From: Halobacteriales archaeon QS_4_70_19
Lineage (GTDB): Archaea; Halobacteriota; Halobacteria; Halobacteriales; Haloarculaceae
Reading direction: 5' to 3'
Assembly: GCA_003020985.1 (NCBI GenBank)
Contig: PXRM01000040.1
Location: forward strand, 1 to 64,000
DNA length: 64,000 nucleotides
The position numbers and the translations under genes are program-made. The notes beneath the pieces are model-generated. The model did not search any database, was not told the origin of the DNA, and worked only from the letters and a program-made list of their open reading frames with translations. Of the stretch, positions 1 to 64,000 are shown piece by piece (positions within the stretch are counted from its first letter, which is position 1; each line of letters opens with the position of its first letter).

Positions 1-90
1 GACCACCACCGACGACACGACGACCGACGGGACCACCACCGACGACACGACGACCGACGGGACCTCCACCGACGACACGACGACCGACGG
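1..90 (+). repeat. 30-bp tandem repeat, three copies
   Basis: Copies lie at 1-30, 31-60 and 61-90. The third differs from the others at one base near its start. The repeat is in frame within the surface-protein gene and encodes the Thr/Asp stalk units, so copy number would change only stalk length. It may continue before base 1. Confidence 0.9.
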
Positions 91-259
91 GACGGCGACC
101 ACCGGAACCACCGACACCTCGGATGACGACGAGGTAGTCGGCGGCGACGGCGGTGACAGCGGCACGCCGACCAACGGCGACGGTCCCGGGTTCGGCGTCA
201 TGGCTGCGTTCGCCGCGCTGCTGGGCGCTGGCCTCCTGGTGCTCCGCCAGCGGAACTGA
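2..259 (+). CDS. C-terminal end of a PGF-CTERM surface glycoprotein (partial)
   Basis: Only the last 85 codons are in the window; the gene begins before base 1. The visible part is a Thr/Asp-rich linker with three near-identical ten-residue units (TTTDDTTTDG), an acidic stretch, then the tripartite sorting tail: PGF, a hydrophobic helix (GVMAAFAALLGAGLLVL) and the basic end RQRN. In haloarchaea this tail is recognised by archaeosortase A, which removes it and allows lipid anchoring. The Thr-rich linker is the usual O-glycosylated stalk. The function of the missing ectodomain cannot be judged. Confidence 0.9.
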   Translation, partial: TTTDDTTTDGTTTDDTTTDGTSTDDTTTDGTATTGTTDTSDDDEVVGGDGGDSGTPTNGDGPGFGVMAAFAALLGAGLLVLRQRN

Positions 260-345
260 CCGGGGCGGGCGACCCACCGCCTCGATTCTGGTAGTACGCA
301 GCACGGGTCCGACGGACTGATACGGTCCCGGTTCGAGGGGCCGAC

Positions 346-1272
346 GTGACCCGCCGTGCTGCCGTACTGCTGTTCGGGGGCCTCGCGACGATGTGGGGAC
401 TGTCCTTCCCTGCCATCAGCGTGGGGCTCCGCGACCTACCGCCGCTGCTGTTCGCCGCCTTCCGTTACGACGTGGCTGCCGTCCTCCTGCTCGTGTACGT
501 CGGAGCGACGGCGGACCCCGGGGACCACCTCCCGAACGAGGGCCGCGACGTGGTCGCCGTCCTCGCGGGCGGCGTGTTCCTCGTCGCGGCGAACGGGCTC
601 CTGTTCGTCGGCCAGCAGACCGTTCCCAGCGGCGTCGCGGCCATCCTCCAGGGGCTCGTCCCCATCCTCACGACGCTGTGGGCGCTCCTGCTGCTCGACG
701 AGCAGGTGACGCCGGCGGGGGCGGCCGGCATCCTGCTCGGCTTCGTCGGCGTCGGCCTCATCGTGCGGCCGGACCCGGCGAACCTGCTCGCGTCGGACCT
801 CCTGGGCAAGTTCATCATCCTCGGGCAGGTGGTGTTCGTCGCGCTGGGCGGGGTCCTGGTCGACCGCGCGAAACCGACCATCGCCAGCACCGCCCTCACC
901 GGCTGGTCGATGGCGCTCGGCGGCCTCCTGCTCCACGCGGGGAGCCTGACGGCCGGCGAGTCGCTGGCGGGAGCCACGCTCTCGCAGACGGCCGTCGGCG
1001 CCATCGTCTACCTGGGCGTCTTCTCGACGGCACTGGCGTTCGTCGTCTACTTCACCATCCTCGAACGCTACGGCGCGCTGGAGACGAGCCTCGTCGCCTA
1101 CCTGGTCCCCGTGGTGGCGACCATCGCGGGCGTCGTCCTCCTGGACGAGTCCATCACACTGGCGACCATCGGCGGCTTCGTCGTGGTCTTCCTGGGCTTC
1201 GCGCTGCTGAAGCGCCGCCAGCTCGCCGACCTGCTGGGCTCCGGCGGCGCCGTCGCGCGCCACGGGGACTGA
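346..1272 (+). CDS. EamA/DMT-family transporter
   Basis: The 308-residue protein is almost entirely hydrophobic, with about ten predicted membrane helices in two halves (about residues 8-140 and 150-285), matching the duplicated EamA fold of drug/metabolite exporters (RhaT/YdcZ type). The second half ends with the usual helix and a short basic tail (KRRQ). It starts with GTG shortly after the preceding stop. The substrate is not predictable; family members export amino acids, purines or drugs. No obvious operon partner exists; the next gene is convergent. Confidence 0.85.
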   Translation: MTRRAAVLLFGGLATMWGLSFPAISVGLRDLPPLLFAAFRYDVAAVLLLVYVGATADPGDHLPNEGRDVVAVLAGGVFLVAANGLLFVGQQTVPSGVAAILQGLVPILTTLWALLLLDEQVTPAGAAGILLGFVGVGLIVRPDPANLLASDLLGKFIILGQVVFVALGGVLVDRAKPTIASTALTGWSMALGGLLLHAGSLTAGESLAGATLSQTAVGAIVYLGVFSTALAFVVYFTILERYGALETSLVAYLVPVVATIAGVVLLDESITLATIGGFVVVFLGFALLKRRQLADLLGSGGAVARHGD

Positions 1273-1289
1273 CCGGGCGGCAGGCCGCC

Positions 1290-2288
1290 TCAGCGGTTCT
1301 CGGGTGCGAGGGCCTCGATGGTGGCGTCCAGCATCCCGGACGCGTCCTGCGGGATCGTCACGAGCGGTCGGTCCATGACCGCCGTCTCGCAGAGGTCGTC
1401 AAACTGCTCGCGGGCCGTCTCCGGCGACCCCGCGATGCCGAGGGCGTCGACCATCTCGTCGGTGACCGCGTCCCGGGCGGCCGCGCGCTCCCCCTCCCGC
1501 CACGCCTCGGCGACGGCGTCGGCCCCCTCCGGGAACCGGGTGCCGACGGCGCGCTTGTAACCGTCTCCGTTGCCGACGTAGTAGGCGACGTGCCCGCGAA
1601 TGGCGTCGCGGGCCTCGTCGGGGTCCTCGTGGACCGCCGCGGGGACGTACGGCGCGACCGAGATGTCGTCCGCGTCCCGGTCGTCGGGCGTGTGCTCGCG
1701 GATGTAGTCGAACGCGTCGTCCAGGTCGGGGAAGGGGACGTTGTGAGGGATCCAGCCGTCGCAGAGCCGGGCCACGACGCGTCGGTTCGCCTGCCCGAGC
1801 GCCGCGCCGTAGATGAGGACATCCGAGCCCAGCGCCGGGAAGTCGGCGGCGTGGAACACCTGCCCGTCGTAGTCGGCCCGGCCCGCGCCCGTCAGGAACT
1901 CGCGGACCAGTTCGACGCACTCGTGCATGCGGCGCGCGGGATTCGGGTCGTCGAAGTCCATCCCGTGGAGGTCCTCGACGGCCTTCGGGGTACTCGTCCC
2001 GAGCCCGAGGTGGAAGCGGCCGCCGGAGTCGCGCTGGAGCGTCGCGGCCGTCATCGCCAGCACGGCCGGCGTCCGGGAGTAGGTGTTCAGGATGGCCGAC
2101 CCGACGTCGACCTCGCTCGTCCGCTCGACGATCTGGGCCAGCTTCACCGGCGACGCGGTGTACCAGAGCTCCCCGAGCCAGACGGAGTCGTACCCCAGCT
2201 CCTCCGCCCGGACCGCGACCGCGGCCGGGTCGCGGCCGAGCTGCGGGAGCAGGAACCCGACCTGCTCGTGTGCGCTCTCTCCGGGCAT
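1290..2288 (-). CDS. LLM-class (luciferase-like) F420-dependent oxidoreductase
   Basis: The 332-residue protein shows the bacterial luciferase-like TIM barrel: an N-terminal strand with GFLLPQLG, then RAEELGYDSVWLGELW near residue 27, and the GGRFHLGLGTS motif near residue 90. Such proteins in archaea normally use coenzyme F420 rather than FMN; it resembles the haloarchaeal NP1902A-type subfamily, though I cannot confirm this. The ATG overlaps the stop of the CoA-transferase gene in a TGATG arrangement, so the two are translationally coupled and probably act on the same CoA or acid substrate. Confidence 0.85.
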   Translation of the reverse strand: MPGESAHEQVGFLLPQLGRDPAAVAVRAEELGYDSVWLGELWYTASPVKLAQIVERTSEVDVGSAILNTYSRTPAVLAMTAATLQRDSGGRFHLGLGTSTPKAVEDLHGMDFDDPNPARRMHECVELVREFLTGAGRADYDGQVFHAADFPALGSDVLIYGAALGQANRRVVARLCDGWIPHNVPFPDLDDAFDYIREHTPDDRDADDISVAPYVPAAVHEDPDEARDAIRGHVAYYVGNGDGYKRAVGTRFPEGADAVAEAWREGERAAARDAVTDEMVDALGIAGSPETAREQFDDLCETAVMDRPLVTIPQDASGMLDATIEALAPENR

Positions 2289-3451
2289 CAGTTGACCGCC
2301 CCGCCGTCGCGGAGGGCCTCGATCTCCGCCTCGTCGAGTCCGGCCTCGCGCAGGACGGCGTCCGTGTGCTCGCCGTGGCCCGGGACGGACTCGTCGGTGT
2401 CGGTCGGCGCGTCGGTGCCCGCCGCGGGGAAGCCGACCCGGGGCGGCGCGTCGTCGGGCCGCTTCACGACCCGCTCCACGAGCTGGTCGTGTTCGAACGC
2501 CTCCGCCGGCGAGAGGACCGGCGCGGTCATCGTCTGGTCGCTCAGGTCGGCCAGCCACTCGTCGCGGGACCGCTCGGCGAACAGCTCCTCCAGCCCCGCG
2601 CGGAGCGCGGCCCGCCGGTCCGGGTCGCCGGTCATGTGTTCGCCGATCCACTCGTCCCTGCCGACCTCCTCGCAGAACGCCTGCCAGAACTCCGGCTCCA
2701 GCGCGCCGAGCGTGAGGTGGCGCCCCTCGGCACACTCGTAGACGTCGTACCACGGGTAGAGCCCGGTGAGGGCCGTCTCGCCCGGGCGCGGGGCGTCGCC
2801 CGCGAGCGCCTCGTACGCGATGGACTGGGAGAACGACGCAACCACGTCCGTCATCGAGACGTCGATGAACTCGCCGCCGGTGTTCCCGAGTTCGCGGGAG
2901 AGCAGCGCCGAGACGATGCTGAACGCCGCGAACAGGCCGCCGCCGAGGTCGCCGATCTGGTAGCCCGGGACCCGCGGCGCGTCGTCCTCGTCGTTCCGGG
3001 TCATGTCGAGCAGGCCGGCGACGCCGACGTAGTTCAGGTCGTGGCCCGCACGTTCGCGGTAGGGGCCGGTCGCCCCGTAGCCCGAGAGCGAGCAGTAGAC
3101 CACGTCGTCGTTCACCTCGCGGACGCTCTCGTAGTCGACGTCGAGGCGGTCCACGACGCCCGGTCGGAACTGCTCGAAGACGACGTCCGCCTCGGCGGCG
3201 AGCGACATGAACGCCTCGCGCCCCTCGTCGCTCTTCAGGTCGATGGCAACGGAGCGCTTGCCGCGGTTGACCGAGTCGAACAGCGCGCCGGTGCCGCGGT
3301 CGGTGACAGGTGGCGTGTGCCGGGCGTAGTCGCCCGCGCCCGTGTCCTCTACCTTCACCACGTCGGCGCCCATGTCGGCCAGCAGTTGTGTGGCGTACGG
3401 CCCCGGGAGCAGGCGGGTGAGGTCGAGCACCCGCACGTCGTCGAGTCGCAT
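2288..3451 (-). CDS. Family III CoA-transferase (CaiB/BaiF)
   Basis: The 387-residue protein has the family III signatures: LDLTRLLPGPYATQLLADMGADVVKVE at the N-terminus, NRGKRSVAIDLK near residue 62, LSGYGATGPY near 122, and the catalytic aspartate in VSMTDV at about Asp202. These enzymes transfer CoA between carboxylic acids, typically activating bile acids, carnitine, oxalate or methyl-branched acids. It is the first gene of a two-gene operon with the LLM oxidoreductase and overlaps it by one base. The specific acid is unknown. Confidence 0.9.
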   Translation of the reverse strand: MRLDDVRVLDLTRLLPGPYATQLLADMGADVVKVEDTGAGDYARHTPPVTDRGTGALFDSVNRGKRSVAIDLKSDEGREAFMSLAAEADVVFEQFRPGVVDRLDVDYESVREVNDDVVYCSLSGYGATGPYRERAGHDLNYVGVAGLLDMTRNDEDDAPRVPGYQIGDLGGGLFAAFSIVSALLSRELGNTGGEFIDVSMTDVVASFSQSIAYEALAGDAPRPGETALTGLYPWYDVYECAEGRHLTLGALEPEFWQAFCEEVGRDEWIGEHMTGDPDRRAALRAGLEELFAERSRDEWLADLSDQTMTAPVLSPAEAFEHDQLVERVVKRPDDAPPRVGFPAAGTDAPTDTDESVPGHGEHTDAVLREAGLDEAEIEALRDGGAVN

Positions 3452-3475
3452 ACCCGCCCGTCCGCCGGGTGCTAC

Positions 3476-3985
3476 TTAAGAACACGCGCTCGGATGCCCG
3501 GACGAAGGTCGTCGTGGCTCCGGGTCGGCCGAGCGCCGCGCGAGGAGGTAGTAGACGAGGACGAGGCCCACGACCAGCGGCACGATGCTGAAGTACCACT
3601 CGCCGAGCAGCCCGACCTCGGGGCCGTCGAGCCGCTGCATCGCCTGCCAGGCCCAGTAGAGCCACCCCGCGTGGACCAGCAGCGCGAGCAGGTACCACCA
3701 GGACGGCCGCCAGTCGCCGTCGCGGTGCCGGAGCTCCCGGATGTCGTACAGCAGCGCGGCGAGGAACAGCGGCGTCAGGACCGCCAGCACGGCACCGGCG
3801 ACCAGACTGACACCGACTCCGGCCAGGGCGACGATACCCTGGACGGGGTTCGGGATGGGGAGGATGACGACCGCGAACGAGACCGTGAGGGCAAGCACCG
3901 CCAGCACGCTCAGTAGGGGGTACAGCGCGATGACCAGGGCCGAGCGAGCGAGCCAGACCTCGGAGTCCGTTCGGGTGGACGACAT
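3476..3985 (-). CDS. Four-helix integral membrane protein, unknown
   Basis: The 169-residue protein has four clear hydrophobic segments (about residues 12-40, 48-78, 92-112 and 125-147) and short charged ends; the third is rich in Trp and Tyr. No catalytic or transport motif is recognised. It lies 24 bp upstream of the CoA-transferase on the same strand, so cotranscription is possible but not evident. This looks like one of the many small haloarchaeal membrane proteins without assigned function. Confidence 0.7.
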   Translation of the reverse strand: MSSTRTDSEVWLARSALVIALYPLLSVLAVLALTVSFAVVILPIPNPVQGIVALAGVGVSLVAGAVLAVLTPLFLAALLYDIRELRHRDGDWRPSWWYLLALLVHAGWLYWAWQAMQRLDGPEVGLLGEWYFSIVPLVVGLVLVYYLLARRSADPEPRRPSSGHPSACS

Positions 3986-4151
3986 CGGGTGGGGTGTGAC
4001 TCGGGACGGGCGGGACGGTTATCACTATGCACACGATAAATCGGCAGTACCCCGCCGACAACCATCGAACAACCGCCGCTCGTTCCGTACTTCGCCTGTA
4101 AGTTGAGCCTATAGCACATTATCCGGTAACCGGTTCGAGAGGGCCGCGCCT

Positions 4152-4796
4152 TCACTCGGCGGTCGGCGAGCGGACGATGCGGGGCTTGCCGTCGGCGACT
4201 ACGAACCCGAACCGGCGGGCGCCGGGGTTGCAGACGAAGAACTCGTACTTCAGGTCGGTGTCCACGAGGGCACGGGCGCCCTCCTCCACGCCGAACTTCA
4301 CGTCCTTCCCCCCCGCGGCCTCCCACTCCAGCCGGTAAGTGTCCACGTCCGCCGTGACGGGCGCCTTCACGATGTCGTAGGTGAGGTCGTCCGTGACCCG
4401 GTAGCTCTCCTCCGCGAGCAGTTCCTCGGAGGCCCCCTCGCACTCGCTCGGCGCGACCGTCGGCGTGGGCGTCTCCGGCGGGAACGCCGGCGTGGGTTCG
4501 GCCTCCGGGAAGTCACAGACCGGCGTCCGGATGTGGTAGATGCGGAGCCGCCCGTCGTAGCTGTCCGGGTCGTTGTACGTGGCGACGCCGTACTCGAAGC
4601 TGAACTCGCCGCTGTCGATGTAGTTGCTGTCCCCGCAGGCCGAGGTCGGTGACGGGCTCCGCTCACCGGTCGGTGTATCGCCCGACGTACCGTCCGGGCT
4701 ATCATCGTTGTCGTCCCCGCCGCTCGAACAGCCGGCCAGTCCGGCGAGGCCGACGAGGCCGGCCCGGCGGAGCAGGGTCCGTCTGTCGAGGTCCAT
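4152..4796 (-). CDS. Tat-exported lipoprotein, unknown function
   Basis: The N-terminus carries a twin-arginine signal (DRRTLLRR), a short hydrophobic stretch and the lipobox LAGC at residues 20-23, so the mature protein should be lipid-anchored outside the cell. A Ser/Thr/Pro-rich linker follows, then a compact domain of about 150 residues containing an internal TPAFPPETPTPT proline-rich loop. No known domain is recognised. The gene stands alone, flanked by short intergenic spaces. Confidence 0.8.
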   Translation of the reverse strand: MDLDRRTLLRRAGLVGLAGLAGCSSGGDDNDDSPDGTSGDTPTGERSPSPTSACGDSNYIDSGEFSFEYGVATYNDPDSYDGRLRIYHIRTPVCDFPEAEPTPAFPPETPTPTVAPSECEGASEELLAEESYRVTDDLTYDIVKAPVTADVDTYRLEWEAAGGKDVKFGVEEGARALVDTDLKYEFFVCNPGARRFGFVVADGKPRIVRSPTAE

Positions 4797-4842
4797 GCCC
4801 CGGCGTCCGACCGGTTCGGCTTAAATCCCCCGCGGTCGGGGG

Positions 4843-6948
4843 TCAGTCGTCCGCTTCGGCCGGGCGCCCCTTCTCCCTGCCGTCGTCGTCGCCCTCCTCG
4901 AGCGTGGCGGTGCCACGGACCGGGCGGAGGGTCCCCTCGAACTCGGCGAACAGGCGGGCTTTCCCGCCGTCGTCGAGGTTCGTACCCTCGACGGGGAAGA
5001 CGAAGGTGGTCCGGTTGCCGCGCTGGCGGACCTGACGCGGGTCGACGCCGCCTCCGGCATTGACCTCCAGGTAGCGGCCGAACCGGACGGTCCCATCGGC
5101 CAGCTCCTCCGCCGTCGCCCCTTCGACAGTGACGCGGAAGTTCTCGCCGGCCCGCTCGACGCTGATGTCGACATCGTCACCCTGCGGATGCGGCAGCGCC
5201 CGCTGGGTGAGGGGTGGGACGAGGTAGTTGCCACGGCGCTGGGTCCGACAGAACCCGGCGATACCGTTGTCGCTTGCATCGAGGTCGAGTTCGTCGTGGT
5301 CGATACGGGCGTCACCGACGAGCCCGAACGCCTTGCTGTCGAACGGGACGCCGTTCATCGCCTGCCGCATGTAGGCCATGTACGGGTTGAACCGCATGAG
5401 CGAGACGAAGTGGAGGCCGGGGCGCTCGTTGTCGACCGTGTTGAAGTCGCGGCGCAGCATGACCTGTTCGGCCTCCTGGTCGCCGTCGTGGCCGCGGAGG
5501 AAGTCGTCGTCCCTCTCCGTGACGTACGGGTGGTCCTCCGGGATGTCGTCGGTGACGCGGGCCTCCATGTCGAACCGTGCGCGAGCGCACTTCTGGACGT
5601 GGCCGGCGACGCCGGGGCCGTCCTCGTCGTTGGCATCGGATTCGGTCCGCTCGGCCACGTCGGGTTCGTCGGCGCTCAGGTCACGAGTGGCGTTGCTACC
5701 ACCGTCGGCATCGTAGGGCGCGTTCGAACTCCCGAGATCCTGGCCGACGATACCCATCTCGTCCACCTCGTGGTCCGGACTGAACATCCGCTCGATGCGC
5801 TCCTGATCGCTGTACCGGTACCAGCCCTCGTCGGCGACGGTGTCCGCGTCGGTGTTCCCGAACCCGGGGTCGTCGCCCTCGGGGTCGAGGTTCATGTCCA
5901 GCTTGGAGACGTGCTTGACGCTCCCCTGTGCGAACACCCCCGGCGGCTTGGGCTCGACGAGCTGCTGGTCCTCCAGCAGCGTGATGAGGTCCTCCCGCGG
6001 GATGCTGTTCTTGAACAGGTCGTTGAACCCCATCGAGAGCTTGGCGCCGTCATCGACCGGCACCTCCTCCGGGTAGACGCCGCCCTCCTCGCCGGCGTCG
6101 CCCTCCTTCTCGAGGTTCTTCGTCCCGGCGAAGCCGACGCGGCGGTCGGGGTACTCCGTCGGCCGGGCGAAGACACCCTCCAGCGTGTGGTCCAGCGATT
6201 CCTCCTCGCCGTCGCCGTCGACATCGACCGAGCCGCCCCAGAGCAACTCCTCGGCCGCGAGGATGTTCTGCTCGTGCTCGCTGGCGAGGTGGAGACAGGC
6301 GTCGTACGTCGGCCCCTCCGTCCCGTCGCTCTCCGGCACGGGATCCTCGTGGTCGAGCGTCACCCCGGGCGTGTCGATGAGGTCTCCGGCCCGGATGAGG
6401 CTCGGTTTCGCGAACCCGCCGTCCGGGTCCACCCCTTTGGGGAGGTCCCCGTCGAACCGGTCGAAGTACGACGGCGAGTAGCCGACCGTGAACAGCAGGC
6501 CCTCGTGGTCCCACTCGATGGTCGATTCGAGCTCACGGAAGGCCTGCCGGGTCTCCCGGCGGTCGCCCGGCGACGGCTCGCCCTCGCCCTGGTAGTCCAG
6601 CATCAGGAGGACGTGTCGCGCGGGCGGCAGCGTCCCCTTGCCGGGGTCCTCGTACTCGTAGTTGTCCCACGCGTGCTGGCGGTTCAGCCGCTCGGCGATC
6701 CCCACCGGATCGCCGTCGGCCGCGGTACGCCCGGGCATCCCGGCGAGGCCGAGCGTCGTGTTCAGCGCCGCGGCGCCGCCGATGGCGAGCGCCGAGCGCA
6801 TGAAGTCACGGCGGTCCACGCCGCGCCGGTCGCGGTCGCGACCGCGGCTGCCCTCCCGGGTCGTCGTTCCCCCCTCGCGGTCGGGTGCATCGTTCGTCTC
6901 CCCCTCACCGGTACTGTCGCTGTCGTCGTTGTGAAACGGACATGGCAT
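4843..6948 (-). CDS. Tat-secreted DyP-peroxidase-like protein
   Basis: The start chosen (MPCPFHNDD) leaves 701 residues with a twin-arginine signal near residues 46-65 (DRRDFMRSALAIGG). The body follows the order of dye-decolorizing peroxidases: LLFTVGYSPSYFDRF, a GFAGTKNL segment at about 272 where families show GFxDGTxNP, SDQERIERMF, a GHVQKC segment with the candidate proximal haem ligand His450, and LHFVSLMRFNPYMAYMRQAM near the end of the domain. The distal Asp of GxxDG appears lost. About 140 further C-terminal residues form an extra beta-rich domain. Related haloarchaeal proteins are usually annotated only as Tat-signal proteins. Peroxidase activity is therefore uncertain. Confidence 0.75.
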   Translation of the reverse strand: MPCPFHNDDSDSTGEGETNDAPDREGGTTTREGSRGRDRDRRGVDRRDFMRSALAIGGAAALNTTLGLAGMPGRTAADGDPVGIAERLNRQHAWDNYEYEDPGKGTLPPARHVLLMLDYQGEGEPSPGDRRETRQAFRELESTIEWDHEGLLFTVGYSPSYFDRFDGDLPKGVDPDGGFAKPSLIRAGDLIDTPGVTLDHEDPVPESDGTEGPTYDACLHLASEHEQNILAAEELLWGGSVDVDGDGEEESLDHTLEGVFARPTEYPDRRVGFAGTKNLEKEGDAGEEGGVYPEEVPVDDGAKLSMGFNDLFKNSIPREDLITLLEDQQLVEPKPPGVFAQGSVKHVSKLDMNLDPEGDDPGFGNTDADTVADEGWYRYSDQERIERMFSPDHEVDEMGIVGQDLGSSNAPYDADGGSNATRDLSADEPDVAERTESDANDEDGPGVAGHVQKCARARFDMEARVTDDIPEDHPYVTERDDDFLRGHDGDQEAEQVMLRRDFNTVDNERPGLHFVSLMRFNPYMAYMRQAMNGVPFDSKAFGLVGDARIDHDELDLDASDNGIAGFCRTQRRGNYLVPPLTQRALPHPQGDDVDISVERAGENFRVTVEGATAEELADGTVRFGRYLEVNAGGGVDPRQVRQRGNRTTFVFPVEGTNLDDGGKARLFAEFEGTLRPVRGTATLEEGDDDGREKGRPAEADD

Positions 6949-7220
6949 CGTGCATTCCCCTGTCCCGGTCACACCCGGGTACCGAGACGGACTACTGGAC
7001 TCGCATTCAACCCAACGTTTGAGCAACCCGGTCACGGCGTGAGCGACCCGCTCTCGCGGGGCGCGGCAACTCTTGGGAGGGACACCGATACCGAGTTCGA
7101 GCCGCATCCCCTCAACCTCGGCGCTCCACCCGGTTCCGTCACCCGGACGCCGCCGTCGCGGGCTGGTGAAAACCACCGGCGGCAGTAGATTTACACGAGC
7201 GGCATACGTTAACACGGTCG
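6949..7220. other. Intergenic region between divergent genes
   Basis: This 272-bp space holds the promoters of the DyP-like gene (leftward) and the NTPase-TPR gene (rightward). An AT-rich stretch around 7187-7212 (including GATTTACA and ACGTTAAC) is the likely TATA region for the rightward gene, which fits a start near 7221. Nothing else is recognisable. Confidence 0.4.
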
Positions 7221-7227
7221 ATGCCGG

Positions 7228-10200
7228 GTGAGAGGGGTCGCAATGCCTTCACCGACTTGGTCGACCGTCGCGCGGACCTCCTGTCGCTGCTGGAGGAACC
7301 GCACGCCAAACGCGAGATGGTCGAGTCGCGGGGACTACGCGCTCACGTACGCCGGCCGGCTGGCCGTCGAGCGACACCGGTCGTACCGCGAGTCGCTTGC
7401 CGCGACGGCGGCCGCCGAACCGGTGGTGGCGCCACTCTCGCCCGGGACCGACCTCGACGTGGCGATGCTGCGGGGTGCGACGAGCGAGCGCAGCACCGAC
7501 CCGTCGCCGTACCGGGCACTGGAGCCGCTCCACGAGGCCATCAGCGAGGCGGACCGATACCGGGGGGCGCTGCCGGCCCTCGACGACCCGCGACACTTCC
7601 GGCTGCTCTACGAGCACGTCGTCTCCGAGGGGCAGCCGGCGGCGCTGACGGTGAGTCGGTCGCTGCTCGACGCACTGCGCGAGGCGTTCCCGCGACGGCT
7701 CGCGGTGCTGCTGGACCGGCCCGAGATGGAGCTGACGACCGGCCCCGCCCCCCCGTACGGACTGGTGACGACCGAGCGCGACGGCGTCGAGACGGCGACG
7801 GCCATCGTCTACGACGACGGCACGGTCCACGGGACGCTCCGGAACGACGCGGAGCCGGCGGTCGGCTGGGCCCGGGAGCGTCTGGCGACGGTGGCCGAGC
7901 GGGCGACACCGGTGACGCCGTCCGAGGACCGTCCGGCCGGCGAGGGCCCGTCGCTGGACCCGGTGCTCGAACGGGAGGGGTTCGTTCGGCCGTCGGCCTC
8001 GTACTTCGCGACGCGGTCGACCGCCGACCCGGCCGACGCCTGGCTGGCGGGGCTGGGGCTCCCGGAGGTCCAGGCGGGCTACGCCATCGACCCGACGCTG
8101 GAGCGCGACGGCGAGCGGACGGGGATGACCGACCATCTGCTGTCGCAGTTGCGGGAGGGACCCGTCGCGGTCGTCGGGCCGCCGGGGAGCGGGAAGAGCA
8201 CGGTCTGCAAGCGGGTGGCCTGCGAGTGGCATCGCGACGGCGGCACCGTTCTCTACCGAGAGGGGGGCCACCAGCCGGGGTTCGACGCCATCCGTGCGCT
8301 GATGGCCGCCGTCCGCGATGCCGACGACCCACTGGTCGTCGTGGAGGACTGTCTCGCTCCCGACGCCCGCGGCGTCTTCGAGGCGATGGCCTCGCTGGAC
8401 GACGGCGAGGCGGCCGTCCTGCTGGACGCGCGGGCCTCGGACTGGGGCGACACACCGACGGACCTACCGGTCGACCCGCAGGAGGCGGTCGCGGCCGTCC
8501 GGATGCCGTCGTTTCTCGATGGGGACGCCGGGCGGCTCGTCGAGCGGTTCGAGCGGACCGTCGACGCCGACGTGAACGTCTCTGCGGACCGGCTCCGGTC
8601 GGCGGTGCGCGACGAGCGCCGCCCCGGGGACGGCGCAGCGCCCGCGGAGCCCCTACTCATGGCCCACCGGCTGGCCGCGCGGCTAGAGGGCCGGACGACA
8701 CCGAGTGGCCTGGAGGCGGCCGTCGAGGCGGTCCGGGCGGACCTGGCGGAGCACGGCGACGCCGCCGTGGCCGTCGGGCTCACGGTGAACCTGCTGAATG
8801 CGGCCGGGCTGCCCGTTCACGCGGCGCACGCCCACGCGGCCGTCGACGCCGACCCGGAGGCCGTCCGCTCGGGCCTCGCCGCGCTCGACGGACGGGTGCT
8901 CTTCGGCCGCGCGGACGACCGGTTCCGGACCGTCCACGACTCGTGGTCGACGGTCTACCTGCGGTCGGCCCTCGAGGGGGGCGCGGCCGACGCGCTGGGA
9001 CGCTGCTGTACCCGCCTGCTCGCCCTGGCCGACGACCCCGACGCTCGGGCCGCGGCCCGCGAGGCGGTGGCCGAGTCGGAGTCCGGGACCGGCGAGGCGG
9101 CCGTGCTGGACCGCATCGCGGCAGCTCCCGGCGAATGGGCCGACGACACCGCCGAGCCGCTGTTCGGGCTGGGAACGGACCTCCCGGCACTCGCTCCGGC
9201 GCTGGCCGGCACGGACGGCCGGGGGGAACTACCGGCCGCCTGCAGCGACGCGACCCGCGGCCGGGTTCAGGGTCAGCGGGCGGAGAGCTGGATGCTCGCC
9301 GGCGAGCCCGACCGAGCCGCGGACGCGTACGAACGGCTCCGCGAGGGCGCCGAGGCGGGGCGGTTCGGCGACGCGTCCGACCGGCTGGTCTGGCGGGCGG
9401 TCCACGGGCTGGGCGACGTGGCCCGGCGGTGTGGCGAGTTCGACCGGGCCGAGGACCTGATGGAGACCGCCGTCGAGCGGGCCCGTGCGGCGGGCGACGA
9501 GCGACAGGCCGCGGTCGCACGGATGCATCTGGGCGTCCTGGCCGAGTACCGCGGCGACTTGGACCGGGCGAAGCGGCTGCTGACCGGGAGCCTCGACGAC
9601 TTCGCGGATGTCGGCGGCCCGGGCGACCGTGCGGACGCGCTGGACAACCTCGGCATCGTCTACCGGAAACTGGGCCGCTACGACGATGCGGCGGCGGCCC
9701 ACCGGGAGTGTCTGGACATCCGGCGGTCGCTGGGCGACCTGGCGGGCGAGCAGCGGGCCGTCCACAACCTGGGGACGCTGGCCCGCCACCGCGGCGACCT
9801 GACGACGGCCGAGCGACGGTTCCGCCGGTCGCTCGACCTGCAGACCGAGTGCGGGGGGCCCGCGGCCGAGGCGTACGTGGTCGGTGCGCTCGGGCGCGTC
9901 TACCTCCGCCGGGGCCGCTACGACCGGGCTCGGGAGGCCCTCGACCGTGGCCTCGGACTGGCCCGCGAGACCGGCGACAGGCACGTCGAGATGGAGTTCG
10001 AGATCGACCGCGGGCGACTGGCTCACCGGGCCGGCGACGCTGCGACGGCGACCGAGCGACTGGAGCGGGCGGTCGAGATCGCCCGCGAGGTCGAGGACCG
10101 CCGCGGCGAGAGCGACGCGCTCCGGGCGCGTGGCGTCGTGGCACTGGAGTCAGGGGACCTCGACCGCGCGGCCGAGCGACTGCCCGACGCGCGCTCGCTC

Positions 10201-10662
10201 GCGGCGGCGACGGGCTACCGGGACGGCGAGGCGAAGTGCTGGCTCGAACTCGCGCGGCTGGCCCGCCGCCGGGACGACGGGGACACCGCCCGACAGCGGC
10301 TCGACGAGGTCTTCGACATCGCCGAGGCGGCCGATAGCAGGCTGGTCCGTGCCCGCGCGGAGGCCATCCAGGGTGCGGTCGCGGGCGACCCCAACACCAT
10401 CGCGGACGCCGCCGACCGGCTCCGGGACGCCGGGGCGGTTCCGGCGGCGCTGTGGGCGACCGACCTGCTGGTCGACGCGTGCGAGGCGGCCGGCGCCCTC
10501 GATACGGCGGCCGACCACTGCGACCGCGCCGTCGACTTGGCGCGGGAGGCCGGGCTGACGGAGGCACGGGAGCGCTTCGCCGAGCGCCGCCGGTCGTTCG
10601 AGACCGACCCCGACCCGACGACCGCGGGCAGCGGCGCCGAACACGGGACGACGCACGACTGA
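7228..10662 (+). CDS. FilR1-like regulator domain fused to P-loop NTPase and TPR repeats
   Basis: The open frame encodes 1144 residues. Residues about 35-235 resemble the FilR1/DUF1724 output domain of haloarchaeal HTH regulators (TYAGRLAVERHRSYRESL, then LEPLHEAISEADRYRG, ending GTLRNDAEPAVGWARERL). A Walker A motif GPPGSGKS lies at 317-324 and a Walker B-like LVVVEDC near 369. From about 680 to the end come at least eight TPR-like helical pairs. This is a STAND-like sensor architecture. The true N-terminus is damaged: a winged-helix start (MPGERGRNAFTDLVDRRADL) begins at 7221 in another frame and stops making sense at about 7327. Translation could start at GTG 7228 or later. DNA binding is probably lost. 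Confidence 0.8.
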   Translation: MRGVAMPSPTWSTVARTSCRCWRNRTPNARWSSRGDYALTYAGRLAVERHRSYRESLAATAAAEPVVAPLSPGTDLDVAMLRGATSERSTDPSPYRALEPLHEAISEADRYRGALPALDDPRHFRLLYEHVVSEGQPAALTVSRSLLDALREAFPRRLAVLLDRPEMELTTGPAPPYGLVTTERDGVETATAIVYDDGTVHGTLRNDAEPAVGWARERLATVAERATPVTPSEDRPAGEGPSLDPVLEREGFVRPSASYFATRSTADPADAWLAGLGLPEVQAGYAIDPTLERDGERTGMTDHLLSQLREGPVAVVGPPGSGKSTVCKRVACEWHRDGGTVLYREGGHQPGFDAIRALMAAVRDADDPLVVVEDCLAPDARGVFEAMASLDDGEAAVLLDARASDWGDTPTDLPVDPQEAVAAVRMPSFLDGDAGRLVERFERTVDADVNVSADRLRSAVRDERRPGDGAAPAEPLLMAHRLAARLEGRTTPSGLEAAVEAVRADLAEHGDAAVAVGLTVNLLNAAGLPVHAAHAHAAVDADPEAVRSGLAALDGRVLFGRADDRFRTVHDSWSTVYLRSALEGGAADALGRCCTRLLALADDPDARAAAREAVAESESGTGEAAVLDRIAAAPGEWADDTAEPLFGLGTDLPALAPALAGTDGRGELPAACSDATRGRVQGQRAESWMLAGEPDRAADAYERLREGAEAGRFGDASDRLVWRAVHGLGDVARRCGEFDRAEDLMETAVERARAAGDERQAAVARMHLGVLAEYRGDLDRAKRLLTGSLDDFADVGGPGDRADALDNLGIVYRKLGRYDDAAAAHRECLDIRRSLGDLAGEQRAVHNLGTLARHRGDLTTAERRFRRSLDLQTECGGPAAEAYVVGALGRVYLRRGRYDRAREALDRGLGLARETGDRHVEMEFEIDRGRLAHRAGDAATATERLERAVEIAREVEDRRGESDALRARGVVALESGDLDRAAERLPDARSLAAATGYRDGEAKCWLELARLARRRDDGDTARQRLDEVFDIAEAADSRLVRARAEAIQGAVAGDPNTIADAADRLRDAGAVPAALWATDLLVDACEAAGALDTAADHCDRAVDLAREAGLTEARERFAERRRSFETDPDPTTAGSGAEHGTTHD

Positions 10663-10764
10663 GCGGGGCTCACTTCCCGCACCGATCTCGCCGTCCATCG
10701 TGGGAATCGCAGTCGGTAATGCCGCAAGAACGAATACGCCCCGTGCCAATCAGGGGCATACGCC

Positions 10765-12402
10765 ATGATGGACTACCAGCTCACGCTGGAGAAGGTACTC
10801 GACCGGGCCACGTCGCTGTTCCCGGACCGCGAGGTCGTCAGCGTCCGGCCGGACGGGTCGAAACACCGCTACACGTACGCCGAGATGGGCGACCGGGTCG
10901 CCCAGCTAGCGAACGCGCTGGACGACCTCGGCGTGGGCGAGGGCGAGCGCGTCGCGACGGTCGCGCTCAACAACCACCGCCACCTGGAACTCTACTTCGG
11001 GCCGCCGTGCACGAACCGCTCCATCCACATGTGCAACATGCGGCTGCCGGACGAGCACTTCCAGTACATCATCAACGACGCCGAGGACGAGGTCCTCTTC
11101 GTCGACCCGGCGTTCATCGAGAAGGTGGAGGCCAACGCCGACGAGCTGGAGACCGTCGAGCAGTACGTGGTGCTCGCCGACCGGGTGCCGGACACGTCGC
11201 TGGAGCCGGTCGTCGCCTACGAGGACCTGCTGGCCGAGCAGTCGACGAACTACGAGTGGCCGGACATCGACGAGGACGACGAGTGCGGGATGTGCTACAC
11301 CTCCGGGACCACGGGCAAGCCGAAGGGCGTGGCCTACTCACACCGCGGCGTCTACCTCCACACGCTGATGTGCGGCCACGTCGACGCGAACGGCGTCGGG
11401 GAGGGCGAGACGGTCCTCCCGGTGGTGCCGATGTTCCACGCCAACGGCTGGGGGCTGCCGTACGCGGCGACGATGGTCGGCGCGAAGCAGGTGCTCCCCA
11501 ACGTCCATACGGACCCCGGCCCCATCGCCGAACTCATCGACGAGGAGGAGGTCACCCTGTCGGCGGCGGTCCCGACCATCTGGCTGGAGATGGCGGAGTA
11601 CCTCGACGAGAACCCGGAGGCGGACATCTCCAGTATCGACCGGCTCACCGTCGGCGGGTCGGCGCCGCCGGAGTCGCTCATCCGGCGGTACGACGAGGAG
11701 TACGACGCCCCCATCATCCAGGGCTGGGGGATGACCGAGATGAGCCCGCTGGGGTCGCTCTCCGTCCTCCGGAAGGAACTCGCCGACGCCGACCCGGAGA
11801 CCCAGTACGCCCACCGCGCGAAGGCCGGGATGCCCGCCCCCGCTGTCGACACGCGCATCGTCGACGACGACGGCGACCTGGTGGCCCACGACGGCGAGGC
11901 GTTCGGCGAACTCCAGGTCCGGGGGCCGTGGGTCGTCGACGAGTACCACAACCGTCCGGAGGCGACCGAGGAGTCGTTCGTCGAGGACGGGGCCGGCCGG
12001 TGGCTGAAGACCGGCGACATCGCCACGATGGACGAGGAGGGCTACCTCGACATCGTCGACCGGACGAAGGACGTCATCAAGTCCGGCGGGGAGTGGATCT
12101 CCTCGGTCGAGCTGGAGAACGAGCTGATGGCCCACGAGGCCGTCTCGGAGGCCTCGGTCATCGCCGTCGACCACGAGAAGTGGCAGGAGCGGCCCATGGC
12201 CTGCATCGTTCTCCGCGACGGCCACGAGGTCACGGAGGACGAGCTCGACGGGTTCCTCGGCGAGCGGTTCCCCGCCTGGTGGCTCCCGGACCGGTACGAG
12301 ATCGTCGACGCCATCCCGCGCACCTCGACCGGCAAGTTCGACAAGAAGGTGCTCCGGGAGCGGTTCGACGACCTGACCCTCCGCGAGGAGACCGCCGACT
12401 GA
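10765..12402 (+). CDS. AMP-dependent acyl-CoA synthetase (fatty-acid-CoA ligase)
   Basis: The 545-residue protein is of normal length for the ANL superfamily and has the P-loop YTSGTTGKPKG at 178-188, the GWGMTEMSP adenylate motif, the hinge TGDIATMDEEGYLDIVDRTKDVIKSGGEWIS and the catalytic lysine motif TSTGKFDKK near the C-terminus. It converts a carboxylic acid, ATP and CoA to acyl-CoA, AMP and PPi. The subfamily resembles medium/long-chain ligases of haloarchaea. Start is an ATGATG doublet; either could be used. It follows the NTPase gene by about 100 bp and probably has its own promoter. Confidence 0.93.
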   Translation: MMDYQLTLEKVLDRATSLFPDREVVSVRPDGSKHRYTYAEMGDRVAQLANALDDLGVGEGERVATVALNNHRHLELYFGPPCTNRSIHMCNMRLPDEHFQYIINDAEDEVLFVDPAFIEKVEANADELETVEQYVVLADRVPDTSLEPVVAYEDLLAEQSTNYEWPDIDEDDECGMCYTSGTTGKPKGVAYSHRGVYLHTLMCGHVDANGVGEGETVLPVVPMFHANGWGLPYAATMVGAKQVLPNVHTDPGPIAELIDEEEVTLSAAVPTIWLEMAEYLDENPEADISSIDRLTVGGSAPPESLIRRYDEEYDAPIIQGWGMTEMSPLGSLSVLRKELADADPETQYAHRAKAGMPAPAVDTRIVDDDGDLVAHDGEAFGELQVRGPWVVDEYHNRPEATEESFVEDGAGRWLKTGDIATMDEEGYLDIVDRTKDVIKSGGEWISSVELENELMAHEAVSEASVIAVDHEKWQERPMACIVLRDGHEVTEDELDGFLGERFPAWWLPDRYEIVDAIPRTSTGKFDKKVLRERFDDLTLREETAD

Positions 12403-12564
12403 CCCGGCGGGTGACCCGGTGACGGCATCCCTGCACCGGACACGTTATTCGATTATATCGGCTGTTTCCCGGATGTTCCTCTGATTGTGTGATTATCTGG
12501 CACCCTCCCGGAGCAAGCATTTGCAGCCGGAACCCTTTCTCGCGTGCTCGCCCTCCCCCGTAGT

Positions 12565-12981
12565 GTGAGCCAACAGATTCCCGTGGAGACGCCGAGCGAG
12601 GAGATCGAGGAACTTGATGTGCCCCGCGACATCGACGAGGCCGCCATCGAGCGGATGCACGCCGTCGCCAGCCTGCTGGACGACGGCTTCAAGATTCCGG
12701 TGCTGGACTACCGCATCGGGCTGGACCCCATCCTCGGTGTCCTGCCCATCGCCGGTGACAGCATCACGGCCGTCGTCGGCCTCTACATCGTCGGCGAGTC
12801 GGCGCGGCTCGGTGTCTCGTACGGCACCATTGCCCGCCAGCTGCTGAACATCGCCGTCGACCTGGGGATCGGTTCCGTCCCCGTCCTCGGTGACGTCTTC
12901 GACCTCGCGTTCCGATCGAACCGCCGGAACGTGAACCTCGCGCTGGAGGACCTGGGCGCCGAGATGGAGCTCGAGGACTGA
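12565..12981 (+). CDS. DUF4112 family membrane-associated protein
   Basis: This small protein (138 residues from GTG 12565; an alternative GTG lies at 12544) has the DUF4112 pattern: a helix ending in LLDD, YRIGLDPILGVLPIAGD, a hydrophobic helix TAVVGLYIVGESARLG, and the closing IGSVPVLGDVFDLAFRSNRRN. Two short amphipathic or membrane segments flank the central loop. The function of the family is unknown. An AT-rich block at about 12444-12460 could serve as promoter. It stands alone between a rightward and a leftward gene. Confidence 0.8.
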   Translation: MSQQIPVETPSEEIEELDVPRDIDEAAIERMHAVASLLDDGFKIPVLDYRIGLDPILGVLPIAGDSITAVVGLYIVGESARLGVSYGTIARQLLNIAVDLGIGSVPVLGDVFDLAFRSNRRNVNLALEDLGAEMELED

Positions 12982-13011
12982 GACCGCGCCGCGGACCCGC
13001 GGGACGTCGCT

Positions 13012-13959
13012 CTACTCCCCGCCGAGGTCGTCGCCGAGCGACCCCTCGTACTTCTCGTGGTCGGTCGCCGGCAGGTACGCCTCCTCCCAGCCGACCACCT
13101 CCGGGAACCCGGAGAACTCGTGCAGGCTGCCCACCGCCGCGTCGTCGAACGCGGCGTCCACGTCGCGCATCGCTGTTACCGGGTCGTCGGCGAACGTCGC
13201 CATCGCCTCCTGGACGTACGCGATGGTCGCGAGCGTCGAGAGGATGGGAAAGAGGACGATGTCGAAGCCCCAGGCCGCCAGGTCGTCGATGGGCAGGTAC
13301 GGCGAGGTGCCGAGATCGCCGACGAAGTTGTAGAGGGCCGGGCCCTCGACCTCGCGGCCCACGCGGCGGACCTCGTCGGCGTCGGTCGGCCCCTCGACGA
13401 AGCCGACGTCCGCGCCGGCGCCGAGGTAGGCATTGACGCGGTCGATGGCCTCGTCGAGCGAGCCCTCGCCCGTGCCGCGGGCGTCGCTGCGGGCGATGAT
13501 GACGAACGACTCGTCGCGCTCGTCGCGGACGTCCGTCGCCGCCCGGATCTTTCCGACGGCCTCCGCCCGGGGGATGACCTGCCGTCCCTTCGTGTGGCCA
13601 CAGCGCTTCGGGAACGTCTGGTCCTCTATGTGGATGGCGCCGACGCCGGCCTTGACGTACTCGCGGACGGTCCGGACGACGTTGGTCGCGTTGCCGTAGC
13701 CGTTGTCCGCGTCCGCCACGAGCGGGACGCCGATGTGCTCCTGGATGTTGGCCGCGTTCTCGATCATCTCGGGCATCGTGACGAACCCGGCGTCCGGGTA
13801 GCCGATCTTCGAGAGCGAGGTGCCGTAGCCCGTCATGTAGATGGCGTCGAAGCCGACGTGGTCCGCGACGGCCGCCGTGAGGGGGTCGTGGACGCCCGGA
13901 CAGACGAGCACCTCGTCGTCCTCGAGTCGTGCCCGGAGCGCCGAACCGGAGGTGTCCAT
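13012..13959 (-). CDS. Isocitrate lyase/PEP mutase family protein
   Basis: The 315-residue protein has the family's barrel signatures: CPGVHDPLTA, YMTGYGTS, ADADNGYGN (metal-binding aspartates near 83-85), IHIEDQTFPKRCGH with the catalytic cysteine at Cys120, and ARSDARG. The KxCGH motif is typical of 2-methylisocitrate lyase (PrpB), carboxyphosphonoenolpyruvate mutase and oxaloacetate hydrolase. Without a methylcitrate synthase or dehydratase nearby, assignment to the methylcitrate cycle is only one possibility. It is followed on the same strand by the HyuA/HyuB and isochorismatase genes upstream, suggesting a catabolic cluster. Confidence 0.88.
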   Translation of the reverse strand: MDTSGSALRARLEDDEVLVCPGVHDPLTAAVADHVGFDAIYMTGYGTSLSKIGYPDAGFVTMPEMIENAANIQEHIGVPLVADADNGYGNATNVVRTVREYVKAGVGAIHIEDQTFPKRCGHTKGRQVIPRAEAVGKIRAATDVRDERDESFVIIARSDARGTGEGSLDEAIDRVNAYLGAGADVGFVEGPTDADEVRRVGREVEGPALYNFVGDLGTSPYLPIDDLAAWGFDIVLFPILSTLATIAYVQEAMATFADDPVTAMRDVDAAFDDAAVGSLHEFSGFPEVVGWEEAYLPATDHEKYEGSLGDDLGGE

Positions 13960-14037
13960 ACCGGACGGTGGGCGGCTGCGGTGAAACGGATGTCGGTCAC
14001 CCGGGAACGGTCGCGGGGCACGGCGGCCCGGCCGCGG

Positions 14038-14664
14038 TCAGTCGAGCCGGTCGAGCACGTCGTCGGTCGTGACGACGTCCCCGTACTTGGCGTCGATGTC
14101 GAAGAGGTTGGCGCGGTGGGGACCCTCGGCCCGGTCACCGACGGCGTCGGCGGGAACGATGGTCCGGTACCCGTGCTGGAGGCTGTCGACGGCCGTCGCG
14201 CGGACGCAGCCGCTCGTCGTGACGCCCGTCAGCACCAACGTATCGACGTGGTGGGTCGTCAGCTCCGTCTCCAGATCGGTGCCGAAGAAGGCACTGGCGT
14301 ACTTCTTGAGGACGACCCGCTCGTCGCCGACGGGGGCGACCCGGTCGTCAACCTCGACGGCGTCGGTCCCGAGCCGGAGCTCCCGGAGAGCCGGCACCTT
14401 CTCGATGAACCGCCCGGCGTCGCCGTAGGACGCCTCGAACGCGACGGTCGTGAAGTAGCGCGGCAGGTCGCGCTCGCGGAAGGCTTCGAGGAGCCGGGCC
14501 GTCCGGTCGAGCACGTCGCTCACGTCCGTCCCGAGGTCCGTCCCCGGGTCCGTGAACGCGTTTATCAGGTCGATGACGAGCAGTGCCGGCCGTTCACCGA
14601 GGCCGATGCTCCCGCCGAACTCGCGGTCGCCGTAGTGCTCCTCGAGGTCCTCGGTCCACTCCAT
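14038..14664 (-). CDS. Isochorismatase-family cysteine hydrolase
   Basis: The start MEWTEDLEEH gives 208 residues. The catalytic triad is visible: Asp in ALLVIDLINAFTD, Lys in VVLKKYASAFFGT and Cys in LTGVTTSGCVRATAVDSLQHGY. Members include N-carbamoylsarcosine amidase, maleamate amidase and nicotinamidase. The N-terminal extension and FEASYGDAGRFIEKVP loop resemble N-carbamoylsarcosine amidase-like proteins. The neighbouring hydantoinase subunits upstream fit a route from hydantoin-type rings through N-carbamoyl acids, where an amidohydrolase of this family would act next. Confidence 0.88.
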   Translation of the reverse strand: MEWTEDLEEHYGDREFGGSIGLGERPALLVIDLINAFTDPGTDLGTDVSDVLDRTARLLEAFRERDLPRYFTTVAFEASYGDAGRFIEKVPALRELRLGTDAVEVDDRVAPVGDERVVLKKYASAFFGTDLETELTTHHVDTLVLTGVTTSGCVRATAVDSLQHGYRTIVPADAVGDRAEGPHRANLFDIDAKYGDVVTTDDVLDRLD

Positions 14665-14735
14665 ACCCTCCGCTCCGCGGCAGGAGCGCAAAAAGCCGCC
14701 GGGGCCGACGGCGGTCCCGGTGCGCTCGTCGCGTC

Positions 14736-16589
14736 TCAGCCCCGCCGGTCGAACTCGCGGCGCTCCGCGGCGATCTCCGCCTCCAGGTCGTCGTAGTCCG
14801 GGAGCGGGCCGTAGTCGAACTCCGCCAGGTCGCCGCGGGTCTCGCGGATGTCCGCGCGCTGGCGCTCGGTCGCGTCGGCGTTGACGCTACCGTCGTCGTC
14901 GAGGATCACGCCGTACTCCTCGCGGGCGGCCTCCTCGGTACTCAGGCCCCGGGCGACCTCCGTCGCGACCTGGCCGGGGGCCCGCTCCAGCGGGTCGCCG
15001 AGCCCGCCGCCGCCCGCCGTGCTGAAGACGAGCCTGTCGCCCGCGGCGACCGGGACGTTTTCGACCTTCGACGGGAGCTCCTCCTCGGTCCCGTCAGTCC
15101 GGATCAGTTTCTTCTCGCTCGTCCGTGCGTGGGAGCCGCCGTCGACGCCCCACGGGTACGTGTGGGCGCGGTCGTCCTGGAAGGTGATGGCCCCGTCCTC
15201 CTCGAAGGTGTAGACCTTCGTGATGCCGTGACCGCCGCGGTGCTTGCCGGCGCCGCCGGTGTCGGCGCGGGTGCTGTACTCGTCGATCGTCAGGGGGTAG
15301 TAGGCCTCCTGGTACTCCGCCGGGACGGTCCGGAACAGCGGCCACCAGGAGTGGCCGTCGAGACCGTCACCGCCCGGACGGGCCGGGATGCCGCCGTAGA
15401 GGATCTCCAGCATCTGGAAGTCGTTGCCATCGGAGTCGGTGCCGGCGTAGACCAGGTTCGGCGAGGTCCCGTAGCTCCCGGCGACCGAGAAGCCGTCGAT
15501 GAGCTTCGAGAACGTCGCCTGTAGCACGTCGAACTGCCGGGCCATCATCGGCAACCGGTTGCCCAGCGCCGCGGGGAACTCCGGCTGGACGACCGACCCC
15601 TCGGGGAGCGTCACCTCGAACAGGTCGTAGTACCCGTCGTTGAACGTCAGCAACGGGTCGAACGCCATGATGAGGAAGACGCCAGTGAACATCTTGAACA
15701 TCTTCTCGTTCAGGAGGAAGTTCACCGTCCCCGGGACCTGGTCGTCGGTGCCGGTCCAGTCGAGGTACACCGTCTCGCCCTCCCGGTAGATCTCCAGGTG
15801 GAGCTTGATGGGGCCGTTCCCCATCCCGTCGTCGTCGACGTAGTCCTCGAACGTGTAGCGCTCGCCCTCCGGGACGAACTCGTGGATGAGGTCGATCATC
15901 CCGTCGCGCGTCCGGTCGAGGATGGCGTCGCAGCCCTCCACGTACGTCTCCTTGCCGAACCGGTCGCAGAGCTCGTGGACCCGCTCCTCGGCGGTCCTAG
16001 TGCCCGCGGCGAGGGCCTTGATGTCGGCCTCGGCGTGCTCGGGGAGCCGCGTGTTGTGCGCGAACGTCTGGAGGAGCTCGCCGTCGAACTCCCCGCCCTT
16101 GTAGAGCTTGACTGGCGGCAGGCGGATGCCCTCCTCGAACACCGTCGCCGCCTGGACGGGCATGCTCCCCGGGGTCTTCCCGCCCACGTCCATCAGGTTC
16201 CCCCACTGGCTGGAGTAACCCACGAGGTCCCCCTCGTAGAAGATGGGACGCAGGAGCAGCATGTCCGGGGTGTGCGAGACCGCCCCGGCGCACATGTACG
16301 GGTCGTTGGTCGCGATGACGTCACCGTCCTCCAGGTCCGACACCTCGAACGGCGAGTTCTCGATGATGGTGTCGATGGCCGAGCCGAACTGGCCCATCAC
16401 CATCCGGCCCTCGGCGTCGGCGATGAGGGGGAACTGGTCGGACTGCTCCCGGATGACCGGGCTGATGGCCGTCGTCTCGACGACGCGGTCCATCTCGTCT
16501 CTGGTGTTGGCGAGCGTGCTCTCGATGATGTCCAGCGTGGTCGGGTCGATGTCGTGCTCGCCGACGAAGTCGGGCGCGTCAGCGCTCAT
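14736..16589 (-). CDS. hyuB: Hydantoinase B/oxoprolinase family subunit
   Basis: The 617-residue protein begins DPTTLDIIESTLANTRDEMDRVVETTAISPVIREQSD and contains GDVIATNDPY, SHTPDM and GGAGKHRGGHGI, all characteristic of HyuB/acetone carboxylase alpha-type subunits. The C-terminus has SKVENVPVAAGDRLVFSTAGGGGLGDPLER. Together with HyuA it forms an ATP-dependent ring-opening hydrolase or a carboxylase for ketones; the substrate cannot be told from sequence. It overlaps the hyuA stop by four bases (ATGA), so the two subunits are coupled. Confidence 0.92.
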   Translation of the reverse strand: MSADAPDFVGEHDIDPTTLDIIESTLANTRDEMDRVVETTAISPVIREQSDQFPLIADAEGRMVMGQFGSAIDTIIENSPFEVSDLEDGDVIATNDPYMCAGAVSHTPDMLLLRPIFYEGDLVGYSSQWGNLMDVGGKTPGSMPVQAATVFEEGIRLPPVKLYKGGEFDGELLQTFAHNTRLPEHAEADIKALAAGTRTAEERVHELCDRFGKETYVEGCDAILDRTRDGMIDLIHEFVPEGERYTFEDYVDDDGMGNGPIKLHLEIYREGETVYLDWTGTDDQVPGTVNFLLNEKMFKMFTGVFLIMAFDPLLTFNDGYYDLFEVTLPEGSVVQPEFPAALGNRLPMMARQFDVLQATFSKLIDGFSVAGSYGTSPNLVYAGTDSDGNDFQMLEILYGGIPARPGGDGLDGHSWWPLFRTVPAEYQEAYYPLTIDEYSTRADTGGAGKHRGGHGITKVYTFEEDGAITFQDDRAHTYPWGVDGGSHARTSEKKLIRTDGTEEELPSKVENVPVAAGDRLVFSTAGGGGLGDPLERAPGQVATEVARGLSTEEAAREEYGVILDDDGSVNADATERQRADIRETRGDLAEFDYGPLPDYDDLEAEIAAERREFDRRG

Positions 16590-18649
16590 GCGGACTCACC
16601 CCGGGTGACCTCGATGTTGGCATAGCGGTCGACGGTGGCCGTGTGGTCGGGCTGGACGACGATGGTCGAGTCGTCCTCGACGACGATGGCGGGGCCGGTT
16701 ACCTCGTTGCCCGGGCGCAGTTCGGTCCGGTCGTAGATCGGCGTCTCGACGTAGCTGCCGTCGAAGTAGACCTCGTTCGTGCCGACCTCGGCGCCGCTCG
16801 GGTCCACGTCGCCAAGCGCGTGTTCCTCGATGGTGACCCCCTCCAGGCTCCCCTTGCCGATGACGCGGAGGTTCGCGATCTCCAGCGGAGCGTCGAGCGA
16901 GAACCCGAACTGGCGGTCGTGGCGGGCCTCGAAATCGTCCTTGATCTCGGCGAGGCCGCGCCCGTCGACCAGATTGTCGACGTCGATGGGGATGGACATC
17001 TGGATGTCCTGGCGGAAGTAGCGACAGTCGGCGAAGTACTCGAACTCGTGGGCCGACGGTCCGACGCCCTCGGATTCGAGCCACGCCGCCGCCTCCTCGC
17101 GGAGGCTCTCCAGCTCCCCGTGGACGGCCGCGCCGTCGACGTCGAGGTCGGTCTGCAGGTAGGTCTCGGAGAACTCGTTCTGGACGTCGGAGGTGAGGAA
17201 GCCGAAGGCGGACATGACGCCGGGTCCCGGCGGGATGATGAGCGGGTACGCGCCCGTCACGTCCGCGAGGGCGTTGGCGTGCATCGGGCCGGCGCCACCG
17301 AAGGCGACGAGGCCGAACTCGCGGGGGTCGTAGCCGCGCTCGACCGAGACCACCCGGAGCGCGCCGTACATGTTCTCGTTGACGATGTCGAGGATGGCCT
17401 GGGCGGCCTCCTCGACGCTCGTACCGCGCTGCTCGGCGATGCCCTCGATGGCCGCCCGCGCGGCCGCGTGGTCGAGGTCCATCCTGCCGCCGAGCTGGAC
17501 CATCTCCGGGATGCGACCGAGCACGACGTTCGCGTCCGTGACGGTCGGCTCCTCGCCGCCCTGGCCGTAGCAGGCCGGCCCCGGATCGGCGCCCGAACTC
17601 TCCGGACCGACCTGCAGCGCCCCGCTCAGCTGGACCCGGGCGATGGAGCCGCCCCCTGCCCCGACCGTGTTCACGTCGACGGAGCGGGACTTGAACTCCC
17701 GGTAGCCCACCTTCGTCTGCCGGGTCGTCCCGGGGGTGCCGTCCTCGACGAGCGAGACGTCCGTCGAGGTGCCGCCCATGTCCAGCGTCAGCACGTCGGG
17801 GACACCCTTCTCGTTCGCGATGGTGGCCGCACCGACGACGCCACCGCTCGGACCGGAGAGGGCGAGTTCGACCGGACGGTTCCTGGCCGCCTCCGAGCTC
17901 ATCAGGCCGCCGTCCGAGCGGACGACGTTCATCTTTGCTGTCGACCCGGCGTCCTCCAGCGAGTCGTCGAGGTCGTCGAGATACCTGATGACCTGCGGTC
18001 GGGCGTAGTCGTTGATCGCGGTCGTGAGCGTCCGCTCGTACTCGCCGTACTCGGGGACGATCTCGGAGGAGATCGAGACCGGCAGCTCCGGGGCCTCGGC
18101 AGCGACGATCTCCCGGACCCGCTTCTCGTGGGCCGAGTTGAGATACGAGTTCAGCAGCGCGACGGTCACGGCCTCGACGCCCGAGGTCTGCAGGTCGCGG
18201 ACGGCCTCTCTGACCGCCGCCTCGTCGAGCGGCTCCGTCTCCTCGCCCTCGGGCGAGCTGATGGTCCCCGGCACGCCGCGCGTGTCCACGAGGTCGGCGA
18301 GCGGGTCGGGCTTGTCCATGTCCATCCAGCCGTACAGCGGCCCCGGCGTCCAGGCACGTGCCAGGTGGAGAACGTCCTCGTGACCCTCGGTGGTGATGAG
18401 GCCGACCCGCGAACCGGTCTCCTCTAAGAGCATGTTCGTGACGACCGTCGTGCCGTGGAACAGCAGGTCCAGTTCCCCGACGGAGGTGCCGGCCTTCTCC
18501 GTGGCCTCCTCGATACCCCGCAGCACGCCCTCCGACGGGTTCGCGGGCGTCGAGAGCACCTTGTCTATCGTGAGTTCGTGCGTGTCCTCGTCGAACACGA
18601 GTACGTCGGTGAAGGTCCCACCAACGTCCACTCCGAGGTTGTATGACAT
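16586..18649 (-). CDS. hyuA: Hydantoinase A/oxoprolinase family subunit
   Basis: The start MSYNLGVDVGGTFTDVLVFDE places the ASKHA phosphate-binding motif GVDVGGTFTD at the very N-terminus, as in all HyuA proteins; the length (687) is normal. Other signatures are LLFHGTTVVTNMLLEETG, LALSGPSGGVVGA, LDMGGTSTDVSL and GAGGGSIARV. This subunit binds and hydrolyses ATP to activate the substrate. It leads a hyuAB operon; the promoter carries a palindrome next to its TATA box. The pathway may be hydantoin/oxoproline breakdown or ketone carboxylation. Confidence 0.93.
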   Translation of the reverse strand: MSYNLGVDVGGTFTDVLVFDEDTHELTIDKVLSTPANPSEGVLRGIEEATEKAGTSVGELDLLFHGTTVVTNMLLEETGSRVGLITTEGHEDVLHLARAWTPGPLYGWMDMDKPDPLADLVDTRGVPGTISSPEGEETEPLDEAAVREAVRDLQTSGVEAVTVALLNSYLNSAHEKRVREIVAAEAPELPVSISSEIVPEYGEYERTLTTAINDYARPQVIRYLDDLDDSLEDAGSTAKMNVVRSDGGLMSSEAARNRPVELALSGPSGGVVGAATIANEKGVPDVLTLDMGGTSTDVSLVEDGTPGTTRQTKVGYREFKSRSVDVNTVGAGGGSIARVQLSGALQVGPESSGADPGPACYGQGGEEPTVTDANVVLGRIPEMVQLGGRMDLDHAAARAAIEGIAEQRGTSVEEAAQAILDIVNENMYGALRVVSVERGYDPREFGLVAFGGAGPMHANALADVTGAYPLIIPPGPGVMSAFGFLTSDVQNEFSETYLQTDLDVDGAAVHGELESLREEAAAWLESEGVGPSAHEFEYFADCRYFRQDIQMSIPIDVDNLVDGRGLAEIKDDFEARHDRQFGFSLDAPLEIANLRVIGKGSLEGVTIEEHALGDVDPSGAEVGTNEVYFDGSYVETPIYDRTELRPGNEVTGPAIVVEDDSTIVVQPDHTATVDRYANIEVTRGESA

Positions 18650-18695
18650 GTAAACACGTACCATTCCCTTGCACGTCGTCGTTGCCTAAGCGTTC

Positions 18696-18725
18696 CCCCA
18701 ACCAATGTTGGGGGTATATATACCG
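18696..18725 (-). promoter_or_regulatory. hyuA promoter with palindromic operator
   Basis: On the minus strand a TATATATA box (18716-18723) is followed directly by a perfect 8-bp inverted repeat, CCCCCAAC-CAAT-GTTGGGGG (18696-18715), lying between TATA and the expected transcription start near 18690. A bound repressor there would block initiation. The start codon is about 45 bp further downstream. The regulator is unknown. Confidence 0.6.
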
Positions 18726-18761
18726 GCCCCGGGCCGCCATCGGTCGCTGCCGCGGTGTCCG

Positions 18762-18881
18762 TCAGCGGCGCGGTGGCTGCTGCTGAGGGGGTTGCTGTCG
18801 CGGGGGAGGCTGCTGGTATGGCTGGTCGGCGTACTGGCCGCCGGAATGGTCGTCGGCCTTGACGACGAAGCCGTTGCAGCC
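18762..18881 (-). pseudogene. Orphan C-terminal remnant of a Q/P-rich tailed protein
   Basis: On the minus strand a 39-codon frame ending at TGA 18762-18764 reads GCNGFVVKADDHSGGQ followed by a Gln/Pro-rich tail (YADQPYQQPPPRQQ...). Codon use is typical of the host and the sequence looks like the end of a small zinc-binding or nucleic-acid-binding protein. Upstream of residue GC the frame becomes meaningless because it runs into the acyl-CoA dehydrogenase gene on the opposite strand. I read it as the tail of a gene whose 5' part was deleted. Confidence 0.45.
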
Positions 18882-18895
18882 GAGTCGAGCAGGAA

Positions 18896-20020
18896 GTGGA
18901 GCCGCTGGAAGACGACCTGGGTGACACCTGGTCGAACCCGCGCAAGCGCCACGAGGACGACGGCCGGATGGTCCCGGAGGTCGTCGACGCCCTCCAGGAG
19001 GTCCGCCGTCGCTCGGCGGAGGCGGGCTTCTACGCGATGAACCTCCCCGAGGAGGTCGGTGGCGAGGGCGTCTCGAACGTGACCTGGTACCGCGCGCTCA
19101 AGCACGTCGCCTCGAACGGCCCGGGGCTGCACTCGGCCATGCTCGCGGGGCCGGAAGGCCCGAAGCCGCTCCTCATGCAGGCCGAGGGTGACCAGGTGGA
19201 GAAGTACCTCAAGCCGGCGGTCCGGGGCGAGAAGTCCACCGCGTTCGCCCAGACGGAGCCCGGCGCGGGCTCGGACTCCCCCTCGATGAAGACTTCCGCC
19301 GAGAAGGACGGCGACGAGTGGGTCATCAATGGTACGAAGCAGTGGATCACCAACGCCCCGTACGCGGACTTCGTGCAGGTGTTCGCCCGGACGAGCCCGC
19401 AGGACGAGATGGGTCGCTACGGCGGCATCACCTGCTTCATCGTCGAGGAGGACGAGTTCGAGGTCTCGTCGCTCAACAACGCCCACTCCGCCATCGGCCG
19501 GCAGGCGGAACTCCAGTTCGACGACGTGCGCGTGCCCGAGGAGCGTGTCCTCGGCGACGTGGACACCGCCTTCTACGACGCCATGGACTTCCTGTCGCTG
19601 GGCCGGCTGGAAATCGGCGCCCGCGCGGTCGGCCACACGGAGTACCTCCTCGAGCAGGGGACCCAGTACGCCCAGGACCGCGAGGCGTTCGGCCGCCCCA
19701 TCGGCAAGTTCCAGGGCATCTCCTACAAGCTCGCGGAGGGCAAGGCCCGGATGTACGCGGCCGACGCCGCCGGCCTCCAGCTCGCCTGGAAGATGGACAG
19801 CGGCGAGCAGGCCATCGAGGACTCCTCCATCGTCAAGTACCTCTCCACGAACGTCATGTTCGACGTGGCCGACGACGTGGTGCAGGTCCACGGCGGGAAC
19901 GGCCTCAGCGAGGACAACGACTTCATGACGGAACTGGAGACCGCGAAACTCCTCCGCATCGTGGAGGGGACCGACGAAATCCAGCTCAACACTATCGCGA
20001 AGCAGATGGGCGTGAACTAA
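18896..20020 (+). CDS. Acyl-CoA dehydrogenase, N-terminally truncated
   Basis: From GTG 18896 the 374 residues contain the flavoenzyme signatures AFAQTEPGAGSD, WVINGTKQWITNAPYADF, the acyl-binding helix LGRLEIGARAVGH, DREAFGRPIGKFQGISYKLAE and QVHGGNGLSEDNDF with the terminal EGTDEIQ. The first alpha-helix region typical of the family (about 20-30 residues before EVEPLEDD) is missing: the frame upstream reads VEQ EVEPLEDD but meets a TGA at 18860-18862, and no other frame supplies the start. It oxidises acyl-CoA to enoyl-CoA in beta-oxidation or branched-acid breakdown, if still active. Confidence 0.85.
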   Translation: MEPLEDDLGDTWSNPRKRHEDDGRMVPEVVDALQEVRRRSAEAGFYAMNLPEEVGGEGVSNVTWYRALKHVASNGPGLHSAMLAGPEGPKPLLMQAEGDQVEKYLKPAVRGEKSTAFAQTEPGAGSDSPSMKTSAEKDGDEWVINGTKQWITNAPYADFVQVFARTSPQDEMGRYGGITCFIVEEDEFEVSSLNNAHSAIGRQAELQFDDVRVPEERVLGDVDTAFYDAMDFLSLGRLEIGARAVGHTEYLLEQGTQYAQDREAFGRPIGKFQGISYKLAEGKARMYAADAAGLQLAWKMDSGEQAIEDSSIVKYLSTNVMFDVADDVVQVHGGNGLSEDNDFMTELETAKLLRIVEGTDEIQLNTIAKQMGVN

Positions 20021-20040
20021 CACGCATCTTTTGCCCGTCG

Positions 20041-20155
20041 GGTTGGGCGGCGGAGCCGCCGAACCGCTCCTCGCAGAAACGTGTGAAAAAACGTCGCCGG
20101 CCTCCGCGCCCTGCGGGCGCTTCGGCCGGTGAAACCGCGCTCGCTTCGCTCGCGC
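20041..20155. repeat. Cluster of short GC-rich hairpins between convergent genes
   Basis: Three palindromes lie in series between the acyl-CoA dehydrogenase and the redoxin gene: GGCGGC-GGA-GCCGCC near 20045, CCGGCC...GGCCGG enclosing GCGCC...GGCGC near 20097-20130, and CCGCGC...GCGCGG near 20136-20158. They may terminate transcription from both sides. No RNA gene is evident. Confidence 0.5.
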
Positions 20156-20171
20156 GGATGCCCCTATTCAC

Positions 20172-20648
20172 TCATAGCCCCTCGATGGTCTCCTCCAACT
20201 CCTCCACGGGGACGGGGTGGATCCACTCGTCCGTGCTCCAGGCGTGCCGGACCTCGCCCTCGTCGTCGAGGACGAACACGGCCCGTCGCGGGGTCTTTGT
20301 CCCGGCCATCCCCTCGCGCTCGACCAGCAGGTCGTAGGCGTCGGCCACCTCGCCATCGACATCGGCGAAGATGGAGAACGGGGAATCGATGCCACGCAGG
20401 AAGGCGTTGATGGCGTACGGGCCGTCGCGGCCGACACCGTAGACGGGTACCTCGTCGAACTCGGCCCAGTCGCCGCGCTCGTAGCGGCGCCACCAGTTGT
20501 CCGAGATAGCGGAGAACACGAAGCCGAAGAAGACGAGCACGGCCCCGCGGTCCCCTGTCGCCTCCTCGAGTGTCCGCTCGCGGAACGTCTCACCGTCGCA
20601 GAGCAGCGCCCCGAAGTCGGGCGCGTCGTCGCCCTCGGTCGGATGCAT
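20172..20648 (-). CDS. Redoxin (AhpC/TSA-like) without peroxidatic cysteine
   Basis: The start MHPTEGDDAPDF gives 158 residues with a peroxiredoxin-like fold: DDAPDFGALLCDG, AVLVFFGFVFSAISDNWWRRY, then a strand-helix pattern SPFSIFADVDGEVADAYDLLVEREG and RRAVFVLDDEGEVRHAW. In peroxiredoxins the peroxidatic Cys sits where this protein has FSAISDNW, so thiol peroxidase activity is not expected. Similar Cys-less redoxins appear to be conserved in haloarchaea, so this is probably a family trait rather than decay. Role unknown. Confidence 0.8.
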   Translation of the reverse strand: MHPTEGDDAPDFGALLCDGETFRERTLEEATGDRGAVLVFFGFVFSAISDNWWRRYERGDWAEFDEVPVYGVGRDGPYAINAFLRGIDSPFSIFADVDGEVADAYDLLVEREGMAGTKTPRRAVFVLDDEGEVRHAWSTDEWIHPVPVEELEETIEGL

Positions 20649-20786
20649 ACCCCGGGCGTCGGGTGGCCCCGTCAAAAGGCTGTGGCACGCGGTGAGCCGC
20701 AGTTGCTGCACCTGCAGCCGGATTACGAACCTACTCGACCAATATCTACAGGAACAGTCATACTCGACTATATTCGCGGGGACAGT

Positions 20787-21314
20787 TCAGATATCCAGGT
20801 CGCCGAAATCCGTCTCTAGTCTCTCGCGCTCCTCCTCGTCCAGTTCGGCGAGGGCGTCCTCCAGCGTGTCCTGCTCGACGTCGGGGTCGGGCTGGGGGAC
20901 GTTGTCGGGGGCCGTCTCGACGTACTCCATCCCCTCGTACCCGTCCGGGGCGCGGTTGCCGGCGGCGAACCACTCCTGGAAGGCCTCCTCGAACGCCTCG
21001 GCCTCGCCGCGGTACTGTGCGCCGCCCTCCTCCCGGTACCAGTAGAGGAAGTCGACCTCGTGCTCGTCACAGAGGATGACCTCGTGGAGCGGTTCGCCGT
21101 AGACGACGCGCGCGACGTTGCACTCCTGGAGGTTCTCGTCGCCGTGGAGCAGCCAGCAGGCGCTGCAGGGCTGGCCCGCGACGACCGAGAGGCGCACGAG
21201 CCGGTCGCGCGTGTCGGCCGACACCTGGTCGACGGGCCGGAGTTCGCCGTCCTCGGTGAAGACCTCCTCCTCGTCGAACCGCCAGCCCCGCAACCCGATG
21301 CTCACTTTGCTCAT
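20787..21314 (-). CDS. Conserved haloarchaeal protein with zinc-binding cysteines
   Basis: The start MSKVSIGLRGWRFDEEEVFTEDGE gives 175 residues. The centre carries GQPCSACWLLHGD, ECN and VILCDEHEVDFLYWYREEGG, a CxxC plus C/C-x2-H arrangement that could bind zinc. The C-terminal third is very acidic. It is a monocistronic gene; no function is recognised. The homologous proteins I can recall are confined to haloarchaea. Confidence 0.78.
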   Translation of the reverse strand: MSKVSIGLRGWRFDEEEVFTEDGELRPVDQVSADTRDRLVRLSVVAGQPCSACWLLHGDENLQECNVARVVYGEPLHEVILCDEHEVDFLYWYREEGGAQYRGEAEAFEEAFQEWFAAGNRAPDGYEGMEYVETAPDNVPQPDPDVEQDTLEDALAELDEEERERLETDFGDLDI

Positions 21315-21451
21315 GGGCGACGGTAATCGGCGCCCCGATATAAGCGGCGTGTGTGTACCCGCAGCGGCTCGTGCCGGATCCGCCACGATGAACGAGTGTT
21401 CAGTTGTCGCGATTGGCCAGCGTTAAGTGAGAATCGTTCGCATCCGCGACT

Positions 21452-23467
21452 ATGACCGGGGACTGGCAACAGGCCGAACTGGAGTACGACGACGAGGTCA
21501 TCGGGGAGAACATCATTCCGGCGCTGTTCTTCGAGTCAGTCGAGCGACACGGAGACACGCCCTGCCAGATGTACAAGGGCGGGCTCGGTGACCGCTCGAT
21601 GACACCGGGCGTGATGCCCGAGCCGGCGGCCGGCGAGTACGGCTCCATCACCTACGAGGAGGTCGGGCGCATCGTCCGCAACCTGGCGGTCGGCTTCCGC
21701 GAACTCGGTGTCGGCCCGGACGAGCGCGTGGGGCTGTACGCGGACACGCGGCCGGAGTGGATCCAGGCGGACCTGGGCATCCAGGCGGCCGGGGGCGTCG
21801 TCGCGACCGTCTACACGGAGTCGAGCGCGCCGCAGGTCCAGTACCTGCTCGACGACCCCGGCGCGACGGGCGTGGTGGCCGGAACGACCGAGCTCGTCGA
21901 CACCCTCGTCGAGGTGGAGGACGATCTCGACCTGGAGTTCGTCGTGACGATGGACGAGGCAGGCGAGTACGCGGACCGCGACGACGTCTACACGCTCGCG
22001 GAGGTCCACGCGATGGGCTCCACGGCACGCACCGAGGGGCAGGTCGACGAGTGGATCGACGAGCGGGACTTCGGGTCGCTCGCCTCGCTGGTCTACACCT
22101 CCGGGACGACGGGTGACCCGAAGGGGGTCGAGCTCTCCCACCGGAACTTCCGCTCGGCCATCAACACGGTCTGGCGCCGGGTCGGCCCGCGCCCCGACAA
22201 GCCCGACGACGTCCCGACAATGGAGCACGGGATGACCGTCCTCTCCTTCCTGCCGCTGGCACACGTCTTCGAGCGGTTCAACCACTTCGTCCAGCTCGGG
22301 GGCGGCCTCACCATCGCCTACGCCGAATCGCCCGACACGGTCGGTGACGACATGGGCCAGGTCGAGCCCCACGGCGCGGCCTCCGTGCCGCGGGTGTACG
22401 AGCGCATCTTCGACCAGATGCGCAACCAGGCCTCCGAGTCCGACATCGGCAAGCGCATCTTCGAGTGGGCCGTCGAAACCGCGAAGGCGTACGACGACGC
22501 CGAGTCACCCGGCATCGGCCTGAGCCTGAAGATGAAGGCCGCCGACAGGCTCGTCTTCTCGAAGGTCCGCGAGAAGCTCGGCGGGAACGTCGAGCTGTTC
22601 ATCTCCGGCGGCGGCTCGCTGTCGAAGGGGCTCGCGAAGATGTACCGCGCCATGGGGCTCACCATCCTGGAGGGGTACGGGATGACCGAATCGTCGCCGG
22701 TCATCTCGCTGAACCCGCCGGAGGACATCCGCGTCGGGACGATGGGGCCGGCGCTGTCGGCAGTCGACTACCGCCTCGACCAGTCCGTCGTCGGGGAGGA
22801 GCAGGAGGACGCCGCCGAGGGCGAGGTCGGTGAACTGCTCGTCAAGGGCCCCAACATCACCGAGGGCTACTGGAACAAGCCGGACAAGACCGAGGAGGCG
22901 TTCACCGAGGACGTCCCCGCGAGCGGAGCGAGCGGAGAGTCGTCGGACGAGTCCGACGGAAGGTACTTCCGGACCGGCGACGTGGTCGCCGTCGACGACG
23001 ACGGCTACTTCACCTTCGTCGACCGCGTGAAACAGCTCATCGTGCTGGACACGGGCAAGAACATCGCCCCCGAGCCCATCGAGGACGAGTTCGCCACCTC
23101 CGCCCGCGTCGACCAGATCATGGTCGTCGGGCAGGACCAGAAGTTCATCGGCGCGGTCGTCGTCCCGAACTTCGAGCAGCTGTACGACTGGGCCGAGGAC
23201 GAGGGCATCGACGTCCCGGCGGACCACACCGAGGCCTGCCGCGACGAGCAGGTCCGCGAGTGGGTCGCCGAGGAGATCGAGGCGGTCAACGAGCGGCTCG
23301 GCCACCACGAGACCATCAAGGAGTTCCGGCTGGTCCCGACGGAGTGGACCGCCGACAACGACCTGCTCACGCCCTCGATGAAGAAGAAGCGCCGCAACAT
23401 CGTCGAGGAGAACCGCGGCGAGATCGCGGACATCTACGACAAGCCCCCCGAGGAGGTCCGGGGCTGA
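21452..23467 (+). CDS. Long-chain acyl-CoA synthetase (FadD15-like)
   Basis: The 671-residue enzyme has VYTSGTTGDPKG at 214-225, LPLAHVFERF, the GYGMTESSPVISLNPP motif, FRTGDVVAVDDDGYFTFVDRVKQLIVLDTGKNIAPEPIE and a C-terminal domain ending LTPSMKKKRR. This is the architecture of the long AMP-forming acyl-CoA synthetases. Residues about 489-505 (PASGASGESSDESDG) are a low-complexity insertion in the hinge that coincides with a DNA palindrome. Unlike the 545-residue ligase at 10765 it belongs to the FAA1/FadD15 branch. It may supply the acyl-CoA dehydrogenase nearby. Confidence 0.93.
   Translation: MTGDWQQAELEYDDEVIGENIIPALFFESVERHGDTPCQMYKGGLGDRSMTPGVMPEPAAGEYGSITYEEVGRIVRNLAVGFRELGVGPDERVGLYADTRPEWIQADLGIQAAGGVVATVYTESSAPQVQYLLDDPGATGVVAGTTELVDTLVEVEDDLDLEFVVTMDEAGEYADRDDVYTLAEVHAMGSTARTEGQVDEWIDERDFGSLASLVYTSGTTGDPKGVELSHRNFRSAINTVWRRVGPRPDKPDDVPTMEHGMTVLSFLPLAHVFERFNHFVQLGGGLTIAYAESPDTVGDDMGQVEPHGAASVPRVYERIFDQMRNQASESDIGKRIFEWAVETAKAYDDAESPGIGLSLKMKAADRLVFSKVREKLGGNVELFISGGGSLSKGLAKMYRAMGLTILEGYGMTESSPVISLNPPEDIRVGTMGPALSAVDYRLDQSVVGEEQEDAAEGEVGELLVKGPNITEGYWNKPDKTEEAFTEDVPASGASGESSDESDGRYFRTGDVVAVDDDGYFTFVDRVKQLIVLDTGKNIAPEPIEDEFATSARVDQIMVVGQDQKFIGAVVVPNFEQLYDWAEDEGIDVPADHTEACRDEQVREWVAEEIEAVNERLGHHETIKEFRLVPTEWTADNDLLTPSMKKKRRNIVEENRGEIADIYDKPPEEVRG
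22941..22958 (+). repeat. Intragenic 18-nt palindrome, copy 1
   Basis: The sequence CGTCGGAC-GA-GTCCGACG is a perfect inverted repeat inside the acyl-CoA synthetase gene, encoding part of SSDESDG. The same arms with a GC spacer occur in the phosphotransferase gene at 41167-41184, in the same reading frame. Confidence 0.85.
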
Positions 23468-23613
23468 GTCCGGAGGCGTCGACGGTCGTCGTCCCGCCTC
23501 CGGTCGTGGGAGCGTACGCCGGATGTGTTCCATCCCCATTCTTCTCGACACGGCCACGGACGCGGGGAACCGACAACACAACGCCTAATCCCCGACCACC
23601 CGACCCGCCGGAC

Positions 23614-24384
23614 ATGCGATACGTCCGTTTCCGCGACGCGGCCGGCGACGTCCGAACTGGCGAGTGGACCGGCGAGGAGGGTGCCGAGATAGCCCCGTCC
23701 CCCGGCACGGGCGAGCGTCTCAACCTGGACCCGGAGCCGCTGGCGGCTGCCGACGTGGACGTGCTCCCGCCCTGCGACCCCTCGAAGGTCGTCTGCGTGG
23801 GCCTGAACTACGCCGACCACGCCGCGGAGCAGGGCAAGGACATCCCCGACCGACCGCTCCTGTTCCTGAAGCCCCCGAACACGGTCACCGCCCACGGGGA
23901 GACGGTCGACCTCCCGGCCGGCAAGGAGCGCATCGACCACGAGGCCGAACTCGCCGTCGTCGTCGGCGAGCGTGCCCGGGACGTCGATGCGGACGAGGCG
24001 ATGGACCACGTGGCGGGGTTCACCTGCGTCAACGACCTCTCGAACCGGGACGACCAGGTCGTCGAGCAGAACTGGGTCCGGGGGAAGGCGTTCGACGACG
24101 CCTGTCCACTCGGCCCCGTCGTCGCCACGCCCGACGAGGTGCCCGCGGACGCGACCGTGGAGTGCCGCGTGAACGGCGAGACGCGGCAGGCCTCCAGCCG
24201 TGAGGAGTTCATCTTCTCCGTCCCGGAGCTGCTCGCGGAGATCACGACCTACGTGACGCTCGAACCCGGCGACGTGGTCTCGACGGGCACGCCGGCCGGT
24301 GTGGGGCCGCTGGCCGACGGCGACACCGTCGAGATCGAGGTGGAGGGCGTCGGCACACTCCGGAACGGGGTCTCGATTCCCTGA
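23614..24384 (+). CDS. Fumarylacetoacetate hydrolase family protein
   Basis: The start MRYVRFRDAAG gives 256 residues. Family signatures are clear: VVCVGLNYADHAAEQG, PLLFLKPPNTV, the metal-binding glutamates in DHEAELAVVVGERARD, FTCVNDLSNRDDQ and GDVVSTGTPAGVGPL. The group includes acylpyruvate hydrolases, 2-hydroxyhepta-dienedioate isomerase/decarboxylases and oxaloacetate decarboxylases; substrate cannot be fixed. It follows the acyl-CoA synthetase by 146 bp on the same strand. Confidence 0.92.
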   Translation: MRYVRFRDAAGDVRTGEWTGEEGAEIAPSPGTGERLNLDPEPLAAADVDVLPPCDPSKVVCVGLNYADHAAEQGKDIPDRPLLFLKPPNTVTAHGETVDLPAGKERIDHEAELAVVVGERARDVDADEAMDHVAGFTCVNDLSNRDDQVVEQNWVRGKAFDDACPLGPVVATPDEVPADATVECRVNGETRQASSREEFIFSVPELLAEITTYVTLEPGDVVSTGTPAGVGPLADGDTVEIEVEGVGTLRNGVSIP

Positions 24385-24417
24385 GCCGGGGCGTCGCTCG
24401 CTGGCACGCCGGGGGAT

Positions 24418-24425
24418 GACTTATG
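24418..24425 (+). promoter_or_regulatory. TATA-like element of the SdpI-family gene
   Basis: ACTTATGC lies about 28 bp before ATG 24450, the spacing expected for a leaderless haloarchaeal transcript. It supports 24450 over the upstream in-frame ATG at 24423, which overlaps this box. Confidence 0.45.
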
Positions 24426-24449
24426 CCCGTCCACGGTGAGCCTGAACGT

Positions 24450-25127
24450 ATGGTACAACTCCTCCTCCGCCGGAGCGACATCGCCGCGCTGGGAGTGCTG
24501 CTCGTGACCGCGGGCGCCACGGCGGCGGTCTACCCGTCGCTCCCCGAGCAGCTGGCGGTCCACTTCGACGCCTCCGGGACGCCGGACTCGTTCTACGGGC
24601 GGACGCTCGGTGCTGCGATCGTCCCGGCGATGAGCGTGGGCGTCTACGCCATGTTCCGCGTCCTGCCCGTCATCGACCCCCGTGGCGAGAACTACCGGAA
24701 GTTCCGGGCGACGTATGACGGGATCGTGCTGCTGGTGCTGGTGTTCCTCGCCTTCGTCCAGGGGCTCCTCCTGGCGTACAATCTGGGCATCGAGTACCCG
24801 CAGAACGCACTGGTCGTGGGCGGGGTCGGGGTCCTGTTCGCCGGGCTCGGCCTCCTGTTCCGCCGTGCGGAGCCCAACTGGTTCGTCGGCATCCGAACCC
24901 CGTGGACCCTCTCCGACGACGAGGTGTGGCGACGGACCCACCGCGCCGCCGCGCCGCTGTTCGTCCTGGCTGGCGCGTTCATCGCCGTGGGCGCGTTCCT
25001 GCCGGTGGCGATGGAGTTCCTCATCGGCGCTGCCGTCGCCGTGGCCGTGGTGGTCCCCTCGGTCTACTCGTTCGTGCTCTACCGCCGTCTCCGGACCCAC
25101 CGGGAGGGTGATTCCCCCTCCACCTGA
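24450..25127 (+). CDS. DUF1648/SdpI-family membrane protein
   Basis: The 225-residue protein starts MVQLLLRRSD and has about seven hydrophobic segments. YPSLPEQLAVHFDASGTPDSF is the DUF1648 signature and EPNWFVGIRTPWTLSDDEVWRRTHR is the SdpI signature. In Bacillus, SdpI gives immunity to the SdpC toxin and acts as a signalling receptor; archaeal homologues have no known partner. No toxin-like gene is adjacent, so an immunity role is not supported here. Confidence 0.88.
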   Translation: MVQLLLRRSDIAALGVLLVTAGATAAVYPSLPEQLAVHFDASGTPDSFYGRTLGAAIVPAMSVGVYAMFRVLPVIDPRGENYRKFRATYDGIVLLVLVFLAFVQGLLLAYNLGIEYPQNALVVGGVGVLFAGLGLLFRRAEPNWFVGIRTPWTLSDDEVWRRTHRAAAPLFVLAGAFIAVGAFLPVAMEFLIGAAVAVAVVVPSVYSFVLYRRLRTHREGDSPST

Positions 25128-25188
25128 CGGTCGCCCGCCGGTCCACCGATAGTCGCCACCCTGCGCTGGTCGCTCCGGAAGCCAAGAC

Positions 25189-25208
25189 ATAAATTTAGGT
25201 TCACCTAA
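25189..25208 (+). promoter_or_regulatory. Promoter with DtxR/SirR-like operator
   Basis: A TATA box (ATAAATTTA, 25189-25197) is followed by the perfect palindrome TTAGGT-TC-ACCTAA (25195-25208). The arms match the half-sites of DtxR/IdeR-family metal-dependent repressors. GTG 25218 lies about 25 bp after the TATA centre, so the message is probably leaderless and the operator covers the initiation zone. Iron or manganese control is the inference. Confidence 0.6.
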
Positions 25209-25217
25209 TCGGTGCCC

Positions 25218-26873
25218 GTGACCGACAGCGACGGCCGCGACCGGACGCCGGGCGAGCGGGCCGACGTGTGCGTCGTCGGGAGCGGCCCGGCGGGTGCACT
25301 CGTCGCTCGCGACCTCGCCGAGGCCGGCCACACGGTCGTCGTACTGGAGGCGGGTCCACGGTTCGACCGCGAGTCGCGGCTCGAACGGATGGAGCGGGCC
25401 ATCCGGCCGGCGTGGGGACCGGACGCGGTCTGGGACATGGGTGGAGACCGTGACGCGTACACCTCGTCGGGCGACCGCCACTACCCGCTGAACCAGGCCC
25501 GCGTGAAGGGCGTCGGCGGGTCGACGCTCCACTGGCAGGGGATGGTACTGCGACTCCACGAGGACGACTTCCGGCGACGGTCGGTCGACGGCGTCGGCGT
25601 CGACTGGCCCATCTCCTACGGGGACCTGCAGCCGTTCTACGCTGCCGCGGAGGAGGCGATGGGCGTGGCCGGTGCCAGCGACAACCCGTTTGCACCGCCA
25701 CGGGAGGAGCCCTTCCCGCTGCCGGCGTTCGAGCCGTCGTACTCGGACGCGCTGTTCGCGGAGGCCTGCGAGCGGCTCGGCGTCGCCACGCACACGGTCC
25801 CGAACGCGCGCAACTCCGAACCCCGCCACGGCCGCTCGGCCTGCGTCGGGTACGGCACCTGTGACCCGGTCTGCCCCTCGGGGGCGAAGTACAGTGCCGA
25901 CTACACCGTCGCCGCCGCCGAGGAAGCGGGCGCCCGAACTATCGACCGCGCGCCGGTCCAGCGGCTCGTCCCCTCGCGCGACGGCTCGACGGTCGAGGCC
26001 GCCGTCTACGCCACGCCGGACGGGAGCGAGTACCGACAGCCGGCACGCCAGTTCGTCGTCGCCGCGGGTGGCGTGGAGACCCCGCGACTCCTCCTGCTCT
26101 CGGCCGACGCCGACCGCGGGCACCCGGACGGCCTCGCGAACGGCTCGGGCTGGGTCGGCCGGGGCTTCATGGACCACCTGTTCGTCGGCGTCGGCGGCCG
26201 ACTGGACGAACCGACCCGGCAGAACCACGTCGGCTTCCTCACCAGCGAGAGCCACGCGTTCTACGACGATCCCGGGCGCGCCACGTCGGGTACGGCCGGG
26301 GGCATCCCGGCGAGCGACGCCGACCTCGGGCCGATAAAGCTGGAGTTCCTCAACTACGCCGGCCCCTCCCCGGTCGAACTGGCGATGGACGCCGAGACGT
26401 TCGGCGACGACCTGCTGGAGGACCTCCGCGGCGCGTACGGGACCCACGTCGCGATGGGGGGTCTCGTGGGCCAGCTCCCCCGTCCCGAGAACCGGGTGAC
26501 GCTCGACGACTCGCGCACGGACGACCACGGCAACCCCGTGCCGGACGTACAGTGGTCGCTGGACGCCCGGACCGAGCGGACCATCCAGCGAGCGGTCGAC
26601 ATCCAGACGCGCATCATGCACGAACTCGGCGCGACCGTCGAGACGACCGTGACGCCCGAGGGAACCGGCCCCGCGTACCACCAGATGGGCGCGACCCGGA
26701 TGCACGCGGACCCGTCGGAGGGTGTCGTCGACGAACGCCTCCGGGCACACGAGGTCGACAACCTCTCGCTCGTGGGGGCGTCCGTGTTCCCGACCGGCGG
26801 CGCGATGAATCCGACACTGACCATCGCCGCGCTCGCGCTGAAGTGCGCGAACCACCTCGCAGCGGACCTCTGA
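25218..26873 (+). CDS. GMC-family oxidoreductase
   Basis: The 551-residue protein starts at the leaderless GTG (an upstream GTG at 25212 is less likely). It has the FAD Rossmann motif VCVVGSGPAGALVARDLAEAGHTVVVLEAG, the GMC loop VKGVGGSTLHWQGMVLR, a cysteine-rich segment CVGYGTCDPVCPSGAKYS, VVAAGGVETPRLLL and the C-terminal ASVFPTGGAMNPTLTIAALAL with the catalytic Asn region. This is the gluconate/sugar dehydrogenase flavoprotein branch rather than choline oxidase. The DtxR-like operator suggests metal-responsive expression, unusual for a sugar dehydrogenase. Confidence 0.9.
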   Translation: MTDSDGRDRTPGERADVCVVGSGPAGALVARDLAEAGHTVVVLEAGPRFDRESRLERMERAIRPAWGPDAVWDMGGDRDAYTSSGDRHYPLNQARVKGVGGSTLHWQGMVLRLHEDDFRRRSVDGVGVDWPISYGDLQPFYAAAEEAMGVAGASDNPFAPPREEPFPLPAFEPSYSDALFAEACERLGVATHTVPNARNSEPRHGRSACVGYGTCDPVCPSGAKYSADYTVAAAEEAGARTIDRAPVQRLVPSRDGSTVEAAVYATPDGSEYRQPARQFVVAAGGVETPRLLLLSADADRGHPDGLANGSGWVGRGFMDHLFVGVGGRLDEPTRQNHVGFLTSESHAFYDDPGRATSGTAGGIPASDADLGPIKLEFLNYAGPSPVELAMDAETFGDDLLEDLRGAYGTHVAMGGLVGQLPRPENRVTLDDSRTDDHGNPVPDVQWSLDARTERTIQRAVDIQTRIMHELGATVETTVTPEGTGPAYHQMGATRMHADPSEGVVDERLRAHEVDNLSLVGASVFPTGGAMNPTLTIAALALKCANHLAADL

Positions 26874-26887
26874 GCCGTTCCCGTCTC

Positions 26888-26969
26888 ATACGGATTACGC
26901 TACCTGTTTACCACGATGACCGCCCGAGGGCAAGCGGTCACTGTGGAAAGGACGTAGCGTAATCCGTAT
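26888..26969. repeat. 82-bp hairpin element between convergent genes
   Basis: The outer arms ATACGGATTACGCTAC (26888-26903) and their exact reverse complement (26954-26969) enclose a second, imperfect stem (GACCGC near 26917, GCGGTC near 26934). The element ends on the first base of the UbiA stop codon. It could be a bidirectional terminator or a miniature mobile element. Confidence 0.8.
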
Positions 26970-27835
26970 CAGAGCACCACCGCGGCCCGCCCGACCACGA
27001 ACGAGGCCGTCGCGAGGAACATCCCGTACTTCAGCCGCGACTGGCCGGCGGTCGCGTCGCCGAACGACTCGTAGGCCGCGTAGCACATCACCGCGTCCGC
27101 CGGCAGCACGAGTACGAGGTAGGCGACGCCGAACGTCCCCGCCAGGTAGGGGAGCGGGCTGGCCAGCACTGCCAGGGCGAGCGCGGCCGCGGCGACGACC
27201 AGTGCCCGGTGTTCCCCGACGGCGATGGGCAGCGTGTTCAGCCCCTCCTCGCGGTCCCCGGCCACGTCCTCCACGTCCTTGACCACTTCACGGGCGAACG
27301 TCGAGAGCGCTGCCAGCGCGAACAGCACGCCCGCCGTCGAGAGGTCGCCGCTCACGGCCGCCCCGCCGAACAGGAACGTCGACCCGCCGAGGGACGCGAC
27401 GACGAGGTTGCCCACGCCGGGGAGGCCCTTGAACAGCTCCGTGTACGCGACCAGCGCGAGCAGGTTGACGAGTGCGATACCGATGGCCAGCAGCGGGAGG
27501 AGCAGCGCGAGCGCGACGGCCAGCGCGAACAGCGCCAGCGAGAAGGCGAGCGCGCCGCCTGGCGCGACCGCACCCCGCGGGATCGGACGGTCGGGCGCGT
27601 TGATGCGGTCGATATCCCGGTCGAAGTAGTCGTTGATGGCGTTCCCGCCGCCGACGGCGAGGACGGTCGCGAGGACCGCCGCCGTCGCGCGGAGCTCCGG
27701 CGACGTCGAGAGGAGGAGCCCCGCATCGCTCCCCGCGATGCCGGCGACGAACGCGCCCACGAACGTCAGCACCCCCGACGCGACGGCGTTGCCCGGCCGC
27801 GTCAGCTCCAGCAGCCCCCGGACGGTCTCGCGCAT
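26969..27835 (-). CDS. ubiA: Digeranylgeranylglyceryl-phosphate synthase (UbiA family)
   Basis: The 288-residue membrane protein begins LLELTRPGNAVASGVLTFVGAF, has the first prenyl-diphosphate-binding motif NDYFDRDIDRINAPDRPIPRG at residues 68-88 and the second DVEDVAGDREEG at 187-198, with eight to nine helices. This matches archaeal UbiA enzymes that attach the second geranylgeranyl chain to form archaeol precursors. The distinction from menaquinone prenyltransferases rests on the typical archaeal N-terminus and length. It is transcribed alone. Confidence 0.9.
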   Translation of the reverse strand: MRETVRGLLELTRPGNAVASGVLTFVGAFVAGIAGSDAGLLLSTSPELRATAAVLATVLAVGGGNAINDYFDRDIDRINAPDRPIPRGAVAPGGALAFSLALFALAVALALLLPLLAIGIALVNLLALVAYTELFKGLPGVGNLVVASLGGSTFLFGGAAVSGDLSTAGVLFALAALSTFAREVVKDVEDVAGDREEGLNTLPIAVGEHRALVVAAAALALAVLASPLPYLAGTFGVAYLVLVLPADAVMCYAAYESFGDATAGQSRLKYGMFLATASFVVGRAAVVL

Positions 27836-27936
27836 ACCCGTCGCTGTCCCGGTCGGGGTATAAGCGGCGTGGAACGTCGCGCCCCCGGCCAGGGTATGGA
27901 CAGAATTATGTCCGGGACGGCGCTACGGCGGAGCGA

Positions 27937-28011
27937 GGGGCCTTAGCTCAGCTCGGACAGAGTGCGTGGCTTCGGACCACGTTGCCGGGGGTTCAAATCC
28001 CTCAGGCCTCG
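27937..28011 (+). tRNA. tRNA-Arg (anticodon TCG)
   Basis: A complete cloverleaf: acceptor GGGGCCT with AGGCCTC, D-arm GCTC/GAGT, anticodon stem CGTGG/CCACG with loop CTTCGGA (anticodon TCG, reading CGA), T-arm GGGGG/CCCTC with loop TTCAAAT, discriminator G. No CCA is encoded and there is no intron. Confidence 0.95.
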
Positions 28012-28340
28012 CTTCTCGCGAACGAACGTGAGCGAGAGCGACGGCCAGGAATTTGAATCAGGGAGGACGCGCGCAGCGGAGCGAGCACGTCCGACTGTGG
28101 TTCAAATCCCTCAGGCCTCGTGAACCCGCCGAGCGACAACGAGGCGTAGTGAACATCCCTGTAGATTCGAACCCCGAGAGACGAGCGTAGCGAGTCTCTC
28201 TCCGGTTCAAATCCCTCAGGCCTCGCTTCTGCGACCGAACGTGAGCGAGAGCGACGGCCATGGCCATGGGATTTGAATCAGGGAGGACGCGCGCAGCGAA
28301 GCGAGCACGTCCGACTGTGGTTCAAATCCCTCAGGCCTCG
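28012..28340 (+). repeat. Three hairpin units each ending in a copy of the tRNA-Arg 3' end
   Basis: The last 22 bases of the tRNA (27990-28011) recur identically at 28099-28120, 28204-28225 and 28319-28340. Each copy is preceded by an inverted T-arm (28048-28059, 28164-28173, 28268-28279) and an inner stem (GGACG...CGTCC or GAGAGAC...GTCTCTC), so each unit can fold as a hairpin. The spacer CTTCTGCGACCGAACGTGAG also repeats. No integrase gene is near. These could be attachment-site scars or a small palindromic mobile unit. Confidence 0.85.
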
Positions 28341-28519
28341 CTTCTGCGACCGAGGTCGTCGGCGGAAGTATCTTCAGAAAGACGAACTCGTTCCGGATAT
28401 GTCCGCACTGATTTATTAGGTCGAAGAATTGCACGCCGTTCGATATATTTACCGAGTTATCGTAAACGTCTGACGAGTACGGGAGGCTCCTCGTGAGACG
28501 GGAGCGACGGACGGGTGAC
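28341..28519. other. AT-richer intergenic stretch
   Basis: After the last tRNA-tail copy there is another start of the CTTCTGCGACCGA spacer, then about 120 bp of AT-rich sequence (TTTATTAGG, GATATATTTACC) with no open frame I can support. It may carry terminators for the minus-strand gene ending at 28520. Confidence 0.35.
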
Positions 28520-28783
28520 CTACTCGAAGACCTCGCTCTCTTCCTCCAGCAGTTCGACGCCGCGGGCGACCTCGCTCGCCCGCTCGGGGTCGAGCGCGAT
28601 CTCGATCTCGCTGCCGTCCTCGTCCTCGAAGGCGAGTTTGATTCGCCGGTCGCCGAACTCGCGCACCTCTACCCCCTCCACGTCGTAGAGCTTCGCCGTC
28701 GCCGTCCGGTTCGACGGTCCGGCGTGCTTGATGGCGCCCTCCTTCAGTTCGAACATGAAGTCCTCCAGGTCGAGCAGGAGCAT
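28520..28783 (-). CDS. Small conserved haloarchaeal protein, unknown
   Basis: An 87-residue frame, MLLLDLEDFMFELKEGAIKHAGPSN..., has a beta-rich pattern (AKLYDVEGVEVREFGDRRIKLAFEDEDGSEIEIALDPERASEVARGVELLEEES) that looks like a small folded domain. Acidic composition and third-position GC match neighbours. A second possible start is MFELKEGA. No function is recognised. It lies 52 bp downstream of the bactofilin-like gene on the same strand and may be cotranscribed. Confidence 0.65.
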   Translation of the reverse strand: MLLLDLEDFMFELKEGAIKHAGPSNRTATAKLYDVEGVEVREFGDRRIKLAFEDEDGSEIEIALDPERASEVARGVELLEEESEVFE

Positions 28784-28835
28784 GGCGGGACCCGCGACCG
28801 GCAGCCACCTGAACGTTGCTGGTCGGCGGCCGGGA

Positions 28836-29813
28836 TCAGGCGTTGTCGGTTGGCCGTGGCGACCGGCGCTCGCCGACGGACTCGTAGGCGGCCCGGAAGC
28901 CGAGCGCCACCACACCGACGCCGGCGAGCACCAGGAGCAGCCGCACGAGGTCGCCGACGATCGGGAACAGGGAGAGAACGGCGGTGACCGGCACGCCCAC
29001 GAAGAGTGCGAGGTAGCGACCGTCGCGCTCGGTGAACGAGAGGAGTCCGGCACCGAGCAGGTAGCGGCCGTAGATGCTCCCCACCCACAGGAGCACCAGA
29101 TACACGACGAGGCCCGCGAGCGCGAGCGGCAGGCCGACGACGGTGTGGTCGAGGACCGTCTCGGCAGCGTCGTCGGCGAACCCGGGGAACGCCGTGAGGA
29201 ACAGGCTGCCCGCGACGAGGTCCGCCGCCAGCAGGTACAGCGCGAAGATGATGCCGCCGGGCCCTGACAGCGGGGGCAGGAGCGAGAGTTCGCTGACGTG
29301 GCGGGCACCGAGCGTGACGCTGCCGCCCTGGTCGTCGAGCGTCCCGACGTAGGTGAGGAAGCCGTCGACCTCGCCCGACGGGGCGAGCGTGACGTCTCCG
29401 GCGACGGTCGTCGCGTCCTCGTCGACCGTCCCGGCGAGGGTGACGCTCCCCGCCACGGCGCCGAAGGACCCACCGACCCGGCCCGGCTCGGCGACCTCCA
29501 CGTGCCCGGCGTAGGCCACTGCGTTGCCGCCCGTCGACCCGGCGACGACGACCGACCCGGCGAACGCCCGCACCCGACCGGTGACCTCGCCACCGTCCTC
29601 GACGACGACCCGCCCGGCGAACGCGGTCAGGTCACCGTCCACCGTCCCGCGGACGACCACCCGGCTGGCGTAGGCAGTGAACCCACCGACCGTATCCCCC
29701 GCTTCGACGACGACCGTCCCTCCGACGTGCTGCTGTGACTGCGCGGCGGCGACTCCCGCGAAGGAGGGCAGTACCAGCGCGACCACGAGCGCCACGACGA
29801 GTCCCTGTCGCAT
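28836..29813 (-). CDS. Bactofilin-like beta-helix membrane protein
   Basis: The 325-residue protein has a signal peptide (MRQGLVVALVVALVLPSFAGVAAA), then about 130 residues of short repeated beta turns (GTVDGDLTAFAGRVVVEDGGEVTGRVRAFAGSVVV and so on) of the polymer-forming/bactofilin kind, followed by four transmembrane helices from about residue 185. Haloarchaeal relatives are annotated as polymer-forming cytoskeletal proteins. The exported beta-helix suggests an extracellular or membrane-surface scaffold rather than a cytoplasmic filament. Confidence 0.82.
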   Translation of the reverse strand: MRQGLVVALVVALVLPSFAGVAAAQSQQHVGGTVVVEAGDTVGGFTAYASRVVVRGTVDGDLTAFAGRVVVEDGGEVTGRVRAFAGSVVVAGSTGGNAVAYAGHVEVAEPGRVGGSFGAVAGSVTLAGTVDEDATTVAGDVTLAPSGEVDGFLTYVGTLDDQGGSVTLGARHVSELSLLPPLSGPGGIIFALYLLAADLVAGSLFLTAFPGFADDAAETVLDHTVVGLPLALAGLVVYLVLLWVGSIYGRYLLGAGLLSFTERDGRYLALFVGVPVTAVLSLFPIVGDLVRLLLVLAGVGVVALGFRAAYESVGERRSPRPTDNA

Positions 29814-29916
29814 AGCGAGGTGCCCCGGCGCTCGCATATATTGTTTCTGACGTGACGGGGGACATCCGGCCGGTCGGTGGCGGGCCCCACCCCCTGCGCG
29901 TCACCCAACGGACCCG

Positions 29917-30102
29917 TCACCGGGAGTCGGGGTCGCCGGGGGCGTCGGGGGTGAACCGCTCTCCCGGGGCCGGGGAGGGCGATGCGTCGATGCCCTGCCC
30001 GTGCGCGATGGCCGGCTCCTTGCCCAGTCCCGTGTTCGCGCCCGTCACGATTACCGTCCGCCCGGTCTGGTCCGGCACGTCCGCGGCCGTCCACTCGCTC
30101 GT
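29917..30102 (-). pseudogene. Fragment of a short-chain dehydrogenase/reductase
   Basis: The frame reads TSEWTAADVPDQTGRTVIVTGANTGLGKE, the exact N-terminal NAD(P)-binding signature (TGxxxGxG) of a haloarchaeal SDR, then only about 35 more residues before a stop at 29917. SDRs have about 250-320 residues, so most of the enzyme, including the YxxxK site, is missing. No start codon is clear. This is a decaying remnant. Confidence 0.7.
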
Positions 30103-30275
30103 ACCGGGCCAACGGGCGGCGTCCCGATAACGCCTCGCGTAGGCCGACGGCGGGATGCACGACCGGTAGCCCAACGGCTGGCCAGCACCGCACCGAGGCG
30201 GCGATAGCACTTTGCCCGCATCGCCGGTGGTGTGCGTATGCGACACACACAGCCAGCGCGGACGGTGGGAGGCTC

Positions 30276-31225
30276 ATGACTGATCCGACCGGCGAGCGGG
30301 TCCCGGCGGTCGATCCGGTGGCGCACGACATCGACGGCCCCGAGGGAACGCTCCGCGTGACCGAGTGGACAGCGGACGCGCCGGACACGGCGACCCTGTT
30401 CGTCCACGGTGCCACCTACCCCGGGCGGGCCATCTTCGGGCCGGGGCTCGACGGCGTCCCGGGCTGGGGCCCTGGACGGCCGCCCACGACGACACGGCAC
30501 TCGCGCTCGACGTCCGGGGCTACGGCGGGAGCCACGACGTGCGGGCGGGCGAGGACACACCGGTGCGGACCCCGGCGGCGACCGCCGACCTGGCCGCCGC
30601 TGTCGAGTGGACCGGCGACCGCTTCGACCGGCTCCACCTCGTCGGCACGTCGTGGGGGACAATGACCTGTGGTCAGTACCTCGCAGCCCACGAGGCCGCC
30701 CCGGTGGCGTCGGTCACGCTCCACGCCCCCGTCTACGACCTCTCGCCCGCCGTCCGGGAGCGACTGGCCGTGGGCGGCCCGTTCCGCACCGTCACCCGGG
30801 ACGGCGCCCGGGACCGCTGGGCCGCGCAGGTACCGGACGGCGCAGACACCGACCGCTGGCTCGCCGGGTTCGACGCCTTCTGGCGGACCTACGCCGGGAA
30901 CTCCCGGTTCGTCGTCGACGGGCGTACCGACCCGGAGACGGCCACGGTGCGCGCACCGAACGGCTGTCTCGTGGACGTCCTCGCGTCGGCCGACGGGGAC
31001 CCCGCGTACGACCCGGCGGCCGTGACGACGCCGACGCTGGTCGTTCGCGGCACTGCCGATCACACGTCCGTCCGGTCGGACGCGGTGGGGGTGTACGACC
31101 GCCTCGGCGGTTCTCCCGGACGCCACGCCTACGCGGAGGTGGAGGGTGGCACCCACTTCGTCCACCTGGAGCCGCCGCGGACGCGGCTGTTCGGGCTGGT
31201 CCGGGCGTTCCAGTGCGGGGCCTGA
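30276..31225 (+). pseudogene. Alpha/beta hydrolase with a frameshift
   Basis: ATG 30276 opens a frame (MTDPTGERVPAVDPVAHDI ... TATLFVHGATYPGRAIFGPGLDGVPGWG) that loses sense at about 30470; the following bases continue in the -1 frame with PWTAAHDDTALALDVRGYGGS and run to 31225. The joined protein has the nucleophile elbow GTSWG, an acid in the GTADHTS region and the catalytic His in GGTHFVHLEPPR. A single missing base in the GGGGCCC run around 30466-30472 explains the break. It may be a true mutation or a sequencing error. Confidence 0.8.
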
Positions 31226-31304
31226 GACGGGTGTCGAGGGGCTTCGAGCGACGGGGGCCGCCGGCGAATCGGACGGGTGCGAGCGGCCCGCCGCCCGCGG
31301 CGCG

Positions 31305-31706
31305 TCACGACGGCCCGATGGCGTCCGCGAGGATGGTGGCGTGGTCGAACCCCATCGTCGGCGGGTCCTCGGGGTCGAAGGTGTCGACGCGACGGGCCTC
31401 CTCGCGGGCCGTCGGCTCGCCGTCGCCCCGCGGAACGCAGAGGTAGGCCGCCGAGACGTTGCCCCGGCTGTCCCGACCGGGGTCGTCGTACAGCCCGACC
31501 GGGGAGACCGGCCGGACGTCCAGCCCCACCTCCTCGCAGGTCTCGCGGACGCAGGCCGTCCGAGCGCGCTCGTCACGCTCGACCATCCCGCCCGGGAACA
31601 CCCACTCGCCCTCGTGGGGCGGGTGGTCGCGTTCGAGGAGGACGACGCCCTCACCTGTCAGCACCACCGCGTCCGTCGCCAGTGCGCGCAGGTCGCTCCG
31701 GTTCAT
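31305..31706 (-). CDS. NUDIX hydrolase
   Basis: The start MNRSDLRALATDAVV gives 133 residues with a perfect NUDIX box at residues 40-62 (G-x5-E-x7-RE-x2-EE-x-GL). The enzyme hydrolyses a nucleoside diphosphate linked to another group, giving a phosphate-bearing product with Mg2+ help. The preceding HEGEWVFPGG and following YDDPGRDSRGN resemble ADP-ribose pyrophosphatase-type members, but substrate cannot be assigned. The gene is monocistronic. Confidence 0.9.
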   Translation of the reverse strand: MNRSDLRALATDAVVLTGEGVVLLERDHPPHEGEWVFPGGMVERDERARTACVRETCEEVGLDVRPVSPVGLYDDPGRDSRGNVSAAYLCVPRGDGEPTAREEARRVDTFDPEDPPTMGFDHATILADAIGPS

Positions 31707-31901
31707 ACCTAGCGGTCGACTGCCGACCACCTCAACGGTGCGACCGTCGCGATATCCGCGGGGTTCGTCCGTAATCACGAGCATTATCCGACTACTTCAG
31801 TCTCAGTTCACTTACCGCGCAGATAATCCGTATCGCCGGCGACGTGCGGCGGGGACGACCGGACTCCAACCGTCAAGTGGCCCCGCCCCGAGCGGTCGAC
31901 A

Positions 31902-32768
31902 GTGACCGAGTTACACGAGGACCGGGCGACGGCCGACGGCGTCGGCATCCACTACCTGCGGGCCGAACCGGACGAGCGGGACGACGGGCCGCCGGTCGTG
32001 CTGCTCCACGGTGGCATCGTGGACTCGGCGCGGCTCTCGTGGGGTGGCGTCGTCGAGTCGCTGGCGGCCGAACTCGGCCGAGCAGTCCTCGCGCCGGACC
32101 TGGCTGGCTACGGGGACAGCGACCGGCCCGTCGCGGCGTACTCGACGGCGTACCACGTCGAGTCGATGCGGTCGTTCCTCGACGCGCTCGACGTGTCGCG
32201 CGTCGATCTCTGTGGCCTGTCCCTCGGCGGCGGCGTGGCGCTGGGCCTGGCGTTCGCGGACGACCGCGTCGAGCGGCTGGTCGCGGTCGACAGCTACGGA
32301 CTGGGGACCGACCTGCCGAACGGGGCCCTGACGTGGGCGGTCAGCCGGGTCCCGACGCTGAACCGGCTGTCGTTCGCGCTACTGCGCCGCTCGCGGCGCC
32401 TGCAGCGGGCGGGACTCGGCAACCTCACAGCGGACCCGGCGTCCCTCCCGGACGAGGTGTACCCGCTGTTCGCGGACCTGCTAGAGCGGGAGGACCCGGG
32501 GCACGCGTTCCGACAGTGGCGGGCCGCAGAGGTGACACGGCAGGGCTACGCGACCTCCTACGTCCCCCTGCTGCCCGATCTCCAGCAGCCGACGCTGTTC
32601 CTGCACGGGATGGAGGACGAGGTGTTCCCGGCGCGATGGTCGCGGGAGGCCGCCGACTCGGCGCCGGAGGCGGAGTACGCAGGGCTGGAGGACTGTGGGC
32701 ACTGGCCGCCGCGCGAGCGGCCAGTGGAGTTCGTCGAGCGGGTCGCGGGGTTCCTCGGAGAGGTTTAG
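31902..32768 (+). CDS. Alpha/beta-fold hydrolase
   Basis: The 288-residue protein has LLHGGIVDSA (oxyanion region), LAPDLAGYGDSDRP, the nucleophile elbow CGLSLGGG with Ser107, an acidic residue in LFLHGMEDEVFP and His in LEDCGHWPPRERP. It belongs to the large haloperoxidase/epoxide hydrolase/esterase group. GTG is the start. Its stop is separated by two bases from that of the convergent thioredoxin gene. Confidence 0.88.
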   Translation: MTELHEDRATADGVGIHYLRAEPDERDDGPPVVLLHGGIVDSARLSWGGVVESLAAELGRAVLAPDLAGYGDSDRPVAAYSTAYHVESMRSFLDALDVSRVDLCGLSLGGGVALGLAFADDRVERLVAVDSYGLGTDLPNGALTWAVSRVPTLNRLSFALLRRSRRLQRAGLGNLTADPASLPDEVYPLFADLLEREDPGHAFRQWRAAEVTRQGYATSYVPLLPDLQQPTLFLHGMEDEVFPARWSREAADSAPEAEYAGLEDCGHWPPRERPVEFVERVAGFLGEV

Positions 32769-32770
32769 CC

Positions 32771-33199
32771 TCAGGCCGCGCGGATGGCGCTCACGTACGT
32801 CGCCTTGTCCTTGATGCCGACCCACTCCTGGGCCGGTTCCCCGCCCCGGAAGAGGTGGACGGTCGGGACGCCGCGGACACCGAAACGCTGCGCGAGGTCC
32901 TGGTTCGCGTCGATGTCGATCTTGACGACCGTCGCGTCCTCCTCGGCGGCGATCTCCTCGATGGTCGGCGCGAGCATCTTGCAGGGACCACACCAGTCGG
33001 CGTAGAAGTCCGCCAGCACGACCTCGTGCTCGGAGAGCACGGTATCCAGGTGGTCGGCACCGTCGATGTGGATCGGGTCCGCGGGCGTGCCGTCGCCGTC
33101 GGCGTCCGTCCCGCCGTCCGCCTGCGAGAGCAACTCCTCGCGTTTCCGCTGGCGGATCGATTCGAGCTCCTCGTCGTCGGTGTCGCCCGCGTCGCTCAT
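32771..33199 (-). CDS. trxA: Thioredoxin
   Basis: The start MSDAGDTDDEELESIRQRKREELL gives 142 residues: an acidic N-terminal extension of about 50 residues typical of haloarchaea, then a thioredoxin domain with VVLADFYADWCGPCKMLAPT (Cys70, Cys73), KIDIDANQDLAQRFGVRGVPTVHLF and the cis-proline loop. It reduces protein disulfides in the cytoplasm. Promoter and terminator are its own. Confidence 0.95.
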   Translation of the reverse strand: MSDAGDTDDEELESIRQRKREELLSQADGGTDADGDGTPADPIHIDGADHLDTVLSEHEVVLADFYADWCGPCKMLAPTIEEIAAEEDATVVKIDIDANQDLAQRFGVRGVPTVHLFRGGEPAQEWVGIKDKATYVSAIRAA

Positions 33200-33345
33200 G
33201 GACGGGCGTAGGGGGCGCCGGAGATTAAGAACCCCGGGGTCGTGTCCGCGGCTCGCATCGGCGACGGTACCGCGTCGAGCCCGAGCGGCTCCCGCCGGAC
33301 GCGAAGTCACCCGCTTTTCGAGTCCGTCGCCGGTACGGCGCTACA

Positions 33346-33696
33346 GTGCGGGACGACGAACCCGGGTCCGTCCGAGACGCCATCGATCAGTCCCAGCACG
33401 GTGCGCCGGCCGCGGGAGCGGTCCTGCGCGACCGGTTCGAGACCCACGAGGTGTTCCAGCGGATCGTCGCCGGCGTCGTCTGGCTCGTCTACGCCGTCAC
33501 CGACAGCCTCGCGCGGATCGTCGTCCACCTCACCTTCCTCGCCATCCCGGCGGCCGACCTGTTCCGCGTCGTCTCGTTCACGGAGGTGCTCTACCTGGTC
33601 TTCCTCGGCGAGGCGAGCCCCGTCGGGATCAGCTACGGGCGGTCGTACGTCCCGGAGCGACCCGAGGAGGAGGGTAAGCCAGGCTGCCCTGCGTAG
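33346..33696 (+). CDS. Small probable membrane-associated protein
   Basis: A GTG-started frame of 116 residues with an acidic N-terminus and two hydrophobic stretches (FQRIVAGVVWLVYAVTDSLARIVVHLTFLAIPAADLF and VLYLVFLGEA), ending ISYGRSYVPERPEEEGKPG. Codon use and composition look authentic, but I do not recognise the family. It precedes the CdpB-like gene by 73 bp on the same strand. Overlapping frames on the other strand are less convincing. Confidence 0.55.
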   Translation: MRDDEPGSVRDAIDQSQHGAPAAGAVLRDRFETHEVFQRIVAGVVWLVYAVTDSLARIVVHLTFLAIPAADLFRVVSFTEVLYLVFLGEASPVGISYGRSYVPERPEEEGKPGCPA

Positions 33697-33769
33697 ACGT
33701 CCGACCGGGGACAGACGGGCGTCTGACGCGCGGGGAAGCTTGATAATCGGGCACCGCAACGGCCCGTCC

Positions 33770-34069
33770 ATGACCGAGGAACCCCAGGAGATCACGACGC
33801 TCGTCGGTCGCGAGGTCTACTCGAACAACGGCGTCTTCGTCGGCCAGGTGGAGGACCTGCGTCTCGACGTCGACAGCCGCTCGGTGACGGGACTGGCGCT
33901 CACGCAGCTCAACCACGAGCTGTTCGACGAGCGCATCAACGGCAGCCGCGGCGTCATCATCCCGTACCGGTGGGTCCGGTCGGTCGGCGACGTCATCCTG
34001 GTGAACGGTATCGTCGAGCGGATGCACGGCACGAACGAGGAGGAGGAGCCGCTGGCCGCGACGCCCTAG
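33770..34069 (+). CDS. PRC-barrel protein, CdpB-like cell-division factor
   Basis: The 99-residue protein is a single PRC-barrel: TTLVGREVYSNNGVFVGQVEDLRLDVDSRSVTGLAL, then RGVIIPYRWVRSVGDVILVNGIVERM and an acidic tail. It closely resembles the haloarchaeal CdpB proteins, which bind SepF and link it to the division membrane protein CdpA. The placement next to a TrkA_N-DHH phosphoesterase also fits what I remember of other haloarchaea. Which CdpB paralogue it is cannot be settled here. Its stop codon shares a CTAG with the convergent gene. Confidence 0.75.
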   Translation: MTEEPQEITTLVGREVYSNNGVFVGQVEDLRLDVDSRSVTGLALTQLNHELFDERINGSRGVIIPYRWVRSVGDVILVNGIVERMHGTNEEEEPLAATP

Positions 34070-35535
34070 CTCCCGTTCGAGGACTCGGCGCTCCCGCTCC
34101 CCTCGAACTCCACGTCGACCCCCATCGCCTCGAACAGCTTCGTCTTCACGGCCTGCTCGGTCAGACTGAGCAGCGTCTCCCGGCTCTGGCCGTTGCCCTC
34201 CAGCCCCGTGAAGATGCCGAGTGGAATCTCCGCCGTGGCGTCCGTCGAGTGCCCTCTCGTCTGGCCGATATCGCCGAAGGCGCCCTCGAGCACGCCGCTG
34301 ATGTTCATGCGGATGTCCTTCGAGCGGGCGGCGAGGTGGATGGTGTCGTCCGTGACGGCGAACACGGCGGTCGTGGTGATGCCCTCCAGGTTCAGGAGCT
34401 GCTGGGCGGCCTGCGAGACGGCGGTCTTGTCACGGATGAAGCCGGCGTTCGAGACCAGATGCGACCCCTGCACGTCGCGGTTGCGGATGGCCTCCGCGAG
34501 GACGTCAAGCGTCTCCGGCGACAGCGACGGGGACTCCACCTGTTCGAGGGTGTCGTGGTTGGCGAACGGGTAGAGGTACGCCGCCGCGGTGAGGTCGGCG
34601 GGCGTGGTGTCGCGTTTGAAGTCCAGCGTCTCCTCGCGGATGCCGTACAGCAGGGCCGTGGCGACCTCCTCGCTCAGGTTGAGGTCGAACTCCTGGATGT
34701 ACTTCGTGAGGATGGTCGAGGTCGAGGAGACGTTCGGCCGGACGTCGACGAACTCCGCCGTGTACTCCAGTTCGGGTTCGAAGTGGTCGATGAGGATGTC
34801 CGGCTGGCGGTCGAGGTCGTACTCGGTGACGCGGGCGTAGTCGACCAGCGCGAGCGTGTCGTAGGTGCTCAGCGTCTCCTCGTCCAGCGGCGCGAGGTCG
34901 ATCCCGAGCAGGTTGACGAACGCACGGTTCTCCTGGTGGCCGATCTCGCCCTCGTAGCGGATGTCCGCCTCCACGCCGAGCGACTCCGCGATGGCCTTCA
35001 GCGCGACCGCGCTGGCGATGGAGTCCGGGTCCGGCGACCGGTGGGCGAGGATGGCCAGCCGCTCGCCGCCGCGCAGCACCTCGGCCAGCCGCTTCGCGCG
35101 GTGCTCCAGCTCCCCCGTCTCCAGCGCCCGGAGCGCCGAGTCCGCGATCACCTCGGAGGGGTTGATGACCACGTCCACGCCCAGCTCGGTGAGCTCGTCG
35201 GCCGTCACGGGGTCGGAGGCACGGACGACGATGAACTGGTCCTCGCCGCGGTCGCGGATGTTCTCGACGGCGGCCTTGTTGGCCGCCACGTCAGAGGACA
35301 TGACGAGGACGACGTCGCGGTCGCCGATGACCCCGGCCACGTCCGGGTCGGCGATATCGGCGGTCCGGGCGTCGAGGTCCTGGTCGCGCAGCGCCTCGAC
35401 GCGGCCCTCGTCGTGGTCGAGGATGAGAACGTCCTTCCCCTCGGATTCGAGCTCCTCTGCCACGGCGTGGCCCACGCTCCCGCAGCCGAGGATGGCGTAG
35501 GTCGACATCGAGGCCATCGTGACGGCGCTGCTCAT
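34066..35535 (-). CDS. TrkA_N-DHH phosphoesterase fusion
   Basis: The 489-residue protein has an N-terminal NAD-binding TrkA_N domain (TYAILGCGSVGHAVAEELESEG, about 12-130) and a DHH phosphoesterase domain from about 155 (LAILAHRSPDPDSIASAVAL, ALVDYAR, ILIDHFEPE) with a DHHA1 domain near the C-terminus (GEFGDIGQTRGHST-type substrate site). Such proteins are a standard archaeal family possibly acting on cyclic dinucleotides or nano-RNA, with TrkA_N as a ligand sensor. Archaeal relatives are sometimes called RecJ-like. Start is uncertain between 35535 and two nearby downstream ATGs. Confidence 0.9.
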   Translation of the reverse strand: MSSAVTMASMSTYAILGCGSVGHAVAEELESEGKDVLILDHDEGRVEALRDQDLDARTADIADPDVAGVIGDRDVVLVMSSDVAANKAAVENIRDRGEDQFIVVRASDPVTADELTELGVDVVINPSEVIADSALRALETGELEHRAKRLAEVLRGGERLAILAHRSPDPDSIASAVALKAIAESLGVEADIRYEGEIGHQENRAFVNLLGIDLAPLDEETLSTYDTLALVDYARVTEYDLDRQPDILIDHFEPELEYTAEFVDVRPNVSSTSTILTKYIQEFDLNLSEEVATALLYGIREETLDFKRDTTPADLTAAAYLYPFANHDTLEQVESPSLSPETLDVLAEAIRNRDVQGSHLVSNAGFIRDKTAVSQAAQQLLNLEGITTTAVFAVTDDTIHLAARSKDIRMNISGVLEGAFGDIGQTRGHSTDATAEIPLGIFTGLEGNGQSRETLLSLTEQAVKTKLFEAMGVDVEFEGSGSAESSNGS

Positions 35536-35649
35536 TGCTGCGTATGGTTGCAGCCTCGGACTACAAAAAGCCCGTCGTCCGGCGGTGCGACCCGCCGCTG
35601 GACGGGGAAACGCAACCCTTTAGCGTCACACCTCGCTATCCGTCGGTGA

Positions 35650-35723
35650 GGGCTGATAGCTCAGCCAGGCAGAGCGTCTGGCTCTTAACCAGACGGTCGA
35701 GGGTTCAAATCCCTCTCAGCCCG
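35650..35723 (+). tRNA. tRNA-Lys (anticodon CTT)
   Basis: Complete cloverleaf: acceptor GGGCTGA/TCAGCCC, D-arm GCTC/GAGC, anticodon stem TCTGG/CCAGA with loop CTCTTAA (anticodon CTT, reading AAG), T-arm GAGGG/CCCTC with loop TTCAAAT, discriminator G. No intron, no encoded CCA. Confidence 0.95.
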
Positions 35724-35856
35724 TGATTCTGCGACGAGCGAACGTGAGGGGCGAATCACGGCCTGCAGCGGGATCTGAACCCGGAGAGCCGCTGCCCGCG
35801 AAGGCCGGAGGCCGAGCAGAAACGTCTCTCACCCGGTTCGAATCCCTCTCGGACCG
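35724..35856 (+). repeat. Degenerate tRNA-Lys tail hairpin unit
   Basis: A copy of the tRNA 3' end with three mismatches lies at 35835-35856. It is preceded by an inverted T-arm (GGGATCTGAACC, 35770-35781) and a GAGAG...CTCTC stem. The spacer after the tRNA (TTCTGCGACGAGCGAACGTG) matches the spacer used at the tRNA-Arg locus, so the two loci carry the same kind of unit. Confidence 0.75.
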
Positions 35857-35888
35857 TCACTTCCGGATAACCGCCCGCGAGAAGTGAC

Positions 35889-36077
35889 TCAGTCGCTGGC
35901 CTGTAGCTCGACGACCCGACCCTCGGGCTCGGGCTCCTCCGAGCGGGACGGCAGCGGGATGGTCACCACGTCGTGGTCGGCGTGGGCCTCGAAGAACTTC
36001 GCCCGTCCGGCGACGTCGGTCGCGACGTGTTCGGCGGGGCAGGTCCGGCACACGCAGTGGAACAGCTCGTCCGACAT
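35889..36077 (-). CDS. Small cysteine-rich haloarchaeal protein
   Basis: The 62-residue frame MSDELFHCVCRTCPAEHV... has a CxCxxC cluster and a later HADHD segment, a plausible zinc site, followed by an acidic tail. Small zinc-finger proteins of this size are abundant in haloarchaea and some act in stress and biofilm responses; the specific role here is unknown. The upstream region to 36259 holds no other gene. Confidence 0.65.
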   Translation of the reverse strand: MSDELFHCVCRTCPAEHVATDVAGRAKFFEAHADHDVVTIPLPSRSEEPEPEGRVVELQASD

Positions 36078-36245
36078 ATCAACACGGAGGGGTGGAAACC
36101 GTATGAACGTGGGCACCATTCGGGCGAATTCCGGGGGCCGGGAGCCAGAAAATACGCCCCACATGCCCTCTGGCCCGAGAATCCTCCGCATTCGAACGTC
36201 TTGTCAATTGTTCCCACGGAACAGTCGGACGGAGTCACACGGTCG

Positions 36246-36255
36246 TTTATATAAG
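36246..36255. promoter_or_regulatory. Palindromic TATA-like element
   Basis: TTTATATAAG contains the self-complementary TTATATAA. It sits just past the stop of the PNPOx-like gene. On the minus strand it would start transcription near 36222, about 145 bp before the small cysteine-rich gene, leaving room for a leader or a small RNA. No plus-strand gene follows. Confidence 0.35.
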
Positions 36256-36259
36256 ACGC

Positions 36260-36673
36260 TCAGTACCCCTCGACGTCCACGCTGCCGGCGGTCACCTCGA
36301 CCAGCGCGCCGCCCTCCTCCGTCTCCTCGTCGGTGTAGTCCGGGCCGTAGTACTTCTCGAAGACGGCCTCGCGGGCGGCCCGCACCTCGGACTCGTCCTC
36401 GGCGACGCGGGCGGTCCCGAGGACGGCGACGCGCCACTCGACGCTGTTCTCGTCGGCACGTTCGATGGAGAGCGCCACGCGCGGGTTCTCGCGGACGTTC
36501 GCGAGCTTCCGGCCGCCCGTCAGCATCGAGAAGACGGCCTCCCCGTCGCGCTCCTCGTACGTGTACCAGACCGGCGCCACGTGTGGCCGGTCGTCGACGC
36601 TGGTCGCGAGGAAGGCGCTCAGCGTGGCGTCGGCCACCTCCGCGCGGAGGAACGAACGAGTGTCGCTGTCCAT
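36260..36673 (-). CDS. Pyridoxamine 5'-phosphate oxidase family flavoprotein
   Basis: The 137-residue protein shows the split-barrel FMN-binding pattern: AFLATSVDDRPHVAPVWYTYEERDGEAVFSML, GRKLANVRENPRVALSIE and EWRVAVLGTARV. Members reduce biliverdin, F420-linked substrates or unknown compounds using FMN or F420. True PNPOx activity is unlikely because of short length. It is transcribed alone, upstream of the small cysteine-rich gene. Confidence 0.88.
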   Translation of the reverse strand: MDSDTRSFLRAEVADATLSAFLATSVDDRPHVAPVWYTYEERDGEAVFSMLTGGRKLANVRENPRVALSIERADENSVEWRVAVLGTARVAEDESEVRAAREAVFEKYYGPDYTDEETEEGGALVEVTAGSVDVEGY

Positions 36674-36784
36674 ACGAGGAGGAGGCGCCGCGTGGGCAAG
36701 GGTCCGTCGCCGGGCGGTGGTCGCGGCGGCCGGGCGGAACGGGGGAGGCTCAGCCGGAAGGTCGGGGTGATATAACCGTCGGAA

Positions 36785-36850
36785 ATCACGGATAACAGTA
36801 ATACCGCCGTCGTACGGTTCGGGAACGTAGTATTATCGAGTAATCCGTGA
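36785..36850. repeat. Imperfect inverted repeat downstream of guaB
   Basis: TCACGGATAAC (36786-36796) pairs with GTAATCCGTGA (36840-36850) with one mismatch, enclosing an inner ACCG/CGGT stem. It ends 14 bp before the guaB stop and probably acts as its terminator. The arms share the core ACGGAT/ATCCGT with the hairpin at 26888-26969. Confidence 0.5.
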
Positions 36851-36863
36851 CCTATCCGACGAG

Positions 36864-38348
36864 CTACTCGTTCTGCGGCGAGTAGTTCGGCGCCTCGTCC
36901 GTGATCATCACGTCGTGGGGGTGTCCCTCGGTCTGGCCCGCGGAGGAGACACGGACGAACTCGGCGCGCTCCTTGAAGCCGGGGATGGTCTCGGCGCCGA
37001 CGTAGCCCATCCCGGACTGCATCCCGCCGACGAGCTGGTGGAGTTCGTCGGCGAGGGGGCCCTTGTAGGGGGTGGCGGCCTCGACGCCCTCGGGGACGTA
37101 CTCCTCGTCGTCGTCCTCCTTGAGGTAGCGGTCGCCGCCGCCGGACTGCATGGCACCGACCGACCCCATCCCGCGGTACTGCTTGTAGCGCTTCCCGTTC
37201 ATCGTGATGACGCGGCCGGGGGCCTCGTCCGTGCCGGCGAAGTACGAGCCCAGCATGACGGCGTCGGCGCCCGCGGCGATGGCCTTGATGGCGTCGCCGG
37301 AGTAGCGGATGCCGCCGTCCGCGATGACGGGCACGCCCTCGGGGGCCGCGATGTCGGCGACCTCCGCGACCGCCGTGATCTGGGGCATCCCGGCGCCGGT
37401 GACGACCCGCGTCGTGCAGATGGACCCGGGACCGATGCCGACCTTGACGCCGTCGGCGAAGTCGACGACGGCCTCGGCTGCCTCGCGGGTGCCGATGTTG
37501 CCGACGACCACGTCCGCGTTGACCTCGCCTTTGATGGCGCGGGCCGAGTCGGTGACGTCCGCGTTGTGCGCGTGGGCGCAGTCGATGAAGAGGACGTCCG
37601 CGCCGGCCTCGTCGGCGGCGGTCGCGCGGTCGGTCTCGAACGGCCCGACGGCGACACCGACCCGGAGGCCCTCCTCCTCGTCGTGCACGGCGTTGTCGTA
37701 CTCCCGGCGGGCGAGGATGCCCTGCATCGTGACCAGCCCGGTGAGACGCTCGTCGTCGTCGACGATCGGGACGCGCTCGATCTTGTGCTCGTACATCAGT
37801 TCGAGCGCCTCGCGGGCCGTGACGCCCTCCGGGGCCGTGACGACCTCGTCGGTCATGGCCTCGCGCACGGCGTCGCTCTCGCCGACCTCGAGGAACGGCC
37901 GGATGTCGGTCGCGGAGATGATGCCGAGCACGCGGTCGTCGTCGTCGACGACGGGGGCGCCGCTGACCCCCTCGCGGCCCATCATCGCGTCGACCTCGCG
38001 GACGGTCTGGTCCGGGTCCGCCGTCACCACGTCGCGGATGACCAGTTCGTCGGCGCGCTTGACCTGCTCGACCTGCTCGGCCGTCTCCTCGACGGACATG
38101 TTGCGGTGGAGGACACCCATCCCGCCCTGCCGGGCCATCTCGATGGCCAGGTCGGCCTCGGTGACGGTGTCCATCGCGGCCGAGAGGACGGGGATGTTCA
38201 GGTCGACGGACGTGGAGACACTCGTCCGGGTGTCGGCCTCGTCGGGCTCGACGCGGCTCTCCTTGGGACGCAGGAGCACGTCGTCGAAGGTCAGGGCCTC
38301 CGGAACGCGGAGCTTCTCCGAGAACGGCTGTGGAGCGTCGTTCGCCAT
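36864..38348 (-). CDS. guaB: IMP dehydrogenase
   Basis: The start [26 protein letters not shown] gives 494 residues, normal for the enzyme. The TIM barrel is interrupted by two CBS domains (about 103-222) and the catalytic loop [11 protein letters not shown] places the active Cys at 311; [14 protein letters not shown] and the C-terminal flap are present. It oxidises IMP to XMP with NAD+, the committed step to GMP. A promoter lies between 38349 and 38472. Confidence 0.97.
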
Positions 38349-38472
38349 GTCAACGGTGCGGCACGACGGCTCAAAAACGTTGCGCGACCCGTCTCGGCAC
38401 GCCATCCGTCGGCACACCCGAGGGCAGGAGGCCGGGGACGGTAGCCACCACGCCCCGCCCGGTCACCGCGCC

Positions 38473-39372
38473 CTATCTCGACACCTCGATGCCGTCGCCC
38501 GTGACAGCCACGGAGCACTTGCCCCGCTCCTCCAGGTGGACGGCGTACTCGTGGACGACCATCGTGAGGAAGCCGACCGCCGAGCCGTCGGCACCGAGCG
38601 CCTCCGTCGCGAACTCGCGAGCGAAGAACTCCTCGCGCTCGCCGAGCCACGCGAGGAGCTGCTCCTCCGTCTGCTCGACCTTCTCCAGGCAGTCGTCGAT
38701 GCGCGCGTGGGGGGCCGTCATCGTCGGGCCGTGCATGGGAACCAGGCGGTCGGGCTCCAGGTCCCGGACCCGGCGCAGCGACCGCTTGTAGTCGCCGATA
38801 TCGCAGTACAGCGGTGCGTACATGAAGTGGCCGTTCGTCGAGACCAGGTCGCCGGACAGGCAGGTCCCGGAGGGCTCGTGCCAGAAGGCGGCGTGCTGGG
38901 CGGAGTGCCCCGGCGTGGAGAGCGTCTCCAGTTCGTAGCCGCCGACGCGGAGCGTCTCCCCGTCGTCGAGGACTCGCTCGAACTCGATACGGTCCCCGTG
39001 GTAGTCGTCGAGGGGGAAGTAGGTGTCCCACATCGACTCCACCACGCCGAGGCCGGCGCCGAGCCGGGTCATGTCGGCCCGGGCCTCCGCGAGGTAGTTC
39101 CGGTAGTCGCGGACGATGGACGGCACGTCCTCGATGGCGACGTGTGGCAGGTCGGCGAGTTCGGCGATCGTCTGGGAGCCACCGACGTGGTCGGTGTGGG
39201 GGTGGGTCAGCAGGACGCGCTCGACGCCACCCAGCCGGTTCGGGTCGGCGAGCGCCTCGCGGACGGCGTCGGCCGACCGGACGTGGCCGGTGTCGACCAG
39301 CGTGTCGCCGACCCGGAGGACGTTGACGCCACCCCACATCGGCTGCTGGAACTCGAACCGCTGGATATCCAT
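38473..39372 (-). CDS. Metallo-beta-lactamase fold hydrolase
   Basis: The start [18 protein letters not shown] gives 299 residues. The metal site is clear: THPHTDH (His57, His59, Asp61, His62), the next His in [17 protein letters not shown] and MHGPT. A helical C-terminal part of about 90 residues resembles the LACTB2/glyoxalase II-like MBL proteins. It is a thioester- or phosphodiesterase-type hydrolase of unknown substrate. The gene has the same direction as guaB but a separate spacer of 124 bp. Confidence 0.9.
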
Positions 39373-39454
39373 GCGTTCCACTGTCCCGGGCGGTACAAAT
39401 CGCTTGCCGTGAGCGCCATGCACGGCGGCCGGAGGCGGCGGTGCGAGCCGGGGC

Positions 39455-40456
39455 TCACTCGGGGAACTGCGTCATGTTCTCCAGCCACCCACGCCCGTCG
39501 ATCTCCCCGTCCCGTGTCTGTACCGACGGCGAGCGGTTCAGCACCGCCCGGTGGCCGGTGTCCTCGTCCTTCCAGTCGACGGGCGTGGTGGCACCCGGCT
39601 CGACCGCGAGCGCGGTGCTGCCGCCGTCCCACTCCAGGGTCAGGTCGATCGTCGGCGCGGCGCCCGCCTCCATCCACTCGCTGCCGGTCTCCTCGCCGAA
39701 CGGCGGGTCGGCCGACAGGTCGGCAGCCGTGACGGCGTGGACCGTCTCCCCGTCGAACCAGAACCCGTTCGTGATGACGGGATCCATCTCGCTGGGCCCG
39801 TAGCCGGCGGGCCACGCCGAGAGGTGGTTGTACGCCGACCCGTCCTCGAACGAGCCCGAGATCCAGAGCCACTCGCCGTCCGTCCAGTCGCGCCGGCCCC
39901 AGGAGTGGTCGCGCTCGCCCGGGCCCTCCAGCGTGAGCGTGCGCGTCTCTTCGCCCTCGACCGTTGCCGCCCCCTCGACACGGGTGGCCACCTCGTAACG
40001 GTCCTCGTCCTCGCCGCCGGGCCAGTCCGCGCCGCCCGAGTAGAGGAACGGCTCGTGTCGGGCCCGGGTGACGAGTTCCACGTCCACCGCGACCGGCTCC
40101 CCGTCGCCCCCGACGACGTCGGCCGCGCTCTCGCAGCGCGTCGCGGTCCCGCCGAAGGCGACCCGCCAGTCCCGGCCCACCTCCTCGGGGACCATCTCGA
40201 AGTGGAGGTCCGGGGCGTCGACCGTCAGCCCGTGGACGTGGTCCAGGTCGACCGCGTCGTCGCGGAGCCGGTAGACGGTCGCGTCCGTCCCCGTCCCGTC
40301 CAGCAGGTAGGCGAAGACGTTGGCGGCGTCGCGGTTGGGGTAGAAGCCGATGCGGGCGTGTGCGGCCGCCCCGTCGCCGATGACGTCGAGGTAGTGGCTC
40401 TCGGACCAGAACTCGCCGTCGCCGGGCGCGTGGAAGAACTCGTGTCGTGCGTCCAT
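39455..40456 (-). CDS. DUF7064/7065-like lipocalin-fold protein
   Basis: The 333-residue protein begins [29 protein letters not shown] and holds the [12 protein letters not shown] motif characteristic of DUF7064/7065 proteins, related to the CrtC/AttH beta-barrel fold. In bacteria these sit in steroid or fatty-acid catabolic regions. Here it lies divergent to an ACAD10-like phosphotransferase, a pairing also seen in acyl catabolism, which supports a lipid-related role. Enzymatic activity is not established. Confidence 0.78.
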
Positions 40457-40520
40457 ACCCCGTCTGCCGGTGGACGCGGGATAACGTTTACCACGGCGGC
40501 CCGCGCGACGTAGGGGAGCC

Positions 40521-41702
40521 ATGGAGATCGAGGCGTACGCGGACCGCATCGGGGACGGCACCGGCCTGGCGGCGGAACTGGAGTCGGCGTTCGGCCCGGC
40601 CGAGACGGTCGTGATCCGGGAACTGCCGGGCGGCAACGCCAACGACACGCTGCTCGTCGAGTGGGACGAGAGTCGGTACGTAGTCCGCATCCCGCCGACG
40701 GCGACGCCGGCCCCGGCGATGCTGGCCGACGTGCGTCGGGAGTACGCCGCGCTGGAGACCGCCGCCGGCACTGCCGTCCCCGCGCCGGAACTCCTGCACC
40801 GCTGTCGCGACGCCTCGGTCGTCGGGGACGAGTTCTTCGTCATGGAGCTGCTGGACGGGGAGGTCATCGAGGAGCGCGTCCCGGACCGGTTCGACTCGCC
40901 CGCGGCCCGCGAGCGCATCGTCGACGAGACGACCGACGCGCTCGCCGCGCTGCACGATGTGCCCGTCCCCGACGCGTTCGCCGACGCCCCGGCCACGTCC
41001 GAGGCCTCCCTCGGACGCGAACTGGAGACGTTCCGCGAACAACTGGCGTGGGCGGAGGAGCGGACGGCCGAGGAGCGCCGGGTCCACGGCCTCCACGACC
41101 TCGCGGACCGGCTGGAGGACCGCCTCCCGGAGCGCCCGGACGACGGTGAGGCCGGCGGCCGGACCTCGTCGGACGCGTCCGACGGTGCGACGGCGTTCGT
41201 CCACGGCGACTACAAGCCGGACAACCTCATGTTCGCCCCCGGCGACGAGGCCGACCTCGTGGGGGTGCTGGACTGGGAGATGGCCGGCCGGGGCGACCCG
41301 CTCGCGGACGTGGGCTGGCTGCTCTCCTACTGGGAGCAGGACGGCGACCCCTCCATCATGACCGAGGAGGTTCGCGAGCGCTACGGCGACCACGACTACT
41401 TCGAGATGCTCCGCGTGTTCGTCGAGGACTACTCCGGGTTCACCAGCCACCCGGACTCCCCGGGGCGGGGACACATCGTCGACCGGTACGAGGCCGCAAC
41501 GGGCCGCGAGTACCGGCACGACGAGTTCTATCGCGCGCTCGGCACGCTCAAACTGGACGTCATCACGGAGGGGTTCTTCCGGGCCCACCTGGAGGATTCG
41601 GCCGCCGCCAAACCGACCTACCCGGTGATGCGGATGGTGCCGTTCGTACTGGCCGAGCAGGGCCGGCAGATACTGGACGGCGAGGTGCCGCTTCGGGGGT
41701 GA
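40521..41702 (+). CDS. APH-family phosphotransferase (ACAD10/11-like)
   Basis: The 393-residue protein starts MEIEAYADRIGDGTGLAAELESAFG, has the kinase-like ATP site LPGGNANDTLL, VVRIPP, the catalytic loop FVHGDYKPDNLMF (Asp230) and the Mg-binding GVLDWEMAGRGDPLADVGWLL. It is the stand-alone form of the phosphotransferase domain fused to acyl-CoA dehydrogenase in ACAD10/11, which phosphorylates 4-hydroxyacyl-CoAs. Residues about 208-222 (DDGEAGGRTSSDASD) are a low-complexity insertion carrying a palindrome shared with the acyl-CoA synthetase at 21452. Confidence 0.9.
   Translation: MEIEAYADRIGDGTGLAAELESAFGPAETVVIRELPGGNANDTLLVEWDESRYVVRIPPTATPAPAMLADVRREYAALETAAGTAVPAPELLHRCRDASVVGDEFFVMELLDGEVIEERVPDRFDSPAARERIVDETTDALAALHDVPVPDAFADAPATSEASLGRELETFREQLAWAEERTAEERRVHGLHDLADRLEDRLPERPDDGEAGGRTSSDASDGATAFVHGDYKPDNLMFAPGDEADLVGVLDWEMAGRGDPLADVGWLLSYWEQDGDPSIMTEEVRERYGDHDYFEMLRVFVEDYSGFTSHPDSPGRGHIVDRYEAATGREYRHDEFYRALGTLKLDVITEGFFRAHLEDSAAAKPTYPVMRMVPFVLAEQGRQILDGEVPLRG
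41167..41184 (+). repeat. Intragenic 18-nt palindrome, copy 2
   Basis: CGTCGGAC-GC-GTCCGACG is a perfect inverted repeat inside the phosphotransferase gene, encoding part of SSDASDG. Its arms are identical to those at 22941-22958 and are read in the same frame. Confidence 0.85.
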
Positions 41703-41723
41703 ACGCCGCCGCCGGCGCGTCGG

Positions 41724-42107
41724 TCACCCCCCCAGGAGCGCGTCGACCGCGGCGGCGACCTCGTCGAAGTCGTTCAGCGTGAGCCCGTCGGTCGTCAGGA
41801 AGACGCCCTCGTCGCCATCGATGATGCGGACCAGGAACCCGTGGTCGAAGACGCGGATCGTGTACTGGTAGTCGCCCAGCTCGGAGTCCCGGTACGCCCG
41901 GTGGGCGTCGAAGCCGACCGACTCGTGGTCCACGAACCCCGCCAGATCGGCGTCGGACTCCAGATCCGACCGGAGATACAGCTGTTCGAAGTCGTCCCGC
42001 GTGAAGTACGTCACCGAGCGGACGTTGTCGCCGACGGTGGTCCGGCAGGCACTCACCAGCTCGGAGGCCCGGGCCTCGTCTAGCAGTTCGGGGGTGTCCA
42101 TCGACAT
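41724..42107 (-). CDS. Conserved haloarchaeal protein (DUF7522-like)
   Basis: The start MSMDTPELLDEARASELVSACRTTVGDN gives 127 residues with RSVTYFTRDDFEQLYLRSDLESDADLAGFVDHE, ELGDYQYTIRVFDHGFLVRIIDGDEGVFLTTDGL. The pattern matches a small haloarchaeal family of roughly 130 residues that I believe is DUF7522; its role is unknown, but roadblock-like or sensor folds are possible. A second ATG lies two codons later. The upstream region to 42284 is AT-rich and holds its promoter. Confidence 0.72.
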   Translation of the reverse strand: MSMDTPELLDEARASELVSACRTTVGDNVRSVTYFTRDDFEQLYLRSDLESDADLAGFVDHESVGFDAHRAYRDSELGDYQYTIRVFDHGFLVRIIDGDEGVFLTTDGLTLNDFDEVAAAVDALLGG

Positions 42108-42284
42108 CCGGTAGTCACCACCCCTTGGTACGAACCCACACATCATAGATGTCACCCTGCATATACCGCACCGTACTGGAATCGATAACGGATGAGAAAA
42201 GATTATTTTCTCGCTGAAGTTAGTATTTTCCACCAACTCTTCCAGTAGAAAGATATATCGCCGACTTATAACTTTATCGAGATA
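42108..42284. other. AT-rich intergenic region
   Basis: Between the DUF7522-like gene and the ipk stop the sequence is markedly AT-rich (for example AAGATTATTTTC, AGATATATCG, TTATAACTTTATCG). It probably contains the terminator of the mvk-ipk operon and the leftward promoter. No open frame is supported. Confidence 0.5.
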
Positions 42285-43061
42285 CTACGTGGAATCTATC
42301 CAGGTCCCCGGCGACCCGCCGTCGAGGAAGGCCGACAGGCCGTCGAGGTCGAAGACGGAGGCCGGGGCGCCCAGTTCGAGGAGCGTGCGGACCTTGGCGG
42401 CCATTCCGCCGGTCACGTCCGTCGCCTCGCTTCCCCCGAGCGCGTCCGCGACGTCCTCGAACCGCTCGATGCGGTCGACGACCGCGCCGCCCGCGTCGAG
42501 CACGCCGGGAACGTCCGAGCAGAGGCCGACGCGGTCGGCGTCCAGCCCGGTCGCGAGCGTCGTCACGAGTTCGTCGCCGGAGACGACCGTGACGCCCCCG
42601 CCGGCCGTCGCCACCACGTCACCGTGGAGCACCGGGATGAACCCCTCCGCGAGGAGCGCGGCGACGGCGTCCACGGGCTGGCGGAACTCGCCGTCGACAC
42701 GGTGCCCGGCCGACAGCGGCGCGACCTGTACGGCCGGGACGCCGGCCTCCGAGAGCGCGCCGACGACCAGGCGGTTGAGTTCGCGCATGGGGTCGTGGAT
42801 GTCCCTGACTGCGGCGGCGTCGTGGGTGCCCTCGCTCGTAGTGACGCCGCGTCGTTCGGCGTTCGGGTGACCGAACGAGCCGCCGCCGTGGACCACCACC
42901 AGATCCGCCGCGTCGACGTCCGCAGCGCCCGCGGCGTCACCGTCGCGGCCGTGGAATCTGCCGATGATGCCGGCCGCGCGTTCGAGCCGGGCTACGGCGA
43001 CCTGCTCGACCCCGTCCTTCCGCGTAACGACGCTCCCGCCGAGTTTCAGGACCGTCGGCAC
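42285..43061 (-). CDS. ipk: Isopentenyl phosphate kinase
   Basis: The 258-residue protein starts at GTG with PTVLKLGGSVVTRKDG, the amino-acid-kinase nucleotide motif, followed by VVVHGGGSFGHP, PVLHGDVV, SGDELVTTLA and DVTGGMAAKV. It phosphorylates isopentenyl phosphate to IPP in the archaeal mevalonate route. The start lies two bases after the mvk stop, so both belong to one operon. The GTG is supported by the position of the KLGGS motif at residue 6. Confidence 0.93.
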   Translation of the reverse strand: MPTVLKLGGSVVTRKDGVEQVAVARLERAAGIIGRFHGRDGDAAGAADVDAADLVVVHGGGSFGHPNAERRGVTTSEGTHDAAAVRDIHDPMRELNRLVVGALSEAGVPAVQVAPLSAGHRVDGEFRQPVDAVAALLAEGFIPVLHGDVVATAGGGVTVVSGDELVTTLATGLDADRVGLCSDVPGVLDAGGAVVDRIERFEDVADALGGSEATDVTGGMAAKVRTLLELGAPASVFDLDGLSAFLDGGSPGTWIDST

Positions 43062-43063
43062 GG

Positions 43064-44056
43064 CTACGACTCCCTCCGGACGCCGTCGGTGTCCAGTTCG
43101 GCGCGGAACGCCTCCTCGCAGCCGGGCGTGTAGTCGAGCGCCGTCTTCGCACCCTCGGTGTCGTCCAGCGCGACGATGCAGCCGCCGCCGCCCGCGCCGG
43201 TGAGCTTCGCGCCGTAGGCGCCGGACTCGCGGGCGGCCCACACCATCGCGTCCAGCGAGCGCGCCGAGACGCCGAGCGCCGACAGCAGCCCGTGGTTGAA
43301 GTCCATCAGGTCGCCGAGTTCGTCGAGTGGCGCCTCCGAACCGCGCAACAGCGTCTCGCCCTCCCGGACCAGGTCGCCGATGGCCTCGACGGTATCGGTG
43401 GCGAACCGGTGTTCGTCGCGGAGCGCTCGCACCCTCGCGACCAGCTCCCCCGTGTCGCCGGCGCCGCCGTCGTACCCCACGATGAACGGGAGGTTGTCGA
43501 CACCCTCGACCCGGCGGCAGTCGTCGCCCCGCACCCGGACGGCGCCGCCCATCGTCGAGCAGAACGTGTCCGCGCGCGAGGCCTCGCCGTCCTGCACCTC
43601 GTGCTCGACGCGGAACGCCCGGTCCGCCAGGTCCTCGCGGTCGAGTTCGGTCCCGAGTTCGCGGGCCGCAGCGTCGATGGCCGCCACGACGACGGCCGCC
43701 GACGAGCCCAGGCCCGCGCCCAGCGGGATGGCCGACTCGATGGTGATATCGAGGCCGGCGGCCGGCGCGTCGGCCGCGTCGCGGGCCTGCTCGACGGCGC
43801 CGTCGAGGTAGCCCATCGCGGCCTCGACGAGGTTGCTCGGCACGTCCAGTTCCGGCACGCCACCCTCGCCGCCCCACGCGACGGTGAACCCGTCCAGCGT
43901 GAGGTCGTCCGCGTTCACGCGGACGCGGTCGTCGTCGCGGCGCTCGACCGTCACTCGCGCCCGGCGCTCGATGGCACAGGGCACGGCCGGCTCGCCGTAG
44001 ACGACGGCGTGCTCCCCGAACAGGTAGACCTTCCCGGGAGCCGAGGAGACTGTCAT
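43064..44056 (-). CDS. mvk: Mevalonate kinase
   Basis: The start MTVSSAPGKVYLFGEHAVVYG gives 330 residues of the GHMP kinase family: the ATP loop IPLGAGLGSSAAVVVA, DTFCSTMGGAVRV and the C-terminal LTGAGGGGCIVAL. It forms mevalonate 5-phosphate, which haloarchaea convert further through phosphomevalonate decarboxylase and then IPK. Directly followed by ipk. Confidence 0.95.
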   Translation of the reverse strand: MTVSSAPGKVYLFGEHAVVYGEPAVPCAIERRARVTVERRDDDRVRVNADDLTLDGFTVAWGGEGGVPELDVPSNLVEAAMGYLDGAVEQARDAADAPAAGLDITIESAIPLGAGLGSSAAVVVAAIDAAARELGTELDREDLADRAFRVEHEVQDGEASRADTFCSTMGGAVRVRGDDCRRVEGVDNLPFIVGYDGGAGDTGELVARVRALRDEHRFATDTVEAIGDLVREGETLLRGSEAPLDELGDLMDFNHGLLSALGVSARSLDAMVWAARESGAYGAKLTGAGGGGCIVALDDTEGAKTALDYTPGCEEAFRAELDTDGVRRES

Positions 44057-44143
44057 ACCCCCGGGTCGGCGTGGCGGACACTTGACTCTGCCCACACGGA
44101 GGAACCACCGCCACCCGAGGAGTGCCCAGCCCGAACCCGGCGG

Positions 44144-44746
44144 GTGTCTCGCGCCCCAGTCGATACGCCCTTCCCGGCGGCGCTCCTCGACCACGACGTG
44201 TACCGAACGGGCGCGGCCGACCGGCTCCGACGCCACGTCCAGGCGCTCCTGAGCGACCTCGCGGCCGAGCACGGCGAACTGGAGGTCGTCCGGCGGCGCT
44301 GGGACGCCGACGCCGCCTCCTACGACGCCCTCGCGGAGACGTACGAGGCGTTCGACGTGGTCGGCGGCGCCACCGCCCGCGTCCGGGACCCGGAGGGCCG
44401 GCTCCTGCTCGTCCGCAGCGAGGACGGCTGGGCCGACCCCGGCGACGCCCGCCGCCCCGGCGAGGACTACCGCGAGTGCGCCCGGCGGGCCGTGACCGAC
44501 GCGACCGGCGTCGAGCCCCGCCTCGGCGACCCCGTGGCGGTCCACCTCCACGTCGCCCACGACCCGTTCGACCGGGCGCCGCTGCCCGACCCGGCGCTCG
44601 TCTTCGAGGCAGCCCCCCGGCGCGGCGGCAGCCCCGACCCGACCCCCGGGGACGGCATCGCCGAGGCCGCGTGGTTCGCCCCCGACGAGCTCCCCGCGGA
44701 CCTGCTGTACGAGGACTTGCGGCCGGCGACACTGGACGTATCCTGA
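44144..44746 (+). CDS. NUDIX-like protein with degenerate catalytic box
   Basis: From GTG 44144 the 200-residue protein has a helical N-terminal half (HVQALLSDLAAEHGELEVVRRRWD) and a NUDIX fold (GGATARVRDPEGRLLLVRSEDGWADPGD). The box reads GDARRPGEDYRECARRAVTDATGV, where the RExxEExG glutamates are replaced, so pyrophosphatase activity is doubtful. It lies divergent to mvk in the middle of an otherwise conserved block. The start is uncertain. Confidence 0.7.
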   Translation: MSRAPVDTPFPAALLDHDVYRTGAADRLRRHVQALLSDLAAEHGELEVVRRRWDADAASYDALAETYEAFDVVGGATARVRDPEGRLLLVRSEDGWADPGDARRPGEDYRECARRAVTDATGVEPRLGDPVAVHLHVAHDPFDRAPLPDPALVFEAAPRRGGSPDPTPGDGIAEAAWFAPDELPADLLYEDLRPATLDVS

Positions 44747-44808
44747 AACGCCCCCACGGGTCGTCCGATCCCCACAAGAGACTTGCCGACGGGTCGACGT
44801 CGACCGGT

Positions 44809-45054
44809 ATGACGCGGACATTGCTGCTCGGCATCCTGCTGCTGAGCAGTGTCGTGTTGTCAGTCACCCCCGCGCAGGCGCAGGATGCGACGCAGACCCC
44901 GACGCCGTTCGGTGACGACGACTTCGCCGGTGGGTTCGAGGCGACCCTGTACGGGATGGTCGGCGGACTCGTGGTCCTCGCGATTCTCGCGTTGGGAGTC
45001 GCAGAGGCGAGTACGCCCGACACGTCACCGGACGACCACAGCGAGTGGCAGTGA
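44809..45054 (+). CDS. Small secreted/membrane protein
   Basis: The 81-residue frame has a signal peptide (MTRTLLLGILLLSSVVLSVTPAQAQ), a short acidic linker (DATQTPTPFGDDDFAGG) and one membrane helix (TLYGMVGGLVVLAILALGVAE) with an acidic cytoplasmic tail. A run of five Ts follows the stop directly and is a likely terminator. Function unknown. Confidence 0.7.
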   Translation: MTRTLLLGILLLSSVVLSVTPAQAQDATQTPTPFGDDDFAGGFEATLYGMVGGLVVLAILALGVAEASTPDTSPDDHSEWQ

Positions 45055-45059
45055 TTTTT
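45055..45059 (+). terminator. Poly-T termination signal
   Basis: Five Ts directly after the TGA of the small membrane protein, in GC-rich surroundings, match the T-tract termination signal of archaea. The rpsB operon converges on the same spacer. Confidence 0.4.
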
Positions 45060-45205
45060 CGCAGACTGCCCGAATAACTACTCAGTAGCCGCCGTACGAT
45101 AGATGTGTTTGCCATATTCGCCCAGTAGCTCGCGACGAACTCCACAGCGTGTAACCGGGGCTGCCCGACCGGTAGCGTGACCGGAGAACGAATGTCGTCG
45201 CGCGC

Positions 45206-45997
45206 TTACAGTTCGGTCTCGAAGTCCTCGAGCGCGTAGGTCGGCTCGGCACCGCGCCGGTCCAGCGTCTCGTTGGCCAGCAGCCAGTAGACGACGCTGA
45301 GGGCCTTGCGCCCCTTGTTGTTGGTCGGGATGACTAGGTCCACGTTCGAGGTGGTGTTGTTGGAGTCGCACATCGCCACGACCGGGATGCCGACCGTGAT
45401 GGCCTCCTTGACGGCCTGGGAGTCACCGATGGGGTCGGTGACGACCACGACGTCCGGCTCGATGTAGCCGTCGTACTTCGGGTTCGTCAGCGTGCCCGGA
45501 ATGAACCGGCCGGTGCGGGCGCGAGCGCCGACGGCCTCGGCGAACTTCTCCGCCGGGAACCGGCCGTACTGGCGCGAGGACGCGACCAGAATCTGCTCGG
45601 GGGCGTAGTTCGAGAGGAACGACGCCGCCGTCCGGATGCGGTCGTCCGTCCGGGAGACGTCCAGCACGTACAGCCCGTCGGTGCGGACGCGATGGATGAA
45701 CCGCTCCATCGACTTCGTCTTCTGCTGGGTCCCGATGTGGACCCCGCTCTGGAGGTACTCCTCGACCGGGATGAGGAGGTCGGCCTCCTCGTCCGGCATG
45801 ACGTTCTCGTCGAGGACGGGCGTGGCCGCTTCCTCCTCCTCGGCGTCGGCGTCGGCCTCCGCGGCCGCTGTCTCTGCCGCCTCGGCCTCCTCGGCGGCGG
45901 GCGCTTCGTCGTCGTCGACCTCGGCGACCTCGGCCAGCGTGTCCTCCTCGGACTCGGCGTCGGCGTCGGCCTCCAGGCCTTCCTCGTTGTCGCTCAT
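45206..45997 (-). CDS. rpsB: Small ribosomal subunit protein uS2
   Basis: The 263-residue protein has a very acidic 60-residue extension at the N-terminus, then the uS2 domain: [84 protein letters not shown] and [21 protein letters not shown]. Last gene of the eL18-eno-uS2 operon; its ATG overlaps the eno stop by four bases. Confidence 0.97.
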
Positions 45998-47193
45998 GCG
46001 GATTCCTCGATTCTGATGAGTTCGTTCAGCTTGGCGGTGCGCTCGCCGCCGACCGCGCCCGTCTTGATGAACGGGGCCGCGGTCGCGACGGCGAGGTGTG
46101 CGATGGTGGTATCCTCGGTCTCGCCCGAGCGGTGGGAGACGACGGCGTCGTAGCCCGCGCGGTGTGCGGTCTCGACGGCGTCGAACGCGTCCGAGAGCGT
46201 CCCGATCTGGTTGGGCTTGACCAGGATGCTGTTCGCGGCACCCTGCTCGATGCCCTCGGAGAGGCGCGAGACGTTAGTGACGAACAGGTCGTCACCACAG
46301 ATGAGGCAGTCGTCGACCCGGTCGGTCAGGTCGGCGAAGCCCTCGTAGTCGTCCTCGTCCAGCGGGTCCTCCACGTAGACGAGGTCGTACTCCTCGACGA
46401 GTTCGACGACGTAGTCGCGCTGCTCGTCGGGGGTCCGCTCCCGGTCGCCGTACCGGTAGACGTCGCTCTCGGCGTCGTAGAGTTCGGCCCCGGCGACGTC
46501 CAGCCCCATCCGGATCTCGAAGCCGACCGCCTCCTCGACGGTCTCGATGGCCTCGTCGACGATCTCGAACGCCTCGGCGTCGTCGATGCTGGGGGCCCAG
46601 GCGCCCTCGTCACCCTTCGCGGCCGGGACGCCCCGGTCCTCGAGGATGTCGTGCACGGCGGCGTGGACCTCGGCGTTGGCGAACACGGCGTCTGCCACCG
46701 AGGGCGCGCCGACCGGCGCGGCGAGAAACTCCTGGATGTGGGTCGCGTCGGCGGCGTGCTCGCCGCCACCCACGACGTTGCCCAGCGGTGTCGGGAACGC
46801 GTCGCCCCGGAAGGCGCCGCCGAGATGCTGGTACAGCGGTGCGCCGAGCACGTCCGCGGCGGCCTTCGCCGCGGCCATGCTGATGGCGACGGCGGAGTTG
46901 GCGCCGATCTCGGAGAAGTCCTCGGTGCCGTCGGCCGCGCGGAGGGCGGCGTCGACACTCCGCTGGTCGCCGGCGTACACCTGCCCCTCCAGCCGGGGCA
47001 CCGCCAGCTCGCGAGCGGCGGCGATGGCCTCGTCCGCGGGTCGCTCGACGGCCTCGTACTCGCCGGTGGACGCCCCGGAGGGCGCCGCGGCACGGCCGTG
47101 GCCGCCCGACTCCGTGCGGATCTCGGCCTCGACCGTGGGCGAGCCACGGGAGTCGAGGATGCGCCGGAGGCGGACCTCGGTAAGCAGCGTCAT
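45994..47193 (-). CDS. eno: Enolase
   Basis: The 399-residue protein has all enolase signatures: [59 protein letters not shown], the catalytic Lys in [17 protein letters not shown] and [20 protein letters not shown]. It converts 2-phosphoglycerate to phosphoenolpyruvate. Its position between rpoK and rpsB is conserved in haloarchaea. Overlaps rpoK stop and rpsB start by four bases each. Confidence 0.97.
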
Positions 47194-47387
47194 TCGGCCT
47201 CACCCCGGCCCGGCTGTTCCCGCCGGACGGTGAACGGCAGGACGCCGGCGTCGTACTCCTCGGCCGCGATGAGGATCGGTTCGGTCTGCTCGGTGTCGAT
47301 GAGCACCGGTGCCCCGAACGACACCTGCAGCGCTCGCGCGCCGATGATTCGCGCCTTCTCGTAGCGATTGTCGGGCCCCGCCATCAT
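47190..47387 (-). CDS. rpoK: RNA polymerase subunit K (Rpo6)
   Basis: The 65-residue protein contains [25 protein letters not shown], the omega/RPB6 signature. It stabilises assembly of the archaeal RNA polymerase. The ATGATG start gives a choice of two codons; the first overlaps the rpoN stop as ATGA, which I prefer. Confidence 0.93.
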
Positions 47388-47578
47388 TGATACGGTGCCA
47401 CTACGTCGACCAGGTCCTTGTGCGAGACGAGCATCCGGCGACAACAGTGACGCTCCACGCCGAGCTCGTCGAGCACCTGTTCGGGGTTCTCGTCGTCCTC
47501 TCGGGCCCGGGACTTGAACTCCTCCCAGTGCTCGCCGACGACCTTGCCGCACGTGAAGCAGCGGACGGGTACCATCAT
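47384..47578 (-). CDS. rpoN: RNA polymerase subunit N (Rpo10)
   Basis: The 64-residue protein has the RPB10 zinc site: [17 protein letters not shown] and [14 protein letters not shown]. It links Rpo3 and Rpo11 in the polymerase. It precedes rpoK with a four-base overlap and follows uS9 after 36 bp. Confidence 0.95.
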
Positions 47579-47614
47579 TGGTGTATCACCTTGTGTGTGG
47601 GTTGTGTGCGGCTG

Positions 47615-48013
47615 TCAGCGGTACGACTTCTGGTAGCGGGCCCGCGCACCGGGGCCGCCCCACTTCTTCGGCTCGGACTGCCGGACGTCGTTGACCAGCA
47701 GCGAGCGGTCGAAGCTCATGTACGCCTCGCGCAGCTCGGCGTCGTTAGTGTGCTGGACCAGTCCGCGGGCGATGGCAGTCCGGGCGGCGTCAGCCTGCCC
47801 GGCGAACCCGCCGCCCTGCACGGTGACGTCGATGTCGATGCCGTCGCGGAGCTCGTCCTCGGCGATGCGGAACGGCTCCGTCATCTTCAGACGGGCCAGC
47901 CCCGGCTCCACCAGCTCGACCGGCTGGGAGTTGATACGTACCTTGCCGCTGCCGTCCCGCACGGTGGCGCGGGCGACGGCGGTCTTCTTCTTTCCTGAGG
48001 TGTTCGTGACCAT
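47615..48013 (-). CDS. rpsI: Small ribosomal subunit protein uS9
   Basis: The 132-residue protein has [45 protein letters not shown] and the C-terminal [14 protein letters not shown] tail that reaches the P-site. Two bases separate its start from the uL13 stop. Confidence 0.97.
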
Positions 48014-48015
48014 GC

Positions 48016-48453
48016 TTACCAGGTGACTGAGGCGCCGAGTTCCTCGCTGATGTCGCCCAGCGAGGTAAAGCGGATGTTCGAGAGCCGGTCCAGCGAGGTC
48101 CGGTCGAGGACCTCGCCCTCGTCGTCGTAGGGGTTCCCGACGTAGACCCGGACGCGCTCGAACGCCTCGCGCCCGCGGGTCGTCTTGTACGGGATCATCC
48201 CACGGACGGCGCGCTTGAAGATGCCGTCCGGACGCTTCGGGTAGTACGGCCCGCGGTCGGAGCCGACCCCAGCTCGCTGGCGGTACTTCTCCATCGTCGA
48301 CTCCTCCCGGCCGGTGATGACCGCGTCCTCGGCGTTGACGATGGCGACGCGCTCGCCGTCAAGCGCGCGCTCTGCGACCTCGCTGGCGACGCGACCGAGG
48401 ATGCAGTCCCTGGCGTCGACGACGATATCGGCGTCGTACTCGGCGTAGCTCAT
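48016..48453 (-). CDS. rplM: Large ribosomal subunit protein uL13
   Basis: The 145-residue protein contains [39 protein letters not shown] and [32 protein letters not shown], the uL13 signature. Its ATG overlaps the eL18 stop by four bases. Confidence 0.97.
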
Positions 48454-48806
48454 CGGATCACCCGGACGTTAGCGCCCTCGTGGTTGCGGTCCAGTGCCTC
48501 TTCCAGTGTGATGGCCTCGCCAGCTGCCTCGATCTTCGTCTCGGCGGTGCCGGAGAAGTTCACGGCCGCCACCGTGACGTCCGTGCGGAGCGCGCCGGAG
48601 CCGAGCACCTTGCCCGGCACGACGACGGTCTCTTCGGGCTGGGCGTAGCGGTCGATGCGGCCCAGGTTGACCTCGGCGTGGGTGCGGCGCGGCTTCTCCA
48701 GCCGCTCCGCGACGTCACCCCACACGTCGCCGCCACCGTCGCGGGTGGCGGACTTGAGGTCGGCGATGAGGCTGGCGAGCCTCGGGTTCGTCTTGTTACT
48801 GCTCAT
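48450..48806 (-). CDS. rpl18e: Large ribosomal subunit protein eL18
   Basis: The 118-residue protein has [48 protein letters not shown] and EGANVRVIR, typical of archaeal eL18. It follows tRNA-Leu by about 30 bp, as in other haloarchaea where the tRNA leads this transcript. Confidence 0.96.
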
Positions 48807-48835
48807 TGTTGTGATCGATCCGCAGAAGGGTGGAG

Positions 48836-48920
48836 TGCAGGGAGCAGGATTTGAACCTGCGGACCCCTACGGGACAGCGCCCTGAACGCTGCGCCGTTGG
48901 CCAAACTTGGCTATCCCTGC
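48836..48920 (-). tRNA. tRNA-Leu (anticodon CAG)
   Basis: On the minus strand: acceptor GCAGGGA/TCCCTGC, anticodon stem CAGCG/CGCTG with loop TTCAGGG (anticodon CAG, reading CUG), a long variable arm GTCCCGTAGGGGTCC-like, T-loop TTCAAAT, discriminator A. It precedes eL18 on the same strand. Confidence 0.95.
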
Positions 48921-49117
48921 GCGCATCCACCCGTTCGTCGCTTCCCTTCAAACCGCTTTCGGTCCCGTGGCCGGGGGCACCACGGGCCACGCCCCGTAGC
49001 GGCATCAGCGGCCGCTCGTCGGCCCGGCTCGGCGACCCCCTCGGGGGGTCGGGCCTGGCGTCTGGGTCGTGGAATCACGGTCGTCGGGTGCATTGCTCGT
49101 GTTCGTTGTTCGTCCGG

Positions 49118-49879
49118 TTACAGCTGGACGGCCTGTTCGAGTTCGTCAGCGCGGGCGGCGATGGAGTCCACCGCATTCAGGACGAGGTCCTCGACCGAGA
49201 GCGAGCCGTCGCTCTCGATGCTGAACACGAACGCGTTCGGCACGTCGTGGACCTCGACCTCCTTGCCCGGGTAGCGCTTCGCGAGGTCGTGGTCGAATTC
49301 GTCGGTGGGGACGAGTTCGCCGTCCTCCTCGATGACGCCGCGGAGCACGTTCGGCTCGTCGGCCTCGAACTCCTCGGCGTCGCCGACGACCTCCACGCGC
49401 TGGAGGTGGCGGTAACCGACGGCCACGCCGCCCTGATGTTTGGCGTGGGCCTTGCCGCGGTCCATCACCGCCTCCGCCTCGACCTCGAGGCGCTGCGGGG
49501 AGTCGGCCCCCTCCGGGTACTTGAGGTCGATGATGGGGATGTTCGCGTCGGCGGGCTCGACCTGGTCGTCGGCCGAGACGAGGTCGCCCGAGTACGCGGT
49601 GTCGGGCCCCTCGACATCGAGCGCGAGCGTGACGATGTCGCCCTCCTCGTAGTCGTCGGGCGTCGTCAGCGGGACGAGCCCGAGGCGGAGCGAGATCTGC
49701 TCGTCGAACATCACCGACGAGTTCTCGATGACCCGGACGGTGTCGATACTCAGCGTCGGCACGTCCGCGACGATGGCACGCCGGATGCCGTTGGCGAACG
49801 CCGGCGTGATGTTACGGACGACGAACCGCGCGTCGCGCTCGGATCGACCGATGAACTCCACCTCGTAGTCCTCGCTCAT
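49118..49879 (-). CDS. rpoD: RNA polymerase subunit D (Rpo3)
   Basis: The start [23 protein letters not shown] gives 253 residues with [48 protein letters not shown], the alpha-subunit dimerisation signature, and a DPLV-type insert domain without the iron-sulfur cysteines. It assembles with Rpo11, Rpo10 and Rpo12. One base separates its start from the uS11 stop. Confidence 0.96.
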
Positions 49880-49880
49880 G

Positions 49881-50279
49881 TCAGAACCCGCTGTTCTTGG
49901 GTGCCCGCGTTCCGTCGTGCGGGGTGGGCGTGACGTCCTCGATGCGACCGATCTCGAGACCGGCGCGCGCGAGCGCCCGGATGGTCGCCTGTGCGCCCGG
50001 GCCGGGGCTCTTCTGCAGGTTGCCACCGGGACCACGCACCTTCACGTGCAGGCCCTCCAGGCCGGCGGCCTGGACCTCCTCGGCGACGACCTCGGCCATC
50101 TGCATTGCAGCGTACGGCGAGGCCTCGTCGCGGTTCTGCTTCACGACGGTCCCGCCGGAGGACTTCGCGATCGTCTCGGCGCCGGTCAGGTCCGTCACGG
50201 TGATGACGGTGTTGTTGAACGACGCGTAGACGTGAGCGACTCCCCACCGGTCCTGTGGTACGTCCTCTTCGGCACTCAT
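49881..50279 (-). CDS. rpsK: Small ribosomal subunit protein uS11
   Basis: The 132-residue protein has [32 protein letters not shown] and [51 protein letters not shown]. Its start overlaps the uS4 stop by four bases. Confidence 0.97.
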
Positions 50280-50800
50280 TCCTGATCACCTGCACGTTCG
50301 GGGTGGAGGTCGTCGGCCAGCGGACTGTTCTCGTCGAAGTCGATGTGGTCCTCCTCGGCGGTCTCGACGGTGTAGCCCGGTCGCGTGACGCGGGCACCGC
50401 GCACGGTCACGTGACCGTGGACGATGAACTGCCGCGCCTGGTCGGGCGTGTTGACCAGGCCCTGGCGGTAGGCGACCGTCTGCAGTCGCCGCTCGAGGAC
50501 GTCCGTGACGTCCAGTGCCAGCACGTCGCCGAGGCCGTCGTCGTCACCGAGGACGCCGATGCGGCGGAGCCGCGCGAGGAACTGGTCACGGGCACGCTGT
50601 GCCGCGGCGCCCGGCTCGGTCTGGCCCAGCAGCGAGCGGGCCTCCCGGCGGAACGAGCGCAGGGTGGACTGTGTCCGCCACAGCTCCTCCTTGTTCTTCA
50701 GACCGTACCGGTCGAGCAGGCTGGCCTCCCCGTCGATGCGCTCGCCCTGGTACGGGTGGTTCGGCGTCTCGTAGAACTTGGTGTTGCTACCGAGTGCCAT
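50276..50800 (-). CDS. rpsD: Small ribosomal subunit protein uS4
   Basis: The 174-residue protein contains [43 protein letters not shown] and [22 protein letters not shown] (S4 RNA-binding domain). Its ATG shares one base with the uS13 stop (TAATG). Confidence 0.97.
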
Positions 50801-51327
50801 TATTCTTCCTCGGCCGCGGCCTCCTCGGCCTGTTCTTCCTTGATCGCCTCGACGTTGACGCCGATGGTGCCTTCCGTCCGGCCCGTCGACTTGGTCCGCT
50901 GCCCGCGGACCTTCTGGCCCCGCTCGTGGCGGACGCCCTTGTACGAGTCGATCATCTTCATGCGGTTGATGTCCTGGCGACGCGTCATCTCGAGCTCGTT
51001 GCCGATCTCGTGCGTCGTCTCACCGCTGAAGTAGTCGTTCCGGTGGTTGTTCATCCAGTCGGGCACCTCGTCGGCGTAGCCCTCGACCAGCTCGACGACG
51101 CTGTCGATGGTCTCGTCGTCGAGCTTGCCGAAGACCTCGCGTCGGTCGACGCCGGCCCGCTCCGCGATGAGGCGAGCGGCTCGATGCCCGATGCCGTTCA
51201 GTTCTGTCAGCGACCGCTCGACGGACTTCGTGCCGTCGAGGTCGGCCTGTCCGATGCGGACGAAGTAGCGGATGTCCTCCTCCTCGGAGTCCGCGTCCTC
51301 CGCCGCGTCTGGGTCTTCTGCACTCAT
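50800..51327 (-). CDS. rpsM: Small ribosomal subunit protein uS13
   Basis: The 175-residue protein has an acidic N-terminus, RYFVRIGQADLDGTKSVERSLTELNGIGHRAARLIAERAG, and RHERGQKVRGQRTKSTGRTEGTIGV, plus an acidic C-terminal tail. It is the first protein gene of the uS13-uS4-uS11-rpoD operon, 19 bp after tRNA-Ser on the same strand. Confidence 0.97.
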   Translation of the reverse strand: MSAEDPDAAEDADSEEEDIRYFVRIGQADLDGTKSVERSLTELNGIGHRAARLIAERAGVDRREVFGKLDDETIDSVVELVEGYADEVPDWMNNHRNDYFSGETTHEIGNELEMTRRQDINRMKMIDSYKGVRHERGQKVRGQRTKSTGRTEGTIGVNVEAIKEEQAEEAAAEEE

Positions 51328-51346
51328 GTCTTGTTGGTGTGGCTAG

Positions 51347-51428
51347 CGCGGCGGCGGGGATTCGAACCCCGGAGGCTTGCGCCACAGAGTTAGCAACCCT
51401 GCGCCTTAGACCACTCGGCCACCGCCGC
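51347..51428 (-). tRNA. tRNA-Ser (anticodon GCT)
   Basis: On the minus strand: acceptor GCGGCGG/CCGCCGC, anticodon stem CAGGG/CTCTG with loop TTGCTAA (anticodon GCT, reading AGC/AGU), class II variable arm, T-loop TTCGAAT, discriminator G. It precedes uS13 in the same direction. Confidence 0.95.
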
Positions 51429-51649
51429 ACTCGGCGTTCTGCCCTGGTAGTGTCGCCCCGGTCGAGCCGGAACTCGCGGGTGCCGAACACCCGCTACAGT
51501 GTTTGCGATTCCCCGTACCGGACAGGTGCATAAAAACGTAGTGATGCAGTCCGCGTGTGCGAGCGCGTGACTCGACGGTAGCGCCCCGCTCCGGTCCGAT
51601 GACAACCGACCGGGGGTACAGTTCTGGAGCGGTGTCCCGGGCCGGCCGG

Positions 51650-51898
51650 TCACTCCCCGTCGGCGTCCCGGTCCCGGGCCAGCGTCCCGCGCTCGCTCAC
51701 GCGGAGGATGGTGCGCATGTTCCGGTAGATGGACTCGGGGTCGGTCTCCTCGCCCGGGTCGTACAGGTCCGAGACGCGGAACAGGATGGCCGCGACCCGC
51801 TCGGACTCGTCGCTGTCGCCCCGGACCTCGCGGGCGATCTCCCGCAGCAGGGCGGCCCGCTCGGGATCGTCGTCCGGCTGGGTGGCGTCGTCGCTCAC
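51650..51898 (-). CDS. Small conserved protein coupled to mrp
   Basis: The 82-residue protein (DDDPERAALLREIAREVRGDSDESERVAAILFRVSDLYDP...IYRNMRTILRVSERGTL) is helical and acidic with no known domain. Its ATG overlaps the mrp stop by four bases, so it is translated with mrp. A role linked to Fe-S cluster delivery is an inference from position only. Confidence 0.75.
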   Translation of the reverse strand: MSDDATQPDDDPERAALLREIAREVRGDSDESERVAAILFRVSDLYDPGEETDPESIYRNMRTILRVSERGTLARDRDADGE

Positions 51899-52953
51899 TG
51901 CTCCGGCGCGCCCGCCTGCTGCTGGGTCCGCCGGCGGTGGACGATGCCCTGCATGTCCGCGGCCGTGCGGACGAACTCGCGGAGCGCCTCGCCCGTCTCG
52001 CTGTCGTCGTCCAGCACGGCCGGGCGGCCGTCGTCACCGCCCTCCCGGACGGCGGGGTCCAGCGGGACGCTCCCGAGGAACGGCATGTCGTTCCCCTCGG
52101 CGAACCGCTCGCCGCCGCCCGCCCCGAAGATGTCGTGGGTGCTTCCGCAGTCCGGACAGCGGAAGCCGGCCATGTTCTCGACGATGCCGAGCACGGGGGT
52201 GTCGTGCTTGCCGAACATGCGGAGCCCCTTGCGCGCGTCGTCGAGCGCGACCTCCTGGGGGGTCGTGACGATGACCGCACCGGAGACGGGGACGGACTGG
52301 AGCATCGTCAACTGGGTGTCGCCGGTCCCCGGGGGGAGGTCGACGACCATGTAGTCGAGGGCGCCCCACTCCACGTCCTCCCAGAGCTGCGTGATGACCT
52401 TGTGGACCATCGGGCCCCGCCAGATGACGGGGTCGTCCTCGCCGACGAGGAAGTCCATCGACATGAGCTTCATGCCGTACTTCTCGGGCGGAATCATCGT
52501 CCCGTCCTGGGTGGCCTTGGGCTGCTCGCCGGCGTCCAGCATCCGGGGGACGTTCGGCCCGTACACGTCGGCGTCGAACAGACCGACGCGGGCCCCCCGG
52601 TCTGCCAGCCCGGCCGCGAGGTTGACCGCGACGGTCGACTTCCCGACGCCGCCCTTCCCGGAGGCGACGGCGACGATGTTCTTCACGCCCGGGAGGATCT
52701 GGTCCTCGGGCGCGACGCCGCGGTCGACACTCGCCGAGAGTTCGACCGACAATCCGAACTTCGAGAGCACCGTCCGCACCTCCTCTGCGATGGCGGTCTC
52801 GGTGGGCGAGTACGGCGCGCCCAGCGCGAGGTCCACCGAGATGGCGTCGCCGACGGTCACGTCGTTGACGAGGCCGAGCGAGACGATGTCGTCGCCGAGG
52901 TCCGGGTCCTCGACACCCCGCAGCGCGTCGAGTACGTCGTTCCGGTCTACCAT
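51895..52953 (-). CDS. mrp: Mrp/NBP35-family Fe-S cluster carrier ATPase
   Basis: The start MVDRNDVLDALRGVEDPDLGDDIVSLGLV gives 352 residues: a DUF59/MIP18 domain (1-85), then the ParA-like ATPase with VAVASGKGGVGKST (99-107), FDADVYGPNVPRML, MSMDFLVGEDDPVIWRGPMV, VVDLPPGTGDTQLT and a CPDC pair for cluster binding. It delivers Fe-S clusters to apoproteins. Confidence 0.95.
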   Translation of the reverse strand: MVDRNDVLDALRGVEDPDLGDDIVSLGLVNDVTVGDAISVDLALGAPYSPTETAIAEEVRTVLSKFGLSVELSASVDRGVAPEDQILPGVKNIVAVASGKGGVGKSTVAVNLAAGLADRGARVGLFDADVYGPNVPRMLDAGEQPKATQDGTMIPPEKYGMKLMSMDFLVGEDDPVIWRGPMVHKVITQLWEDVEWGALDYMVVDLPPGTGDTQLTMLQSVPVSGAVIVTTPQEVALDDARKGLRMFGKHDTPVLGIVENMAGFRCPDCGSTHDIFGAGGGERFAEGNDMPFLGSVPLDPAVREGGDDGRPAVLDDDSETGEALREFVRTAADMQGIVHRRRTQQQAGAPEQ

Positions 52954-53161
52954 TACCGGCGATAGGCCCCGTGCGGGCGATAAGGATTGTGACGCGGGGC
53001 TCGCAGCCCCGGCACCCACCGGGCGCGGATATCTCCCTGCATCCACCCACATCGGCTGTTCTTGCCGGGTTGCTGTCGGGAGCCCGCGGTTTTGGAGATA
53101 TCAGTGGCTAAGGGAAATTTTAGCGAGAACGTATCCCCTGCACGCCCCGACGACAGGACGC

Positions 53162-53947
53162 ATGAATCCGAACGAACGCCCGGAGCCCGGACTGGACGGG
53201 TCGCTCGACCCGTTCGGGTCGGGCGCGGGCAGGCGCGGTGAGTTCAGTGTGGACGGCAGCAGTGTGGAGGCTGGTGGCCTCGAGACGGCTGCCGGCAGCG
53301 ACGGCGCGGTGGAGTACAGCACCGGGACGACGACGGTCGGCCTGGTCGCGGCGGACGGGGTCGTCCTCGCGACGGACCGGCGGGCGTCGCTCGGCGGTCG
53401 CTTCGTCTCCAACAAGGACGTGGTGAAGGTCGAGCAGGTCCACCCGACGGCGGCCATCACCATCGCCGGGTCGGTCGGCGCGGCGCAGGCGTACGCGAAG
53501 CAGCTCCGGGTCGAGGCGGACCTGTACGAGAACCGCCGGGACCGTCGCATGAGCATGGAGGCGCTGTCCAGTCTCGCGAGCGGGCTCCTGCGGGGGCTCC
53601 CCGTCAGCCCGCTGCTGGGCGGCGTGGATCCGGCAGCGGACGGGGCCGGCGAGCCGCACCTCTACCAGCTCGACGGCGCCGGCGGCCGCATCGAGGAGTC
53701 GGCGTTCGCCGCGACCGGCAGCGGGATGACGGTCGCGACGGGGGCGCTCGAACGCGAGTACGACACGGACACCGACATCGAGACGGCCGTGCCGACTGCC
53801 GTAGACGCGGTGCTCGCGGCCAGCGAGCGCGACACCGCGTCCGGCAACGGTGTCGTCGTGGCCCGGGTGACGGGCGATGGCGTGGAGACGGAGAGGCGTG
53901 ACGGGACCGGTGCCCTCATGAACGGGGCGAACGGAGGTGCCCGATAA
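53162..53947 (+). CDS. psmB: Proteasome beta subunit
   Basis: The 261-residue precursor has an acidic 53-residue propeptide ending GAVEYS and a catalytic Thr54 (TGTTTVGLVAADGVVLATDRRASLGG). Autocleavage exposes Thr as the nucleophile; the Asp and Lys of the site (TDRRAS, NKDVVKVEQVH) are present. psmA begins at its stop codon (TAATG), an organisation that keeps the two subunits together. Confidence 0.96.
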   Translation: MNPNERPEPGLDGSLDPFGSGAGRRGEFSVDGSSVEAGGLETAAGSDGAVEYSTGTTTVGLVAADGVVLATDRRASLGGRFVSNKDVVKVEQVHPTAAITIAGSVGAAQAYAKQLRVEADLYENRRDRRMSMEALSSLASGLLRGLPVSPLLGGVDPAADGAGEPHLYQLDGAGGRIEESAFAATGSGMTVATGALEREYDTDTDIETAVPTAVDAVLAASERDTASGNGVVVARVTGDGVETERRDGTGALMNGANGGAR

Positions 53948-54699
53948 TGCAGAACAGCCAACAGCAGGCGTACGACCGCGGTATCACCATCTTCTCGCCG
54001 GACGGTCGACTCTACCAGGTCGAGTACGCCCGCGAGGCCGTGAAGCGTGGGACGGCGGCAGTCGGCATCCGCACCCCCGAGGGCGTGGTGCTGGCGGCGG
54101 ACGGTCGGCTCCGCTCGGAGCTGCAGGTCGCCGCGAGCGTCGAGAAGATCCACAAGGCCGACGACCACCTCGGCGTCGCGACGGCCGGACACGCCGCCGA
54201 CGCCCGGAAGCTCGTCGACGTCGCACGACGCCGTGCGCAGGTCGAGAAGCTCCGCTACGGCGAGGCAATCGACACGGAGACGCTCACGAAGGCCATCACG
54301 GACAACATCCAGGAGTTCACCCAGACCGGCGGCGCACGGCCGTTCGGCTGCGCGCTGCTCATCGCCGGCGTCGACGAGGACGGCGAGCCCCGCCTGTTCG
54401 AGACTGACCCGTCGGGGACCCCCTACGAGTGGAAGGCTGTCGCGGTCGGCGGCAACCAGCGCGAGGCCCAGGACACGCTCGAGGAGGGCTACGACGACCT
54501 CGGGACGGTCGACGACGGACTCCGGCTCGCCTTCGAGGCGCTGGCGGCCACGGTCGACGGCGACCTCACGCCGGAGGGGATGAGTGCGGCGACCATCGAC
54601 GCCGAGACGGCAACCTACGAGGCGCTCGAACGCGAGGAGATCGGCGACCACCTCGAGGAGCACGACCTGCTCGACGAGGGCGACGCCGACGAGGAGTAA
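53947..54699 (+). CDS. psmA: Proteasome alpha subunit
   Basis: The 250-residue protein has the alpha signature QQAYDRGITIFSPDGRLYQVEYAREAVKRGTAAVGIRTPEGVVLAAD and a C-terminal acidic tail. It forms the outer rings of the 20S particle and docks PAN. Its start overlaps the psmB stop. Confidence 0.97.
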   Translation: MQNSQQQAYDRGITIFSPDGRLYQVEYAREAVKRGTAAVGIRTPEGVVLAADGRLRSELQVAASVEKIHKADDHLGVATAGHAADARKLVDVARRRAQVEKLRYGEAIDTETLTKAITDNIQEFTQTGGARPFGCALLIAGVDEDGEPRLFETDPSGTPYEWKAVAVGGNQREAQDTLEEGYDDLGTVDDGLRLAFEALAATVDGDLTPEGMSAATIDAETATYEALEREEIGDHLEEHDLLDEGDADEE

Positions 54700-54708
54700 C
54701 CCGCGCTC

Positions 54709-55932
54709 TCAGGCCGTCGCGGAGTCCGGCTCGCTGACCCCCGGCCGGTCGGCACCCGTCTCTGACGCCGCTGCGTCGCCGTCCGTGCTCGCCCCCTCCA
54801 CGGACCCGCCCTCCGCTCCCTGTTCCTGGACGTCCGTGGGGGCCCGGCGGTCGTCCCCGTCGTCGTCGGGTGTGACCTGATCCGTGTAGACGACGGAGAG
54901 GTCGCGCCCGACGAAGCAGGCGAGTTGCTGTTCGCCGACCCGGGCGCTCACGCGGACGGCCAGCGGGTCCGTCGAGACGACCCGCTCGCGCCACTCCTGC
55001 CCGACGTTCCACAGCGGCCGCGCCGCGAGGTCGACGCCGGCGGCGTGGAACGCCGCGACGACGGCCGGCTCGTCGAGCACCGTCAGCGTCACAGGACACC
55101 GGAGCCGGTAGCCACAGGCCGTACAGGTCATCCGGGCCCGGGCGGTCGGCGTCGCGGTTCCCGGGTCCGCGTCCGAATCCGTGCCCTCGCTCGTGTTCCC
55201 GGCCTGGGCTCCGTCGTCGTGATCGTGTTCCGCTTCGCTGTCGCCATCGCTGGCGAGTTCGGTGACCGTCTCCACGACCCCTCCACACTCCGGACAAGTG
55301 CCGTCGCGCATCGTCGAGATGCGCCCTCGATAGTAGCTGTCCACCGCATCCGGGAGGGTACCGTCGTCGTGCGCCCGGTACCCTGCCGGCGGGAACGGGA
55401 GGCCGAGCACCTCGCGCTCGCATGCCCCGCAGGAGACGGTCAGCACGGTGTTGTCGCCGGCCGCACGGAGCGCCGGCTCGGCACAGAACGGGCACGGGGC
55501 CGCGAGGTCGACCGGGGCACGGTCGGGGCTGTCGGTGAGGGCCCCGGAGGCGAGTGCCCGTGCCACCCGGCGCCCGGCCACGGTCAGCCGGTAGCCAGCC
55601 TCGTCGTCCCCCGGGTCCCCCTGGCCAGCAGATCCCGCCCCGCCAGGGTCTTCCCCAGGTTCCACCTTTCGGAGGTAGGTGTCCGGAAGCTGCCGGAGGT
55701 GGTAGGCGAAGCCGGCGGTCGTCTCCTCGTCGCTGGCCTCGAACAGGGCCGAGAACGAGCGCGTCACCGGGCGGCCGGCGTCGCGCTCGGCCTCGAACAG
55801 GGTCCGGACGACCCCCATCCGTGTCTCGCTCCCCAGCGTTGCGAAGGCGTCGCTCGCAGCCGTGGTCGCGTCGTCGCCACGCCCGTCCCGGTTACCGTCC
55901 GGTCCGACAGCACCCCCAGCGGCGTCACTCAT
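54709..55932 (-). CDS. HTH regulator with zinc-ribbon domains (DUF7351-like)
   Basis: The 407-residue protein has an ArsR-like winged helix (AFATLGSETRMGVVRTLFEAERDAGR...FSALFEASDE...FAYHLRQL), then paired cysteines APCPFCAEP/VSCGACERE and GTCPECGG/MTCTACGYRLRCP that form two zinc ribbons, and a long acidic tail. It resembles the haloarchaeal DUF7351/DUF7347 regulator family. The tail of about 60 residues (DDDGDDRRAPTD...) is low-complexity. Targets are unknown. Confidence 0.82.
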   Translation of the reverse strand: MSDAAGGAVGPDGNRDGRGDDATTAASDAFATLGSETRMGVVRTLFEAERDAGRPVTRSFSALFEASDEETTAGFAYHLRQLPDTYLRKVEPGEDPGGAGSAGQGDPGDDEAGYRLTVAGRRVARALASGALTDSPDRAPVDLAAPCPFCAEPALRAAGDNTVLTVSCGACEREVLGLPFPPAGYRAHDDGTLPDAVDSYYRGRISTMRDGTCPECGGVVETVTELASDGDSEAEHDHDDGAQAGNTSEGTDSDADPGTATPTARARMTCTACGYRLRCPVTLTVLDEPAVVAAFHAAGVDLAARPLWNVGQEWRERVVSTDPLAVRVSARVGEQQLACFVGRDLSVVYTDQVTPDDDGDDRRAPTDVQEQGAEGGSVEGASTDGDAAASETGADRPGVSEPDSATA

Positions 55933-56061
55933 CACCACGGATTGGACGGCGAGCCGGTTAAGCGACGCGGCAGCCACAACCCGCGATCACGTGACCGATT
56001 CCGGTTACACGGCGCCCTCTAGTACCCGTATGGTTAACCGTCATCGAGCGAACCGTCGGGT

Positions 56062-57045
56062 ATGCTGGTCGACGGGCACGGGCGCGAACTGATGGGGGTC
56101 CGGGTGTCGCTGACGGACCGCTGCAACTTCGACTGCGTCTACTGCCACAACGAGGGGCTCGGCGACACACGCGGGCCCATGGAGCCCGCGGACGACGAGA
56201 TGTCGACCGACGAGGTGGTCCGCTTCCTCGAGGTAGCTCGGGAGTTCGATGTCGGAAAGGTGAAGTTCACCGGCGGCGAGCCGATGCTCCGCGAGGACCT
56301 GGAGGAGATCGTCCGCCGGGCGCCCGCGGGGATGGAGACGTCGCTCACGACGAACGGGACCTTCCTCCCGGGCCGAGCGGAGGGGCTCCGCGAGGCGGGA
56401 CTCGACCGGGTCAACGTCTCCCAGGACGCCCTCGACCCCACCGCGTTCCAGGAAGTCACCCAGAGTACCCAGTACGACGCCGTCCTGAAGGGGGTCGAGG
56501 CAGCCGTCGAGGCCGGGCTCACGCCCGTGAAACTGAACATGGTGGTCTTCGAGCAGACCGCGGGGTACGTCCCGGAGATGGTAGACCACGTCGCCGAGAG
56601 CGAGGGGCTCCAGCTCCAGCTGATCGAGTACATGCCCGAACTCGCCGGGCGACCGGAGTGGGCCGTCGACATCGACCGCGTCCACGGCTGGCTCGAGGAG
56701 CAGGCCGACCGCGTCGAGCATCGCGAGATGCACGACCGCCGGCGCTACTGGGTCAGCCCCGACGACACCGACGAGACGGGCACCGGGATGGTCGAGATCG
56801 TCGACCCCGTCGGCAACGAGGAGTTCTGCGCCAACTGTCACCGCGTCCGGGTCACCCATCAGGGCTACCTGAAGGGCTGTCTCAACCGAAACGACGACCT
56901 GAAGCCGATGGGCGAGATGTCGAAACCGGAGATCCGCGAGGCGCTCCGCGAGACGGTCGCCGACCGGGTCCCCTACTACGGGGAGTACATGGTCCGCGAC
57001 GACGACGGCGAGTGGGTCGTCAACGAGGAGTACATCGGCGTCTGA
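56062..57045 (+). CDS. moaA: Radical SAM GTP 3',8-cyclase
   Basis: The 327-residue protein has the radical SAM cluster [47 protein letters not shown] and the second cluster [21 protein letters not shown] at the C-terminus, the arrangement of MoaA. The usual closing GG of MoaA is replaced by an extended tail ending EEYIGV. It converts GTP to a cyclic intermediate of molybdopterin. Start at ATG 56062, with an AT-rich TATA region near 56033. Confidence 0.92.
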
Positions 57046-57063
57046 AGCCGCTTCCGCCGGCGT

Positions 57064-58119
57064 TCAGAGTTCGATCCCACAGTCCGCTTCGGTCGCTGCC
57101 AGTGCCTCCTTCGCTGCCCGGTACCGCTCCCGTCCGCGCTCCCGGTCGCCAGCCCGGAACGCACGTGCCGAGGCAGCGTACCGTTCTCCGACGGGCTGCA
57201 ATCCCGTCGTGAGACAGCGGTCCTGCTCGAACGCGTCCCGGAAGTGGCGAACGCCCCGGTCGAATGCGGTCGTGGTCGACTCGACCCCGTTCTCGGCGGC
57301 CGTCACGGTGGCAGCGGCGGATCGCTCGGCCTGCGCGTACTCCTCGCGCTCGATGGCCGGTGCCGTCGCGCTCGCCAGTCCGACGGCCCGCAGCATCGAT
57401 CGCGTTCCCGAGAACGCGGGCGCGAACTCGCGGCCGATCGCCCGGACTGTCCGCTGGTGCTCCCGTGCCGACTCCGGAGCGAACCCCCGGACGCCGAACA
57501 CGTCGGCGCGGGGTTCGATCCGGTCAAGCAGGCTCTCGGCAGCCTGCACGTGGTCGCCCAGCGTGCGCATCCTCGCCACCGCATGATCAGCCTGCTCCAG
57601 GTTCAGCTCCCCCGGGAACGCCCGGTTGACCTCGTAGTACGCCGAGAATCCGTCCACGACGGCATCCTGCTGGGTCGCCCTCGTCTCCAGGTACTCACAG
57701 AGGAACAGCAACCCGTTCACCGCGCGCTGGCGTGCTCCGCTGGCACTGTCCGAGACGGCGTCCAGCCGCTCGCGTGCGTCCCTGATCGGCGCCCGGCGTG
57801 ATTCCACACCGGCGTACTCCGCGAACGCGTCGTCCGAGGTGAATCCGACGGTGCCGTCCTCGACGACCGCCGCCGCGTCGAGTCGCCCGACGGCCGTTTC
57901 GAGGGCTTCGCGGGACCTCCTGAGCGCCTCCTCGATCTCGTCCGGTGGCTCCGTCGGCGTCGGAGAGGCCGACTCCGCGGTCGGGCTGACGAAGGTGACC
58001 GTCGGCGTACTGGAATCAGTTGCCGGGTCCGCCCCGGTCTCATCCGCCGAGTTACAGCCAGTCAGTATCACCGCCCCACCCGCAAGCGACCCGAGCACCG
58101 ACCGGCGGCTCCGACTCAC
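57064..58119 (-). CDS. Tat lipoprotein with helical domain
   Basis: The 351-residue protein carries MSRSRRSVLGSLAGGAVILTGC (twin-arginine and lipobox at 22), a Ser/Thr/Pro-rich linker (about 25-58), then a mostly helical domain to the end with a conserved-looking Cys pair (CLTTG near the C-terminus, CGIEL at the end). No domain is recognised. It is the last gene of the three-gene exported operon; its start overlaps the CAP gene's stop by four bases. Confidence 0.82.
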   Translation of the reverse strand: MSRSRRSVLGSLAGGAVILTGCNSADETGADPATDSSTPTVTFVSPTAESASPTPTEPPDEIEEALRRSREALETAVGRLDAAAVVEDGTVGFTSDDAFAEYAGVESRRAPIRDARERLDAVSDSASGARQRAVNGLLFLCEYLETRATQQDAVVDGFSAYYEVNRAFPGELNLEQADHAVARMRTLGDHVQAAESLLDRIEPRADVFGVRGFAPESAREHQRTVRAIGREFAPAFSGTRSMLRAVGLASATAPAIEREEYAQAERSAAATVTAAENGVESTTTAFDRGVRHFRDAFEQDRCLTTGLQPVGERYAASARAFRAGDRERGRERYRAAKEALAATEADCGIEL

Positions 58120-58772
58120 GGCCGCTCACCCCCGTAGTAACAGTCCTCCGGCGGGGTCCCGGTACCCGCGTCCTCGGCGTCGGCCGGGTCGTGGGTGCAG
58201 AACTTGCACGTCACGTAGACGTCGTTGTCCTCGTTGATGTAGCAGCCGACGCCGGCGACTTCGACGGTGGTGCTCCACATTGCTTCTCTATGGGGAGGGG
58301 AATTTCTCCAACCCTCTATTGCTTTTTTTGATAATTTGATTGGTTCTAGATCTATGTTTGATTTGTATCCGTCCAAATAAAATATGTTTTCTATATTCGA
58401 ATTCTCGCATCCATATCCGAACTCACGTATTCTATCAGCGGGCTTCCGCCCAGAATCATCTATATGTGACGTATAATCGCCTCTACTCATATTCCGGCTA
58501 TGAAGCCGAGAGATATATGCCAGTACGTCGTCCCATTCAACTACCTCCAAGTCCTGCGTGACTCGTGACTCATTGAGTCTCTCGAAAATAGCTTGTTCAA
58601 ACGGTCTGATGTTGTTGTAGTCGTCATTCTCAACGGCATCGAAGTCGGCCATCGGACAGGGTGTGGGATGAGGGCTGGCCTGATTTGATTCTCCAACCGC
58701 GTCTAAACAGCCAGAGAATATCCCTGATGTCGCGACGATCGCGGAGCGACGCAGGAGAACACGTCTCCTCAT
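58116..58772 (-). CDS. CAP-domain (SCP/PR1) lipoprotein
   Basis: The 218-residue protein has an RR-containing signal with lipobox GIFSGC, then a CAP domain: ISRLHSRNMSRGDYTSHIDDSGRKPADRIREFGYGCENSNIENIF, GWRNSPPHREAMWS and VGCYINEDNDVYVTCKFC. CAP proteins act outside the cell as lipid- or metal-binding effectors or proteases. The middle of the gene is AT-rich, unlike its two ends. Overlaps the PKD gene's stop and the next gene's start by four bases each. Confidence 0.88.
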   Translation of the reverse strand: MRRRVLLRRSAIVATSGIFSGCLDAVGESNQASPHPTPCPMADFDAVENDDYNNIRPFEQAIFERLNESRVTQDLEVVEWDDVLAYISRLHSRNMSRGDYTSHIDDSGRKPADRIREFGYGCENSNIENIFYLDGYKSNIDLEPIKLSKKAIEGWRNSPPHREAMWSTTVEVAGVGCYINEDNDVYVTCKFCTHDPADAEDAGTGTPPEDCYYGGERP

Positions 58773-60799
58773 CTGCTAGCCCCACCCCCGGTCGGTTCCT
58801 TCATCCTCATGGTCAATTGTAGCGCGGAGGGGACACTGGCATTACCGATGCCGTCGGAATCTGGAGAAGCAGTGTCAATTTGTCCACGTAACGGCACATT
58901 ATCGCTCATCCCCGATTTCTCGCTGTCGGAGTCGGTTCCTGGCACTCCGGCAGGCATCCGGTTACGCAACCGGTCTTCCCTGTTATCCGACTTAGACGAT
59001 TCTGTCCGGCCAGAGCTGGCTGGAGAAACGGTTCCCCCGGAATTCATTCCTGTGTCAGATTCAGTCGATGAGGAGATGGACACGGGAGCCTTCCCGACGG
59101 TATCCACAATGGTATCTCCGACATCCCGGACAGCGTCGATCGGATTGGACTCCAGTCGCTGTTTCTGCTCCTCAGCAGATCCGAGGGTACTCTTTATCTC
59201 TGTATCTGCTATTGGTTCACTACTCTCTACCGAATCACTCACACCGTCTGATTCTCCTGAAACTTTATTCCCCTCGTACGCGTCGGGCCTCGCCTCATTG
59301 TCCTTACCGATGCGAATGACTACGAGTACGTCTCCATTCGGTGTCTCGACATCATCAACCACCCGTGCATCCTTAAGACGTTCATGTTCATTGGTGCGCG
59401 GGCCATTTGCACCAGCCACAGTACTATCCGGTTGAGTGGTCCTGACCTCCTTCGAGAGATGTTTAGCCTCTGTCGCGGACATGACGAAGGTAGTCGTCTC
59501 CTCATTCCCGGTCGCGAACTCACCCGCTGCTTCCCCAAATTTCCCTGCTGCGGCCCCGATATCGGCAACTTTCTCTACAGGACCTGACTCCGGGACATTC
59601 CCCCGGGCGCGCATCACGTTGGAAACTTCTGATCCCTCGACCCAATTATCATCTGTCGCCCTGATTACTAATTTGTCGACTCCCATGGAAATGGAAGATC
59701 TCGCATATCTTGCTGGCTCACAAACCGCTTCCTCCCGCACAGTCACGGTATGCGTCGTCCGGGCCGTCTGACTCTGGCGGTCCATGGCTGAGAAGCCGAC
59801 CTGGTACTGACCCGGATGCTGTGGGACGAACGTGGGGTCGCCGTGCCAGGTCGCATCCACGATGCGGTCGTGGTCCTCGGAGGCGACCGCGTAACCCTCG
59901 AGTTCGACCGGCTCCCCGACGCAGGCCGCGATCGGCCCCTCGATGCGGACCTCCGGCGGCGCGTTGTCGGTGACGACGCGGACGACGATCGAGTCGGTGG
60001 TGACGTGTCCCTCGCCGTCCTCGACGGTGGCCGAGATGGTGACGGTCGAACCCGGGGGTTCGGTGAAGGGCCTGGTGAGCGTGTTACCGGTGCCGAGGCC
60101 ACCGGCCCAGGTGAGCCGTTCGTTCCCGCTGGGGCGGTCGCTGACAGTCGCGGTGTAGGTATGGACACTCCCCTGTCGGACGTACTTCTCGCCCTGGATC
60201 TCGACCGTCGCGGGCGTATCTCCGACACCCAGACACTCGGCGGACGTACCCAGGGTCGTACCGGTTGGGCACCCGTCACGGGCAGTGGTGTCCGTGCTGG
60301 CCTCGGCAGTGGTCGGTGAATCCGGGACGGCCGGGTCGGTGACACCGTCCGAGGCCGGGGCAGTGGATGCCGGCAGTCCCGGGGTGGTGTCGGATGCGGG
60401 AGCCGAGGAGGCGGGTGGGTTGCTGTCCACGGAGCGCTCGGCGACATCGACGTACAGTGTATCCGTCGCGGACTGGCCGTCGTCGTCCGTCACGGTCACC
60501 GTGACCTCGTAGCGGCCGGGCTGTCGGACGACGAGCGTGGTCCGCGGGGCGTCCGAGGTCTCCGGAGTGATCGTCCGGCCGTCGGGCGTCCGGACGGACC
60601 ACCGGTAGGACTGGATACTGCCATCGGGGTCCCGCGAACCGGCGGCATCGAGCAGTACCGTCGCGTTCAGTTCGACTCGCTGGTCGAGGCCGGCGTCTGC
60701 CAGGGGTGGCTCCCCTGCTCCGGCGACCCCACCCCCACACAGCGCGAGGACCGGAACGAGCAACACGAGGACGGCCATTCGATGGCGCGTTCCTTTCAT
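58769..60799 (-). CDS. Secreted PKD-domain protein with AT-rich C-terminal half
   Basis: The 676-residue protein has a signal peptide (about 1-28), a clear PKD domain (ADAGLDQRVELNATVLLDAAGSRDPDGSIQSYRW ... VTDDDGQSATDTLYVDV, about 33-118), a Ser/Thr/Pro linker, two further Ig-like/PKD-like domains (about 190-270 and 285-345) and a C-terminal 300 residues of unknown, hydrophilic character. The DNA is GC-rich for the first 345 codons and distinctly AT-richer after that, suggesting a recombined or acquired tail. First gene of the exported operon. Confidence 0.8.
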   Translation of the reverse strand: MKGTRHRMAVLVLLVPVLALCGGGVAGAGEPPLADAGLDQRVELNATVLLDAAGSRDPDGSIQSYRWSVRTPDGRTITPETSDAPRTTLVVRQPGRYEVTVTVTDDDGQSATDTLYVDVAERSVDSNPPASSAPASDTTPGLPASTAPASDGVTDPAVPDSPTTAEASTDTTARDGCPTGTTLGTSAECLGVGDTPATVEIQGEKYVRQGSVHTYTATVSDRPSGNERLTWAGGLGTGNTLTRPFTEPPGSTVTISATVEDGEGHVTTDSIVVRVVTDNAPPEVRIEGPIAACVGEPVELEGYAVASEDHDRIVDATWHGDPTFVPQHPGQYQVGFSAMDRQSQTARTTHTVTVREEAVCEPARYARSSISMGVDKLVIRATDDNWVEGSEVSNVMRARGNVPESGPVEKVADIGAAAGKFGEAAGEFATGNEETTTFVMSATEAKHLSKEVRTTQPDSTVAGANGPRTNEHERLKDARVVDDVETPNGDVLVVIRIGKDNEARPDAYEGNKVSGESDGVSDSVESSEPIADTEIKSTLGSAEEQKQRLESNPIDAVRDVGDTIVDTVGKAPVSISSSTESDTGMNSGGTVSPASSGRTESSKSDNREDRLRNRMPAGVPGTDSDSEKSGMSDNVPLRGQIDTASPDSDGIGNASVPSALQLTMRMKEPTGGGASR

Positions 60800-60926
60800 C
60801 GAGTGTCTACGACATTTTACTTACGCCCTCTGTTATAAATTTTCAGTATCCGGTCGAAGAGGAAAACGTCGGACGGTGACCCGCAGGATTTAGACGGAGC
60901 AGCCCGTAGAGAGAGCAAGGGAAAGG
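60800..60926. other. Divergent promoter region
   Basis: This 127-bp AT-rich space lies between the PKD operon (leftward) and the kinase-like gene (rightward). Candidate TATA elements are TTATAAATTTTC (about 60833-60844) and ACATTTTAC (about 60811-60819), the latter properly placed for the leftward gene. Confidence 0.4.
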
Positions 60927-62405
60927 ATGGGGATGGGGACGGTACTGCTCCCGGCGACCGCCACCATGGACGAGGTGGCGGCGGCGCTAGAGGCGCCGAT
61001 CGTCCGGTACGAGAGCGTCCACGATGCGGTGGCACGGCTCCACCGCGGGGACGTGACGTGCGTCGTCGTGGACGCGGACCGGGCGACACCCCCCACCGTG
61101 GGGACGGTACGCCGGTTCCGGGACGCGAGCGACGCGGCTGTGGTCCTCGCGGTGGGGCCGGCGTCGGCGCAGGCCGCAGCGACAGTCGACGCTGCGGCCG
61201 TCGTCGATCGAACGTCGCCGGCAGCGGCCGCGCGACGGCTGTCGGAACTCCGAACGGAGGTGGCCCTCGAACGGGCGAGCGCGCGCAGCGCGGGCGCGGA
61301 GGGGTTACTCGAGGAGACGGCCAGGGAGGTGGAGATGGCCGACGCTACCCGGCTCGACGAACTGGCCGAGCAGGTCGCCGCGTCGCTCGGGGGGACCCGC
61401 CCCTACCCCGTCGTCTGGCTGGGATGGCACGACCCCAAGCGAGGAGTCGTCGGGCCGCTCGCCGCCGGAGGCCTGCCGACCGCTCACGTCGGACCCGCCC
61501 TCGTCGCGGACGTGGACGAGGGGGCGGCCGACGCGTCGGTGACAGCGCGGGCGATAGCGGCCGACGGGGGCGCGAGGGCGTTCGTCGAACCGCTCAGTGT
61601 CGACTCCTCGGGCGCGGACGCTGACGGCCCGCAGCTCATCGCCCTGCGGATTCCCACTGCCCCCGTGTCAGTCCTCCATCTCGTCGCGGATCGGCCGGGC
61701 AGCGTGCCGGGCAGCGAGCGGCGTGCCCTCGTCGACCTCGGCGCAGCGCTCGCGACGACGGCGAACGAGACGACGACGGCGAACGAGACGACGACGGCGA
61801 ACGAGACGACTCAGCTCGACCTCGCCGGGCAGCACGGCGCCCCCGAACACCTCGAACACGTCGCCCGCGCGCTCGACCGCATCGAGTCGCTGACCGAGGA
61901 GACGCGGGCGCTGGCACGAGCCGAACCGGACCTGGGACCGGTGACCCTCCGGGACGTAGCTGCGTCCGCGTGGGAATCGGTCGCCACGTCGCACGCGACG
62001 CTGCACGTCGAGGATGCCACGCTGGAGGTGGACGAGGCGCTCGTGCGCCTCGCGATGGTCAACCTGCTGCGGAACGCCGTCGAACACGGCTCGACGAGCA
62101 ACCGGCCGGCGGCCGACGATGCTGCCGAGCACGGACGACCCGCCACCGGGGACGACGAGCCCGCACCCCTCCGCGTCGAGGTCGGGCCGCTCGAGGACGG
62201 CAGGGGACTGTTCGTGGCCGACGACGGCCACGGTATCCCCCCGGACGAGCGCGAGCGGGTACTGGAGTGGGGGTACACGGACGACGACGGGACCGGCGTG
62301 GGACTCGGGGTGGTCCGGCTCGTCGCCGAGCGACACGGCTGGACGGTGGCGGTCACCGAGAGCGAATCCGGCGGTGCCCGGATCGAACTCGGTCCGGACG
62401 CGTGA
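60927..62405 (+). CDS. Histidine-kinase-like protein lacking the H-box
   Basis: The 492-residue protein has a pseudo-receiver-like N-terminus (1-110), a GAF-like middle region, then ALATTANETTTANETTTANETTQLDLAGQHG in place of a DHp helix with phospho-accepting His, followed by only the second DHp helix (EHLEHVARALDRIESLTEETRALARAE). The HATPase domain is intact: N-box VNLLRNAVEHG, DDGHGIP and GTGVGLGVVRLV. ATP binding should persist but autophosphorylation at the canonical His seems impossible. The convergent HalX regulator next door may be its partner. Confidence 0.85.
   Translation: MGMGTVLLPATATMDEVAAALEAPIVRYESVHDAVARLHRGDVTCVVVDADRATPPTVGTVRRFRDASDAAVVLAVGPASAQAAATVDAAAVVDRTSPAAAARRLSELRTEVALERASARSAGAEGLLEETAREVEMADATRLDELAEQVAASLGGTRPYPVVWLGWHDPKRGVVGPLAAGGLPTAHVGPALVADVDEGAADASVTARAIAADGGARAFVEPLSVDSSGADADGPQLIALRIPTAPVSVLHLVADRPGSVPGSERRALVDLGAALATTANETTTANETTTANETTQLDLAGQHGAPEHLEHVARALDRIESLTEETRALARAEPDLGPVTLRDVAASAWESVATSHATLHVEDATLEVDEALVRLAMVNLLRNAVEHGSTSNRPAADDAAEHGRPATGDDEPAPLRVEVGPLEDGRGLFVADDGHGIPPDERERVLEWGYTDDDGTGVGLGVVRLVAERHGWTVAVTESESGGARIELGPDA
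61755..61808 (+). repeat. 18-bp tandem repeat, three copies
   Basis: Three 18-bp units encode TTANET three times. The repeat replaces the H-box helix of the kinase-like protein. Copies are identical, suggesting recent expansion. Confidence 0.9.
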
Positions 62406-62417
62406 CCGACGGGGAGG

Positions 62418-63026
62418 TCAGTCCCCGTCCGCACAGTGGCCACCGGTCCGATCGGAGCAGAGCGCCTCGTCGGCGGCGACGGCGTACCCCTCGACCTCCT
62501 GGAGGTCCTCCAGCGCGTCGTCGAGATGATCGCGGAGGGCGTCGCGGCGGTCGACGAGGTCGAGGTAGGACTCGTTGTCGGCCAGTTCCGCGGGGTCGTG
62601 TTCGGTCTCGAGCAGCGCTACGCGGCGTGCGATGGAGTAGAACTCCCGCAGACCGGCGTCGTAGATCCGGCGTGCCAGGAGGCCCTCCACACAGTCCAGC
62701 AGGGCCTCCTCGTCGACCGGTTTCCGGAGGTAGTCGTCGAAGCCCATCTCGGCGACCTCGAACGAGGGTTCGACGCCGGTGAGCATGGCCACCCGGCAGT
62801 CGTACCCCTCGTCGCGGAGCCGGTCGAGCACCTCGTCGCCGGAGAGGTCCGGCATCCGTCGGTCGAGCAGCGCGACGTCGACCGACTCGTCGAGCCGTTC
62901 GAGTGCCTCACGGCCGCCGTAGGCCCGTCGCACGCGGTACTGCGGTTCCAGCCGGGCCGCCTGACCGTCGACGATGGCGGCCTCGTCGTCGGCTAGCAGG
63001 ACGGTCGCGAGGTCACCGTCTGACAT
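62418..63026 (-). CDS. HalX-family response regulator
   Basis: The 202-residue protein has a receiver domain (ATVLLADDEAAIVDGQAARL, phospho-acceptor Asp55 in DVALLDRRMPD, Lys102 in DDYLRKPVDE) followed by a HalX domain (about 120-187: YDAGLREFYSIARRVALLETEHDPAELADNESYLDLVDRRDALRDHLDDALEDL). HalX regulators are a haloarchaeal specialty, often with bacterio-opsin- or stress-related outputs. It converges on the kinase-like gene, separated by 12 bp. Confidence 0.93.
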   Translation of the reverse strand: MSDGDLATVLLADDEAAIVDGQAARLEPQYRVRRAYGGREALERLDESVDVALLDRRMPDLSGDEVLDRLRDEGYDCRVAMLTGVEPSFEVAEMGFDDYLRKPVDEEALLDCVEGLLARRIYDAGLREFYSIARRVALLETEHDPAELADNESYLDLVDRRDALRDHLDDALEDLQEVEGYAVAADEALCSDRTGGHCADGD

Positions 63027-63158
63027 GGGAGAGGTTCTCTACCAGCACAGCGTGTGCGCATGTTTGATAGTTCTTCCGTCAGACATATGTAGAATCTCAG
63101 TAAGAAGCCAGTAAAGACCCGGGTAACTCCGCGTCGCCGTCCGTTATGCGCGAATCGG

Positions 63159-63608
63159 TCAGGCCGTCGGGAGCTGGCCCAGTTCCTCGAGTGCCCACCG
63201 GACCACGCGTGCCTGGACCAGGTCGCGCTCGGAGTGGAGCGCGTCGGCGTCGTCGTACTCCGCAATCACGCGGTCGGCCTCCTCCAGCAGTTCGCGTTCG
63301 AGCGGCGTCTGGTCGGGCTCGTCGCGGACGTCGTTCAGCAGCGCCTCGAAGTCCTCCCGGAGGACGAACGACGCCCTGGCGGCGTTGCAGCGTGGCAGCG
63401 GCGACATCCCGGCGTCGAGTACCAGGTCGCGGACGGTCTCCCAGTCGCCCTCGCAGAAGTGCAGCGAGACGTCGCCCTCGATATCCCGCCAGGCGATGGG
63501 GCTCGAGTTGTCCAGCAACTGGACCGCTCGCGGCGGAATCTCGATCCGGGTCGAGGTCTCCTCCCGTCCACAGAGACAGCACGGCTGCCCCGTCTTCCCC
63601 GTGTACAT
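63159..63608 (-). CDS. Cysteine-rich haloarchaeal protein, unknown
   Basis: The start MYTGKTGQPCCLCGREE gives 149 residues with a CCxxC near the N-terminus, LHFCEGDW and PRCNAARASFVLRED, four or five cysteines that could bind zinc, and a helical C-terminal half. The C-terminus has no known motif. It resembles small conserved haloarchaeal proteins without assigned function. Confidence 0.72.
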   Translation of the reverse strand: MYTGKTGQPCCLCGREETSTRIEIPPRAVQLLDNSSPIAWRDIEGDVSLHFCEGDWETVRDLVLDAGMSPLPRCNAARASFVLREDFEALLNDVRDEPDQTPLERELLEEADRVIAEYDDADALHSERDLVQARVVRWALEELGQLPTA

Positions 63609-63728
63609 ACGTGTTCGACCGAGCGACAGGGGCAAAGGTCCCCCGTTCGCGGCGGGGACCGCCCGTTCCGGAGCCGGCCGCAGGCGGCGGGTCGTCGGCC
63701 GTTCCTGCCCCCGATCCCCGTCTCGGGG

Positions 63729-64000
63729 TCAGTCCCCGCGGTCGAACAGGCCGGTCGAGACGTAGCGCTCGCCGGAGTCCCAGAAGACGGTCACGACGAG
63801 GGGGCACTCCGTTGGGACCTCCGCCGGCGCGCCGCCGGCGGGTGTCGAATCGTTTAGCAGGTCCGTCCCGTCGGTCGGCCCGGGGCAGTCACCGTCGTCC
63901 ATCCCGTACTCGTCGGCGAGTCGCCGGGCGACCCGTTTCGCGGCGAGGTTCGACGCCGCCGAGGACTGCCCCACGAGGATGCCCTCCTCGCGCGCGAGAC
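63729..64000 (-). CDS. cysK: Cysteine synthase, C-terminal part (partial)
   Basis: The last 90 codons of a PLP enzyme of the CysK/cystathionine beta-synthase fold: LAREEGILVGQSSAASNLAAKRVARRLADEYG, and the closing LVVTVFWDSGERYVSTGLFDRGD. The Ser of the PLP-phosphate loop is visible. An acidic insertion (DDGDCPGPTDGTDLLNDSTPAGG) replaces the usual short loop. The gene continues beyond the window, so its N-terminus cannot be judged. Confidence 0.85.
   Translation of the reverse strand, partial: LAREEGILVGQSSAASNLAAKRVARRLADEYGMDDGDCPGPTDGTDLLNDSTPAGGAPAEVPTECPLVVTVFWDSGERYVSTGLFDRGD

Follow-up and report, generated by a model that had tools for sequence, protein, structure and literature searches.

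The nearest published kind of repeat that we found in the literature searched is SMR-A of Haloquadratum walsbyi, an element of about 110 bp whose inverted repeats are unrelated to known transposons, which inserts into palindromes and whose mobilisation its authors call enigmatic (PMC3119063). The units described here resemble SMR-A in being about 110 bp long, gene-less and haloarchaeal, and in their prominent inverted repeats. They differ from it, however, in their target: SMR-A targets near-terminal palindromes of the IS605-type/PATE kind and leaves no target duplication, whereas the units target tRNA tails, which are duplicated in standard units. Each unit also combines the local tail in inverted and in direct orientation, and the units, which occur across a whole order, diverge too far from one another to form one sequence family.

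A second point of comparison is offered by the tRNA att sites of archaeal tyrosine integrases (SNJ2, pNOB8 and HF1-like elements; PMC8371274, PMC7230728), at which the tRNA 3' end is likewise duplicated and strands are known to be exchanged at a tRNA loop. In contrast to these, the units have neither integrase nor cargo, their tails lie mostly 60-130 bp apart, each contains an inverted tail and two hairpins, and similar modules are found at several tRNAs. Integron attC and CTXphi attP are folded single-strand att sites in which two inverted core copies pair into a hairpin. The units share with them the two inverted core copies, conservation of structure over sequence, asymmetric unpaired bases (judged by eye in the units) and the lack of a recombinase in the mobile piece, but they target the tRNA T-arm, carry no gene cassette, have no dedicated integrase that we could find, and are archaeal. 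REP/RAYT hairpins and MITEs are short palindromic non-coding repeats present in many copies, all of which holds for the units too; the units differ in lying at tRNA 3' ends and in having tRNA-specific arms. We found no description of these units in the open-licence literature that was searched.

The locus under study lies in a window of 64,000 nucleotides (the whole stretch of DNA analysed) from Halobacteriales archaeon QS_4_70_19, in which three units follow an intact tRNA-Arg(TCG) gene (Table 1). The true end of this gene is 28011, the 28012 reported by ARAGORN having one base too many, and its 22-base tail, GGTTCAAATCCCTCAGGCCTCG, is repeated exactly in each of the three units. An inverted T-arm (AATTTGAATC at 28050, GATTCGAACC at 28164 and GATTTGAATC at 28270) and an inner stem stand ahead of every tail copy. 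The original prediction, made from the sequence alone, had claimed three identical 22-base tail copies behind tRNA-Arg, each preceded by an inverted T-arm and an inner stem, and both claims held, the first exactly and the second in all three units. Its further claim of a spacer common to all units failed in part, the shared spacer (CTTCTCGCGAACGAACGTGAG and CTTCTGCGACCGAACGTGAG) being found in units 1 and 3 only. Unit 3 is close to a copy of unit 1, with 97% identity over 73 bases; unit 2 begins with TGAACCCGCCGAGCG, unlike the other two, and its inner stem is also different. Behind the last tail there is just CTTCTGCGACCGAGG. No open reading frame of 80 or more amino acids overlaps the array (28012-28340), and an Rfam scan placed the tRNA alone, and no other family, above a gathering score. 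The folding z-scores of units 1, 2 and 3 as RNA are -4.7, -2.3 and -3.2, and 0, 3 and 2 of 200 dinucleotide shuffles, respectively, folded equally well.

Table 1. Unit-bearing tRNA genes of the window and the parts of their units
Feature	Position	Strand	Details
tRNA-Arg(TCG), intact host gene	27937-28011	+	ARAGORN and Rfam RF00005; duplicated tail is tRNA positions 52-73 (27990-28011)
Unit 1	28012-28120	+	HP1 hairpin 28012-28038; inverted tail ~28040-28059; inner stem 28060-28098 (A type); tail copy 28099-28120
Unit 2	28121-28225	+	Different HP1 28121-28154; inverted arm 28158-28173; inner stem 28174-28203 (B type); tail copy 28204-28225
Unit 3	28226-28340	+	HP1 28226-28251; inverted arm 28262-28279; inner stem 28280-28318; tail copy 28319-28340
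15 bases after last tail	28341-28355	+	First 13 match unit 3 HP1; HP1 remnant or native tRNA flank
tRNA-Lys(CTT), second unit-bearing tRNA of the window	35650-35723	+	
Older, decayed unit at tRNA-Lys	35724-35856	+	HP1 35724-35758; inverted arm 35768-35781; inner part 35782-35834; tail copy 35835-35856

A strict pattern of inverted T-arm, 15-45 bases and T-arm matched at only two tRNA loci of the same genome, tRNA-Arg(TCG) and tRNA-Leu-TAG (contig C16), and the reversed pattern, used as a control across that genome, gave no match; we therefore exclude a chance origin of the array. The assembly comprises 46 contigs with 36 RF00005 tRNA matches, 30 of which had flanks and were used for an unbiased tally of tail copies. 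A first tail copy within 220 bp downstream, with no more than 3 mismatches in 20 bases, was present at 8 of these 30 loci: Arg-TCG, Lys-CTT, Val-TAC, Arg-CCG, Tyr-GTA, Leu-TAA, Leu-CAA and Leu-TAG. The tail copy at tRNA-Lys has 3 mismatches against the tail of its own tRNA, and the remaining two tRNAs of the window have no unit or tail copy within 1.4 kb. At two of the eight loci, Tyr and Leu-CAA, the hairpins lie within a longer partial tRNA copy. We observed by eye that the second, partial copies behind tRNA-Leu-CAA (contig C10, L034) and tRNA-Tyr (contig C26, L022) are each split by two hairpins at the T-loop or a few bases before it, with a few repeated bases at the ends.

Beyond this genome, the hairpin pattern is present in 65 of 76 genomes of the family and, in a sample of the phylum, in 49 of 294 genomes, made up of 49 of the 53 within the order and none of the 241 outside it; the reversed-pattern controls of both searches were zero in the rows shown. 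A search of the genome collection with the more specific A-type pattern returned at least 120 stretches; the 120 analysed contain 127 hits, and the 80 titles inspected were all haloarchaeal except for one metagenome-assembled genome titled only Euryarchaeota. A tRNA on the same strand lay upstream of 112 of the 127 hits, always within 600 bp and within 160 bp for 89 of them; among the 15 hits without a tRNA, 8 lay no more than 190 bases from the start of their stretch. The A-type hits span 29 isoacceptors, and 79 of the 112 assigned to a tRNA have an exact tail copy. Over positions 62-73 (12 bases), the A-type tail copies average 0.73 mismatches against their own tRNA vs 6.05 against the other tRNAs of the set, and this comparison shows that the units are tRNA-specific. 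The flanks of the A-type pattern (AATCAGGGA...GACCGT) recur at all 29 isoacceptors and are not derived from the tRNA.

A unit begins with the HP1 hairpin, continues with the tRNA tail in inverted orientation and the inner hairpin, and closes with a direct copy of tRNA positions 52-73, such that the tRNA remains intact and gains an array of tail, hairpin and tail; most units measure 80-150 bp. The proportions that follow come from a mixed set that is biased toward pattern hits, most of its loci having been fetched by pattern, and from which viral-contig loci were excluded. The spacing from tail to tail in this set is 30-160 bp in 98 of 109 copies and 60-129 bp in 88 of 109, and an inverted T-arm with at most 2 mismatches is present in 86 of the 98 short inserts and absent from 12. 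Averages at the boundaries were taken over 86 units, leaving out 11 of the 97 distinct short units for having more than 3 tail mismatches. At the left edge of the duplication, identity to the tRNA is at chance at position 51 (0.29 vs 0.24), 0.91 at position 52 and 0.98 at position 53; at the right edge it is 0.93 at position 73, falls to 0.65 vs 0.45 at the next base, and stays slightly above the shuffled level to +8. The average boundaries of the duplication are hence sharp at 52 and 73, and because identity sets in at position 52, the left edge coincides with the 5' edge of the T-loop. A loop of 7 bases between the two halves of the T-stem is, by analogy, how the core site of a tyrosine recombinase is laid out.

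The local tRNA is reflected in the inverted arm as well. Base 57 of the tail copy is matched by its inverted arm in 65 of 69 units, and, taken position by position, the arm is complementary to its own tail above the shuffled level no further than about position 63. In a gapped comparison, the outer part of the arm prefers the complement of its own tail (mean rank 0.644, Wilcoxon p 1.4e-4, n=79), vs 0.496 for control regions and 0.490 in the direct orientation. The match of both the inverted and the direct arms to the local tRNA is thus shown by comparison.

The original prediction proposed a comparison of unit number between close relatives, and we find that both copy number and presence vary between sister species. 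Two such species (G004 and G074) have 45 tRNA genes each, giving 90 of 90 tRNA hits that could be paired by isoacceptor, and an unbiased tally found tail copies at 9 of 45 and 7 of 45 loci. Four differences of presence or absence were considered, and alignment left one clean empty site, at tRNA-Ile-GAT, which has a unit in G004 and none in G074; decayed remains or truncated tails are present at Arg-CCT, Cys and Phe. At Arg-TCG the two species differ by an exact tandem step of 1 vs 2 units, at Leu-TAG by 1 vs 3 units with flanks that are 88-92% identical, and at Gly-TCC by 1 vs 2 tail copies. These differences do not separate gain from loss. Within the genus of QS_4_70_19, the units behind Arg-TCG run A, B, A in the present genome, while G033 (L074) has only a B unit, a close relative of unit 2; at Arg-CCG there is an A followed by a B in G045 and an A alone here, and G057 has an integrated element of about 7.5 kb ahead of the A unit. 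In G004 (L103), 1433 bp behind tRNA-Leu-TAG, we also observed a gene, acyltransferase-like as judged by eye, between a unit and a further, decayed tail; this tail has part of the same inner hairpin, as if the gene had been caught between two units.

The sharp boundaries suggest a first rival explanation, that of target duplication, in which an enzyme making staggered cuts (Cas1 or casposase-like) inserts a hairpin element at the tRNA 3' end. Positions 52-73 would then be a duplicated target of 22 bp, and the array would grow from the tRNA as a CRISPR array grows from its leader. In favour of this reading, both ends of the duplication are sharp on average in a set spanning up to 29 tRNA types, and it accounts for the tail being the local one. 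The polarity of the arrays is also consistent with it: of 19 arrays compared, 10 have a last tail that has diverged more than the first, 8 have equal divergence and 1 has less. Against it stand the insertions in partial tRNA copies, which lack such a duplication, and the inverted tail, which it leaves unexplained, and we consider target duplication unlikely.

Similar inserts occur at different tRNAs. The top similarity score between inserts at different tRNAs is 119 within a genus and 95 between genera, against a maximum of 25 in 1500 shuffled pairs. The shuffles are mononucleotide shuffles, which preserve composition only, and loci without a noted genome (L069 and most integrase loci) were pooled as one genus. 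Scores of 60 or more are reached at different tRNAs by 4.1% of 534 same-genus and 1.5% of 3868 other-genus pairs, and at the same tRNA by 53% of 45 same-genus and 4.5% of 155 other-genus pairs. On these figures, units are mostly inherited at their tRNA and only sometimes occur at another. A nearly identical unit is present at two Val isoacceptors in G063, and the units at Leu-TAA (L043) and Glu-CTC (L102) have almost identical inner hairpins with different HP1s, so that the two modules reassort. Modules are common to different tRNAs and genera, but of 95 distinct A-type inner sequences no more than 2 recur at more than one tRNA type.

It could be argued that no mobile element is involved, and that the tail is copied, first inverted and then direct, by fold-back synthesis and slippage where the T-arm breaks, giving GC-rich hairpin repeats that drift. 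The inverted arm does resemble the local tail, HP1 also pairs by eye with the left flank in partial tRNA copies, and tandem differences can be exact, all of which would fit. This explanation is nonetheless very unlikely in our view, as the likeness of HP1 and inner modules between tRNAs and between genera goes well beyond the maximum of the mononucleotide shuffles, if in part through GAGCGAAGCGAG-like motifs, and the A-type flanks found at 29 isoacceptors do not come from the tRNA.

The hairpin itself is conserved more in structure than in sequence. Covariation was assessed in the inner part of 13 bases of 30 distinct A-type hairpins. Both sides of the inner stem have changed in 5 of 5 pairs, with 26 doubly changed cells vs 5.7 in shuffles, and 96.7% of cells are paired vs 76.8% in shuffles, all slid registers being far lower. 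The shuffles ignore relatedness between the sequences, and the flanks are fixed by the search pattern. The inner stem covaries, and the imperfect palindrome is kept in structure more than in sequence. A C(GNA)G triloop occupies the centre of the longer inner parts in 0.47 of 59 A-type units vs 0.11 of shuffles, and in 0.64 of 61 mixed units vs 0.09. In three inner types the inner loop seems by eye to be one base longer on its 3' side than on its 5' side, which we have not counted.

A covarying stem would also be expected of a functional RNA, for instance a structured 3' trailer, released by processing, with a role in regulating or shielding the maturation of the tRNA, and in the assigned cases the units do lie directly behind the tRNA on its strand. 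Units are present, however, at only about a sixth to a quarter of the tRNAs in the three tallies given above, and at partly different tRNAs in each species; Rfam recognises no family above its gathering score other than the tRNA; and the triloops are of the GNA type, which is especially stable in DNA. We regard this reading as very unlikely.

Genes for tyrosine integrases are common in the order, and two families were followed, both matching PF00589, the first of them below the cut-off. Of 146 genomes from the order, 67 have the first, and at 29 of 30 loci it follows a tRNA at a distance of no more than about 400 bp. Judged by pattern and by eye over the 190 bases behind the tRNA, 28 of the 30 loci have no unit, and in the two that do (L123 and L128) the unit, with its own tail copy, sits exactly between the end of the tRNA and the arm of the integrase element. 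The possibility that the unit is a part of integrase elements of the L102 type is ruled out by these 28 loci and by the position of the unit in the other two. At L102 itself (G041, contig C14), an integrase element of 4.8 kb behind tRNA-Glu has the same unit at attL and attR; the integrase of this tRNA-Glu type forms a convergent pair with a second, diverged copy in several genomes (e.g. G360, G273, G414 and G442). The second family is found in 119 of the 146 genomes; at 14 of 30 loci a T-arm lies no more than 400 bases from the 5' end of the integrase, and a few of these have a hairpin there (L246, L253, L256 and L261). At the attR sites L253 and L261, a partial tRNA copy is interrupted by two hairpins immediately 5' of position 52, and its tail is not duplicated. 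Derivation of the unit by deletion from elements of the L070 type was also considered and is unsupported, the hairpin being found at only some attR sites. In QS_4_70_19 an integrase gene interrupted by a single in-frame TGA (C25:49352-50350, L272), likely a decayed element, follows tRNA-Val-CAC at a distance of about 4.5 kb. No recombinase could be tied to the units.

A distant DNA search of phage and plasmid collections, with the tRNA and array as query, gave matches confined to the tRNA part of the query, and thus no unit on any phage or plasmid record. Among 24 stretches of viral contigs, one haloarchaeal-looking contig has a unit (L078) and seven prophage contigs have an analogous att hairpin; the other 16 were set aside by eye as chance or unrelated palindromes. 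The seven (L085, L088, L089, L090, L092, L098 and L101), which we take to be of Bifidobacterium origin, show an inverted T-arm, an inner stem and a tRNA-like tail (e.g. CATGGTTCAAATCCATGCCCCGC) adjoining the 5' end of a tyrosine integrase, laid out as in the haloarchaeal units. We regard these prophage hairpins as an independent case of the unit layout at an att site.

Another rival is that of ordinary att scars, in which each tail copy is the attR of a virus or plasmid that has since been deleted and the hairpins are remnants of its arms; the original prediction had noted that such tails usually mark integration scars of this kind. In its favour, tyrosine-integrase genes of both families are widespread, the att copies of such elements are pieces of tRNA 3' ends, the tRNA 3' end is directly repeated in the units, and an inverted T-arm hairpin is evidently possible at prophage att sites. 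Against it, the spacing of the tails is narrow and 86 of the 98 short inserts have an inverted arm (in a set biased by pattern, as noted), most inserts (the 88 of 109) are too short for an integrase gene, with no element body between the repeats, similar inner modules occur at different tRNAs, and the units of L123 and L128 exactly fill the space that separates the tRNA from the integrase element's arm. The boundaries are also sharp at 52 and 73 on average, while att sites reported from archaea vary in length from 8 to over 100 bp (PMC8371274). Att scars would account for the tails; they leave the narrow range of unit lengths, the inverted tail and the sharing of modules unexplained, and for these reasons we hold that they are insufficient on their own to explain the array, and unlikely.

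The original prediction would have been refuted had the units been confined to this one tRNA and a matching integrase been found elsewhere in the genome. That condition is not fulfilled: tail copies are present at 8 of 30 tRNA loci and the pattern is order-wide. One tRNA-targeting integrase family also has no unit at 28 of 30 loci. The idea that tRNA tails are built upon by a small mobile unit of palindromic form is supported, with movement inferred from comparison and never observed; the reading is limited in that most similarity is found at the same tRNA within a genus and that no enzyme has been identified.

We propose, with a probability of roughly 0.45, that the units are a family of gene-less, palindromic repeats specific to tRNA tails, which would spread rarely and expand in tandem, with a tyrosine recombinase acting in trans as the likeliest route; both spread and mechanism are inferred. 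Under this proposal the units would spread as non-autonomous elements. Their inverted and direct tails would pair in single-stranded DNA to form a folded att site, a tyrosine recombinase of the host or of another element, as yet unidentified, would act in trans on the T-arm, and tandem growth may follow from recombination between the identical 22-bp tails. We prefer this folded-att mechanism because of the boundary at the T-loop, the paired arms that follow the local tRNA, the conservation of structure over sequence and the analogue in prophages. Its weakness is that a simple integrase-type insertion would bring the tail of the donor, so that jumps to a different tRNA are hard to explain. A local tail after spread between tRNAs is better explained by a target duplication of fixed length, which fails in turn for the insertions without duplication. 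The modest similarity across tRNAs, the many integrase loci without a unit, and the hairpin pairs placed in the T-stems of some partial copies without tail duplication also count against the preferred mechanism, as do the lack of a recombinase tied to the units, the 12 short inserts without an inverted arm and the limited reach of the arm's complementarity.

A bolder and less probable reading of the same units is possible, namely that they belong to an unrecognised site-specific system of haloarchaea, in which tiny elements that fold as single strands may integrate at the tRNA T-loop, rebuild the local tail at each insertion and spread from tRNA to tRNA through a recombinase acting in trans, as an archaeal counterpart of integron attC.

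tRNA genes are classic landing sites of mobile DNA, and a gene-less repeat that carries the local tRNA tail in both orientations does not fit any of the known mobile repeats with which we compared it. For searches that use tRNA genes to find integrated elements, the units can be misleading, as apparent attR copies can be units. They bear on the interplay of integrase elements, tRNA tails and palindromic repeats, and since they are common in a genetically tractable group, their movement is directly testable.
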